Shown: piece after piece, positions 1-48,941 of the stretch
How positions within the stretch are numbered: position 1 is the stretch's first letter
How the letters are laid out: each line of letters begins with the position of its first letter
Source: Longimicrobiales bacterium
Lineage (GTDB): Bacteria; Gemmatimonadota; Gemmatimonadetes; Longimicrobiales; Gaopeijiaceae
Assembly: GCA_028280525.1 (NCBI GenBank)
Contig: JANQLR010000241.1
Coordinates: 1-48,941 of the forward strand
Direction of reading: 5' to 3'
Length of the DNA stretch: 48,941 nt
Program-made: the position numbers and the translations under genes
Notes under the pieces: generated by a model
The model's database searches: none
Told to the model about the DNA's origin: nothing
Seen by the model: only the letters and a program-made list of their open reading frames with translations

Positions 1-18
1 TCCCGCCCTGGAGCGGGA
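1..18. terminator. Hairpin after the AztD-like gene
   Basis: Six-base arms TCCCGC (1-6) and GCGGGA (13-18) flank a 6-base loop. They lie 20 bases past the stop codon of the leftward lipoprotein gene. There is no clear T-tract, and the window edge hides what follows, so this is only a possible terminator. Confidence 0.3.
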
Positions 19-37
19 GAGGGGCCCGGTACCGCGA

Positions 38-1318
38 CTACTCAACGACGTACGTTCCCGCGTCCATCGGACCCACGAGGGCGATCCGGCCCGGAACACC
101 CTCCACCGGGATCCGGCGAAGAATCGACGGCGTCGAAGCACCGAGGTTCAGCTCGACCACTACCGACCCGGCGGGGTCGGAGAGGTAGCCACGATCCGCC
201 GCCGTGGCGAGGTAGGGCGCCGAACCCGAGGGCATGGACTCGGGGGTTCCCACGATCCCGTCCATGCGGGTCACGAGCGCCGCCGTGGCCATGTCGTAGA
301 CGTACAGATTGCCGGTGCGACCGAGGACGAGCGCGAAGCGACCGTCCCGGGACATCCCGGCCGTCCAGTCTACGTCGCCACCTGGAAGCGCCAGGTTGAC
401 CATCGTTCCCGTCGCGGGCGCGAAGGTGGCGAGGCGCCGGTTGTCCGGCGTCGGCGGCGTCCCGCGCGGCAGGCTGCGGTCCGTATTCCGAAGAAGGAAT
501 CGCTGACCGTCCCATGCGCTCCAGACCGTCCCGGTTCCCCACTGGGGCCCGTCGGCGAGGTTGAGCCGGGCGAAGGTCGGCGCGCCGCCCGACATCCGGA
601 TGGTCAGCAGGCCGTCCCCGCAGCCCATCACGACCCATTCGCGATTCCCGGCGTTCCCGTGGAGGTTCGGGCACGACCGCGTGGAGTCCACCAGCTGTCC
701 GCCGCGGGTGAAGACGTTTACGCCACTCGGGAGGATGTTCGACGGATCGCGCCACGTCGTCACCACGTGCGTGCCGTCACCCTTGGCGACGGTGGCCCCG
801 TGGTACGGACCCCCGGTGTCGAGCGAGAGGAAGGGCGCGGTGGTGCCCGCCTCGATCTCGTCCTCGTCCCAGAAGTGCACCATTCCGCTGCCGTCGAAGA
901 AGACCGAGATCACGTCGCCGTTCACGTTCCCGTGGGTCGGCTGTGCTCCGGCGAAGGAGGACAAGACGGTCGGCGTGTGCCCGTGAACCTCCTGACCCTC
1001 GACGTGCACGCCCCCGTCGACAATGTGCAGGATGTCCTGGCTGCGCTGCTGCGCGACCGCGAAGCGACCCGACCCCGAGGCATAGAGGTACGAGGCGGGC
1101 CCGGTGAGGGTCAGCGTCGTGGGCGATGCGGGCTCGGCACCGAGGTCGATCACTCGGAGAAGCGCGTCCTGCGCGTCGGCGACCACCAGTCGACGAGCCT
1201 CGGCGGCGGGGATGACCTCGGGTTCGGGGGGAGCGACGGGGTTGTCATCGGAGCACCCGGCGAGGACGAGCGCTCCGAGGAGCCCCGCAGCCGTGCGCGG
1301 TAGAATCGTGCGATGCAT
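38..1318 (-). CDS. AztD-like zinc-binding beta-propeller lipoprotein
   Basis: The product is 426 aa. It resembles the periplasmic zinc chaperone AztD, which hands Zn to the AztC solute-binding protein of a zinc ABC importer. The N-terminus has a lipoprotein signal ending in LAGC, so it is probably membrane-tethered. A His-rich stretch (VHVEGQEVHGH), then PTHGNVNG, PYHGATV and CPNLHGNAG with a second Cys in GCGDG, matches the pattern I recall for AztD propellers. I chose the ATG at 1318 because it starts the lipoprotein signal and has GAGGTG about 8 bases upstream; the longer reading frame to 1390 would run through the promoter. No aztABC genes are visible here; they could lie left of the window. 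The family assignment is from motif memory, not a search. Confidence 0.65.
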   Translation of the reverse strand: MHRTILPRTAAGLLGALVLAGCSDDNPVAPPEPEVIPAAEARRLVVADAQDALLRVIDLGAEPASPTTLTLTGPASYLYASGSGRFAVAQQRSQDILHIVDGGVHVEGQEVHGHTPTVLSSFAGAQPTHGNVNGDVISVFFDGSGMVHFWDEDEIEAGTTAPFLSLDTGGPYHGATVAKGDGTHVVTTWRDPSNILPSGVNVFTRGGQLVDSTRSCPNLHGNAGNREWVVMGCGDGLLTIRMSGGAPTFARLNLADGPQWGTGTVWSAWDGQRFLLRNTDRSLPRGTPPTPDNRRLATFAPATGTMVNLALPGGDVDWTAGMSRDGRFALVLGRTGNLYVYDMATAALVTRMDGIVGTPESMPSGSAPYLATAADRGYLSDPAGSVVVELNLGASTPSILRRIPVEGVPGRIALVGPMDAGTYVVE

Positions 1319-1362
1319 GTCGGACACCTCAATGAAGGATGGGGCGGTAAAGCTTCGTGCGA

Positions 1363-1390
1363 ATGATATCTCGTTATCAATAAGCGTCAA
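1363..1390 (-). promoter_or_regulatory. Promoter with Zur/Fur-like operator for the AztD-like gene
   Basis: Read on the minus strand, TTGACG (1385-1390) and TATCAT (1363-1368) are separated by 16 bases and look like sigma-70 -35 and -10 boxes. The dyad TGATAACGAGATATCA (1364-1379) fills the spacer and overlaps the -10 box, the usual place for a metal-dependent repressor. The start codon is 44 bases downstream. The repressor identity (Zur or Fur family) is inferred from the zinc-related gene. Confidence 0.5.
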
Positions 1391-1486
1391 CTGGCCCTTC
1401 CGCCCGGGTCGATCGGTCCGCCCCGAGTTGGTGCGGAGCCCGGTCCAGCCCTTGTTCGCCTCGGCATCCAGCGGGTCACTTCATGT

Positions 1487-1678
1487 ATGGACACGAAGCA
1501 AGTCGATCATGAGGCCGTCGCCCGACTCACGCCGGAGGCAAAGCTCCAGTTGCTGTCCGGGATGATCCAGCAGGCCTGGGACCTCAAGGAGATGTGGCTC
1601 CGCGTTCGCGATCCCGATGCGTCGGCGGAGGAGATCCGACAGCGAGCCCGGAGCTTGGTCGGTGACCCCACCTCCTGA
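1487..1678 (+). CDS. Small helical protein paired with a nucleotidyltransferase
   Basis: The product is 63 aa, charged and predicted helical (SAEEIRQRARSL near the C-terminus). I do not recognise a named family. It overlaps by 17 bases the start of the nucleotidyltransferase reading frame at 1662, so the two were probably translated together, in the manner of a two-gene toxin-antitoxin or AbiE-like unit. A near-identical copy starts at 19381, which supports it being a real gene. Here it still has its own stop codon, while its partner is broken, so it may be an orphan. Confidence 0.55.
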   Translation: MDTKQVDHEAVARLTPEAKLQLLSGMIQQAWDLKEMWLRVRDPDASAEEIRQRARSLVGDPTS

Positions 1679-1960
1679 TCTGATCGGGCTCTTCATGCGT
1701 CCACTCGAGCGGGCGGGTGTGGAGTACATGATCACCGGAGGGGTCGCTGTGGTGATCTACCGAGACCCGAGGTTCACCCGTGGTGTGGGTCTTGTGCTGG
1801 ACCTCGACGCGGGCGGGTCGTCTGATCTGCTGCGGCTTTCGATCCTCGGGAGTTCCATCTTCCGCACCCTGAGGTGGTATCGGAGGAGGCCAGGCGAACC
1901 GAGGGTGGACACTTCAACATCATCCACCACAACTCTGCTCGGCTCGGCATCTCCCAACCC
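1662..1960 (+). pseudogene. Broken AbiEii/MNT-like nucleotidyltransferase, copy 1
   Basis: The frame begins at GTG 1662 and reads through ERAGVEYMITGGVAVVIY, typical of minimal or AbiEii-like nucleotidyltransferases. The family's catalytic Asp-x-Asp (DVDLVL in copy 2 of this window) reads GVGLVL here, so both metal-binding Asp are lost. A frameshift follows near 1830-1880: the continuation (VVSEEARRTEGGHFNIIHH) lies in another frame. The C-terminal part is missing, because the sequence runs straight into a queG fragment at 1961. It cannot encode an active enzyme. Confidence 0.7.
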
Positions 1961-2405
1961 GAATCACGAATCGGGATCCTCGACACTCGTGCCAGGAGGT
2001 GTGTCCGTGGAACGCGCGGATCCCGGGTGAGGTCGCGGATGCGCCCCGAACGGCGGAGGCGGTTGAGGCGTACGCGGCGCGGGCGAGGCCGGAGGACGGT
2101 GGCGAGAGCCCTCCCTGGACGGCCCCGACCTGGTCGAGTTCACCGAACGGATCCTCGCGATGTCCGGCAAGGAGTATCAGCGGGTGTTCGAGCGGTCGCC
2201 GCTGGCGAGACCGCGGCGGACGGGGATGCTCCGGGATCTGTGTGAGGCGCTGGGGAGTTACGGCCGGACTTCCATCGAGGCGGCCGTGCGGGTGCGGCCG
2301 GTGCTGCAGCGAGCGGCCGCCGACCCGTCTGAGCTGGTGCGGGTGCACGCGGAGTGGGGTCTCGACAACGCCGCGTGCCCGGACGACCGGGGCGTGGGCG
2401 CCTGA
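1961..2405 (+). pseudogene. queG: queG 3'-end fragment, copy A
   Basis: After the 16-mer GAATCACGAATCGGGA (1961-1976) and a short spacer, the sequence from 1993 encodes QEVCPWN-like residues (the second 4Fe-4S cysteine region of epoxyqueuosine reductase). It continues with DLVEFTERILAMSG, RSPLARPRRTGMLRDL and a final HEAT-like segment ending HAEWGLDN, as in the QueG C-terminus. The reading frame shifts near 2115. The N-terminal two-thirds of queG (cobalamin and catalytic region) is absent, so this is a fragment and not a gene. Confidence 0.75.
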
Positions 2406-2640
2406 GGGACCCCCGTGGGAGGGGCGTCCTTCTAGAGATCGGTTGGATCGACCGGTCCCGGGGGCTGCACTCGCTACCCGACCCCGGGGCTTCCCAAGTC
2501 CGTGCGCCGCTCTGAGCACCACCACTGGGTACGGCTTCTTTCCGAAGATGGAAACGCGCTCCTGCGAACCATCGGGTCTGAAGATCAACGAAAGCGGCGC
2601 CTGCTCCGGATCAGCCGTGCATGCATTCCGAAGTAGCCGC
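2406..2640. other. Non-coding gap, nothing recognised
   Basis: This stretch lies between the queG fragment and the truncated ATPase. Open frames on both strands show no family signature. It probably includes the lost 5' part of the ATPase gene or junction debris. Confidence 0.4.
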
Positions 2641-3740
2641 GGCCACATTCCGAATCAGCCGGCGCCATGTCATCCTCCCGGTCCGACCCCATGGGTCTTG
2701 TCCGAGGCCTCGATGGGGTCGTCATCGACGAGGTCCAGCGCCACCCGGACCTCCTCCGTGCTATCAAGTTCAGTGTGGACTCGGACCGCCGGCCGGGCCG
2801 GTTCCTGCCGACGGGGTCCGCCAACGTTCCAGCCCTCCCTCAGCTCTCGGAGAGCCTCGCGGGGCGCATGGCCGTCGTGGAGTTACTCCCGCTCTAGCAG
2901 CTGGAGCTCATGGGGCGCCCACCGACCTTCCTCGCCTCCGCCCTGGCCGGCGAGGTCGCACAGCCGACCGAACCCCGTGTGGGCCCCGAGCTGGCCGAGG
3001 TCGTGCTGACCGGGGGGTTCCCGGAGATGATCCGGCGTACGGACGGGTCGCAGCGTCGAGCGTGGGTACGCGACTACGTGAACACTCTGGTGCGCCGGGA
3101 CGTGTCGGATATCGCCGAGGTGGACCGTCAGCGCGCGATGCTTCGCCTGTTTCGACTGCTCGCCCAGCATTCGGGCCAGCTGACGAACTACTCCCGGCTG
3201 TCCGGAAGTGTGGGGCTCGACGACAAGACCGCTCGAAGGTATGTGGGCATTCTCGAGAATCTGCTCGTTCTCCAACTGGCCGAGCCGTGGTTCCGGAATC
3301 AGCTCAAGCGCGTGGTGAAGACCCCGAAGCTCCACTTCCTCGACTCCGGCCTGCTTGGAGCACTCCTTGGCCTTACCCCCGAGAGGGTCGACGCCGACCG
3401 ATCCCTGTTCGGGCCGGTGCTGGAGTCGTTCGTGTTCGCCGAAGTCCGTCGACAATCCACCTGGCTCGAGGAGCCGTGCACCCTGTCCCACTATCGCGAT
3501 CGTGATGGATTCGAGGTGGATGTCGTCGTCGAGGACGTAACGGGCGGTGTCGTGGGCATCGAGGTGAAGGCTTCGGCGACGGTTCAGGGAAAGGACTTCA
3601 AGGGGATCGAACGCCTGGCTGACGCGGTGTGCGAGCCCTTCCGACTCGGCATGGTCCTCTACGATGGAGCCGAGGTGATCCCGTTCGGGGAGGGCAGGTT
3701 CGCAGTCCCGCTGTCTAGTCTGTGGGCGGCAGGGGGATAG
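2641..3740 (+). pseudogene. Truncated ATPase (AAA/DUF4143 type) with an in-frame stop
   Basis: The protein sequence matches the common bacterial ATPases with an N-terminal P-loop, DUF4143 and a C-terminal nuclease-like fold. Visible parts are VVIDEVQRHPDLL (Walker B), FLPTGSANV (sensor), SESLAGRM, GGFPEMI and DVSDIAEVDRQRAM. The C-terminal LSHYRDRDGFEVDVVVED and GIEVKAS resemble the PD-(D/E)xK-like core. The Walker A region, roughly the first 50-70 residues, is missing. A TAG at 2895-2897 interrupts the frame where relatives have Ser or Gln (LLPL-stop-QLEL); the frame is otherwise continuous from 2667 to 3740. A short product from ATG 2910 is conceivable but would lack ATP binding. Confidence 0.75.
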
Positions 3741-3761
3741 GACCTTCATCGGCTCCGAGCC

Positions 3762-3845
3762 GAATCACGAATCGGGAACGTCGGCAGAACTCGCAGAAGG
3801 AGTGTCCCTGGAACGCGCGGTTCCCCGGAGAGGTAGCCACCGACG
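3762..3845 (+). pseudogene. queG: queG 3'-end fragment, copy B (short)
   Basis: The same 16-mer GAATCACGAATCGGGA (3762-3777) is followed 32 bases from its start by codons for QKECPWNARFPGEVA, matching copy A. Homology ends where the carbamoyltransferase stop codon begins (3846). Only about 20 codons of queG remain. Confidence 0.65.
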
Positions 3846-4793
3846 CTAGCTCTCGGGCAGGGACGCTTCGCCGCCGCCCAGGAGTTCGAAGAGGATCGCC
3901 TTCTCGGTGTGAAGCCGATTCTCCGCCTGATCGAACACGATCGACTGTCGGCCGTCGATCACCCCCTCCGTCACCTCGTGACCACGCCACGCGGGCAGGC
4001 AGTGCATGAAGACCGCGTCCTCACGGGCCAGCGCCATGAGCGACTCCGTCACGCGATACGGTCCAAGATCGCCGAGGCGTCGTTCCTTCTCCTCATCCGC
4101 GACGCGGTACGACATCCACGAATCCGTGTAGACGACGTGCGCGTCGCGCACGGCCGCCGCCGGGTCCGGGGTCACCGATACGGAGCCGGAGCCCTCTATG
4201 GAGGCAAGCTCGTCCGTCACCGCGGGGTCGGGGCTGTAGTCTTCGGACGCAGGACACCCGATGCGGAGCTGGTTGCCGGTCATCACGGCCGCGCGCATCA
4301 GCGAATAGGTGACGTTGTTCTTCGCGTCGCCGACGTAGGCGATCGTCAGCCCCGTCTCCCGCCCGAACCTCTCCTTCATCGTGAGGAAGTCGCCGAGGAT
4401 CTGACAGGGGTGTCCGACGTTCGTCATCGCGTTGATGACCGGAACCTCGGCGTGCACTGCGAGCTTGGTCAGCTCTTCGTGCGAGAACATCCGGACGGAC
4501 ACCGCGTTGCAGTATCGGCTCAGCGTGCGGGCGACGTCCTCGATCGACTCCTTACCGGCGCCCCAGGGCGAGTGGATCGTGTAGTAGTTGATCGCGTGAC
4601 CGTGGAGCTGCGTCATCGCGGTCTCGAACGACAGGCGCGTCCGTAGCGACGGCGCCTCGAAGATCATCAGGAGGACCTGCTCGTACAGCGCACGGATGTA
4701 GCGATCCGGTCCGAGCTTCATGTCGGTGGCCCGCCGGAGGATCGTCTCGAACTCGGGCAGGGAGAGATCGGTGATCGTGAGCAGGTGTCGCAT
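3846..4793 (-). CDS. Carbamoyltransferase of the OTC superfamily, substrate uncertain
   Basis: The product is 315 aa, the usual length for ornithine carbamoyltransferase. The carbamoyl-phosphate site is present: SLRTR (49-53), HPCQ (128-131) and HCLP (264-267). The C-terminal FDQAENRLHTEKAIL is classic for the family. The amino-acid-binding loop, DxxxSMG in true OTCs, reads DSWMSYR (224-230), so ornithine may not be the acceptor. It is the last gene of an operon with a cDPGS-like GTPase (9-base gap) and carbamate kinase. No arginine deiminase or other arginine synthesis gene is nearby. I expect cytosolic transfer between carbamoyl phosphate and an amine whose identity is open. A generic annotation would be argF, which I avoid because of the loop. 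Confidence 0.85.
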   Translation of the reverse strand: MRHLLTITDLSLPEFETILRRATDMKLGPDRYIRALYEQVLLMIFEAPSLRTRLSFETAMTQLHGHAINYYTIHSPWGAGKESIEDVARTLSRYCNAVSVRMFSHEELTKLAVHAEVPVINAMTNVGHPCQILGDFLTMKERFGRETGLTIAYVGDAKNNVTYSLMRAAVMTGNQLRIGCPASEDYSPDPAVTDELASIEGSGSVSVTPDPAAAVRDAHVVYTDSWMSYRVADEEKERRLGDLGPYRVTESLMALAREDAVFMHCLPAWRGHEVTEGVIDGRQSIVFDQAENRLHTEKAILFELLGGGEASLPES

Positions 4794-4802
4794 GACTCGC
4801 CC

Positions 4803-6119
4803 TCAGATGAGGTTCCGTTCGCGAAGGAGCTGTTCGAGCTCGGCCATGCTGGCCTCTCCCAGCTCGTAGCCGACGCTGACGACGGGCTTCTCGAAATCGA
4901 TGACGCGTTCGAGGTTGGCCGGCGAACCGTCGACTACCACGTCACAGTCGATCGCGTTGACCGTTTCCTGCAGCTCGAGCACCTGCTCCCGGCTGTAGCC
5001 CATGGCCGGGATCTCCGAACCCAGGTGCGGATACTTCCGGTAGGTCTCGAGGATCGATCCGACGAGCTGTGCCTGAGGATCGACGATCTCGCCGCCGTGC
5101 CTCTCCACCGCGAGCGAGCCCGCCCCGGACTTCAGGCCGCCGTGCGACAGGGTCGGACCGTCGCCGATCACGGCACACCGCTTGCCGCGGATGGCTTCGG
5201 GGTCCGGCACCGTCAGCTCGGAGCGCGCGCGAATGACCGTCGCCGCGGGCTGGTGCTGGCGAACCGTGGCCTCTACCGCGGCGACGTCCTCGGCGCTGGC
5301 GCTGTCGACCTTGTTGATCACGACCGCATCCGCCAGCAGCAGGTTCAGGTAGCCGGGGTAGTAGCTCGTTTCGTGTCCCTGCCGGTGGGGATCGACGACC
5401 GTGACCTGAAGATCCGGCTGGATCATCGAGATGTCGTTGTTCCCGCCGTCGAACAGCAGGACGTCCCCTTCTGCCGATGCCTGGTCGACGATCTCCCGAT
5501 AGTCGAAGCCGGCGTAGATCGGGAATCCGTGGTCCAACCACGGCTGATACTCCTCCTCTTCCTCGATCGTCGTCTCGTGGCGACGGAAGTCCTCCTGCGT
5601 GGCGAAGCGCTGGCAGGCCTGCTTCGTCAGGTCGGTGCCGTAGGGCATGCTGTGGCGGATCGCGATTGGTCGCCGCCCGTTGGCCCGGAGGATCTCTGCC
5701 ACGGCGCGGGCGGTCTGCGACTTTCCGCATCCGGTCCGGACGGCGGTGACCGCGATCACCGGCTTCTCCGCCTCGACCCAGGTGTCGCGCGGCCCCAGCA
5801 GCATGAAGTTCGCGCCGGCCCGCATCGCTCGCGAAGCCTTCTCCATTACCTCCTGATGGGAGATGTCGGAGTAGGCGAGGCAGACGTGGTCGACGTCGTG
5901 TGCTTCGATCAGCGCGTCGAGCTCGCTCTCTGGATGGATCGGGATTCCCTCCGGATAGCGCTCGCCGGCCAGCTCCGCCGGGAACACGCGGCCCTCGATC
6001 CCGGGGATCTGCTCGGCCGTGAACGCGACGACGCGGAAGTCCGGCCTGGGCTTGAAGTACGTGAGGAAGTTGTGGAAGTCGCGACCGGCGGCACCGAGAA
6101 TGATGACGTTCTGCTTCAT
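4803..6119 (-). CDS. Cyclic 2,3-diphosphoglycerate synthetase-like GTPase
   Basis: The product is 438 aa. An N-terminal Rossmann-like part (VIILGAAGRDFHNF) is followed by a P-loop at RTGCGKS (128-134), a Walker B-like LLFDGGNND (about 221-229) and NKVD (269-272), the guanine-specificity motif of GTPases. This arrangement matches homologues of archaeal cDPG synthetase, which also occur in bacteria. The start overlaps the carbamate kinase stop in ATGA, and the carbamoyltransferase follows 9 bases after the stop, so the three are co-translated. The archaeal reaction (cyclising 2,3-diphosphoglycerate with ATP) need not apply here. The operon hints at a role tied to carbamoyl phosphate or another phosphorylated metabolite. 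Confidence 0.75.
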   Translation of the reverse strand: MKQNVIILGAAGRDFHNFLTYFKPRPDFRVVAFTAEQIPGIEGRVFPAELAGERYPEGIPIHPESELDALIEAHDVDHVCLAYSDISHQEVMEKASRAMRAGANFMLLGPRDTWVEAEKPVIAVTAVRTGCGKSQTARAVAEILRANGRRPIAIRHSMPYGTDLTKQACQRFATQEDFRRHETTIEEEEEYQPWLDHGFPIYAGFDYREIVDQASAEGDVLLFDGGNNDISMIQPDLQVTVVDPHRQGHETSYYPGYLNLLLADAVVINKVDSASAEDVAAVEATVRQHQPAATVIRARSELTVPDPEAIRGKRCAVIGDGPTLSHGGLKSGAGSLAVERHGGEIVDPQAQLVGSILETYRKYPHLGSEIPAMGYSREQVLELQETVNAIDCDVVVDGSPANLERVIDFEKPVVSVGYELGEASMAELEQLLRERNLI

Positions 6120-7096
6120 GTGATCGTGGTCCCGTGTTCTTGGCGAAGCGCGGACTCGAGGTGTTCCGCGTCCGTGATTGTGACGGCCTGGCCACCGGCT
6201 CGGAGGAAGTCGATCGCCGCATCGACCTTGGGCCCCATCGAGCCCTCCGGGAAGTGCCCCTCGCGGAGCAGCGACTCGGCCTCATCGACCGTGAGTGTGC
6301 GCAGCGCTGTCTGGTTCGGCGTCCGGTAGTCGCGGTAGACCGCGGGTTCGCCGGTGAGGATGATCAGGCGTGGCGCGTGGATCCCACGCGCGAGGATCGC
6401 CGACGCGCGATCCTTGTCGATGACGGCAGGCACGCCCTCGAGGGCTTCGCCGCGGCGCACCACCGGCACGCCCCCGCCGCCGGCGGCCACGACGATCACG
6501 GGCTTCTCGAGCATCCACTCGAGAACCTCCACGTCGTCGATCTCGAGGGGCCGCGGCGATGCGACGACCTTCCGCCAGCCACGGCCCGGCTCGTGGGCGA
6601 CCGAGAAGCCCCTGGCCACGAGCGCGTCGGCCTGCTCCTTCGTGTAGCTGGGGCCGATCGGCTTCGTTGGTCGCGCGAACGCCGGGTCCTCCGGATCGAC
6701 GACGACCTGCGTGAGGACGCTCACGACGGGCATCCGGATGCCCGCCGCGGTGAGGGCGTTCTGCAGCGATTGCTCGATGAGGTAGCCGATCTCGCCCTGG
6801 GACTCGGCCACGCAGACCTCGAGGGGGATCTGATACGCCTTCCCGAGCGACTCCTCGACCCGGGTCAGGATGCTGCCCACCTGGAAGCCGTTGCCGTGCG
6901 TGACCACGAGCCGGGCTCCGCTCTCGATCAGCGGAACGAGGGCGGCCATCGCCCGTCGCACGTTCCCCGCCTGCGTCGCGATCGTAGGCTCCTCACCGTC
7001 GCGAACCAGGGCGTTACCACCGAGCGCGACGACGACCTTGGAGCCACGGTCGATCAGCGCCGGAGCATCGGGATCGGGCTGTCGGGGGAGGTTCAT
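6116..7096 (-). CDS. arcC: Carbamate kinase
   Basis: The product is 326 aa, close to the usual 310. It interconverts carbamoyl phosphate plus ADP with carbamate plus ATP in the cytosol, usually to make ATP. Visible family features are VVVALGGNAL near the N-terminus, LVVTHGNGFQVG, VVAAGGGGVPVV, VIDKDRASAILA and the C-terminal GHFPEGSMGPKVDAAIDFL. I chose ATG 7096 because the longer frame to 7369 adds about 90 low-complexity residues absent from the family. It is the first gene of the minus-strand operon and overlaps the next by 4 bases. Confidence 0.9.
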   Translation of the reverse strand: MNLPRQPDPDAPALIDRGSKVVVALGGNALVRDGEEPTIATQAGNVRRAMAALVPLIESGARLVVTHGNGFQVGSILTRVEESLGKAYQIPLEVCVAESQGEIGYLIEQSLQNALTAAGIRMPVVSVLTQVVVDPEDPAFARPTKPIGPSYTKEQADALVARGFSVAHEPGRGWRKVVASPRPLEIDDVEVLEWMLEKPVIVVAAGGGGVPVVRRGEALEGVPAVIDKDRASAILARGIHAPRLIILTGEPAVYRDYRTPNQTALRTLTVDEAESLLREGHFPEGSMGPKVDAAIDFLRAGGQAVTITDAEHLESALRQEHGTTIT

Positions 7097-7405
7097 GGCA
7101 CGGGCGGGTGGAGCGGGGGATGGGGATCCGACCGATCTGAGCGGTAAAGTGTTGTGCCTGTGAAAGAAGGATGCGACGGACCCCTCGCCGGAGACAAGGA
7201 TTCTGGAGGCCGATCCCGGGGGGCCTCCGTCCGCCGTGGGCTCACCTGCGGGGCCCTTTCCGGCGGGAGGAGGAATCCGGCCATGTCCTTCGCCTGTGAC
7301 CGGGTCCCGCGTGTGCAACACGATGGGTCGAACGGCCCTCCGCTTCAGTTCGCAGCGATCCCTCGGCACGCCACATCAGAAGCTGAATCGGTCCCTCCCG
7401 AAGCG
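7097..7405. other. Upstream region of the carbamate kinase operon
   Basis: This 309-base stretch should contain the leftward promoter of the kinase operon, but I could not pick out convincing -35/-10 boxes. No open frame in it resembles a known protein. Confidence 0.4.
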
Positions 7406-7827
7406 GGATCGAGATTCTCGTGTACCGACACTCCGCCCAGGAGGTGTGTCCGTGGAATGCGCGGTTTCCAGCGCAGGTGGCGGACGCACCTCGCGCAGCG
7501 GAGGCGGTGTAGGCGTACGCGGCGCATGCGTGGCCGGCGGATCGTGAGGAGGAGCTTCCACTCCCCGCGCTCGACGGGCCCGACCTCGTCGAGTTCACCG
7601 AGCGCGTGCTGGCCATGTCCGGGAAGGCGTACCAGCGGGTGTTCGCCCGCTCCCCACTCGGACGCCCCGGCCGGAAGGGGATGCTGCGGAATCTGTGCGT
7701 GGCGCTGGGGAACTACGGGCGCACGTCAGCGGGTGCGGCGGAGCGGGTGCGGCCGGTGCTGGAGCAGGCCGCGGCGGACCGGTCGGAGCTGGTGCGGGAG
7801 CACGCGGCGTGGGGCCTGAAGGGATAG
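7406..7827 (+). pseudogene. queG: queG 3'-end fragment, copy C
   Basis: This is the best-preserved copy. From 7438 one frame reads QEVCPWNARFPAQVADAP, then a single TAG at 7510-7512, then LPALDGPDLVEFTERVLAMSG, RSPLGRPGRKGMLRNLCVALGN and REHAAWGLKG to a stop at 7825-7827. This is the C-terminal third of epoxyqueuosine reductase. The 30 bases around the start of homology are identical to copy D. The 16-mer seen in copies A, B and D is not conserved here. A product from ATG 7615 would be only about 70 aa. Confidence 0.75.
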
Positions 7828-8320
7828 GAGTTCCGCGGGACAGGGCACTGACTGGGTTCAAGGCCTGCGGACCGGATCATTCGGAGAAGCTCGGGCGGGG
7901 ATGGGGGCGGCAGCGAAACTCGGGGGGGCCTGGACTGGGGCGACGGACCCGCCCTGATCCTCGCCCCGCCACGCTCCGGTGCCGGCGTGTGCCTTTCGCA
8001 GGGCAGGGGGCGGGAGTGTGGGCTGATCGTCCAGGTCGTACGCGCCCCAGGCACCGACGGCACGGGAGTTGGTCCAGCCACGGGACCGTCCGACTCGCAG
8101 TTATTCAGGGGCACCGTGTCGGCGGTCCTGAGCACGACTCCGGACGACACGCTCTGGTGGTACAGTGCACAACGGCGAGCCCGATGAGCAGCCGATCTGT
8201 ACACGGCGCGCAGACTTGGCTGATGCCCTGTCTCATCGCGATTCTATGGAGTCGGGATCTGGCACGGCGTGATCGCGGAGAGGGAGCGACGCGTCCCGAC
8301 GCCGCCCCGTGCCAGCCGCC
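7828..8320. other. Gene-free stretch downstream of the CHAT operon
   Basis: These 493 bases lie between queG fragment C and the stop codon of the CHAT gene. I see no family signature in any frame, no clear hairpin with a T-tract and no tRNA. It may be eroded accessory DNA. Confidence 0.4.
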
Positions 8321-11300
8321 CTACGTCCTCGTCAACGAAAGCCCCGCCGCACCGTACAGGGTGAACGCGAGCCCGAGCGGGTTCAGTTGGCTGAGCAACC
8401 CCCGACGCACCATGAGTAGCGCGGAGCCCGCCGGATCCCCCCTAAGGAACCTTCGCAGGAACTCTCGGGCGACCTCGCCAGCCAGGACCTCATAGACCTG
8501 GATCTCGGTTCCGATCACCCCGGATGCGCCCCTGCCCCGCACGAGCTTGCGAATGAATGGAGAAAGGGCGTCCGGGCTGAACGCCGCGGTCCCGCACCCG
8601 TTGAGCATGACGAGGGGGCTGTGGGCCCACTTCTCCGCATGATCCAGGGCACCGGGATACACGACGCGAGGCTCGGGGTCCTGAAGGTCCTGGAACACGA
8701 GGCGAGGCCTCGTGCCGTCGATCTGCCCACCCTCGGCATGACAGTAGAGGTAGATCACGTCCAGGTCCGGGTCCGTGAGGCTGTCTAGCAGCCTGTCTCG
8801 CTCCGTCTCGACGAAGCTCCATCGGGCGGCGACTTCGGGCTCCTGGGCCAGCGCCGCCAATTCGGTGCGGTGGTCGTCCGCCCGGGGCAGTCGTGCGTTC
8901 AGGCCGGCCCCCATGAGGGGCGTGGCGCCGGCGGCCACCGCCCCGGACCGGTCCGCGGTCCTGCCCCTCCGGTCGGCCTGCAGGGGCGGCAGCTCGATCA
9001 CATGCCTGAACCCCAGGAAGTTCAGAGGGCACACGACGGTGTCCGACCTAAATGCCGGGAGCCCCGCCTGTGATCGGGCCTTCGCGGTGTCCTCGTGCAG
9101 AAGGCATTCGGGCCGTTCGCCGCATTTCGTGGCGGGCAGCAAACCGTGCGCGCCGGGGATGCACGCGAGACACACGTCGTGGGCGACAGCGTGTCCGTTC
9201 CCGTCGGTCCGCCGATGCGGGTCGTACCTAGTGGTGTACAGAGCCGCCCAGGGGACGACGTCTTCCAGCAGCACATGCGCCACCTCGATGACCTTCTGCT
9301 CCCCCTCAAGCATCTCCATGAGCTGTGGACGGTCGTCCTCGTAGACCAGGCGGTCGAAGAGCTCCCACCCCTCTTCGGCGAGCATGGGGAGTACCTCTTT
9401 GAAGTCCGCCTCCCGGGCCGCATTCAGCCGATCGGGCCCGAGGCCGAAACGATACGGCCACTGGTCCCGGGGGACGTCGTCGACGGGCCGTCGGGTCACG
9501 GCGTCGAGGGTGTTCCTGACCCGGGCGACCCACTCGTCCACATCGCCGGCAGAGTCGATCTCGGCGTGGACCCCCGAGGCCTTGACCGAGATCACCCGCT
9601 TCCCGTCGTTGTGGTTCGCGACGATGCTCATGTCCCGACCAGGCAACTCGCTCATGCGCGCCGGATCGCCGAGGCTCCCGTACTCGAGTCTCGCCATGTA
9701 GCCAGCATCTCCCACCTTCCCCAGCGGAAGGTCCAGCGCCTTTGCCAGGGCTTCCCGGCGCGCGGAGGCCCGCCGCGCACGTCCACCCGGCGAGCGGGTT
9801 GCGGCCGCGACCCGGAACGACTGCACGAGCTGTTGCCTGTAGTAGACGCAGAAGCGAAGGCGGGATACGCCGCGCTTCCCGGGAATCACGGCGAAGTAGA
9901 GGGGATCGCTGGGCGCGTCCTTCGGCAGCCACAGCTCCTGGACCGAATGCCCGACAAGCTGGAAGTCGAGACCCGTGATGGCGACCTCGACCCAGACGCC
10001 CTCCTTCTCGGGGGCCCACTGGAAGATCTCCTCGATGACCGCCGCGGCCCCTACGGTTCGGACGTCGACACGGCGAGGCCCGATGTCCACACCGAGGTGG
10101 TAGACCGATCCAACGTCCAGCGCCGTGATCTCCTGCGGTACGAGCGTGAGTCCTTCGGCCGCAGCCTCCGTGTAGAACGCCGAGTTCACGAAACGTCGTC
10201 CCCTCACGCTCGGCACGACCTCGCTCCTGTTCGCGGGTCCCTCCGAACCAACGAGGTCGCGCATGAGGGTCAGTCGTTCCGCGAGCGGCAGTAGGCCGTC
10301 GCTCTCGTGGAACTCGAACTCGAACGCGTCCCAGTCCTCCGAGAGTCGCCGGGCCTCGCGCGCCATCCCCTGGAACCGATTCCTGCGGTCCAGGGGCGTG
10401 TCGTCGACGCTCCTTCGGCGCACCATCGACCGGATGCTTCGGCCCCGGGTGCGGCTCTCCATCGGGAGCTCGTGCATGGCGATCCGGGCCACGTTCTCGG
10501 GCAACTGATACGCGGGCTCCCGCGAGGTTCGAGACCTTGACGACGCCGCCAGGTCCCGCCCCAGGTCGAGCAAGCCGATGCCCACGGTGGAGACGCGAAG
10601 CGCCTCCTCCCGTCCGGCGCCGCCGAACAGCGTAGCCCTCAAGGGCGCCCCCCAGTTCGCGTCCAGGAATGCGGCATCGAGGGCGAAGTCGTGCACCAGG
10701 TTCCAGTAGAAGCCGGGCGTGTTGAACCCCTCCTGCCTGATGCCTGACAGCGGGCCCGTGACCACGGCGGGCCCGCCCCTCGCGGTGAGCGCATGGGCGA
10801 CTGCCCTCGCGACTCGATGCTGTTCGGGCGTCCAGGCGTCGATCAGGATGAGCCGGGTTTGCCAGATGTGGGCGAACCGGGCCAGCCAGCCGACGGAACC
10901 GAATGCGTCCGGTGCGCCCCACGCGAGGGCGCTGGAAGGTTCGTCCAGCGTCGGCAGCTCGTCGATGTGCAGGATGTCCGCCGTCGGCCACTCCGCGTTC
11001 GGTTGCCAGTCGGCCAGTTCGCCCTCGCGCACCTCGCGGTAGTCGAAGGCCCTGCGCACGAGTTCCTCTGGCTGGCTCCCGAAAACTCCCCGGACCTGTT
11101 CGCCCAACGGAGGTGAGTTCGGGGCGGTCACGTGAACCAGCCGAAGCGGAAGGCTGAGGGGGATCCACGCGCCGCGCCGCTTCAAGGGCGTCACCCGCAC
11201 CTGGGCGCATCCGTTCGCGACAGCCAGGGGTTCGAGCACGGACTCCCAGTCCAGGGCCGCGAGCTCGACGGGGCCTCGCACGTCGACGGTGATTCTCGGC

Positions 11301-11563
11301 ACGAGCTGTGCCATTCCCTCCAGCGGCGCCGCGACATCCGCAGACACGAGGGACGCCAGCCGCGACTGCAGGTCCAGAGCAGCGGGGAGGTCCGGCGGTA
11401 CCCCGCCCGCCTCTTTGCACAACGCAACCCATGCCGCGTCCAGTGCGGTGGTGCGCGCGAGTGCGGGCTGATCCACCGGCCCGGAATGGATGACGGCGCC
11501 ACCGTCCGTCCCGGGCTCGACCCGGAGCGAGAAGTCGACTCGCCGGTACTCGATGCGGGCCAT
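8321..11563 (-). CDS. CHAT-domain cysteine protease, large
   Basis: The product is 1080 aa. The C-terminus is a caspase-like CHAT domain: LYCHAEGG places the catalytic His at 942 and VMLNGCGTAAF the catalytic Cys at 990. ASGVIGTE and LNPLGLAFTLYG complete the fold. Residues about 60-290 look like a second, degenerate CHAT fold (LRLVHVTAPN, ADILHIDELP, GGPAVVTG) without the His/Cys pair. The middle (about 480-640) looks beta-rich. There is no signal peptide, so it should act in the cytosol. It is the last gene of a five-gene operon, 3 bases after the membrane coiled-coil gene, with GGAGG 8 bases before its ATG. CHAT proteases elsewhere serve in immunity and regulated proteolysis; the target here is unknown. 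Confidence 0.8.
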   Translation of the reverse strand: MARIEYRRVDFSLRVEPGTDGGAVIHSGPVDQPALARTTALDAAWVALCKEAGGVPPDLPAALDLQSRLASLVSADVAAPLEGMAQLVPRITVDVRGPVELAALDWESVLEPLAVANGCAQVRVTPLKRRGAWIPLSLPLRLVHVTAPNSPPLGEQVRGVFGSQPEELVRRAFDYREVREGELADWQPNAEWPTADILHIDELPTLDEPSSALAWGAPDAFGSVGWLARFAHIWQTRLILIDAWTPEQHRVARAVAHALTARGGPAVVTGPLSGIRQEGFNTPGFYWNLVHDFALDAAFLDANWGAPLRATLFGGAGREEALRVSTVGIGLLDLGRDLAASSRSRTSREPAYQLPENVARIAMHELPMESRTRGRSIRSMVRRRSVDDTPLDRRNRFQGMAREARRLSEDWDAFEFEFHESDGLLPLAERLTLMRDLVGSEGPANRSEVVPSVRGRRFVNSAFYTEAAAEGLTLVPQEITALDVGSVYHLGVDIGPRRVDVRTVGAAAVIEEIFQWAPEKEGVWVEVAITGLDFQLVGHSVQELWLPKDAPSDPLYFAVIPGKRGVSRLRFCVYYRQQLVQSFRVAAATRSPGGRARRASARREALAKALDLPLGKVGDAGYMARLEYGSLGDPARMSELPGRDMSIVANHNDGKRVISVKASGVHAEIDSAGDVDEWVARVRNTLDAVTRRPVDDVPRDQWPYRFGLGPDRLNAAREADFKEVLPMLAEEGWELFDRLVYEDDRPQLMEMLEGEQKVIEVAHVLLEDVVPWAALYTTRYDPHRRTDGNGHAVAHDVCLACIPGAHGLLPATKCGERPECLLHEDTAKARSQAGLPAFRSDTVVCPLNFLGFRHVIELPPLQADRRGRTADRSGAVAAGATPLMGAGLNARLPRADDHRTELAALAQEPEVAARWSFVETERDRLLDSLTDPDLDVIYLYCHAEGGQIDGTRPRLVFQDLQDPEPRVVYPGALDHAEKWAHSPLVMLNGCGTAAFSPDALSPFIRKLVRGRGASGVIGTEIQVYEVLAGEVAREFLRRFLRGDPAGSALLMVRRGLLSQLNPLGLAFTLYGAAGLSLTRT

Positions 11564-11566
11564 GCG

Positions 11567-13879
11567 TCAGCCTCCGAGCTTCTGGCGCAGCTGGCCGTAG
11601 TCCAGCGCCGAGCCTCCCACCTCCTGCACGCCCAGGCCCCAGAGGAAGGCCGTCAGGTAATCCGACGTATCGCCCCAGGTCGGATCGCCCGCCCAGAGCA
11701 CCAGGAGACCGGTGACGGTCGCGATCAGGAAGAGGGCGGCGTCGGCGGCGTAGGCGAAGATCTTGAGCCGGAGCTTGATGGCTTCGGCCGACCGCAACTG
11801 TCCGCTCTTCCGCTCGGCCATGGCCGTCGAAGCGCCCTGCCGTGGTGACGCGCCCCCCCGCACCACGGTGCCCACGGCCGCGAGGTCGGGCGCGCCGGAC
11901 CCACCCATCAGCGCATTCCTCACTAGGAGCGGACGCTCCTCCTCCAGCGCCTCCGACGCGTCCGAATAGCGTCGGGCGGCTTCGGCGTTGCGGCCTCCGG
12001 CCAGCTCCGCCAAGGCCTCGTCCACGGTCTTTTCGATGGCGGTCAGGTTCGTGACCAGGCGCTTCTTGTCGGCCTCTGCTAGGGCGTCCGTGTTGGGTAC
12101 GACCTTGAGCCGCTGCTCGACATAGGTCTTCAGTCCGGCGCTTACGGCCCCGAGGTACGTGGCGTGGGCCGCGTTGTAGGCGTCCATGACCGCCGCCGGG
12201 TCGGTCGCGGACGCGCCGGCGTCGAGCCGGGCTCCGACCTGATCGCCCAGGGCCTTCCATTCCTGCGCGTCCACCCCCACGGGTGGCGACTTCCCGAGGG
12301 CCGTCCTTAGCTCCCTGGAGAGCACCGGAGCGAGTTCGGAGTGCGCCCGGTCCAGGGCCTGCGCGCCGCCCTCGTGGTTTCCTTGCGAAACCAGCCGGTT
12401 CGCCTCGCGGATGTGGGGCTTCACACTGCGCTCGAGCTCGGCGGCCAGCGTGGCGTTCCGAGACCCCGCGATCCGCGCGTCGACATCCTTCTCGAGATCG
12501 GTGATCATCCGCTCCACCCTCTTGATCAGCGCCTCTTCGATGTCCGTCGGCAGCTTCTTGAGGGCCGCCCTGGCCGCGTCCGCATCGGTCTGCGGTGCGC
12601 GATCCTGCTCGAGGAAGGCTGCGACCGTATCCAGCGTGGGATGGAACTGCCCCCGCAGTTCGGCGGGCTCCACGGCGTCGACCTGGCGGCGCCTCGTCAC
12701 CCAGTCCGGGAACACGCTGAGCTTCTGGTCAAGATCGCGTACCTTGTCGTCGAAACCGTCGCCCACCGTGCCGCGGGCCACGTCCTGATCGAGGTGCCGG
12801 ATGAACTTGCGGATCCCGTCCAGGACGCCGCGTTCGCGCTCCGTGACGTCCCCCACCACCAGCTCGTCCCGGATCGCCTTCCAGTCGTCACCCAGGTACG
12901 CGACCCTGCGCTGCTGCTCCAGTCGTGGCTTGACCTTCGAGAAGTATCGGCGCAGAAGCGCCGAGGCGAGCACCCCGACGAGAATCAGCAGGGCCGCTCT
13001 CCAGCCCGCGCGCCGGGCCTGGAAGCCGATCTCGTGGTGCGCTTCACGGTATCCCTCAGCCGCGAGCGTGACGGTCCCGGTGTAGGCGCCGGCCGTCTGC
13101 AACCCGTGAAGCGCGAGCGTCCACTGCCGTGCGGCTGCCCCGCCTCCCGACGACGAAGCCGGGGCGACCTCGACGAACACCGCACTGTCGAAGGACGCGT
13201 CCGTCTTCGCTGCGCCCTCTCCTCGCGTGAGCACTTCGAGGACGGGTTCGCTGAGTGCGGCGGGCGCACCCGTGGTGTCCACAACCGTGAACCGGACGGA
13301 GGGACGGGAGTCCCTCAAGAAGCCCGAGTTCCCGTCCGCGTTGGCGCCACCCGTGACCGTGACGCCCAGTGCGCGTCGCGTACGGGTGATACGGATCGTG
13401 GTCGTGCGACGGGTCTCGCCGTAGACCAGCGTCAGGTAGCCGACGTACTCGCCGTTCCGGGGCAGCTGGGCCGAGAGCACCAGGGGCTGAGAACCCAGTC
13501 CCGCGAACGCCACCGTGTCCGGAATTGGCCCGGCATTCAGCGTCCAGTCGGCCTCGACCGGGGTCTGACCGGGGCCTTCAAGTGCGATCGCCTCGATGCG
13601 CACGTCCGCATGGCCCCCCCTGTCCATGTTCTCGACGAGGATCGTCCTTCGGAACTCCAACGTGGGGGCCGTGAGGGTGAGCACGCCCTGCTCCGCGCCC
13701 CGCACGATCAATCCGGACGGATCCTGGGCCGAAACGGGGACGGCTGCACCGGCCCATAGCGCCGCGAATCCCCCAAGGACCCCCCACGCCCGCATGCTCC
13801 GCGACACCGCACGCCGGGCGGACCCATGCGAGAGGATTGTCGGAGGTGGGTTGGACCGGGTGCGCTTCGTGCGGACCAT
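11567..13879 (-). CDS. Membrane-anchored coiled-coil protein of the CHAT operon
   Basis: The product is 770 aa and of no family I recognise. The N-terminus has a basic stretch, then a signal-like segment ending AAVPVSAQDP. A beta-rich, probably Ig-like periplasmic part of about 250 residues follows. A transmembrane helix (WRAALLILVGVLASALL) precedes a long charged helical region, probably coiled coil and cytoplasmic. Near the C-terminus are two further hydrophobic segments (AADAALFLIATVTGLLVLW and YLTAFLWGLGVQEVGG). I chose ATG 13879 because GGGAG lies 7 bases upstream; ATG 13795 would start the signal peptide directly. The layout suits a sensor or scaffold that couples the envelope to the CHAT protease encoded next to it, which is inference. 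Confidence 0.7.
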   Translation of the reverse strand: MVRTKRTRSNPPPTILSHGSARRAVSRSMRAWGVLGGFAALWAGAAVPVSAQDPSGLIVRGAEQGVLTLTAPTLEFRRTILVENMDRGGHADVRIEAIALEGPGQTPVEADWTLNAGPIPDTVAFAGLGSQPLVLSAQLPRNGEYVGYLTLVYGETRRTTTIRITRTRRALGVTVTGGANADGNSGFLRDSRPSVRFTVVDTTGAPAALSEPVLEVLTRGEGAAKTDASFDSAVFVEVAPASSSGGGAAARQWTLALHGLQTAGAYTGTVTLAAEGYREAHHEIGFQARRAGWRAALLILVGVLASALLRRYFSKVKPRLEQQRRVAYLGDDWKAIRDELVVGDVTERERGVLDGIRKFIRHLDQDVARGTVGDGFDDKVRDLDQKLSVFPDWVTRRRQVDAVEPAELRGQFHPTLDTVAAFLEQDRAPQTDADAARAALKKLPTDIEEALIKRVERMITDLEKDVDARIAGSRNATLAAELERSVKPHIREANRLVSQGNHEGGAQALDRAHSELAPVLSRELRTALGKSPPVGVDAQEWKALGDQVGARLDAGASATDPAAVMDAYNAAHATYLGAVSAGLKTYVEQRLKVVPNTDALAEADKKRLVTNLTAIEKTVDEALAELAGGRNAEAARRYSDASEALEEERPLLVRNALMGGSGAPDLAAVGTVVRGGASPRQGASTAMAERKSGQLRSAEAIKLRLKIFAYAADAALFLIATVTGLLVLWAGDPTWGDTSDYLTAFLWGLGVQEVGGSALDYGQLRQKLGG

Positions 13880-14095
13880 GTCTCGACTCCCAGCGCAGTG
13901 AGACATCGACGGTAGGCAGGCGTCCCGGAGTCTCGGACTCGAGGGCACCGGGACAGGCCGACCGAAGTGGGGCAGCAACGATTGGCACGGGGAAGGGGGG
14001 ACGCAAGGATCTTCTTCGAGCTCGCGTTGTCGCGATACGGGACGCCTGGCCGCGCTCCCTACCGGGCGGTCCCGGCCTGCTGGACGGTGGCGGTG

Positions 14096-14845
14096 TCACC
14101 CGCCTTCGCCCACCTCACTCGATTCGTCTACGAACCGAACCTCGACTGCTTCCGAGCTGATCACCGCGCCGTCCGGGTCGGTCACTTCCGCCGTGACCAG
14201 GAGCGCCTCCCGGACGGTGTTGCTTCTCATGGATGCGGTGGCCTTGTTGTCGTCCCCGCTGAGTGCCGTGGCCCTCAGCTCTGACACTTCGGTACGAATG
14301 CCCGCGTCTTCCACGAACGCACGGAACGTCACGGTCTGCCCGACGGACGGATCCCCGACCTCCCGGCGGAGTTCGGCGGTCAACTGGATCGCCGCATTGC
14401 CGTCCGCGGCAGCGCTCGTGCCGGCCGTCGTAAGAACGACCGTCTCGGGAGCCGCTCGCTTGAAGCTGACCGTATCCGAGACGCCGATGTCGCCGGAACT
14501 CGCCCGGACGACCACCAGGGAAGGGGTTCGGCCGGAGCGCAGTTCGGCCGTGGCCACGCCACCCGCCGCCTTCGTGGTGATGGTCGTGCCCTTGCCTGCC
14601 CCGGACTGGAGTTCGCCACTGGACGTGGTGAGGCTCACGGACGGGTTGCTGGGTGCGAACTCGTCGCCCAGGAATTCCACGGTCACGGTGGTGAAGGACT
14701 CCCCGTCCGCCAGGAGCCCGTCCGTCGTGGAGATCGTGAGCTTCATGATCTGATCCGAAGACGGCCCGGCCGGGTCGGCGATGCAGGCCCCGATCCCGAA
14801 CGCCAACGCCAGCGTCAGAGTTCGCGGGCCACGGCCCCTCAGCAC
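14096..14845 (-). CDS. Ig-like-domain lipoprotein of the CHAT operon
   Basis: The product is 249 aa. It starts at GTG 14845, which overlaps by 7 bases the end of the preceding Cys-rich gene. The N-terminus is a lipoprotein signal (LALAFGIGAC). Two bacterial Ig-like (invasin/Big-type) repeats follow: TDGLLADGESFTTVTVEF with VATAELRSG, then TAAADG-like AAIQLTAEL with QTVTFRAF. It is probably tethered to a membrane and faces the periplasm or exterior. The longer reading frame to 15157 lies over the upstream gene and is not real. Gene order suggests it works with the secreted and Cys-rich proteins. Confidence 0.7.
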   Translation of the reverse strand: MLRGRGPRTLTLALAFGIGACIADPAGPSSDQIMKLTISTTDGLLADGESFTTVTVEFLGDEFAPSNPSVSLTTSSGELQSGAGKGTTITTKAAGGVATAELRSGRTPSLVVVRASSGDIGVSDTVSFKRAAPETVVLTTAGTSAAADGNAAIQLTAELRREVGDPSVGQTVTFRAFVEDAGIRTEVSELRATALSGDDNKATASMRSNTVREALLVTAEVTDPDGAVISSEAVEVRFVDESSEVGEGG

Positions 14846-15192
14846 GGGAACGACTCGCGCACGCAGTCGGAGGCGGTCTCGCCGGTGGCCTGAATCTTCG
14901 CCTCGACGCAGATCTCCACGACGACCGAATCCGCGCCATCGCAGTCGGCGCCGCAATCCACACGAAGTCCACACGTGACGACGCCTCCGCTCGCCCTGGC
15001 TGCGGTCGTGCAGCACGTCCGGCCACCTCCCGAGAGGGTTCCGCAGCACAGCGTGAATTGCCCGGTCGAAGGCTGTACGAGGGTGAAGCAGAGCTCGATC
15101 ACCTGAACCCCGTCGAACCCGCTTACCGTCGCGATGGCGTCGAAGCCGGTGTTGCACCGCCGGTGGCCACTCAGCTGCAACTGTACGTTCAT
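14839..15192 (-). CDS. Cys-rich small protein of the CHAT operon
   Basis: The product is 117 aa with 12 cysteines, including the adjacent pairs CC in FTLCCGT and TCCTTA, and ends in Cys. It has no signal peptide. It could bind metal, or carry disulphides if exported by another route. The ATG overlaps the stop codon of the 587-aa gene in ATGA, and GGAGG lies 9 bases upstream, so it is translated as part of the operon. The frame is open throughout and bounded by good signals, which argues that it is real despite no recognised family. Confidence 0.65.
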   Translation of the reverse strand: MNVQLQLSGHRRCNTGFDAIATVSGFDGVQVIELCFTLVQPSTGQFTLCCGTLSGGGRTCCTTAARASGGVVTCGLRVDCGADCDGADSVVVEICVEAKIQATGETASDCVRESFPC

Positions 15193-16952
15193 CTCTGTGT
15201 TCCTCCGTCTTTGTTCTTGTCCCCGCTCTGGATCGCTCCCGCCTCGGTGAATTTCTTCTTGAACCAGTTGAAGAGATTCAGGTCGTACCCGCCCATCAGG
15301 TAGATCGCGCCGCGACTTCGGGTCTCAGTCGTGTTCAGCGGGTTGGTGCTCGTCTGCTCGAAAAACAGGACGCCCGCCTGGACGAGGAAGTCGGGACTGA
15401 GGTCCAGCCCGATTCCCACCAGGAGCGGCTGGCCGAGGAACACGCCGCCGAGCTCCTGACCCTCGATCTTCGGATCGGAGCCGAACACGAAGCCGAGATC
15501 GACGGACCACCGGGCCCTCGTCCCTGAGTAGACCAGGTCGTCGGGTAGGGACGTGTCCTTGTACCCGAACGGGTGCCAGCGCCCCATGATGGCCGACACG
15601 AAGCTCCAGCTCTCCTCGGCCTCCGGAGGGTTCGCCGTCTCGTCGCGATCGCCGAAGGCGTTGAAGCCGACACCGCCCATCGAGAGGCTGAGGCTTGCGC
15701 GGGTGTTGTAGTAGGCGGCGCGGGTGCTCCACGGCTGGATGTCCGTGATGCGGGCGGTCGCCAGGAGGTCGAAAGACTTCTTTCGCGCCGCCTCGGCTGC
15801 GACCCCCGCGGCCGCAGCGGCCTCAAGGAACGTCGCGTCCGCCTCTTCGACCGCCTCGAGCAGAGGTCGGAAAGCGTCCTCCGCGTCGAGCCACTTGCAG
15901 AAGCGATCGGCTGACGCGTCCGCATCGTCGAACTGCCCCGAAAGGTCGTCGAAGAGGTCCGGGGAAGGGTCGCTACCGGAACACCGCACGCGCGCCCGAG
16001 CCTCCCCGACATCGGTCAACGCCAATGCCCTCGCGTCGGTCTGGAGGGCATCGAAGATCCGACCGAAGAGCGCCAGGACGGAGGCCCGCGCCGTATCGTC
16101 GACGCTCGGCAGCACGGTCCCATCGTCCAGGGCGTTGATGATGATCATCGTCGCCTCGAGCACCACCCGCTCGACATCGGGTGCGGGCTTCGCCTGATCA
16201 CGAGCGGCGCGCGCGGCGGCCGTGGCGTCGACAGCCGCCTGATAGTCCACGAGTGCCTGCTGGTGCTCGTCGCCGAACGCGAACCGCGGGGGCCCTGCAT
16301 TGAGCGCGCACTCACCCTGGTTCGTCGTTCGGAGGTGCATGACCTCCTCGCCGTCCTCTGCTGCGCGAGCTTGCGCCCGCGCCTCGATCAGATCCGCCAG
16401 AAAATCACCGACCCCGCCTGCGGCACGGATCGCCGCGGCGTCGTCCGGGGCGTTTCGTACCACGGTTTCGGCCAACCCCGGCAACCAGGCAGGCTCGCGG
16501 GTCGCTCGATAGGCGTTGAGTGCGAACGAGTAAGTCTCTCCCATGCGAGGCCGGGCGGGCACGCGTATCCGCCACTGGGCGGGATCCGCGCCATCGGCGG
16601 GCCTCTGCCAGCACCTCGAGACGGCCTCCTGTGTGTTGCGCCGCAAGAACCTGCCGGACACGGTCAGGTGTACCAGTTCCGCCGTGCCCCGGGGGAACGT
16701 CGTCGACCCCACGACGTCGAAGACCTTCCCGTACGTCAGGCTAGACTGGACGAACGTCCCACTCTCGTAGTTCAGGACCGGCACCCCTTCGCCCGACTGT
16801 GGCTTCTGCCGGGCGTCTTCACCGAGGGTGGCCGTGCCTTCCTGGATGACCGCTGCGTCGATCGAGGCCGGGGCCGCGACGGCCACCAGCAGGGGCAGTA
16901 TCCAAGAGCGTGGGCTGTGAATACTCGGGCGGCGGAAGACGGATCTGGACAC
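15189..16952 (-). CDS. Secreted protein, first gene of the CHAT operon
   Basis: The product is 587 aa and unrecognised. A signal peptide (SWILPLLVAVAAPAS) is followed by a helical, Ala-rich middle region. The last about 170 residues have alternating aromatic and glycine-rich strands (ASLSLSMGGVGFNAFG, VDLGFVFG, LLVGIGLDLSP, GGYDLNLFNWF), like an outer-membrane beta-barrel. I prefer GTG 16952 because GGAG lies 11 bases upstream; the longest frame begins at a TTG at 17012 with no ribosome site. It heads the minus-strand operon and probably sits in the outer membrane or periplasm. Confidence 0.65.
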   Translation of the reverse strand: MSRSVFRRPSIHSPRSWILPLLVAVAAPASIDAAVIQEGTATLGEDARQKPQSGEGVPVLNYESGTFVQSSLTYGKVFDVVGSTTFPRGTAELVHLTVSGRFLRRNTQEAVSRCWQRPADGADPAQWRIRVPARPRMGETYSFALNAYRATREPAWLPGLAETVVRNAPDDAAAIRAAGGVGDFLADLIEARAQARAAEDGEEVMHLRTTNQGECALNAGPPRFAFGDEHQQALVDYQAAVDATAAARAARDQAKPAPDVERVVLEATMIIINALDDGTVLPSVDDTARASVLALFGRIFDALQTDARALALTDVGEARARVRCSGSDPSPDLFDDLSGQFDDADASADRFCKWLDAEDAFRPLLEAVEEADATFLEAAAAAGVAAEAARKKSFDLLATARITDIQPWSTRAAYYNTRASLSLSMGGVGFNAFGDRDETANPPEAEESWSFVSAIMGRWHPFGYKDTSLPDDLVYSGTRARWSVDLGFVFGSDPKIEGQELGGVFLGQPLLVGIGLDLSPDFLVQAGVLFFEQTSTNPLNTTETRSRGAIYLMGGYDLNLFNWFKKKFTEAGAIQSGDKNKDGGTQR

Positions 16953-17029
16953 GTGCGACGGAACTCCGCGTCTAAGGGCTTGCTGGCTCGGCTTCGCGGA
17001 AGCCCTCGCCAAGTCCGACCGGTGTACGG

Positions 17030-17047
17030 ACAGTACGCCTACACTGT
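17030..17047. promoter_or_regulatory. Short dyad upstream of the CHAT operon
   Basis: ACAGT (17030-17034) and ACTGT (17043-17047) are separated by 8 bases and lie about 80 bases before the operon's first start codon. It could be an operator, but five-base arms can arise by chance. Confidence 0.25.
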
Positions 17048-17262
17048 TGCGGTGGGGTCGGGGAGTGTCAATGAGAACAGGCCACCGTGTTCGACCGCCG
17101 GGTCGCGCACCCCCCTCAGTCCGCCTTCAACACGTCCACGGTCGGCAGGCGCGCGGCACGGTTTCCCTCCATCCTCTCCCCCGGCGTGTAAGGTGCGTCA
17201 CCGGGCCAACTCCTCCCTTGGCGCTGGGAATCGACCGTGAGCGCGCCACCAGGACAGCGTTC

Positions 17263-17660
17263 ATGGGACCGCCCGGGTGGTGGGATGCCACGGATGCCGA
17301 CGGGGGGGGCGCCCTGATCTACGGTGATCCCCGGTTCACTCGCGATGTGGACCTCGTCCTGGAACTCGACGCCGCAAGTGTGCGATCTGCTCGCCCCGTT
17401 TGATCCGCGTGGTCTCTACCTGCCGCCTGCAGGGGTGCTCTCCGAGGAGATCGCGCGCACCGAATGTGGTCACTTCGACATCATCCAACGAAAGCTCTAG
17501 TAGTGCCGGGGTTCCGACTCCGACGGCACCTGCGGGACATCGCCATCATGCTCCGGTTCGGCGGGGAACCTGTGGACGGGGATGCGCTAGTTGAGTAGTG
17601 CGGACGGCCGGGGCTGACCTCGGTGCTAGAACAGGCGGAGGGCTTCGATCCGGGCGGGTG
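17263..17660 (+). pseudogene. Broken AbiEii/MNT-like nucleotidyltransferase, copy 2
   Basis: Recognisable pieces appear in order but in different frames: ALIYGDPRFTRDVDLVLEL (catalytic Asp pair kept), then FDPRGLYLPPAGVLSEEIAR and GHFDIIQRKL. After stops come RRHLRDIAIMLRFGGEPVDG and LEQAEGFDPGG. This is the whole length of a small nucleotidyltransferase, but with at least two frameshifts and stop codons. It is related to the copy at 1662, whose Asp pair is instead mutated. A queG fragment follows 46 bases later. Confidence 0.7.
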
Positions 17661-17705
17661 ACCCGGTTGTTCGGATCTAGACCGACCCTTCGCCCCACCC
17701 GATGA

Positions 17706-17993
17706 GAATCACGAATCGGGAAAGTCGACACTCCGCCCAGGAGGTGTGTCCGTGGTCGGTGAAGTCGGTCCGGAGCAGGAGGTCCGGCCGGAGTACGAGG
17801 CGGTGGCGTGGCCGGCGGACCGCGAAGGCGAGTCGCCGCTTGCCCGCCCGGCCGGAAGGGGATGCTGCGGAATCTCTGCGTCGCGCTGGGGGAACTACGG
17901 GGCGACCTCAGTGGAGGCGGCGGGGCGGGTGCGGCCGGTGCTGGAACGAGCGGCTGCAGACCGGCCCGAGCTCGTCCAGGAGCGTGCTAAGCA
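17706..17993 (+). pseudogene. queG: queG 3'-end fragment, copy D
   Basis: The 16-mer GAATCACGAATCGGGA (17706-17721) again lies 32 bases before QEVCPW codons (17738). An internal deletion then removes the middle, and the sequence resumes with AVAWPADRE, RPAGRGCC (frame-shifted MLRNLC) and VRPVLERAAADRPELVQE. It ends directly at the stop codon of the leftward ATPase gene. Confidence 0.7.
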
Positions 17994-19211
17994 TCATGGC
18001 CCCAGCACCCCTATGGGTACGACGGCAATCCCGTCGTCGCGGAGGTAGGCGTACCCGGTGGCTGTGATGACGGCCAGCACGCCGGGCGCCCCACTTCGGC
18101 GGGTGTCGACCCGCTCCGCGAACCGGGCGAGGCTCTTTGCAGCGGCGTCCACAGCACCCCCGCCGAGCTTCACCTCGAATGCGCCCCACATGCCGTCGGC
18201 CGTCTCGACGATGGCGTCGACCTCCAGGTCGGTGTTGTCCCTGTAGTGATAGACCTGAGCCTCGAGGGGCTGCCCGTAGACGCGCAGGTCCCGCACGACC
18301 AGTGACTGAAAGAGAAAGCCGCAGTATTCGATGTCGCCGAGCAGGCGATCCGGGGTGGTAGGCATCGCCGCCACCGCCACGGCGGGATCGACGAAGTGGC
18401 GGACGGGTCCGGTTCGCACTCTCGACCTGGATCGCAGGTGGGGGCCCCATGCAGGTTGGTCTTCGATCACCATCAGCCGGATGAGCGCGTCGTGATAGTC
18501 GTGGGCGGAAGTTCTGGACAGCGCTTCGGCCTCCGTGCCCACGTCCGATGCGAGCGTGGTCATGCTCGCATGGGTGCTCACGTTTCTGGCGACGGCGCGG
18601 AGGAAGTGCTCGACGCGCTCCGGATCGTGCGCCACACCATCCACGCGCCGGATGTCAGTGCGCGCGAGTTCCCCGACGTACGCCCGCATGGCACGCAGCG
18701 CGGCCTCGACCGGGAGACTCTGGATCGCCGGCCACCCTCCTACCGCGATGCGCTCGACGATGTCGGCCACCGTGACTCCGGGGTCGGGAGCCCTTGGAGC
18801 CTCTCCCCGAAGCAGCGCGGCGAGCGAGACCTGGCCCGTCGAGTGTCCACTCTCGAAGAGCGACATTGGGCGCATGCGGAGGCGGGCGAATCGCCCGGCG
18901 CCCGTGTGTCGCGTGGCATCGTCGCGCGGGACCGCAGACCCGGTCAGGAGGAACTGCCCCGGAGACCCGCGGTCGTCGACCGCTCGGCGGACATGGTTCC
19001 ACACTTCGGGCACGACCTGCCACTCATCGATGAGGCGCGGCACTGCGCCGCCGAGCACGAGCGTGGGATCCGCCTCTGCGGCCTGGCGGGCGTTTGCGTC
19101 TACGTCGAGCCGCACCTCGCTCGCCGCGACCCTGCGGGCGGTCTCGGTCTTCCCGCATCCCTTGGGGCCCTCCACCACCACCGCACCGAGGGCGCCTTTC
19201 GCGGTGAACAC
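17994..19211 (-). CDS. ATPase with P-loop and DUF4143-type C-terminus
   Basis: The product is 405 aa. Walker A is GPKGCGKT (15-22) and Walker B RLIDEWQ (59-65), with FLLTGSAVPRDD as sensor. The C-terminal part has YHYRDNTDLEVDAIVE and GAFEVKLGG, like the nuclease-type fold in DUF4143 proteins. These ATPases are common in accessory DNA and are often thought to be toxin-antitoxin-like or defence-related; the function is unproven. The frame appears intact. The start is a GTG with few residues before Walker A, about 15-20 fewer than usual, and it sits inside the third of three direct repeats. The gene is a distant relative of the broken ATPase at 2641-3740. Confidence 0.75.
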   Translation of the reverse strand: MFTAKGALGAVVVEGPKGCGKTETARRVAASEVRLDVDANARQAAEADPTLVLGGAVPRLIDEWQVVPEVWNHVRRAVDDRGSPGQFLLTGSAVPRDDATRHTGAGRFARLRMRPMSLFESGHSTGQVSLAALLRGEAPRAPDPGVTVADIVERIAVGGWPAIQSLPVEAALRAMRAYVGELARTDIRRVDGVAHDPERVEHFLRAVARNVSTHASMTTLASDVGTEAEALSRTSAHDYHDALIRLMVIEDQPAWGPHLRSRSRVRTGPVRHFVDPAVAVAAMPTTPDRLLGDIEYCGFLFQSLVVRDLRVYGQPLEAQVYHYRDNTDLEVDAIVETADGMWGAFEVKLGGGAVDAAAKSLARFAERVDTRRSGAPGVLAVITATGYAYLRDDGIAVVPIGVLGP

Positions 19212-19263
19212 ATTGCAACGAGAACAGTGAACGCTTTGCAGTCAGATCGTTGAACGCTTTGCA
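19204..19263. repeat. Three direct repeats with a 23-base period
   Basis: GTGAACACATTGCA (19204-19217), GTGAACGCTTTGCA (19227-19240) and TTGAACGCTTTGCA (19250-19263) recur at exactly 23-base steps. The last two differ at one base in 14. They cover the start codon and upstream region of the leftward ATPase gene and so look like a multi-site operator, perhaps for autoregulation. Confidence 0.6.
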
Positions 19264-19380
19264 ATTCCGAGAGGGCGCCCCTACTCCCGGTGACCTGCCC
19301 CACCCCTTCCTGGACGGCCCCGACAGGGGGATCCGGTTTTCAGCCCTTGCTCCCCTCCCCTCCTCCCGGACACTTCAGGC

Positions 19381-19660
19381 GTGGACACGAAGAAGGCCGA
19401 TCATGGGGCCGTCGCCCGACTCACGCCGGAGGCAAAGCTCCAGGTGCTGTCCGGGATGACCCAGCAGGCCTGGGCTCTCGAGGAAGCGTGGCTCCGCGTT
19501 CGCGATCCCGATGCGTCGGCGGAGGAGATCCGACAGCGAGCCCGGAGCTGGGTCGGTGACCCACCTCCTGATCTGTTGACAGCGTTGCTGCGAGAGGCGG
19601 AGAGCTTCGATCCAGAGGGCCGACGGGACGAGCACGGAGCCATTCCATCGCGCGGCGTTG
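19381..19660 (+). pseudogene. Frameshifted second copy of the small helical protein gene
   Basis: From GTG 19381 the first about 58 codons match the gene at 1487 closely (AVARLTPEAKLQ, WLRVRDPDASAEEIRQRAR). One C is missing near 19560 (three C's instead of four), so the stop codon is skipped. The frame then enters LLREAESFDPEG, which matches the C-terminal tail of the nucleotidyltransferase (LEQAEGFDPGG in copy 2). The middle of the nucleotidyltransferase is therefore deleted here. The open frame continues to 20163 only because of GC bias over the next gene. Confidence 0.6.
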
Positions 19661-19732
19661 CCCAGATCGAATCGCGGGCGGGTCCGGCTCGGCAGGTGTT
19701 TACGCGCCCGTCCGTGCGGGTGATCGTGTTCG

Positions 19733-21538
19733 ATGGCCCTCCTCTCTGCAACCGGACTGCGCATCGCCTTCGGCGGCCCGCCCCTTCTCGACGATGCGAC
19801 GCTCCACATCGAGACGGGCGAGCGTGTCGGGTTGCTGGGCCGAAACGGCGAGGGGAAGTCGACCCTCCTCTCGATCCTCGCGGGACGCACCGAACCGAAC
19901 GGGGGCGAGCTGGCGTGGGCTTCGGGCACCCGGGTCGCACTCCTGGAACAGGATGTCCCCGCCGAGGCACGGGGCACGGTCGGGGAGGTCATCGCCGCGG
20001 GCGTCCGTGGCCACGGCGATCCGCATCACGAGGTACAGCGGCTGAGCTCGCTCCTGTCGCTCGACCCGGATCTCCCCTTCGAAGAGCTGTCGGGTGGGCA
20101 GAAGCGGCGGGTGCTGCTGGGGCGCGCACTCGCCGGCGAGCCCGACCTCCTCATCCTCGATGAGCCGACGAACCACCTCGACCTCGAGCACATCGCCTGG
20201 CTCGAGAACTTCCTGCGTCGCTTCCGGGGCACGCTCCTCTTCGTCACCCACGATCGCGCCTTCCTGCAGGCCCTCGCGACGCGGATCGTCGAGCTCGATC
20301 GAGGTCGGCTGACCTCGTGGCAGTGCGACTACCCGACCTATCTCGAGCGAAAGGAGGCGCTGCTCTCGGCCGAAGAGGCGGAGTGGCAACGCCTCGATCG
20401 GAAGCTCGAGCAGGAAGAGGCGTGGATCCGTCAGGGCATCAAGGCGCGCCGCACCCGCAACGAGGGCCGAGTGCGCGCACTCGAGGAGCTGCGCCGTCGC
20501 CGTCGCGATCGCCGGACCCGAACCGGCGAGGTGAGGATGGAGATTCAGGAGGCTCAGCGGTCGGGGAACCGGGTGATGGAGGTGAGGGGCGTGAGCTTCA
20601 GCTGGGAGGGGGAGCCCCTGATTCGCGATTTCGACGCCACGATCATGCGCGGCGACAAGGTCGGGGTCATCGGCCCCAACGGCGCAGGCAAGACGACGCT
20701 CCTCGCCCTCCTTCTGGGCAAGCTGACACCCGATGCGGGGAGCGTGCGTCACGGCGCGCGCCTCGAGGTCGCCTACTTCGATCAGCACCGGGATGAACTC
20801 GACCCCGACGCCACCGTGGCGGACAGCGTCGGCTTTGGCAGCGATCACGTCGCGGTCGACGGACAGCGCCGGCACGTGCTCGCCTACCTTCAGGACTTCC
20901 TCTTCTCCAAGGACCGTGCGCGTCAGCCGGTACGCTCTCTGTCCGGGGGCGAGCGCAATCGACTCCTGTTGGCTCGCCTCTTCACGACCCCCGCCAACGT
21001 CCTCGTACTGGACGAGCCGACCAACGACCTCGATTCGGAGACGCTCGAGCTCCTGGAGGCGCGGCTGGTGGCCTTCTCGGGGACCGTCCTGACCGTGAGT
21101 CACGACCGCCGATTCCTCGACAACCTCTGCACCAGCTCCCTCGTCTTCGAAGGCGACGGCGTGGTGAAGGAGTACGTGGGCGGATACTCGGACTGGCGCG
21201 GTGTCGTGGATCGGCGCCGGTCCGAAGCGGCAGAAGCGCAGCGCGCTGCTCAGGCGGACGCTCGAGCCGCCGGCGCCGGCCGCCGAAGCACGCGGGGGCA
21301 GGGCTCTCGCTCGAACCGGCTCACCTTCAACGAGAAGAGGGAACTCGAGGCGCTCCCCCCGCGCATCGAGGCGCTCGAAACGGAGCTGGCCGAGCTTCAC
21401 GCGACCGTTTCGGATCCGGACTTCTACAAGCGGGACCCCGCCGACATCCGGGCCGCCACGGCGCGCGTTCCCGAGGTCGAGCAGGAGATCGAGTCGCTCT
21501 TCGAGCGATGGAGCGAGCTCGGCGAGAAGGAGCACTAG
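19733..21538 (+). CDS. ABC-F ATPase, Uup-like
   Basis: The product is 601 aa with two ABC ATPase domains and no membrane segment. Domain 1 has Walker A GRNGEGKST (about 36-44), signature LSGGQKRR and DEPTNHLD. Domain 2 has GPNGAGKTT, LSGGERNR and DEPTNDLD. A charged linker (about 225-270) and a C-terminal coiled-coil extension (LTFNEKRELEALPPRIEALE) are typical of Uup. Such proteins act on ribosomes or nucleic-acid structures and are cytosolic. The ATG has no strong ribosome site upstream. Confidence 0.9.
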   Translation: MALLSATGLRIAFGGPPLLDDATLHIETGERVGLLGRNGEGKSTLLSILAGRTEPNGGELAWASGTRVALLEQDVPAEARGTVGEVIAAGVRGHGDPHHEVQRLSSLLSLDPDLPFEELSGGQKRRVLLGRALAGEPDLLILDEPTNHLDLEHIAWLENFLRRFRGTLLFVTHDRAFLQALATRIVELDRGRLTSWQCDYPTYLERKEALLSAEEAEWQRLDRKLEQEEAWIRQGIKARRTRNEGRVRALEELRRRRRDRRTRTGEVRMEIQEAQRSGNRVMEVRGVSFSWEGEPLIRDFDATIMRGDKVGVIGPNGAGKTTLLALLLGKLTPDAGSVRHGARLEVAYFDQHRDELDPDATVADSVGFGSDHVAVDGQRRHVLAYLQDFLFSKDRARQPVRSLSGGERNRLLLARLFTTPANVLVLDEPTNDLDSETLELLEARLVAFSGTVLTVSHDRRFLDNLCTSSLVFEGDGVVKEYVGGYSDWRGVVDRRRSEAAEAQRAAQADARAAGAGRRSTRGQGSRSNRLTFNEKRELEALPPRIEALETELAELHATVSDPDFYKRDPADIRAATARVPEVEQEIESLFERWSELGEKEH

Positions 21539-21633
21539 CGTAGGTCCTCGGAGTCCTCCTCGCGATCCCGGTTCTGCCCGCGGATATTCGGCGGGTCGAG
21601 GGAGGTCGCCTTTCGGGCCGTGGAGGTCGCGGG

Positions 21634-23064
21634 ATGTCGGATCGGGAGCTGGATCGTCGGAGTCTGCTGAAGCTCGGAGCGCTGGGGCTGGGGGCCGCAG
21701 CCACCGGGGCGATCACCGGGTGCGAGGGCGAGTCGTCGCCCCCGCCGACGGGGAGGGCGACGGGTGCGCTCGCCGACGTTCGCGACGGAACGGAGCTCGG
21801 CCGGGTACCGGGTTCTCTCTCCTCCCCGCCCGCCGGGCTCTACGCCGACCGTCCACTCGAGACCGTCCGCGTCGGCTTCGTGGGGGTCGGCGGCATGGGC
21901 GGCGCTCACGTCCGCAACTTCCTTCGCATCGACCGCGTGGAGGTCCGTGCGATCTGCGACATCGACGCCGACCGGGCCGCGGAGGTGGCGAGCTGGGTGA
22001 CGGAGGCGGGTCAGGCCGACCCCTCGCTCTACACGAACGGGGAGCGCGACTACGAGCGACTCTGTCAGGAGGAGGAGCTCGATCTCGTCTTCACCGCGAC
22101 GCCGTGGCGCTGGCACGTGCCGGTCTGCGTCGCCGCGATGGAGGCGGGCAAGCACGCCGCGACCGAGGTGCCGGCCGCCTACACACTCGAGGACTGCTGG
22201 CAGCTGGTCGAGGTCGCCGAGCGGACGGAGCGGCACTGCGTCATGATGGAGAACTGCAACTACGACCGTCCCGAGATGATGGTCTTCCATCTGGCGAAGC
22301 AGGGGCTCCTCGGTGAGATCCTGCACGCCGAGTGCGGCTACCTGCACGATCTGCGGGCGATCAAGTTCGCCAACGACGGAGAGGGCGACTGGCGCTGGTG
22401 GCACTCCGCCCAGCGCAACGCGAACCTCTATCCGACGCACGGTCTCGGGCCGGTGGCGAACGTCATGGACATCAACCGGGGCGACCAGTTCGCCTACCTG
22501 GTGTCGATGAGCTCGCCCTCTCGCGGACTGCAGGAGTGGGCGGCGGCAAACCTCCCGGACTCCGACCCGCGAAAGGCGGAGAACTACGTCCTCGGCGACG
22601 TGAACACCTGTCTGATCAAGACGGTGAACGGGAAGACGATCTACGTCTCGCACGACACGAATCTGCCTCGCCCCTACTCGCGGATTCACATGGTCCAGGG
22701 GACGAAGGGGATCTTCCAGGGCTACCCGAACCGTCTTCACATCGAAGGGGTTTCGCCCGACCACCGGTGGGAGGCGTACGAGGAGGTGCTCGAGCGCTAC
22801 GATCACCCGCTCTGGACGGAGCTGGAGGAGCGGAGTGCGGGCGCCGGGCACGGGGGGATGGACTACATCGAGGACTACCGGCTGGTGAAGTGTCTCCTCG
22901 AGGGCCTGCCCACCGACATGAACGTCTACGACGCCGCGGCGCTCTCCGCGGTGGGACCGCTCACGGAGTGGTCGGTGGCCAATGGGAGTCGACCGGCGGA
23001 GTTCCCGGACTTCACCCGGGGGCGGTGGCGGACGAACCCGTCGCTCGAGATCGTCCGGGCGTAG
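21634..23064 (+). CDS. GH109-family Gfo/Idh/MocA protein, Tat-exported
   Basis: The product is 476 aa. A Tat signal (DRRSLLKLGALG) precedes an NAD-binding Rossmann start (GFVGVGGMGGAHVR). EVPAA, MMENCNY and YPTHGLGPV are typical of GH109 alpha-N-acetylgalactosaminidase-type proteins, which use bound NAD to cleave glycosides. GGAGG lies 7 bases before the ATG. The gene converges on the galactokinase-like gene with an 8-base gap. Sugar specificity cannot be read from the sequence; relatives can be plain oxidoreductases. Confidence 0.8.
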   Translation: MSDRELDRRSLLKLGALGLGAAATGAITGCEGESSPPPTGRATGALADVRDGTELGRVPGSLSSPPAGLYADRPLETVRVGFVGVGGMGGAHVRNFLRIDRVEVRAICDIDADRAAEVASWVTEAGQADPSLYTNGERDYERLCQEEELDLVFTATPWRWHVPVCVAAMEAGKHAATEVPAAYTLEDCWQLVEVAERTERHCVMMENCNYDRPEMMVFHLAKQGLLGEILHAECGYLHDLRAIKFANDGEGDWRWWHSAQRNANLYPTHGLGPVANVMDINRGDQFAYLVSMSSPSRGLQEWAAANLPDSDPRKAENYVLGDVNTCLIKTVNGKTIYVSHDTNLPRPYSRIHMVQGTKGIFQGYPNRLHIEGVSPDHRWEAYEEVLERYDHPLWTELEERSAGAGHGGMDYIEDYRLVKCLLEGLPTDMNVYDAAALSAVGPLTEWSVANGSRPAEFPDFTRGRWRTNPSLEIVRA

Positions 23065-23072
23065 CGAGAGGG

Positions 23073-24182
23073 TCAGGCGTCCCCGAGGCCTCTCGTGGAC
23101 AGCCTCCGCGTGGACGCCCCCGCCCCCGCCTCGGCGACGAAGGTGGGGGTGGCGCCCGGGAACTCCGCCGCCTGCACGGAACGAAGGGCCTCCACGACCC
23201 GCTGGGAGCGAGTGGCCTCCGCGAGTGCCACGATCGATCCGCCGAAGCCCGCCCCGGTCATGCGCGCTCCCAGCGCGCCCGCCGTACGTGCGACCTCGAC
23301 GAGCCGGTCGAGCGCGGGGTGCCCCACTCCGAGTCGCTCGTTCAACGACGCGTGCGACGCGTCGAGGAGCGGGCCGAGGCCTTCGGTCTCCCCGCGTTCG
23401 AGGAGCTCGGCCACCTGCGCGACGCGCTTCTGCTCGGTCCGCAGGTGGTCCCGCACCTCGGTCGTCTCCGCCGCCTTCCGGATCGCATTGTACCGCTCGA
23501 GAGCCGCCCCGGACTTGTCCGCCACCACACCGGTGTGGGCGACGATCACCGCGAGACGCCCGGGGAGCGCGATCGGACGTACCGTCAGCGGGGCGAAGTC
23601 GATGCGGAGGACGTGTCCCGCGACGCCGCACAGCACGGCGGCCTGATCCATCCCGCCGCCCTCGGTCCCGACGAAGCGCTCGGCGCGGGCGAAGTCCTCC
23701 GCGAGCCCGATGCGGGTGGCGACATCCAGGTCGGGGAGCGCTCCGGCTCGATCGAGGAGGGCCAGCCCCACCGCGATGATCAGCGCCGAGGAGGAGGAGA
23801 GTCCGGAGGCGACGGGGACATCCGCGACGACGTGGAGATCCGCACCGAAGTCGGACCGGCCGGTTCGGTCCGCGACGTACCGCGCGGCGGCCCGGAGGTG
23901 GTTGATCCAGCCGGCTCCGGGAGACGCGGGCCGGGCGTCCGCCACCTCGAACTCGACCTCGGAGAGGGTGGCGTGACCGCTCGTCGCCCGGATGCGACCG
24001 TCCGGACGCGGCGCCCACGCGACCCCGACCCCCAGCTGGAGGGCCATCGGCAGGACGCCGGCCCCGTGGTAGTCGATGTGCTCCCCGATCAGGTTCACTC
24101 GGCCCGGTGCCGACGCGATTCCGATCGGGGAGCGCCCGTATCGCCGGGTGAACTCCCGCGCGAGCCGATCGTCCGAGTTCAC
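23073..24182 (-). CDS. galK: Galactokinase-like GHMP kinase
   Basis: The product is 369 aa, slightly shorter than typical GalK (380-390). The galactokinase signature is near the N-terminus (GRVNLIGEHIDYHG), the ATP loop is VASGLSSSSAL and the third GHMP motif is GARMTGAGFGGS. It should phosphorylate galactose or a relative such as N-acetylgalactosamine at C1 in the cytosol. It shares a strand with the sugar nucleotidyltransferase gene upstream (87-base gap), so the two may form a unit that activates sugars. Confidence 0.8.
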   Translation of the reverse strand: MNSDDRLAREFTRRYGRSPIGIASAPGRVNLIGEHIDYHGAGVLPMALQLGVGVAWAPRPDGRIRATSGHATLSEVEFEVADARPASPGAGWINHLRAAARYVADRTGRSDFGADLHVVADVPVASGLSSSSALIIAVGLALLDRAGALPDLDVATRIGLAEDFARAERFVGTEGGGMDQAAVLCGVAGHVLRIDFAPLTVRPIALPGRLAVIVAHTGVVADKSGAALERYNAIRKAAETTEVRDHLRTEQKRVAQVAELLERGETEGLGPLLDASHASLNERLGVGHPALDRLVEVARTAGALGARMTGAGFGGSIVALAEATRSQRVVEALRSVQAAEFPGATPTFVAEAGAGASTRRLSTRGLGDA

Positions 24183-24269
24183 GGGACGAGGGCGCCGTGG
24201 ATGGCCGTCAGCGGCCCATCGAGGGAGGTCGGTTGCACGCTGCGCAGGGGTGGGTCGAGGGAGAACGCG

Positions 24270-25328
24270 TCAGCTTCGCTCGGGGTGCGCCCGGGACAGC
24301 GGGAGAGGATAGGCGTCCGAGGCGTGCAGCGCCTCCAGTCGGGTTCGCGCCTCGGGGAGGTCCCCGGCGAAGGTGAGTCCGAACCACCCCTCCCCCCGAC
24401 CGGCGATCCGGATGCGCAGGGCGCCCTGGTCGCGAAGCCGATCGAGCTCGGTGGAGAGGGCGAACTCCGCGCCTCCTCCGGAAGGTGGACCGGAGGCGCC
24501 CGCCTCCCCGTCCCCCTTCGGGTCGATGACCCGTGTTGACCACCGGGTCTCGAGGAGCGCGCGGACCTCGGCCCCCAGCGCCCAGAGGTTCATCGACACG
24601 GGGATCGTCGCTTCCAGCGGGCGCGGTCGCCCCGGGAGGGCGCGGGCGTGCGGCGCCGGGCGCCCCACGATCCGGGTCCCGACGCGCTGGATGTCGGCGT
24701 ACTCCGCCACCCGCTCGACCTCTCCGTCGGGGCCGGCGGTGACGATGCCACGGGATACGCCGCCGGTCGAGGCGAGCGTCGATTCGAGGGGGAAGGAGAT
24801 CATCCCCGCCTCAGCTTCACCGAGGCTGTCCATCGCACCACGCAGTCGCTCGAGTGCGACGAGACCGTAGAAGTCGTCCCCATTCGCCACCGCGACGGGA
24901 CCCGGTCGGCGCCGCATCGCGAGCAGCACCGCGTGGCCCGTGCCGAGGGCTTCCTCCTGATGCACGAAGCGGATCGGGCATCCCTCCCCGAGCTGGCCAC
25001 GGAGGTGGGCGTCGATCTCCGCCTCGATCTCCGGGCGGGTCACGATCCTCACCTCGTCGAATCCGGCGCGGAGTGCGTCGAAGGTGGTGTAGGCGAGGAT
25101 CGAGCCCCCGCCCGGTCCGACCGGGGCGACCTGCTTGAGGGTGCCGAAGCGGGTGGACCGCCCGGCCGCCAGAACGACGAGAGGGAGGCTCAGGGCTCGC
25201 TGGGCGCGCAGGCCGCGTTCGGTCCGGCGGCGTCTCGCGCACCGGGCTCGCGATCGGTCGTGCAGCGGCAGGAGAGTACGGCGGCGGAACGCTCCGGAAT
25301 GGCCATGGACCGAAACTGGGTTGCACAT
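24270..25328 (-). CDS. Sugar-1-phosphate nucleotidyltransferase-like protein
   Basis: The product is about 352 aa from ATG 25328. The family signature is LVVLAAGRSTRFGTLKQ (nucleotide-binding loop with a Lys), followed by VANGDDFYG with metal-binding Asp. It should join a sugar phosphate to a nucleotide. The start is uncertain: the homologous part begins near 25200, ATG 25328 has no good ribosome site, and the longest frame reaches 25460, inside the divergent amidohydrolase gene. It may partner the kinase downstream, which would make a sugar 1-phosphate. Confidence 0.65.
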   Translation of the reverse strand: MCNPVSVHGHSGAFRRRTLLPLHDRSRARCARRRRTERGLRAQRALSLPLVVLAAGRSTRFGTLKQVAPVGPGGGSILAYTTFDALRAGFDEVRIVTRPEIEAEIDAHLRGQLGEGCPIRFVHQEEALGTGHAVLLAMRRRPGPVAVANGDDFYGLVALERLRGAMDSLGEAEAGMISFPLESTLASTGGVSRGIVTAGPDGEVERVAEYADIQRVGTRIVGRPAPHARALPGRPRPLEATIPVSMNLWALGAEVRALLETRWSTRVIDPKGDGEAGASGPPSGGGAEFALSTELDRLRDQGALRIRIAGRGEGWFGLTFAGDLPEARTRLEALHASDAYPLPLSRAHPERS

Positions 25329-25458
25329 CACCGAGGTGCCAGCGGATCCCGTCGGGAACGACGGACTCGGACGCAACGGGGTCTCCGGAGTCCCGGCTGG
25401 CGAGGAGTTCCCGGCGCCCCTACCGTCGACCATCCCCCACTCCAGGAACGGTGGTGTC

Positions 25459-27513
25459 ATGCACGCTCTCCTCCTCCTCGCCCTCGCGACCGCACCCGTT
25501 CAGGCGTCGCCGGATTCGCTCGACTTCCGCATCTGGAACCACGGTCGACCGGCCGGCGAGATGCGGGTGGTGAGCGAGGCGGACTCGGTCCAGGTGTACT
25601 ACCGATACGTCGACCGACAGCGGGGACCGCTCGTGGAGGCGTCGTATCGCATGGATGGCGGCCGACCCGTGCATGCCCACCTGCGCCGGGGCGGGGCACA
25701 GGCGCAGTCGGCCGACATCACCGGCGCTCCGGTGCCCCTCCGCTCGTCCTGGTTCGAGATCCGCGACGGAGCGGTGCATACGTGGACGGAGGCGGACACC
25801 ACCTCGACGCCGCTGCCGACCGGGGGGTGGTACCTCCCCCGGATCACCACGCCCCTCGACAACGCGGTCTTTGCCGCGTACCTGCTGAGCCGCCCCGACG
25901 GCAGCGCACCTACGCTGCCCGCCGGACGCGCCCGGGCGACGGTGGCCGCCGACACGACGGTCATCGCGGACGGCGAGCCGGTTCGCGTGCGCATGGTGGC
26001 CGTCGAGGGCGTCGGACCGGGGGTGTCGACGGTCTGGCTCGACGAGTCGGATCGCCTATTCGCGACGGGAGCCGGCTGGTTCATCACCGTGCGGAAGGGA
26101 GCCGAGGAGGTGCTGCCGGGGCTCCGAGGTCACGAGCTTCGCTATCTGGCGGAGCGCGACGCGGCGCTCGCCGAGCGCTTCGCACCCGCTCCGTCGCCCG
26201 CCCTGGTCCTCCGGAACGGCGACCTCTTCGACAGCGAGACCGGTTTGGTGCGCCCCCGCACCACTGTGGTGGTCGAGGGTGAGCGGATCGCCGCCGTAGG
26301 TCCCACCGACTCCGTACCGGTACCCCGAGGCGCCACCGTCATCGATGTCACGGGCAAGACGATCCTCCCGGGGCTGTGGGACATGCACACCCACGCCTTC
26401 CAGGGGAGCGACGCCGGGCTGCTTCAGCTGGCTGCGGGGATCACCACCATCCGGGACCTCGCCTCGGACATCGACGTGGTGACCTCGCTCCGAGATCGGG
26501 CCGATCGCGGCGAGATCCTGAGCCCGCGCTTCGTGCTCGGTGGCTTCATCGAGGGGCCGGGGCTGTGGGCCGGTCCGAGCCGGGTCCTCGTGCGGAACGA
26601 GGAGGAGGCCAGGGCGTGGGTCGCGCGCTACGACTCGCTGGGCTACCAGCAGATCAAGCTGTACAACCTGGTCCACCCCGACCTCATCCCCACCATCGCC
26701 GCGGAGGCCAAGGCCCGAGGCATGCGGTTGAGCGGACACATCCCCCGGGGTCTGACGCTTCAGTCGGCGGTGACGCTGGGCTACGACGAGGTCCAGCACA
26801 TCGCCTTCCTCGTCTCCACCTTTCACCAGGACTCGCTCTACGTGCCCCGCATGCGGGCGTACTCCCAGGTGGCCAGCACCGTCATCCCCACCTTCGACGT
26901 CGACGCCCCCGAGGTGACCGCCCTCCTCGGCTTCCTGCGGGAGAGCGGGACCGTGGTCGACGGTACCTTCAACATCTGGCAGGATCGTCTGCGCCTCCTG
27001 GACGACGGCACCGACCCCGTCTTCGGGCCGACGATCGACTGGCTGCCGCCGGTCATGCAGCGGCGCCTTCGTGCCGGGAGCGGGGGCTCCTCCGAGGCGG
27101 TGGCCCGAGCGCAGGCGTCGTCTGCGAACTACCGCCGTCTCCTCAAGCGCCTCTTCGACGCCGGGGTCACCCTCGTGCCCGGGACCGACAACGTCGCCGG
27201 GCTCTCCTTCCACGGCGAACTGGAGATCTACGAGCGATCCGGAATCCCCGCACCGAACGTCCTGCAGATCGCCACGCTGACCTCGGCCCGGGTCATGGGG
27301 ATGGAGGACGACTACGGGAGCGTCGCGGTGGGCAAGGTGGCCGATCTGGCGATCGTCGACGGCCGGCCCGCGGAGCGGATCACCGAGCTGCGGAAGACGG
27401 AGTTCGTGGTACGGGCCGGCCGTCTCTATCGGAGTCGAGCGCTCTACGAGGCGCTTGGGATCACCCCCCGCCCCCGGGCCTCCGCGCCGGCGTCGAGTAC
27501 CGGGGCTGGGTGA
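25459..27513 (+). CDS. Secreted metal-dependent amidohydrolase
   Basis: The product is 684 aa with a signal peptide (MHALLLLALATAPVQA). An N-terminal beta-rich domain of about 240 residues precedes an amidohydrolase barrel: HTH at 310-312, a bridging Lys 400 (QQIKLYN), His 427 (SGHIPRG), His 447 (VQHIAF) and Asp 577 (PGTDN), the full binuclear-metal set. It should hydrolyse an amide or ester outside the cytosol; many relatives are imidazolonepropionase-like or prolidase-like. I chose ATG 25459 for the signal peptide; the longer frame to 25135 has no family match. Its 3' end overlaps the protease gene by 53 bases. Confidence 0.8.
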   Translation: MHALLLLALATAPVQASPDSLDFRIWNHGRPAGEMRVVSEADSVQVYYRYVDRQRGPLVEASYRMDGGRPVHAHLRRGGAQAQSADITGAPVPLRSSWFEIRDGAVHTWTEADTTSTPLPTGGWYLPRITTPLDNAVFAAYLLSRPDGSAPTLPAGRARATVAADTTVIADGEPVRVRMVAVEGVGPGVSTVWLDESDRLFATGAGWFITVRKGAEEVLPGLRGHELRYLAERDAALAERFAPAPSPALVLRNGDLFDSETGLVRPRTTVVVEGERIAAVGPTDSVPVPRGATVIDVTGKTILPGLWDMHTHAFQGSDAGLLQLAAGITTIRDLASDIDVVTSLRDRADRGEILSPRFVLGGFIEGPGLWAGPSRVLVRNEEEARAWVARYDSLGYQQIKLYNLVHPDLIPTIAAEAKARGMRLSGHIPRGLTLQSAVTLGYDEVQHIAFLVSTFHQDSLYVPRMRAYSQVASTVIPTFDVDAPEVTALLGFLRESGTVVDGTFNIWQDRLRLLDDGTDPVFGPTIDWLPPVMQRRLRAGSGGSSEAVARAQASSANYRRLLKRLFDAGVTLVPGTDNVAGLSFHGELEIYERSGIPAPNVLQIATLTSARVMGMEDDYGSVAVGKVADLAIVDGRPAERITELRKTEFVVRAGRLYRSRALYEALGITPRPRASAPASSTGAG

Positions 27514-30500
27514 TCGTGATCGAGCCCTGCTCCTCCAGCAGGCGCAGCGCCTCGCGGACGGCGGCCTCCAGCTGCAGGTCGCGGCCCTCGGCGGCGGAGG
27601 CCGCGGTGATCTGCACCTCGATGTCCGGCGGCACGCCCTCGTTCTCGGCGATCCACTCGCCGTTGATCGGATCGAAGACGGCGATCGCCGGGGCGGTCAG
27701 CCCGCCCCCGTCGATCATCGGGTACGGGCGCGCGGCGTTCACGAGGCCGCCCCAGGTACGCATCCCGATCAGGGGGCCCACCTGCTGTTGGCGGAAGGCC
27801 CAGGGGAAGTAGTCGCCCCCCGAGCCGGCCCGTTCGTTGATGAGGAGCACCTTGGGGCCGAGGATCCCCTGCGGAAGGGCGAGCGGACTCCCCCCGGGCA
27901 CGTTGGTCGACAGCCCGCCCCGTAGCGAACGGTTCATGTAGTCGACCATGTAGTCGTCGAGGAGCCCGCCCCCGTTGTAGCGCTCGTCGACGACGAGTCC
28001 CTGCTTGTCCTGCTGGGCGAAGACGTAGCGGTCGAACGAGCTCGTGCCGGGCCCCCCGGTGTTGGGGATCCACGCGTAGGCGAGGCGACCACCGGAGAGT
28101 TCGTCGACGCGGCGCCGGTTGTCCTCCACCCACGCCCGCTGCCGCAGGGCGTTCTCGCTGCGGATCGGCTCGACCGTCTCGGTCCAGCTCCCTCCGAGCC
28201 CGGGTCGGGTGTTGAGGTGGATCACCGTCTGGCGCCCGGCGGTGCCGTCGAGGAGGCGGTACGGATCGTCGTCCGCGGTGAGCGGAGTCCCGTTCACCCC
28301 GACGAGGTAGTGCCCCTCCTCGACCTCGAGCCCCGGCTTGTCGAGCGGGGCGGTCAGGTTGGGATTCCAGCTCTCGTAGGTGTAGATGCGCGCGATGCGC
28401 CACCCGTCTCCCTCGGCCTCGAAGTCGGCCCCGAGCATGCCGACGCGGGTGGTGTCGACGGCGGGATAGTCCCCTCCACCGACGAAGGAGTGCCCGACGG
28501 CCATCTCGCCGTTCAGCTTGTCGAAGACGTAGTTGAGGTCGGCGCGGTGCCGCACCCAGGGGATCAGCGGCTCGTACCGTTCGCGCACCGCGTCCCAGTC
28601 GGCGCCGTGCATGTTGGGGGCGTAGAAGAACTCCTCCTCCATGCGCCACGCCTCTTCGAACATCTGCTGCCACTCGGCCTGCCGGTCGAGCTCCATGCGC
28701 AGCTCGACGTCGACGCGGCCCTGACCGTTCTCGGCCGGGCGCGCGGTGCCGACCACGTGCCAGTTGGAGCCGGAGCGATAGAGGAGCTTCTCCCCGTCGT
28801 CCGAGACGTCGGCGAGGAAGCCGTTGCGGGCGAAGGGCTCCGCTTCGCGCTCCGCAACGACGAACCTGTGGATCGTCCGCCCCTCGGTGATGAAGACGCT
28901 CCCCTCGGGACCCGACGCGGTCGAGCCGTACGGCGCGCGCGACATGGGGAGCGCGATGATCCGCCGGTCGATGCCGTCGAAGTCGATGCGCACCCCGTCG
29001 TCGTCCCCCGCCTCGTCCTCGGCGTCCGCGTCTTCCTCCTCCTCGCCCTCCTCGTCGGCCCTGTCCACCGGTTCCTCGTCGGAGCGCAGGGTAAAGGGCG
29101 TCTCGTCGTCGGCGCGCAGCACCATCAGGTATGGGGTGTAGGTGGGCTGCTCCCCGACCGTGCTGGTGTTGGCCCAGCCGGAGGCGAGGCCGTAGTCGGT
29201 GCTGGCGAGGAAGTAGAGCCACTTCCCGTTGCGATCCCAGGCGGGGGCGCGGGCGTGTGCCATCGGATCGGTCAGCGCGGTCACCTCGCCGGTCTCGGCG
29301 GACCACGCCACGATGCGCGAAAAGGAGTTCGGATACGTCTTCCCGTAGACGAGCCACTGCGAATCGGGCGACCAGCGCGGCTGCAGCGAGCCGCGGTCGA
29401 AGTCCGTCCCGCCGATGTCGATCGTGCGCACGGTGCCCGACTCCACCTCCAGGAGGCGAAGGCGGACCTTCTCGTCGACGAAGGCGATGTGGGCGCCGTC
29501 GGGCGACCAGGCGGGGCTGAACCAGCGGGCGGACTCGCCGAGCGGGATCGCACGCGGCGGGGACATGCCGTCCTGCTCGGCGATCCAGATGCGGTCGCCC
29601 TCGCCATCGTCGGAGATCCAGGCGATGTGCGCGCCGTCGGGCGACCAGATCGGGGCCCGATCGGCGCGATCGGACGAGCGGGTCAGGTTGCGGGTGTCGC
29701 CGTGTTCGACCGGCGCGGTGAAGATCTCGCCGCGGGCCTCCATCAGGATTCGCTGCCCCGTCGGGGAGAGCGAGGCCGCGGTGGCGCGGGGGGTGACGTC
29801 CTCCCAGCGAGGCGTCATCCACGGGAAGTCGCCGCGTGCCACGATGTCGACGCGCTCGAGGTCACCGGTGGCCGTATCCATCAGGTGGATCCAGCCATCC
29901 TGCTCGATGGCGAGGGTGCCGTCGTGCCCCTGGAGCCACTTCGCCTCGGCGTCGTCGAAGGTGGTGTGCTGCACGAGGGCGCCGCTGGCGGGATCGTACG
30001 ACCAGACGTTCATCGCCCAGTCGCGGTCGCTCAGGAACCAGATGCGATCCCCCATCCACACCGGCTGGATGTCGGTGGTGCGCTCCTCGTTGGGCAGCCA
30101 GCTCTCCTCGAGCGTCTCGAGATCGAGGATGTGGAGTGGGGTGTTCTGACCGCCCCGATAGCTGCGGAACTCCTCATCCCAGCGCGACATGCGATCGACG
30201 GCGATCCGGGTCCCGTCGGCGGAGAAGTCACCGTCGAAGCCCCACGGTGCCCCGATCATCTCCGAAGGCCCCCCGTCGACCGACACCGTCCAGAGGCGCA
30301 TGTATCCGGAGGGCGCCGTGCCGCGAGACGAAGCGTAGAGGATACGAGCCCCGTCCGGGGACCAGCCGCGCACCGCCGCCCCGGAGGGGTGCCAGGTGAG
30401 CCGCGTCGGCATCCCGCCCTCGACGCCCACCACGTACACGGCCGAGCTGCCCGAACGGTTCGAGGTGAAGGCGATGTGGCGTCCATCCGGGGAGAGGTGC

Positions 30501-30724
30501 GGATCGCTCTCGACCGCGGGCGTCGAGGTGATGCGGCGCGCCTCGCCCCCCTCGCGCCCGACGACCCAGACGTCGGAGCCCCAGGTGAAGGCGATGTGCT
30601 CCGCGCTCAGGCTGGGCTGCCGCAGGAGGCGCGTGGGCTCCTGGCTGGTGGCCTCCGGCGCGTTGCCGGCGAGAGCGATCAGGGGGGTCACGGCGCTGAG
30701 GATCCAGCGGTGGGCACGACGCAT
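27461..30724 (-). CDS. Secreted tricorn-type serine protease
   Basis: The product is 1087 aa with a signal peptide (WILSAVTPLIALAG). WD40-like/PD40 beta-propeller repeats fill about residues 40-650 (SPDGRHIAFTSNR, SPDGAHIAW). An acidic run lies at about 548-578. The catalytic part has His near 744 (VGHSFVGG), Ser near 967 (AGSGGDYFPW) and Glu near 1030 (AENEGVPPD), close to the positions in Thermoplasma tricorn. RYNGGG precedes the Ser region as in S41 proteases. It degrades peptides, probably in the periplasm. I chose ATG 30724 because it starts the signal peptide. Confidence 0.88.
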   Translation of the reverse strand: MRRAHRWILSAVTPLIALAGNAPEATSQEPTRLLRQPSLSAEHIAFTWGSDVWVVGREGGEARRITSTPAVESDPHLSPDGRHIAFTSNRSGSSAVYVVGVEGGMPTRLTWHPSGAAVRGWSPDGARILYASSRGTAPSGYMRLWTVSVDGGPSEMIGAPWGFDGDFSADGTRIAVDRMSRWDEEFRSYRGGQNTPLHILDLETLEESWLPNEERTTDIQPVWMGDRIWFLSDRDWAMNVWSYDPASGALVQHTTFDDAEAKWLQGHDGTLAIEQDGWIHLMDTATGDLERVDIVARGDFPWMTPRWEDVTPRATAASLSPTGQRILMEARGEIFTAPVEHGDTRNLTRSSDRADRAPIWSPDGAHIAWISDDGEGDRIWIAEQDGMSPPRAIPLGESARWFSPAWSPDGAHIAFVDEKVRLRLLEVESGTVRTIDIGGTDFDRGSLQPRWSPDSQWLVYGKTYPNSFSRIVAWSAETGEVTALTDPMAHARAPAWDRNGKWLYFLASTDYGLASGWANTSTVGEQPTYTPYLMVLRADDETPFTLRSDEEPVDRADEEGEEEEDADAEDEAGDDDGVRIDFDGIDRRIIALPMSRAPYGSTASGPEGSVFITEGRTIHRFVVAEREAEPFARNGFLADVSDDGEKLLYRSGSNWHVVGTARPAENGQGRVDVELRMELDRQAEWQQMFEEAWRMEEEFFYAPNMHGADWDAVRERYEPLIPWVRHRADLNYVFDKLNGEMAVGHSFVGGGDYPAVDTTRVGMLGADFEAEGDGWRIARIYTYESWNPNLTAPLDKPGLEVEEGHYLVGVNGTPLTADDDPYRLLDGTAGRQTVIHLNTRPGLGGSWTETVEPIRSENALRQRAWVEDNRRRVDELSGGRLAYAWIPNTGGPGTSSFDRYVFAQQDKQGLVVDERYNGGGLLDDYMVDYMNRSLRGGLSTNVPGGSPLALPQGILGPKVLLINERAGSGGDYFPWAFRQQQVGPLIGMRTWGGLVNAARPYPMIDGGGLTAPAIAVFDPINGEWIAENEGVPPDIEVQITAASAAEGRDLQLEAAVREALRLLEEQGSITITQPRYSTPARRPGGGG

Positions 30725-30877
30725 CGGGACTCCGGGGATGGGGATCAGTGACCGACTATTCGCTCCGCTGCGTGGGGCGGCAAGCACGACGCAGGGGCGC
30801 GCTCGCGTCTGCCGGAATGCCCCGGCGGATCGAGAATCCGACCGGCCGGAGCTGCGGCTCGACGCGGGTATCCCGCG

Positions 30878-33574
30878 CTACTCGTTGCGGAGGTGATGGA
30901 GCGGATCGGCGTTCGCCGCCCGGAGCGCAGCGGGGAGGGCCGTCCCGAGGGCGCACGCGGAGAGGAGCGCGATCGTGCCCACGAGCGTGACCGGATCGAC
31001 CGGGGACACGCCCGGGAGAACGCTGCGCGCCAGGAAGCCGGCGGGGATGGAGAGCCCGAGACCGAGGAGCAGGCCCCACGCCGTCCGTCGGCCGCTCTCC
31101 GCGATCACGTCGAGGATCACGTCGGATCGGCTCGCTCCGAGCGCCCGCCGGATCGAGAGCCCCGGAAGTCGCATGGCCACCGAAACGGAGAGCAGTCCTC
31201 CAAGACCCACGATCGCCAGCACGAGTGCGAATCCCGCGCCCGCAGCGAGGAGGGGTGCGAACGCTTCCTGCCCGAAGGCGTTGGTCGCGGCGAGCTCGTC
31301 GTAGGTACTCGGGCCCACGAGCGTCAGCCGTCCTCCGCCCAGGCGGCGGAGTTCGACCGCAGCTGCAGCGGGCCCGGCGGGTCCACGCACGTGGAGGACC
31401 GGGTTCGGTGCGTCGAACTGGTAGATCGAGGACCAGAAGTAGGGAGCCGGCGGCTGCATCAGGGAGTTCCGGACGTCCTCCGCGACGCCGACCACCTGAA
31501 CCCGGATCGCCTCCATGGAGGCGGGTGTCGAGACGTTCCGCCACTCCTCGATCGTGAAGCTCTTCCCGATCGGGTCGCGGTCGAGGTAGACCTCGGCGAA
31601 TCGCTCGTTCACCACCACGGCGGGGATGCCCCCGACCCGGTCCGACTCCTCGAGCCACCGCCCCCGTCGCACCTGGAGGTCGACCATCGCCGCGTAGTTC
31701 GGAGAGACGGCGTTGAACGGGACGACGACCGGTTCGTCCTGCTCGGGAAGGAGGATTCGTGCGCTCGTGAGGTCGAAGAAGGGGGAGACCTCGGCTGCCG
31801 ACGCGAGGGCGACCTCGGAGATGTTCGCCGTGCTCTCGATCTCCGTGCGCAGCGCCTCGAGCGTTCCCAGGGCGCGCGCGTCGGCGTCGCGCTGCCAGCT
31901 CATCACGGCCACGCGAGAGATGTCGAGTCCGGACTCCATGGCCTGGGACGCACCCACGGATCGCAAGAGGAGGCCCGTCGCCATGAGAAGGACCACGGAC
32001 CCGGCGACCTGGACGGACACCAGGAGGCGACGCCCTCGGGAGGCGCGACTTCCACCGCGCATGCCCCGGGTCAGCCCGCCTCCGCCGCGCACCGCCTGAA
32101 GGGCGGGCGCGAGACCGAAGAGGAGCGCGCTCGCCGTCGCGACCCCGAGGGTGAAGAGGAGCACGGGGACGTCGATCGACAGGGAGAAGCTGAGATCGGG
32201 GAGGGCCCCCGGCAGGGGGATGGCCGCCCCGCGCTGGACGAAGAGCCACGTCAGGAGCACGCCGATCGAGCCGCCGGCCAGCGCCAGCATGAGGCTCTCG
32301 GTCAGGAGCATGCGAACGATTCGTCCGCCACCGGCGCCGATCGAGATGCGGATGGCGACCTCGGCAAGCCGTCGCTGCGCCCGGGCGAGGAGCAGCCCCG
32401 CGACGTTCATGCAGGCGATCGCCAGGATCAGGAGGGCGCCGGCGAGAAGGAGGCCGAAGACCGCCAGTCCGACGGGGCGGAAGTCGGGCGGGAGTCGTGA
32501 CTCGCGCTCCGGGAGGACGCTGAAGAAGCGTGCGTCGCCACGGTCGTCCCGCCAGATCTCGGGGAAGGTCTGCTCCAGGCCGACCGCCAGTCCGTCGAGC
32601 TGCGCCTGCGCCTGTTCGATGGAGGCGCCCGGGGCGAGGCGTGCCATCACGTGGTACTCCCGGTCCGCCCGGTTGGTGAGCTCCGCCTCGTTGGCGTTCC
32701 AGGTGCCCCCGGGGATCCCGAGGGGCACCCACCCCATCACCTGCAGCTGGAGCATTCGGGACGAGACGCCCGGGGCCCCGACGCCGATCACGGTGTGCGG
32801 ACGCCCCTCGAGGAGGAGCGTCTCCCCGAGGATCGCCGGGTCCCCCCCGAACCTCCGTTGCCACGCCTCGTAGCTGAGGATGAAGAGGGGCTCGGCGGAG
32901 CCCAGGACCGTCTCCTCCGCCGAGAAGGACCGGCCGAGCGTCGTCGGGAGTCCGAGAACCTCGAAGTAGTTCCCACTCACGATCTCGACGATCGCGCGCT
33001 CCGCTCCGGCGTCCTCGCCCAGGCTCACGACGCCCAGGCGCGCGGCTGCGACGCCCGCAAGTGCGGGGACCTCGCGGCGCATGTCTTCGACGTTGGGATG
33101 GGCGACCTGACGCCAGGCGGTCCCCTGCGGGTCGCTCTCGTAGACGGTGACCACCCTCTCCGGCTCGGCGATGGGACCCGCATCCGGGTAGAGGAGCGAG
33201 CGTGCCATCGAGAAGACGACCGAGGTGCCGCCGATCCCGACGCCCAGCGAGCCGACGACGAGGGCGACGAGCCCCGGGGAGCGTCGGAGCGAGCGGAGCG
33301 CGAGGAGCGTGTCGCGGCCCAGGTCGGCCAGCAGCGTCGGAGCGCCGGAGGTCAGATCGTCCGGAGACGCGATGCCACGACCCCGCCGCCTCCAGCGCTC
33401 ACGGATCCCGGGGATGATCGCCGAGCAGGCCTGTCCACGGAGCCAGCGGCGTGCGGCCGGTTCTCCCTCTTCCCGGCTGCGTCGAGCGAACTCCTCGCGC
33501 GCGTCGGCCTCGATCATGGTGCGATCCCCCGGATGGGAGACCCGCAGGAGGAGACGCATCCAGAGCCGACTCAT
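30878..33574 (-). CDS. ADOP-type ABC permease 1
   Basis: The product is 898 aa. A charged N-terminal domain of about 85 residues, typical of ADOP (Acidobacterial duplicated orphan permease) proteins, precedes two MacB-like periplasmic domains and two FtsX-like groups of membrane helices (VALVVGSLGVGIGGTSVVFS; LAIACMNVAGLLLARAQRR; VLAIVGLGGLLSVSVAMR). No ATPase gene lies next to it. The ATG overlaps the PadR gene stop in ATGA, so PadR and permease are one unit. The substrate is unknown. Confidence 0.88.
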   Translation of the reverse strand: MSRLWMRLLLRVSHPGDRTMIEADAREEFARRSREEGEPAARRWLRGQACSAIIPGIRERWRRRGRGIASPDDLTSGAPTLLADLGRDTLLALRSLRRSPGLVALVVGSLGVGIGGTSVVFSMARSLLYPDAGPIAEPERVVTVYESDPQGTAWRQVAHPNVEDMRREVPALAGVAAARLGVVSLGEDAGAERAIVEIVSGNYFEVLGLPTTLGRSFSAEETVLGSAEPLFILSYEAWQRRFGGDPAILGETLLLEGRPHTVIGVGAPGVSSRMLQLQVMGWVPLGIPGGTWNANEAELTNRADREYHVMARLAPGASIEQAQAQLDGLAVGLEQTFPEIWRDDRGDARFFSVLPERESRLPPDFRPVGLAVFGLLLAGALLILAIACMNVAGLLLARAQRRLAEVAIRISIGAGGGRIVRMLLTESLMLALAGGSIGVLLTWLFVQRGAAIPLPGALPDLSFSLSIDVPVLLFTLGVATASALLFGLAPALQAVRGGGGLTRGMRGGSRASRGRRLLVSVQVAGSVVLLMATGLLLRSVGASQAMESGLDISRVAVMSWQRDADARALGTLEALRTEIESTANISEVALASAAEVSPFFDLTSARILLPEQDEPVVVPFNAVSPNYAAMVDLQVRRGRWLEESDRVGGIPAVVVNERFAEVYLDRDPIGKSFTIEEWRNVSTPASMEAIRVQVVGVAEDVRNSLMQPPAPYFWSSIYQFDAPNPVLHVRGPAGPAAAAVELRRLGGGRLTLVGPSTYDELAATNAFGQEAFAPLLAAGAGFALVLAIVGLGGLLSVSVAMRLPGLSIRRALGASRSDVILDVIAESGRRTAWGLLLGLGLSIPAGFLARSVLPGVSPVDPVTLVGTIALLSACALGTALPAALRAANADPLHHLRNE

Positions 33575-33903
33575 CGCTCCACCTCCACGGCGTCGAGATC
33601 GAGACCATCTCGCATCCGATCCACGATCGCGGTCGCCGTCCGCACCGCCTCGAGGCCGGCGGGGGAGAAGGTGTAGACCTTCCGCGTGCGCCCTCCCGGA
33701 ACCGGCTTGGGCTCCGCCTGTCGCACGCGCAGCATGCCCTTGTCCTCGAGCCGGGAGAGGGTCGCGTAAAGCGCCCCGATGGAGACGTCTCGTCCGGTTC
33801 GAGCTTCAATCTCACGGCGGATGGCCGCACCGTACCCTTCCGGTACCCGCGCAGCCGCCAACATCACGAGGAGCTCGAACTCCGCCAGCGGTCGACCCGA
33901 CAT
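33571..33903 (-). CDS. PadR-family repressor 1
   Basis: The product is 110 aa from ATG 33903; a GTG two codons upstream is an alternative. The winged-helix shows as FELLVMLAAARVPEGYGAAIRRE, then VSIGALYATLSRLEDKGML and RKVYTFSPAGLEAV. PadR proteins bind palindromes in their own promoters. It overlaps the ADOP gene by 4 bases and probably represses the pair through the dyad at 33923-33945. Confidence 0.88.
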   Translation of the reverse strand: MSGRPLAEFELLVMLAAARVPEGYGAAIRREIEARTGRDVSIGALYATLSRLEDKGMLRVRQAEPKPVPGGRTRKVYTFSPAGLEAVRTATAIVDRMRDGLDLDAVEVER

Positions 33904-33922
33904 CCCCACACCCCCATCCCCA

Positions 33923-33945
33923 GATGTTCTACATGCGAATACATC
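33923..33945. promoter_or_regulatory. Likely PadR operator
   Basis: GATGT (33923-33927) and ACATC (33941-33945) form a dyad, 20 bases before the PadR start codon. ATGT...ACAT is the usual PadR half-site pattern. Confidence 0.55.
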
Positions 33946-33996
33946 AAGGTAGGACGTCTGGCCGGTTTGGGTAGTTTCAGCTCCGGGGGCGTGCGG

Positions 33997-35661
33997 TCAC
34001 TCCGCCAGGTCGAGCCCCTGCTCGCGCGCACACTCGAGCGCCTCCTCGTAGCCGGCGTCCGCGTGCCGCATGACCCCGGTCCCCGGGTCGTTCCAGAGCA
34101 CCCGCTCCAGCCGGCGCGCCGCCTCCGGCGTCCCGTCCGCGAGGATCACCTGGCCGGAGTGAATCGAGTACCCCATGCCGACGCCGCCGCCGTGGTGGAG
34201 GCTCACCCAGGTCGCTCCCGACGCCGTGTTGAGGAGGGCGTTGAGGAGGGGCCAGTCGGCGACCGCGTCGGAGCCGTCCCGCATCGCCTCCGTCTCCCGG
34301 TTCGGGCTCGCCACCGACCCCGAGTCGAGGTGGTCGCGTCCGATCACCACCGGGGCGGAGAGCTCGCCGGTCGCGACCATCTCGTTGAAGGCGAGGCCGA
34401 GGCGGTGCCGCTGACCGAGCCCCACCCAGCAGATCCGCGCGGGGAGGCCCTGGAAGTGGATCCGCTCGCGCGCCATGTCGAGCCAGCGGTGCAGGTGCGG
34501 ATCGTCGGGGATGAGCTCCTTCACCTTCTCGTCCGTCCGGTGGATGTCCTTCGGATCGCCGGAGAGCGCGGCCCAGCGGAAGGGCCCCACGCCCCGGCAG
34601 AAGAGCGGGCGGATGTACGCCGGCACGAAGCCGGGGAAGTCGAAGGCGTCCTCGACCCCGACGTCGTGCGCCATCTGCCGGATGTTGTTCCCGTAGTCGA
34701 CGGTGGGGATGCCGCGGGCGTGGAAGTCGAGCATCGCCCGCACCTGGATCGCCATCGACTCCTTCGCGGCGCGCGCCGTTCCCTCGGGGCCCGACTCCCG
34801 TCGCGCGAACCACTCCTCCAGCGTCCACGCGATGGGCAGGTAGCCGTTCACCGGGTCGTGCGCGGAGGTCTGGTCGGTGACGACGTCGGGGCGCGCCCCC
34901 CGGCGAACGAGCTCGGGGAAGACGTCGGCGGCGTTTCCCAGGAGACCGATGGAGACGGCCTCGCCGGAGGCACACGCGGACTCGATCCAGGAGAGCGCCT
35001 CGTCCAGCTCCTCCGTGCTGCGGTCGAGGTAGCCGGTCCGCAGCCGCATCTCGATCCGGCTCGGCTGGCACTCGACGGCGAGCATCGAGGCGCCCGCCAT
35101 CGTCGCGGCGAGCGGCTGGGCGCCCCCCATCCCGCCGAGGCCTCCGGTCAGGATCCAGCGCCCGGAGAGGTCGCCGCCGTAGTGCTGTCGACCGGCCTCC
35201 ACGAAGGTCTCGTAGGTGCCCTGCACGATTCCCTGCGACCCGATGTAGATCCACGACCCGGCCGTCATCTGGCCGTACATCATGAGCCCCTTCCGATCGA
35301 GCTCGTGGAAGTGCTCCCACGTCGCCCATCCCGGCACGAGGTTGGAGTTGGCGATGAGGACGCGGGGCGCGTCGGCGTGGGTCCGGAAGACGCCGACCGG
35401 CTTCCCCGACTGGACCAGGAGCGTCTCGTCGTCTTCGAGGCGCCGCAGGGTACGGACGATGCGGTCGTAGCTCTCCCAGTCGCGGGCGGCGCGTCCGATC
35501 CCTCCGTAGACGACGAGCGCCTCGGGGTTCTCGGCGACCTCCGGGTCGAGGTTGTTCATCAGCATCCGCAGCGGCGCCTCGGCGGCCCAGCTGCGGGCGG
35601 TGAGCTCCGACCCGCGCGGGGCGCGGATGCGGCGGGTGGGGTCGATGCGCGTCGGGGTCAT
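33997..35661 (-). CDS. hutU: Urocanate hydratase (urocanase)
   Basis: The product is 554 aa, the usual length. It hydrates urocanate to imidazolonepropionate, the second step of histidine breakdown. NAD-binding [12 protein letters not shown] (172-183) and the active Cys 411 ([10 protein letters not shown]) are present. I chose ATG 35661 for the family N-terminus; it overlaps the hutG stop in ATGA. It is the last gene of the leftward hut operon. Confidence 0.95.
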
Positions 35662-36482
35662 CCGGATCGAGCTCCCTGGACAGCGGTGGAAGAAGGGGGG
35701 CGAGCCGCCCCGAGGGCCGCCTCGATGAGCGACCGGAGGAGGGGGCGGAGTCGCGCGGCGCGTGCGGAGTCCACCGGTCCGGGGCCGGGTTCCGTCATGT
35801 AGCTCCGCTGCGCCAGCTCCATCTGTAGCGCGTGCACGCCCCGCTCCGGGCGACCGTAGCGACGCGTGATCCAGCCGCCCCGGAAGCGACCGTCGACGAC
35901 CGTCGTCCACCCGCTCGCCCCGGTCAGTCGGGCGACCACCGCTTCTCGGACCTCGGGGGCGGCGCTGCGCCCGGAGTTCGTGCCGAGGTTCAGCTCGGGG
36001 AGGAGGCCGTCGAAGAGACGCGGCGACCGGGAGACGATCGAGTGCGCGTCCCAGAGGAGGGCGAAGCCGTGTCGCTCGATCGTCTCGTCCAGGAGGTCGG
36101 AGAGCGCCGCGTGGTACGGATCGAACCAGCGGCGGCGTCGCGACTCGATCTCCTCGGCGTCGGGGATCGCCCCCGGTCGGTAGAGCGGGGTGCCGTCGAA
36201 GGTCGTGGTCGGGACGAGCTCGGTGGTGGCGCGGCCCGGGTAGAGGGAGTCTCCCGCCGGGTCGCGGTTCAGATCGACGACGTAGCGGGAGGTCCGGGCG
36301 ACGATCCGGGACGCGCCCAACTCCTCGACGAAGTCGTAGAGCTCGTCGACCCTCCAGTCGGTGTCCGGGAGGGCACGGCCCTGCGGCGTCATCCGCTCCG
36401 CGAGGTCGGGCGGCACCTCCGTCCCGGCGTGGGGCACGGAGAGGACGAGGGGGCCGCTCCCCCGCTGCAGGTCGAAGCTCAC
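35658..36482 (-). CDS. hutG: N-formylglutamate amidohydrolase
   Basis: The product is 274 aa. It splits N-formylglutamate to glutamate plus formate, the last step of the five-step hut route. Family features are VLSVPHAG near the N-terminus, [29 protein letters not shown] and [13 protein letters not shown]. The GTG at 36482 overlaps the hutH stop in GTGA. The large frame extending to 37952 lies over hutH and is not real. Confidence 0.92.
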
Positions 36483-37990
36483 GCCACCACCCCGGGCACG
36501 GGGAAGCCGTCGGCCTCGTCGTCGAGCCAGGCGGAGGCGGCGCGGAGGTCGGGGGCGAGGAAGCGGTCGTCGCCGTACGCCGGCACCCGCCGCCTCAAGC
36601 CGGTGCGCAGCGCCTCCAGCTCCGGCGAGGTGGTGAGCGGGGCGTGGAAGTCGATCCCCTGTGCCCCGCAGAGGAGCTCGATCCCGACCACCTGCTTCAG
36701 GTTCTCCGCCATCTCGAGGAGTCGGCGCGCGCCGTGCGTCGCCATCGAGACGTGGTCCTCCTGATTCGCGCTGGTCGGGATGCTGTCGACCGAGGCGGGG
36801 AAGGCGCGCTGTCGGTTCTCCGCGACGAGGGCGGCGGCCGTGACGTGTGCGATCATGAAGCCCGAGTTGAGCCCGGGCGCCGAAGTCAGGAAGGCGGGGA
36901 GCCCGCTCACTGCGGGGTCGGTGAGGAGGGCTATGCGCCGCTCGCTGATCGCGCCGATCTCGCAGGTGGCGATCGCGATCTGGTCGGCGGCGAAGGCGAC
37001 CGGCTCGGCGTGGAAGTTCCCGCCCGAGATCGCCTCGCCGGTGTCGCTGAAGACGAGCGGGTTGTCCGTCACCGCATTCGCCTCGACCTCGAGGGTACGA
37101 CCCGCCTGCCGGAGGAGGTCGAGGATCGCGCCCATGACCTGTGGCTGGCAGCGGATGCAGTAGGGGTCCTGGATCCGCCCGCAGTCGGCGTGACTCTCCA
37201 GGATGGGGCTCCCCGAGAGGAGGCGCCGGAGCGTCTCCGCGACCTCGCGCTGCCCGGCGTGTCCGCGCAGCTCGTGGATGCGGGCGTCGAAGGGGGAGAG
37301 CGAGCCCTTCGCCGCGTCGAGGCTCCAGGCGCCGGAGATCAGCGCCCCCCGGAAGCCGCGCTCGACCTCGAAGAGCCCGGCGAGGGCGGGCGCCGTCGGC
37401 GCCTGCGTTCCGTTCAGGAGGGCGAGCCCTTCCTTCGGGCCGAGCTCCACCGGCTCGAGCCCGGAGAGCCGGAGTGCCTCGGCGGCGGGCATCCGGCGGC
37501 CGTGCAGCGTGGCCTCCCCCTCGCCGATCATCGCCGCGGCCAGGTGGGCGAGCGGCGCCAGATCCCCGGAGGCCCCGACGCTCCCCTGCGACGGGACGAC
37601 CGGGATGCAGCCCCGGTCGAGCATCCGGTCCAGGAGGGCGAGCGTCGCCCATCGAACGCCGGAGGCGCCCCGCCCGAGGGAGCAGAGCTTGAGCGCCATG
37701 AGGAGGCGGACGACCGGCTCGGCGAGCGGAGGCCCGACCCCGGCGGCGTGCGAGAGGACGAGGCGCCGCTGGAGGGTCGCGAGATCCGCGGCGTCGATCC
37801 GTTCCTGCGCGAGCTTCCCGAACCCCGTGTTCACCCCGTAGACGGCCTGGCCGGAGGCGACGAGCTCCGCGACCGTGGTCGCCGCGTCGTCGACGGCGTC
37901 GCGGGCCTTCGGGTCGAGGCCGAGCTCCGCCCCCCGGTAGATGCTCCGCCACTCGGAGAGCGTCATCGCGCCGGGCCGAATCGTGATCAT
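36479..37990 (-). CDS. hutH: Histidine ammonia-lyase
   Basis: The product is 503 aa. It removes ammonia from histidine to give urocanate. The Ala-Ser-Gly triplet that forms the MIO cofactor is at 140-142 ([13 protein letters not shown]). [10 protein letters not shown] and [10 protein letters not shown] are also typical. The ATG overlaps the hutI stop in ATGA. Confidence 0.96.
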
Positions 37991-39192
37991 CGCCACACCC
38001 CTGCCCTCATCCGCCGCGTGAGGGGCCGCCGTCCGATCCACTGGATGATCTCCGCGGGGCGCTCGACCTCCCACACCGCCAGATCCGCTTCGGCGCCCAC
38101 CGCGATCGTGCCGATCCGACCCGCCATCCCGAGCGCGGCGGCGGCGTGAAGCGTGATCCCCTCCAGCGCCTCCGGGACGGTCAGCCCGAGGTGGATGCAC
38201 GCCATGTTGGCGGCGGTCAGGAGGGAGAGGAGGGGGGAGGAGCCGGGGTTCGCGTCGGTTGCGACGGCCATCCGGGTGCCCGCCGCCCGGAAGGCCTCGA
38301 CCGGGGGGCGGCGGCGTTCGCGGAGGGTGTACCACGCGCCGGGCAGAAGCGTCGCGACCGTCCCGGCTCGCGCCATCGCGCGCGCGCCCTCCGCGCCCGT
38401 GTACTCGAGGTGGTCCGCGGAGAGCGCGCCGTACTCTGCCGCGAGCGCCGCGCCGCCGAGGTCGGAGAGCTGGTCCGCGTGCAGGCGGACGGGGAGCCCG
38501 GCCTCGGAGGCCGCGTCGAAGAGCCGGCGCGTCTGGGCGGGGGTGAAGGCAATCGTCTCGCAGAAGGCGTCGACCGCGTCGGCGAGCCCCGACTCCGCGG
38601 CCTCCCGCACCAGCGGGATGCAGACCTCGTCGAGGTAGTCGTCGGGGCGTCCGTCGTACTCGGGGGGCACCGCGTGTGCCGCGAGGAGCGAGGTCGAGAC
38701 GCGGACGCCGGCGCGTGCACCGGCCGCCCGCGCAGCCTCGAGCATCCGGAGTTCGCTCTCTCGATCCAGGCCGTATCCCGACTTGATCTCGACCGTCCCG
38801 ACCCCCTCCGACGCCAGCACCGCGATCCGCCGGGCCGCGCCCTCCACGAGCTCGTCCAGGGTGGCTGCGCGGGTTGCGGCGACCGTCGACCGGATCCCTC
38901 CACCGCGGCGGGCGATCTCCTCGTAGCTCTCGCCGGCGAGGCGACGCTCGAACTCCTCGGATCGATCGCCGGCGAAGACGAGGTGGGTGTGGGCGTCGAT
39001 CAGGGCGGGGGTCACCCAGCGGCCGGCGAGGGACTCCCGGCGAGCCGCCTCCGGCGCACCCAGCGTGGGCCCGAGCCAGTCGACCCGCCCCTCACGGATT
39101 CCGATCGAGGGCGACGCGGCTCCGCCCACCCCCCGGATGTCCGCGGTGAACAGGGGAGGGATTCGGAGATCGTGCAGGAGGAGGTCGAGCAC
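37987..39192 (-). CDS. hutI: Imidazolonepropionase
   Basis: The product is 401 aa. It opens the ring of imidazolonepropionate to give formiminoglutamate. Metal motif [10 protein letters not shown], then [29 protein letters not shown] and [10 protein letters not shown] are typical. I chose GTG 39192 because the longest frame begins with TTG 39237 inside the HutC operator. It is the first gene of the leftward hut operon. Confidence 0.93.
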
Positions 39193-39223
39193 CGTTCGGA
39201 TCCCGTGGCCGGTCGTGCGCTGG

Positions 39224-39239
39224 AGTTGTATATACAACT
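39224..39239. promoter_or_regulatory. HutC operator between the divergent hut operons
   Basis: AGTTGTATATACAACT is a perfect 16-base palindrome containing the TTGTATATACAA core known for HutC sites. It lies 31 bases before the hutI start and 28 before the hutF start, so one site can repress both directions. Urocanate is the usual inducer of HutC. Confidence 0.85.
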
Positions 39240-39267
39240 ACACTCACACCGCGGCCGGAGTCCAGAG

Positions 39268-40623
39268 ATGCCCGACTTCCACCTCCGACGCGCCCTCCTC
39301 CCGACCGGGTGGCGCGACGACGTGCGGGTCGAGGTGAACGAGGCCGGTCGGATCGCCCGGGTCGACGTCCGGGGAGACGATGCGGGCGCGCATCGACTCG
39401 GCTTCGTCGTCCCCGGCCTTCCGAACCTCCACTCGCACACCTTTCAGCGGGCGATGGCGGGGCTCACCGAGCGCGGGGGTCCGGGGGAGGACTCCTTCTG
39501 GTCGTGGCGCGAGGTCATGTACGACTTCGTCGACCGCCTCACCCCCGATCAGGTGCAGGCGATCGCCGCGCTGGCCTTCTGCGAGATGCTCGAGAGCGGC
39601 TTCACGACCGTCGCCGAGTTTCACTATCTGCACCACGCGCCGGACGGGCGCCCGTACGACGACCCGGCGGAGATGAGCGCGCGGATCGCCGCCGCGGCGC
39701 ACTCGACCGGCATCCCGCTCACCCTCCTCCCCGTCTTCTACCGGCACGGCGGCTTCGGGCCGACCCCCGCGACCGACGGGCAGCGCCGCTTCCTCCACGA
39801 CCTCGACGGGTACGCCCGCCTGATCGAGCGGTGTGGGAAGATCGTCGCGTCCTCCCCGGATGCGGTCCTGGGCGTCGCCCCGCACTCGCTCCGCGCGGCG
39901 ACCGTCGAGGAGATCGGCGAGCTGGCTCGACTTCTCGAGGGCGCCCCCGTCCACATCCACGTCGCCGAGCAGGAGGCCGAGGTCGAGGCGTGCCTCGACA
40001 TCCTCGGGGCGCGGCCGGTTCGGCACCTCCTGGACTCCGTCGAGATCGACGAGCGGTGGTGCCTGATCCACGCCACGCACATGGACGAGGGCGAGATCGC
40101 CGAGCTCGCCGGGTCGGGTGCGGTCGCCGGACTCTGCCCGGTGACCGAGGCGAATCTCGGGGACGGGATCTTCCCCGCGCCCGACTTCCTCGCGGCCGGC
40201 GGAGCGATCGGAGTCGGATCGGACTCGAACATTCGGATCGATCCGGCGGACGAACTCCGCACGCTCGAGTACGGGCAGCGGCTCACCCGGCGTCGGCGGA
40301 ACGTCCTCGCCGGCGAGGGGGAGAGCAGCGGCGGACGACTCTACCGGGCGGCGCTGCACGGGGGCGCGCGCGCGACGGGTCAGCCGGTGGGAGGCATCGA
40401 GGTCGGGGCGCGAGCCGACTTCGTGGAGTTGAACGACGGATCCCCGCTCTTCATCGGACGGGAGGGAGACGCGGTGCTCGACAGCTGGATCTTCGGCGGA
40501 GGACCGGAGTGCGTCGGAGAGGTCTGGGTCGGCGGCCGGCGGGTCGTGGAGGGTGGTCGCGCTCTGGCCCGGGCCTTCGTCGAGCGGGACTACCGAGCCG
40601 CAGTCGGGGAGCTGCGCCCGTGA
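39268..40623 (+). CDS. hutF: Formimidoylglutamate deiminase
   Basis: The product is 451 aa. It converts formiminoglutamate to N-formylglutamate plus ammonia. The amidohydrolase set is present: LHSHTFQRAM, HIHVAEQ, LIHATHMD and GVGSDSN. With hutG it makes the five-step route rather than the HutG-formiminohydrolase route. The start overlaps nothing; its stop overlaps hutC in GTGA. Confidence 0.93.
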   Translation: MPDFHLRRALLPTGWRDDVRVEVNEAGRIARVDVRGDDAGAHRLGFVVPGLPNLHSHTFQRAMAGLTERGGPGEDSFWSWREVMYDFVDRLTPDQVQAIAALAFCEMLESGFTTVAEFHYLHHAPDGRPYDDPAEMSARIAAAAHSTGIPLTLLPVFYRHGGFGPTPATDGQRRFLHDLDGYARLIERCGKIVASSPDAVLGVAPHSLRAATVEEIGELARLLEGAPVHIHVAEQEAEVEACLDILGARPVRHLLDSVEIDERWCLIHATHMDEGEIAELAGSGAVAGLCPVTEANLGDGIFPAPDFLAAGGAIGVGSDSNIRIDPADELRTLEYGQRLTRRRRNVLAGEGESSGGRLYRAALHGGARATGQPVGGIEVGARADFVELNDGSPLFIGREGDAVLDSWIFGGGPECVGEVWVGGRRVVEGGRALARAFVERDYRAAVGELRP

Positions 40624-41354
40624 CCGATTGGCGTCGGGAGGTCGACCTCGACGGCGAGGGGCCCGTCTACGAGCAGATTCGCCGCGGCTTCGAGGCTGCG
40701 ATCCGCTCGGGACGATGGACGGCCGGGCACCGGCTCCCCTCCGAGGCGGAGATCGGCGCCTGGGCCGATGCGTCGAGGATGACGGTGAACCGGGCGATGC
40801 GTGCCCTGAGCGACGAGGGTCTGATCACCCGGCGGCAGGGCGCCGGCTCCTTCGTGGCGACACCTCCGGCTCCGTCAGCGATCCTGGGCATCGTCGACAT
40901 GGCCCGTGCGATTCCGGAGGGCGGCCGCACCTACGACTACCGCTGCCTTCGTCAGGAGATGGTCCAAGCGACCCCCGGCGTCGCGGAACGAATGCGGCTC
41001 GAGCCCGGAGCTCCGCTGCGACACATCGTCTGTCTGCATCTGGCCGACGGGGTCCCGCTCGAGCTCGAGGAGCGCTGGATCGACACCGAGCTCCTTCCCT
41101 CGGCCCGGGAGATGGACTTCGCCGAGATCGGTCCGGGGAGCTGGCTCCTCTCCGAGACGCCGTGGACGGAGGCGGAGCACACGGTGCGTGCCGTCGATGC
41201 ACCGCCCGGGCGAGCGCGTCTCCTCCAGATCGAATCGGAGGCCGCCTGTCTGGTCCTGGAGCGTCGCACCTTCCAGGGCGACGCCGTCGTCACCTGGGCC
41301 CGACTGACCCACCCGGGCGACCGGCACGTCCTCACCGAGCGGTTCACGCCGTAG
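40620..41354 (+). CDS. hutC: HutC, GntR-family repressor of hut genes
   Basis: The product is 244 aa. An N-terminal GntR winged helix (VYEQIRRGFEAAIRSG, LPSEAEIGAW, SRMTVNRAMRAL, RQGAGSFVA) precedes a C-terminal UTRA effector domain ending VTWARLTHPGDRHVLTERF. The GTG start overlaps the hutF stop. It should bind the palindrome at 39224-39239 and release it with urocanate. Confidence 0.93.
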   Translation: MTDWRREVDLDGEGPVYEQIRRGFEAAIRSGRWTAGHRLPSEAEIGAWADASRMTVNRAMRALSDEGLITRRQGAGSFVATPPAPSAILGIVDMARAIPEGGRTYDYRCLRQEMVQATPGVAERMRLEPGAPLRHIVCLHLADGVPLELEERWIDTELLPSAREMDFAEIGPGSWLLSETPWTEAEHTVRAVDAPPGRARLLQIESEAACLVLERRTFQGDAVVTWARLTHPGDRHVLTERFTP

Positions 41355-41393
41355 CAGCCCGCGCGCCGATCGCGGAGCCCGGCTTGAGGTAAA

Positions 41394-41424
41394 TATGTCA
41401 TTGTGATAGTGTCGTGATGACATA
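41394..41424. promoter_or_regulatory. Likely operator of the second PadR/ADOP pair
   Basis: TATGTCAT (41394-41401) and ATGACATA (41417-41424) are perfect 8-base arms with a 15-base spacer, 31 bases before the PadR start. This differs from the GATGT/ACATC dyad of the first pair. Confidence 0.6.
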
Positions 41425-41454
41425 GTCAGTCTCACGTCCTCGCGACCGAGTGCC

Positions 41455-41799
41455 ATGACGCCCGCAGACCCCACCCGCTTCCTGCCCCTCCACGCCCTCG
41501 AGTTCCGAATCCTCCTCGTGCTTCGAAGAGGGAAGAGCTGGGGAAGCCGAATCGTGGAGGAGATCGAGGAGCGGGAGGGCGGTCGGATGACCCTCTACCC
41601 GGCGAACCTCTACCGCCGTGTGCGGGACCTCGTGAAGCGCGGCCTGATCGAGGAGACGGACGCCCCCGAGGGTTCGGATCCTCGTCGGACCTACCTGGCA
41701 CTCACCCCGCTCGGGCGGGAGGTGACGTCGCTCGAAGCGCAGCGGCTTCGAAGTCTGGTCCACGAGGTCGACGCGCTCGATCTGATCACGGATGGCTGA
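41455..41799 (+). CDS. PadR-family repressor 2
   Basis: The product is 114 aa with a PadR winged helix (FRILLVLRRGKSWGSRIVEE, TLYPANLYRRVRDLVKRG, YLALTPLGREVT). It overlaps the ADOP permease by 8 bases and probably represses the pair through the operator upstream. Confidence 0.85.
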   Translation: MTPADPTRFLPLHALEFRILLVLRRGKSWGSRIVEEIEEREGGRMTLYPANLYRRVRDLVKRGLIEETDAPEGSDPRRTYLALTPLGREVTSLEAQRLRSLVHEVDALDLITDG

Positions 41800-44491
41800 C
41801 GGCACTCCCGGCGCCGAGGCCGACCGCGAGGCCGCGCGGCGGTTCTACCGAAGGCTCGCCTTCCTCACCCCGAGAACGCTCCGGGACCGATGGCTCCTCG
41901 ACATGGAGGAGGTCCTCGCCTACCGGCTTTCGAAGGCTCGGGGGAGACGGGGCCGAGCGTGGGTTTGGGTTGCCGGGACGTGGGACCTCCTGCGCTGCGC
42001 GTTGGAAGAGAGACTGAAGCCGGCGAGCCCGATCGGGGCGACCGGCGTGAACGATCCAGGGGATGGGAGGAGGAGTGTGATGGGATGGTCGAGCGAGGCG
42101 CGGCAGGCGCTGACGAGTCTGAAGAGTTCACCGGTGTTCGTGCTGACGGCGGTGGGAACGCTGACACTCGGGATCGGCGCGGCGGTGGCGACCTTCTCCC
42201 TGGTGTACGCCGTCCTCCTCGCTCCCCTCCCCTACGACGACGCGGACCGGATCGTCGCCGTCTGGCCGGAGAGGAACTTCAACGCGGCCATGGTGCGGGA
42301 GACGGATCTGCGGGTCGATGGGATCCGCGACGCGTCCGGCGTCTCGTTCTGGACGCTCATGATGCGGGAAGGCGAGGTCGCGACCGAGCTGACGGCCGCG
42401 GTCGTCTCGCCCCATCATTTCGGCCTCCTCGGGACCCGCCCCGCGCTCGGCCGCGACTTCGTCTCGGACGACGGACTGCCGGGGCGGGGTGGCGTGATCA
42501 TCCTGTCGCACGATCTCTGGATCCGATCCTTCGGGGGCGACCCCGACGTGATCGGGCGCACCATCACGATCTCCGGCGCAGACCACGAGCGACGGACGGT
42601 CATCGGGGTGATGCCCGAGGGTCATCGCCCCGTCATGCGGGCCCCCGAGGCGTGGATTCCGATCGAGGCGGATCCCGCCCTTTCGATCGCGGCGGACGAC
42701 ACCTGGTGGGTCACCGAACGCTTCGCCCGCCTCGCACCCGGAGTCTCGCTCGAACAGGCCCAGGCGCAGCTCCGTGCCGCGGCGCAATCGATCAAGGACG
42801 AGGCGCCCACGATGTTCTCCCAGGAGGACGTCGACCGGGCGACGCTCAGACCCCTCGGTGGCTACATCGCCGGCGACCTCACTGCGCCCCTCTACACGGC
42901 ATTCGGCGCAGTCGCCCTCGTCCTTCTGATCACCTGCGCGAACGTCTCGAATCTGACGCTCGCTCGCGGCGAGGCCCGGGTCCGTGCCCTCGCCGTCCGG
43001 GCAGCCCTCGGCGCGGCACGGAGGCGCATCGTCGTGCTCCTCCTCTTCGAGAGCCTCTTCATCGGCGTGGCTGCGGCCACCCTCGGCACGCTGCTCTCCT
43101 TCGCCCTCCTCCGAGGGTTGATCGCCCTCGCCCCGGACACGCTGGCGCGCCTGACCGAAGCTCGGATCGACACCCCGGTCCTCCTCTTCGCCCTCGGCCT
43201 CGCGCTGGTCGCCAGCCTCCTCTCCGGGCTCGTCCCCGCGCTTCGCGGATCCACGGTGCGTGCCACGGCGGCGCTCGGAGGCGGACGGGCCGAGTCCGGG
43301 CGCCGGACCGGTCGAGTCACCCAGGCGCTCGTGGCTGCGCAGGTCGCCCTCGCGGTCGTCGTGACCACGGGCTCGGGGCTGATGCTGCGATCGCTGACGA
43401 CGCTCCTCTCGGAGGATCCGGGGCTCCAGGCGGAGGGGCTCCTCACGCTGCGCGTGAACCCCGGAGAGGATCGGTATCCGACGGCGGAGGAGCTGACCCT
43501 CTTCTACGAGTCGTTGGTCGATGAGATCGGCGCCCTCCCCGGCGTCACCGGCGCCTCGGCGATTCACATCGTGCCGGGTCGCGCCGACAACTGGTCCTTC
43601 CCGACCTACCCGGAGGGCCATCGGTACGCCGAGGACGAGAACGTTATCACCACCAACTTCCGCGCCGTACTCCCCGACTACTTCGAAGTCGCGGGGATCG
43701 GTCTTCTCCAGGGCCGCACCTTCAGTCGGCTCGACCGCAGGGACACCGAGCGCGTCGTCCTGGTCAACCGCGCGTTCGCGGAACGCTGGTGGCCGGGCGA
43801 ATCACCGCTCGGGCGCACGGTCCGCGTCTTCTCGACCGAGGCCGAGCCGTACCGGGTCGTCGGGGTGGTCGACGATGTCCGCCAGTTCGGGTACGATCGC
43901 GCCCCGAGCCCGGAACTCTACTACCTCCAGGCCCAGTGGGACTGGCAGATCGGCCAGACGCTCGTCGTTCGCTTCGCGGATGGCGATCCGATGCGGCACG
44001 CGGCCCTGGTGCAGACCGCGGTGCACGGCGTCGATTCGCAGGTCGCGATCTCGCAGGTCGAGTCGATGGAGTCGGTCCTCGGAACGTCTGCTGCGACGAC
44101 GCGCTTCCTGGCCTTCGTTCTCACCGCATTCGGAGCCCTCGCCCTCGCACTCGGGGCCGTCGGCGTCTTCGGCGTCACCTCGTACGCCGTCGGCCGGCGG
44201 GTGCCCGAGTACGGCGTTCGCATCGCGCTGGGGGCCTCTCGGGAGAGCGTGGTCCGCGTGGCTCTGGCGCGGGCCGCCAGCCCGATCGTGCCGGGACTCG
44301 CCGTGGGGATCGGATTGGCACTCGCCGCCGCCGGGCTGCTGGAGGCCGCGCTGTACGGCGTGGATCCGGTGGACCCCGCTACCCTCGGCTTCGTCACGGT
44401 GCTCTTCGTCGCGGTGAGTGCACTCGCGGCGCTCGTCCCGGCTCTCCGCGCCGGCGGTGTGGATCCGATCCGCGTACTGAATCGAGGGTGA
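41792..44491 (+). CDS. ADOP-type ABC permease 2
   Basis: The product is 899 aa. An ADOP-type N-terminal domain (about 1-90, RFYRRLAFLTPRTLRDRWL) precedes FtsX-like helices (VFVLTAVGTLTLGIGAAVAT; LITCANVSNLTLARGEARVR; ALALGAVGVFGVTSYAVGRR) and two MacB-like periplasmic domains. It has no adjoining ATPase gene. Function and substrate are unknown. Confidence 0.88.
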   Translation: MADGTPGAEADREAARRFYRRLAFLTPRTLRDRWLLDMEEVLAYRLSKARGRRGRAWVWVAGTWDLLRCALEERLKPASPIGATGVNDPGDGRRSVMGWSSEARQALTSLKSSPVFVLTAVGTLTLGIGAAVATFSLVYAVLLAPLPYDDADRIVAVWPERNFNAAMVRETDLRVDGIRDASGVSFWTLMMREGEVATELTAAVVSPHHFGLLGTRPALGRDFVSDDGLPGRGGVIILSHDLWIRSFGGDPDVIGRTITISGADHERRTVIGVMPEGHRPVMRAPEAWIPIEADPALSIAADDTWWVTERFARLAPGVSLEQAQAQLRAAAQSIKDEAPTMFSQEDVDRATLRPLGGYIAGDLTAPLYTAFGAVALVLLITCANVSNLTLARGEARVRALAVRAALGAARRRIVVLLLFESLFIGVAAATLGTLLSFALLRGLIALAPDTLARLTEARIDTPVLLFALGLALVASLLSGLVPALRGSTVRATAALGGGRAESGRRTGRVTQALVAAQVALAVVVTTGSGLMLRSLTTLLSEDPGLQAEGLLTLRVNPGEDRYPTAEELTLFYESLVDEIGALPGVTGASAIHIVPGRADNWSFPTYPEGHRYAEDENVITTNFRAVLPDYFEVAGIGLLQGRTFSRLDRRDTERVVLVNRAFAERWWPGESPLGRTVRVFSTEAEPYRVVGVVDDVRQFGYDRAPSPELYYLQAQWDWQIGQTLVVRFADGDPMRHAALVQTAVHGVDSQVAISQVESMESVLGTSAATTRFLAFVLTAFGALALALGAVGVFGVTSYAVGRRVPEYGVRIALGASRESVVRVALARAASPIVPGLAVGIGLALAAAGLLEAALYGVDPVDPATLGFVTVLFVAVSALAALVPALRAGGVDPIRVLNRG

Positions 44492-44536
44492 GCCGAGGCG
44501 GGTGGTTCCGAGCACCCCGGGAGATTGACCGAGCCT

Positions 44537-44560
44537 GTATGTAACGGTATCGTTACATAC
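44537..44560. promoter_or_regulatory. Strong 24-base palindrome before the DUF2490-like gene
   Basis: Ten-base arms GTATGTAACG (44537-44546) and CGTTACATAC (44551-44560) flank GTAT. The shape is like a TetR-family operator. It lies 31 bases before the ATG at 44592. No regulator gene for it is visible nearby. Confidence 0.6.
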
Positions 44561-44591
44561 GTGAGCACCGATCTCCTCTACCCCGTGCTCC

Positions 44592-45302
44592 ATGGTTCGT
44601 CCACGCATCGAGCGACTCGCCCCGGCGCTTCTCTGCGCGATGCTCGTGTCTCCCGCCTCCGTTGGGGCACAGGACCCTTCGCAGCACCTCGGCGGTTGGT
44701 ACGCCGCCGAAGCCTCGTGGCGACCCGCGGGGAGCCGGCTCGGGGTGGAAGCCGACTTCCAGCTGCGCGACTTCCAGATGGTCGGGGACTTCGCCCAGAC
44801 CTCTCTTCGCGCTGGAGTCGTCGTGCACGCCCGGTCCCGCCCTCTCTCGCTGACGGTCGGTGGGGCCGGCTTCCTCCAGGGAACTCCGGGCGAGGCGACC
44901 GCCACGCGATCCGAGCGGCGGCTGTATCAGACCGTGAGCTACACCCAGCGGCTCTCGAGCACGCTTCGCCTGAAGCACCGGGGCCGCGCGGAGCAGCGGT
45001 GGTTCGAGAACGACGTGTTCCGGTCCAGATATCGCTACCGGCTCGAGGCGGAACGGGCAGTCTCCGGCAGGGGGTTCGGGCCCGGTGGCGTCTGGCTGGT
45101 CGCCAGCCACGAACTCCTCCTCAACGGGGAGGTCGAGTCCGACGTCGGGGCGTTCGATCGGCTCGACCAGAATCGGAGCTACCTCGCCGTGAACTACCCG
45201 CGCGGGTCGACGGCGCGGATGGAGGCCGGATACCTCAACGTCGTCCGACCCGGGGAGATGCGGCACCGGATCCGCCTCACCGTGGAGTGGGCCGTGCGGT
45301 GA
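44592..45302 (+). CDS. DUF2490-like outer-membrane protein
   Basis: The product is 236 aa with a signal peptide ending VGAQDPSQ. Beta-rich repeats (LGVEADFQLRDFQ, LRLKHRGRAEQRWF, FRSRYRYRLEAERAV, LNVVRPGEMRHRIRLTVEW) match DUF2490, a likely outer-membrane beta-barrel of unknown function. It sits behind the palindrome at 44537 and is probably controlled by it. Confidence 0.75.
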   Translation: MVRPRIERLAPALLCAMLVSPASVGAQDPSQHLGGWYAAEASWRPAGSRLGVEADFQLRDFQMVGDFAQTSLRAGVVVHARSRPLSLTVGGAGFLQGTPGEATATRSERRLYQTVSYTQRLSSTLRLKHRGRAEQRWFENDVFRSRYRYRLEAERAVSGRGFGPGGVWLVASHELLLNGEVESDVGAFDRLDQNRSYLAVNYPRGSTARMEAGYLNVVRPGEMRHRIRLTVEWAVR

Positions 45303-45422
45303 GGAGATGCGCGGAGGCCGAGGCAGGACCTCGCCGCGCATCTCGGGGCGATGTGGACGAGGAGGGGTGAGGGAGCCCCGGATTCCGTTGCCCTCCGGGC
45401 CCGCAGGTCGAAGGTTCGAATC

Positions 45423-46499
45423 ATGACCTGGAAGACCCGGCTTCTGCTACGTGAGAGCGCGTTCACGGCCGTCGCCTTCACGCTCTCTTCCTACGCCATC
45501 GCGTTCGTCCTTCGAGGGATGCGCGACTTCATGGTGCCGGGTCCGATGCGTGACTACCTCATGAGCCCGGCGATCCACATCGAGATCCTCGTGATCGGCG
45601 TCGTCTTCGGGGGGTTGATCGGGGTGGTCAGCCGGTACTCGGAGACGCCGCGAATGCGCTCGCTCCCGCTCCTCGTGCTCGTTGCGGTACGGACGGGGAT
45701 CTACCTCGCGGGGCTCGTGGTCGCGGGCCTCCTCGTGGCCGGCGCGCTCCACGTCACCATCCTGCCGATCGATGAGCTTCGCGAGGTGTGGGAGGCGATG
45801 ACCCCGCGGGCCAGCGCGACGATGCTGTTCTGGTTCGCCGGCACGATCGCGGTGATCCAGTTCGCGCTGGAGGTCGAGCGGCTGGTGGGGCCCCAGAACT
45901 TCTGGAAGCTTCTGCTCGGCCGGTATCGCCGCCCGCGCGAGGAGGACCGGATCTTCCTCTTCATGGACCTGAAGGCCTCCACGACCACGGCCGAGGCGCT
46001 CGGACACGAGCGGTACAGCGCCTTCCTGCAGGAGTGCTTCCGCGACCTCACCGACGTGGTGATCCGCTACGGTGCCGCGATCTACCAGTACGTGGGCGAC
46101 GAGGTGGTGCTGAGCTGGAAGAGCGGGGAGGCGCGACCGCGAAGCCCGGAGTGCGTGAACGCCTTCTTCGCCTACCAGGAGACGCTCCGCCGGCGGCAGG
46201 ACCACTACGAGGCCAGGTATGGCGTCCGTCCGGAGTTCCGCGGCGGAATCGGTGCGGGACGGGTGACGGTCTCCGAGGTGGGCGACGTGAAACGCGAAAT
46301 CGTCTACCACGGCGACGTCCTGAACCGCGCGGCCCGCCTGCTGGAGCTCTGCAAGGACAGGGACGAGGGGCTGATCGTCTCGGGGGAGGTCGCGGAGAGC
46401 GCTGAGGCTCTCGCCGAGGTCACCCCGACCTGGTCGGGCGAGGTCAGCCTGCGCGGACGGCAGGCTCCGGTCCGGGCCACCGCCTTCCGGCCGGTCTGA
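45423..46499 (+). CDS. Membrane-bound class III nucleotide cyclase
   Basis: The product is 358 aa. About four hydrophobic segments cover residues 12-165. The cyclase domain from about 178 has the two metal Asp in FMDLKAST and YVGDEVVLSW. It should make cAMP or cGMP. I chose ATG 45423; the ATG at 45351 adds residues without family support. The cyclic nucleotide made cannot be told from sequence alone. Confidence 0.82.
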   Translation: MTWKTRLLLRESAFTAVAFTLSSYAIAFVLRGMRDFMVPGPMRDYLMSPAIHIEILVIGVVFGGLIGVVSRYSETPRMRSLPLLVLVAVRTGIYLAGLVVAGLLVAGALHVTILPIDELREVWEAMTPRASATMLFWFAGTIAVIQFALEVERLVGPQNFWKLLLGRYRRPREEDRIFLFMDLKASTTTAEALGHERYSAFLQECFRDLTDVVIRYGAAIYQYVGDEVVLSWKSGEARPRSPECVNAFFAYQETLRRRQDHYEARYGVRPEFRGGIGAGRVTVSEVGDVKREIVYHGDVLNRAARLLELCKDRDEGLIVSGEVAESAEALAEVTPTWSGEVSLRGRQAPVRATAFRPV

Positions 46500-46560
46500 C
46501 CCGGACGCCTTCTCCCTGGCCACGCAGCGCAGAAGAGGGGCGCGGCGTAAATGAGAATGC

Positions 46561-46580
46561 CGTATCATCAGGGCGATACG
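46561..46580. promoter_or_regulatory. Short dyad upstream of ADOP permease 3
   Basis: CGTATC (46561-46566) and GATACG (46575-46580) are six-base arms 40 bases before the ADOP start. A possible operator; no PadR gene lies next to this permease. Confidence 0.35.
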
Positions 46581-46619
46581 TACGGCGCACGACCCTCTCC
46601 TCCCGCGAAGCCAGGACCT

Positions 46620-48941
46620 ATGCAGCCGATCGACGACATTCGAAACACTCTTCGCCGTGTGCGCCGCAACCCCGGCTTCGCCCTCGGAGTCGTCCTGACC
46701 GTGGCGCTCGGGATCGGCGCGAGCACGGCGATGATGAGCGTGATCGACGCCGTGCTCCTTCGCCCTCTTCCCTACGAGAGCGCCGAGGATCTCATGATCC
46801 TCCGGAGCACGTCGCCGGACCACGGTGCCCAACCGGTCGGCCCCTCGGTCCCCGACTACCTCGACTGGAGAGAGAGGACGCGCAGCTTCTCGGGGCTCGC
46901 CGCCACCGTCACGGTCCCCTACAACCTGCCGCTCGGAAATCGGGCCCACCCCCTCTGGGCCAACTTCGTGTCGGCGGACTTCTTCAACGTGATGGGAGGC
47001 GAGCCGGCCCTCGGCCGCGTCTTCTCGCACGAGGAGGAGCGACCGGGGGAGGACCTGCACACCGTCGTACTCAGCCATCGCCTCTGGGCGAACCAGTTCG
47101 CAGGCGACTCCGCGATCCTCGGGCGGACCGTGCTCCTCGACACCACCCCCTACACGGTGGTGGGGGTCATGCCGCCCGACTTCACCTTCGCTTACGGCTT
47201 CGCGCGCAACGCCGATGCATGGGCACCGCTCGAGAGCTGGTTCGCGCGGTACGGGGAGACGATGCGAGGGACGGACCGGCGGGGCCGCGCCTACTACCAG
47301 GTGCTCGCTCGCCTCGCCCCGGGCGTCGAAGTCGCCGAGGCGGAGCGGGACCTCGCGGCGGCCGCGCGGACGCTCGCCACCGACTACCCCGACTCGAATC
47401 GCGACGTGGGCGCCGTCGTCACTCCCCTGCGCGAGCTCGAGGTCGGGGGGCTGCGCGCCTTCCTAGTCCCGCTCTTCGGTGCAACGGCGCTCGTCCTGCT
47501 GCTCGCATGCGCGAACGCTGCCAACCTCGTGCTCGCCCGGAGCATCGCTCTCGCGAAGGAGGTGGCGATCCGGAAGTCGATCGGGGCCGGGAGCTGGCCA
47601 GTCGTCCGTGCGCTGCTCATGGAGTGCTGCCTCCTCTCCGTGACCGGCGCGGGGGTCGGGATCGCACTCGGCGCGCTCGCGGTCGGCGCGATGAGCTCCT
47701 TCGTTCCGGTGGAACTTCCGGCGTGGATGGAGTTCGCCGTGGGTCCCCGGACGATGATCGTCGCCCTTCTCGCGGGGGTGGTCGTGGGGCTCGGTGTGGC
47801 GCTGGTCCCCGCGATCCAGGGGATGCGGATCGATCTCGCCCGGACGCTGCGGAGCGGGGGGCGTGGCGGAACGGGAACGCACACGGCGCAGAGGGTCCGG
47901 TCCGGGCTCGTCGTGGCGCAGGTCGCCCTCTCGGTCATCCTCCTCGTCGGGGCGGGTCTACTGGTGAAGAGCATCTTCGCGCTCTCCCGCGTCGACGCGG
48001 GCCTCGACACCGAGCGTCTGTACGCCGCCCACGTCTCCCCTCCCGGCGACAAGTACCGAGGCAGCGAGCGCTTACCGCCGTACGCGGCGCTCTACACCTC
48101 CGTGCTCGAGCGGATGCGCACCCTCCCGGGCGTGGTCGCGGTCGGCGGGTCGAATGTGATTCCGAACGACGGCGAGGAGGAGTTCTCGACCGGCTCCGTG
48201 CTGGAACGTGAGGGAGACACCCCGGAGATGCTCCGGACCATGCCGCCGGTGCGGGTGGTGCGGACGACGCCGAACTACTTCGATGTGGCAGGGATTCCTC
48301 TGGTCGCCGGGCGCCACCTGCGCGACACGGACCTTCTCGGGGGCGAACGCGTCTCGCTCGTGAGTCAGGAAACCGCCCGCCGGCTCTGGCCGGGGGAGAG
48401 CCCTCTCGGGAAGCGCTGGAGGGTGCCCACCCCGGACGGCAGTGCACGCTGGCTCACCGTGGTGGGCGTGGTGGGCGACGTACGCCTCGCAGGGGTCGAT
48501 CGCGCGCCCCCTCTCACCGCCTTCGTCTCGTACAACCAGATCGCCGCCGGGACCTTCAACTTCGTCGTACGCGCACGGGAGGACTCCCCCGATCTGGTGG
48601 AGGCGCTACGGCAGGCTGTCTGGGGAATCGACCCGCAGGTCGCGGTCTACTCGGTACGGCGGATCGACGACATCGTCGACAGCTCCTACTGGCGCCACCG
48701 CCTCTGGGGCGGCGTGCTCGCCGTCTTCGCGCTGCTCGCGCTCGCCCTCGCGAGCGTGGGAATCTACGGCGTCATCACCCAGATCGTGGGAGAACGGCGG
48801 CGCGAGATCGGGGTCCGAATGGCTCTGGGAGCGAGGCCCGCCCTGGTGGTGGCCTGGGTGGAGCGGCAGGTCCTTCTTCTGGTCGTGGCGGGAATCGCGA
48901 TCGGGGTTGCGGCGTCGCTGGGATTCGTCCGGTCGATCCGA
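46620..48941 (+). CDS. ADOP-type ABC permease 3, cut by the window end
   Basis: 774 codons are visible with no stop. It starts directly with the FtsX-like region (RRNPGFALGVVLTVALGIGA), so it lacks the 85-residue N-terminal domain of the other two. MacB-like periplasmic parts follow, with membrane segments at ATALVLLLACANAANLVLA and VFALLALALASVGIYGVI. The C-terminus lies beyond the window. No PadR gene adjoins it. Confidence 0.88.
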   Translation, partial: MQPIDDIRNTLRRVRRNPGFALGVVLTVALGIGASTAMMSVIDAVLLRPLPYESAEDLMILRSTSPDHGAQPVGPSVPDYLDWRERTRSFSGLAATVTVPYNLPLGNRAHPLWANFVSADFFNVMGGEPALGRVFSHEEERPGEDLHTVVLSHRLWANQFAGDSAILGRTVLLDTTPYTVVGVMPPDFTFAYGFARNADAWAPLESWFARYGETMRGTDRRGRAYYQVLARLAPGVEVAEAERDLAAAARTLATDYPDSNRDVGAVVTPLRELEVGGLRAFLVPLFGATALVLLLACANAANLVLARSIALAKEVAIRKSIGAGSWPVVRALLMECCLLSVTGAGVGIALGALAVGAMSSFVPVELPAWMEFAVGPRTMIVALLAGVVVGLGVALVPAIQGMRIDLARTLRSGGRGGTGTHTAQRVRSGLVVAQVALSVILLVGAGLLVKSIFALSRVDAGLDTERLYAAHVSPPGDKYRGSERLPPYAALYTSVLERMRTLPGVVAVGGSNVIPNDGEEEFSTGSVLEREGDTPEMLRTMPPVRVVRTTPNYFDVAGIPLVAGRHLRDTDLLGGERVSLVSQETARRLWPGESPLGKRWRVPTPDGSARWLTVVGVVGDVRLAGVDRAPPLTAFVSYNQIAAGTFNFVVRAREDSPDLVEALRQAVWGIDPQVAVYSVRRIDDIVDSSYWRHRLWGGVLAVFALLALALASVGIYGVITQIVGERRREIGVRMALGARPALVVAWVERQVLLLVVAGIAIGVAASLGFVRSIR

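Follow-up and report, generated by a model that had tools for sequence, protein, structure and literature searches.

A three-gene carbamate kinase operon of a Gemmatimonadota bacterium probably belongs to the published arginine synthetase kind of pathway

What does a carbamate kinase (CK) do beside a carbamoyltransferase and a P-loop protein in a genome in which arginine deiminase (ADI) is not found? The question is raised by the window, a stretch of 48,941 nt from contig JANQLR010000241.1 (GCA_028280525.1) of a Longimicrobiales bacterium (Gemmatimonadota, Gaopeijiaceae); coordinates are on the forward strand. Its minus strand carries three co-oriented, tightly packed open reading frames, encoding a CK, a P-loop protein resembling cyclic 2,3-diphosphoglycerate (cDPG) synthetase, and a member of the ornithine carbamoyltransferase (OTC) family:

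6116..7096, minus strand: carbamate kinase (arcC), 326 aa from the ATG at 7096; matches TIGR00746; the only CK match in the genome
4803..6119, minus strand: P-loop (SIMIBI-type) ligase-like protein, probable arginine synthetase (arcE), 438 aa; assigned from occurrence, invariant core, and fold
3846..4793, minus strand: OTC family with a Giardia-type S-Y-[RHKQ] loop, probable catabolic OTC (arcB), 315 aa; assigned from profiles, motifs, and clade

The operon and a published pathway

The start of the P-loop gene overlaps the CK stop codon by 4 bases, and 9 bases separate its own stop from the OTC gene. The three genes reported between 3846 and 7096 by the first-pass annotation are thus present as minus-strand reading frames, and both enzymes pass profile cut-offs: the CK reaches 360.6 bits against the 358.25 required by the NCBIfam arcC equivalog model TIGR00746, and the carbamoyltransferase exceeds two NCBIfam OTC cut-offs (344.5 versus 306 bits and 307.5 versus 280.85 bits). 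The true start of the CK is uncertain, because the frame stays open upstream of the ATG at 7096 as far as a GTG at 7369, while the profile match begins at residue 20 (about 7039). A profile search of the genome, which is 94.75% complete, returned no ADI match, in agreement with the annotation. The genome also encodes a canonical ArgF-type OTC and the large subunit of carbamoyl-phosphate synthetase (CPS), split over two contigs.

A pathway of arginine breakdown was described in 2024 in the heat-loving archaeon Thermococcus kodakarensis. It dispenses with ADI and relies on OTC, CK, and an arginine synthetase that forms ATP (PMC13260591). There, ArcE (TK2200) acts with ArcB (TK0871) and ArcC (TK2158), and ArcA and ArcE are complementary among organisms with ArcC (PMC13260591). 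We propose that the operon encodes this arginine synthetase pathway, probably in the order arcC-arcE-arcB, with predicted activity and a probability of roughly 0.82. The P-loop protein is a probable member of the ArcE family, judged from its occurrence and its partners. The earlier statement that this protein, called a GTPase, has no role in known arginine pathways would then not hold. The suggestion of a single functional unit around carbamoyl phosphate stands, with the grouping of the genes conserved; the description of that pathway as unassigned falls, because an arginine pathway of this kind has been published (PMC13260591), and the occurrence pattern seen here agrees with it.

In the proposed scheme, the P-loop protein would bind arginine, ADP-Mg, and phosphate and interconvert arginine, ADP, and Pi with citrulline, NH3, and ATP, possibly, by analogy with CTP synthetase, via a phosphorylated ureido oxygen. 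The OTC-family enzyme would then run as a citrulline phosphorylase, yielding ornithine and carbamoyl phosphate, and CK would transfer the phosphate of the latter to ADP, leaving carbamate to decay to NH3 and CO2; for both enzymes the family comes from sequence and the direction is predicted. The net yield would be two ATP per arginine, versus one by the ADI pathway (ArcA, ArcB, ArcC). That pathway has in common with the operon the OTC and CK steps and the conversion of arginine to ornithine, but the operon has no ADI, and its first step would yield ATP instead of losing the energy. The likeness to T. kodakarensis extends from an OTC and a CK without ADI to a tendency of ADI and the third protein to stand in for one another among CK organisms, and both cases involve amino acid or peptide fermenters. 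The differences are that the genes form a tight operon here whereas they lie apart in T. kodakarensis, judging from locus numbers, that the bacterium encodes CPS and a canonical OTC besides, and that the OTC of its operon has an S-Y loop. If the reading is right, it explains how many DPANN archaea, Planctomycetota, and other bacteria could obtain two ATP per arginine and, where CPS is lacking, carbamoyl phosphate; it also makes sense of OTC-CK pairs that occur without ADI.

The acceptor loop of the carbamoyltransferase

As first described, the window OTC keeps the carbamoyl-phosphate site (SxRT, HPxQ, and HCLP are all retained) and has the acceptor loop DSWMSYR in place of a DxxxSMG motif. It had been called a non-ornithine carbamoyltransferase on the strength of that loop, a step we do not follow: DSWMSYR is no proof of a non-ornithine enzyme, because the OTC of Giardia lamblia (3grf), a reported ornithine enzyme and the best solved match (E 4e-73), carries DSWMSYH and falls within the same S-Y-loop clade (support 1.0). 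SMG is missing throughout the 24 rows of this clade, Giardia OTC included. Judged by sequence, the SMG motif is not a mark of every OTC, and the S-Y loop is a mark of the OTC clade tied to the P-loop protein, to which the Giardia enzyme belongs; most OTCs in these operons can readily be recognized in sequence by this loop. The two enzymes differ at the third position of FxKxSxRT, where Giardia OTC has Lys and the window OTC has Ala (FEAPSLRT), and Giardia OTC partners ADI whereas the window operon has none.

These features bear on the best surviving, though improbable, alternative: that the trio degrades another guanidino or ureido compound (agmatine, homoarginine, or canavanine), the OTC-like enzyme using another amine. 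Such a role would suit SYR in place of SMG and the Lys-to-Ala change, found in the window and 8 other members of the 24-row clade. However, the Giardia enzyme has the same S-Y loop, and in the alignment the window OTC conserves the ornithine-binding N, D, and S of the E. coli enzyme (PMC4581275). Putrescine carbamoyltransferase is marked by Gln in FxQxSxRT and a [YW][GW] loop (PMC4581275); the window protein has FEAPSLRT and SYR instead and scores 241 bits where 500 are required. The knotted YgeW type was likewise rejected (32 bits versus 453).

Grouping of the genes and exchange with ADI

The trio recurs as a group, not always contiguous or co-stranded. Of 21 loci retrieved by searching with the P-loop protein, 8 had CK, P-loop, and OTC genes within the stretch fetched, as did 11 of 19 further loci. 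Among the 8, two have other genes in between (L010 and L012; in L012, the ORF next to the P-loop gene had no Pfam match), and one (L021) has CK on the opposite strand. The grouping is not chance. Neither CK nor OTC lay near the P-loop gene in any of 20 loci sampled from the 46 of the window's phylum, in fetched stretches of 9 to 15 kb, several at contig ends. At the DPANN loci, the neighbors are aminotransferases (I, III), aldehyde dehydrogenase, M42/M32 peptidases, amino acid permease, and glutamate dehydrogenase, fitting an amino acid fermentation that takes ornithine to glutamate. The operon was probably acquired horizontally, because trees place it with Planctomycetota and DPANN, far from sampled relatives; identical sequences were left out of the trees, and the P-loop tree also excluded fragments shorter than 370 aa and sequences interrupted by internal stops. 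Within the window genome, the operon most likely serves as a catabolic module that was gained in one block.

Among 194 genomes of a DPANN phylum, the P-loop protein was found in 24, a strong CK in 18, and a strong ADI-family match in 3, weak matches having been dropped before counting (CK, 15 of 33 genomes; ADI family, 4 of 7). Of the CK genomes, 17 encode the P-loop protein, and none of these 17 matches PF02274 even at E 1e-3; the eighteenth (G131) has an ADI-family protein, divergent at 81 bits against the TIGR01078 cut-off of 489, and no P-loop protein. The association of the P-loop protein with CK gives a Fisher p of 5.6e-18 with relatedness ignored; 7 of the 24 P-loop genomes have no CK.

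In the 346 genomes of the window's phylum, the P-loop protein occurs in 46 (G244, at E 1e-4, was removed from a set of 47), strong CK in 141, and strong ADI in 138. The limit for a strong match was E 1e-30 for CK, which removed 55 of 196 genomes, and E 1e-35 for the ADI family, which removed 100 of 238. The CK genomes divide into 96 with ADI only, 19 with the P-loop protein only, 20 with both, and 6 with neither (odds ratio 0.066, Fisher p 2.7e-8 at the strong threshold, relatedness ignored). A weak PF02274 match is present in 14 of the 19 P-loop-only genomes, and when weak matches are counted as ADI, the complementarity is no longer significant (34 of 39 versus 98 of 102, p 0.12). Because of this result, we lowered our confidence in the arginine synthetase reading from 0.85 to its present value and raised two rivals slightly. 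Three weak-class PF02274 proteins (two from the window's phylum and one from G012, none from those 14 genomes) are about 300 aa long and match dimethylargininase over their full length. In the strong class, E falls below 1e-100 in 9 of the 138 genomes and is higher in the other 129; the 4 of these 129 that were scanned all fall below ADI model cut-offs yet match the Pfam family at full length, and some of the 129 are fragments. We infer that the weaker matches are ADI.

Overall, CK genomes tend to have either ADI or the P-loop protein, in a threshold-dependent manner in the window's phylum. Support for the arginine synthetase reading comes from the window's genus: ADI has no match in the window genome, whereas each of the 3 further members sampled carries both ADI and CK, adjacent in 2, and the ADI of G279 exceeds the TIGR01078 cut-off. 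Two of the three (G285 and G377) have the P-loop protein as well. Against the reading stand the 20 genomes of the phylum (20 of 46 with the P-loop protein) that combine it with CK and strong ADI; another 7 of the 46 have no strong CK.

A still less probable explanation is an anabolic operon acting as a split CPS, in which the P-loop protein would make carbamate from NTP, bicarbonate, and NH3, CK would phosphorylate it, and OTC would consume the product. Nine DPANN genomes with CK or OTC near the P-loop gene have no CPS over the cut-off (G001, G004, G006, G007, G008, G010, G011, G019, and G020), and in at least three of them (G001, G004, and G006) the second gene is of the aspartate carbamoyltransferase type, so that these three need carbamoyl phosphate. 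However, CPS is present in the window genome and in three Planctomycetota that carry the operon, either whole or as its CK and P-loop genes, the neighboring genes are catabolic, and T. kodakarensis CK gave too little carbamoyl phosphate for growth (PMC13260591). We rejected the split CPS on the pattern of mutual exclusion, which is seen with ADI instead of CPS: in DPANN, CPS occurs in 1 of 24 genomes with the P-loop protein versus 26 of 170 without (p 0.21), counted only above the curated cut-off (27 of 85 genomes). Where DPANN archaea lack CPS, the arginine synthetase operon may also feed carbamoyl phosphate to pyrimidine synthesis.

It is conceivable, if rather doubtful, that the S-Y-loop OTC and the P-loop protein co-evolved, passing citrulline or another ureido compound between them, and that the module moved as a block among DPANN, Planctomycetota, and the window's phylum, replacing ADI in the window's lineage, with the OTC type reaching metamonads.

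Family and fold of the P-loop protein

The P-loop protein has no NCBIfam match at E 1e-3, and its only Pfam match is to cobW/HypB/UreG (24 bits). CTP synthetase shares the P-loop fold (Z 12.5 over 185 residues), with HypB, UreG, ParA-, and MeaB-type proteins scoring equally or higher. The chemistry proposed by analogy is that of CTP synthetase, in which an oxygen is phosphorylated and then displaced by ammonia; the substrate would differ, and the glutaminase domain that is a feature of CTP synthetase is not seen in the 438 residues.

The closest solved fold is that of cDPG synthetase (8oru, 8ork, and 9sxb), with a common overall two-domain architecture (Z 22.4, rmsd 12.3). In the solved enzyme, K145 and R146 bind 2,3-DPG (PMC10690619). 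Alignment to 9sxb, which also has K-R, places T129 and G130 of the P-loop protein at this motif, both invariant in 60 family members, and cDPG synthesis is unlikely because both binding residues are replaced. That the protein is a cDPG synthetase merely lying beside an OTC-CK pair is thus very improbable: the nearest fold and the database name of a haloarchaeal relative favor it, but the P-loop residues differ, the sequence similarity is weak (E 8e-6), the gene context is different, and the protein is tightly linked to CK and complementary to ADI. Literature searches for "diphosphoglycerate synthetase" with "carbamate kinase," or for COG2403, found no papers. The haloarchaeal record names this one relative of the middle gene cDPG synthase, after the methanogen osmolyte enzyme.

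The operon and its probable pathway

Three genes on the minus strand form the operon:

7096-6116, minus strand: carbamate kinase (CK), which passes the arcC model
6119-4803, minus strand: P-loop protein, whose only Pfam match is to cobW/HypB/UreG, at 24 bits
4793-3846, minus strand: ornithine carbamoyltransferase (OTC)-family enzyme, which passes two OTC models

The CK and P-loop genes overlap by 4 bases, and 9 bases separate the P-loop and OTC genes. The window genome (4.15 Mb in 427 contigs, 94.75% complete) contained no match to arginine deiminase (ADI), bearing out its claimed absence, and no CK was found there outside the operon. Also present are a second, canonical OTC-type gene (loop DTWVSMG), whose neighbors look by eye like gcvT and hslU, and a carbamoyl phosphate synthetase (CPS) large subunit split across two contigs.

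The absence of an ADI step, a fold resembling that of synthetases, and the partner enzymes lead us to infer that the P-loop protein would carry out a reversible, ATP-forming deimination of arginine. An enzyme of such activity has been published from T. kodakarensis, the arginine synthetase ArcE (TK2200); with OTC and CK it constitutes the "arginine synthetase pathway" (two ATP per arginine), and ArcE and ArcA (ADI) are complementary among organisms with ArcC (PMC13260591). Another source applies the name ArcE to an arginine/ornithine exchanger as well (PMC5300872). The P-loop protein presumably belongs to the TK2200 family. We conclude, with a probability of roughly 80%, that the operon is the known arginine synthetase pathway in a new host and operon form. 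The first-pass annotation had proposed an unassigned carbamoyl phosphate pathway, which does not hold given that the ArcE-OTC-CK route is already published (PMC13260591); what makes the operon interesting is a likely misannotation and an OTC subfamily rather than a novel pathway.

In T. kodakarensis, the arginine synthetase pathway was also shown to feed pyrimidine synthesis. Among DPANN genomes in which the genes are linked as a pair or an operon, at least three (G001, G004, and G006) carry a second gene of the aspartate carbamoyltransferase type and have no CPS over the cut-off; by analogy, the pathway may also feed pyrimidine synthesis in CPS-lacking DPANN archaea.

The P-loop protein and arginine deiminase

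A profile search matched the P-loop protein to no NCBIfam family. Its AlphaFold2 model, a confident one (mean pLDDT 94.2), was structurally closest to cDPG synthetase (Z 22.4, rmsd 12.3), followed by LpxK, HypB, and UreG; CTP synthetase matched at Z 12.5 over 185 residues, a score that many P-loop proteins share. Synthesis of cDPG is unlikely, since K145 and R146, which bind 2,3-DPG in cDPG synthetase (PMC10690619), correspond to T129 and G130. Across 60 distinct P-loop proteins, both linked to CK or OTC and unlinked, the motifs T-G-x-G-K-S, R-x-x-M-x-Y, T-x-E-E-x-E-x-Y, and D-x-G-N-N contain invariant residues, and this shared core suggests that the family has one activity.

The P-loop protein appears to take the place of ADI. 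Fifteen genomes, that of the window among them, carry CK or OTC close to the P-loop gene; PF02274 (the Pfam family that includes ADI and dimethylargininase-like proteins) had no match in 14 of these, and in the remaining one, G012, it matched a short protein of dimethylargininase type. Within one DPANN phylum (194 genomes), 24 genomes have the P-loop protein, a strong CK occurs in 18, and 3 show a strong match to the ADI family; 17 of the 18 CK genomes combine the P-loop protein with the lack of any PF02274 match, and the sole CK genome without the P-loop protein, G131, carries a divergent ADI-family protein. In the window's phylum, Gemmatimonadota, a strong CK occurs in 141 of 346 genomes, which divide into strong ADI only (96), P-loop only (19), both (20), and neither (6), giving an odds ratio of 0.066 (P = 2.7e-8, relatedness ignored). 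A weak PF02274 match is found in 14 of the 19 P-loop-only genomes, and scoring weak matches as ADI yields P = 0.12; complementarity in this phylum is thus sensitive to the ADI threshold. Four ADI relatives of ~300 aa (L156, L157, L158, and L159) were seen in this phylum and G012. Three of them, L157 to L159, are of the weak PF02274 class and are matched along their length by dimethylargininase models; none of the three comes from the 14 weak-match genomes. All 3 other sampled members of the window's genus have ADI and CK, the genes being adjacent in G279 and G377, and G285 and G377 also have a P-loop protein elsewhere in the genome.

Conservation of the grouping and the carbamoyltransferase subfamily

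A genome-collection scan with the P-loop protein as the query returned 21 loci from Planctomycetota, several DPANN archaea, Thermoplasmatota, and Thermoproteota-type archaea. The grouping proved to be conserved: all three genes share one stretch in 8 of these loci (the others have CK plus P-loop, 2; P-loop plus OTC, 4; neither, 7) and in 11 of another 19, all from a single DPANN phylum (CK only, 1; OTC only, 1; neither, 6). Profile scans of representative genes identified recurrent neighbors (class I and III aminotransferases, aldehyde dehydrogenase, M42 peptidase, amino acid permease, and glutamate dehydrogenase, with an M32 carboxypeptidase gene in one locus), an amino acid fermentation setting.

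Several loci differ in detail. In L097 and L023, CK adjoins the P-loop gene with no OTC within the fetched stretch, and the L023 P-loop gene is broken into two overlapping ORFs. On a haloarchaeal plasmid (L141, NZ_CP147842.1), arcC adjoins, in divergent orientation, a gene named "cyclic 2,3-diphosphoglycerate synthase," with an amino acid permease ~7 kb away. In Archaeon HR01 (L019), the P-loop gene lies amid arginine synthesis genes (argG, argH, and LysX-, LysJ-, and LysZ-like genes, by eye), which hints that it may serve synthesis there. In three DPANN loci, the P-loop gene is followed immediately, on the opposite strand, by related ORFs of 378 to 417 aa:

L003:1347-2483, minus strand
L010:7296-8522, minus strand
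L012:7301-8554, minus strand

The L012 copy matched no Pfam family; as a guess, these are possibly homing endonucleases.

The DSWMSYR-type acceptor loop (S-Y loop) of the operon OTC was found in 24 of 42 distinct aligned OTC rows: 22 linked to a P-loop gene, L094 (whose OTC adjoins a P-loop gene interrupted by a stop), and the Giardia OTC 3grf. These 24 form a single tree group (support, 1.0); in two P-loop-linked OTCs, L010 and L014, the loop is the canonical SMG. The window OTC retains the N, D, and S to which ornithine binds in E. coli OTC (PMC4581275), and the Lys of FxKxSxRT, Ala in the window, is kept in 12 of the 24. The loop had been read as indicating a non-ornithine acceptor. Because the Giardia OTC, in the same clade, is regarded as the enzyme acting on ornithine in a characterized ADI pathway (PMC5052871), the S-Y loop is a subfamily mark and no evidence for another acceptor. 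The Giardia OTC, the one eukaryotic sequence included, nests within this prokaryotic, P-loop-associated clade, a hint as to the source of metamonad OTC.

Origin of the operon

A tree of 60 P-loop sequences joins the window to three Planctomycetota (support, 1.0) and, at the next level, to Woesearchaeota (0.93); its distance is 0.63 to the nearest planctomycete and 1.64 to the nearest of 20 sampled sequences from its own phylum. The OTC tree agrees, joining the window to two Planctomycetota (0.999). No CK or OTC was found in the 9 to 15 kb fetched around these 20 sampled P-loop loci of the window's phylum. The simplest reading is that the operon was acquired as a block. Upstream (8321-11563, minus strand) is a 1,080-aa protein with a C-terminal CHAT (caspase-like) domain, and the adjoining 803-aa ORF matched no NCBIfam family. 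The window also contains degenerate direct repeats, 70 to 79% alike:

1954-2405, plus strand
3755-3837, plus strand
7399-7817, plus strand

They resemble the 3' end of queG (TIGR00276, E = 4.8e-4 for 2160-2405), and the operon occupies the gap separating the second from the third, as though genes had been gained here repeatedly.
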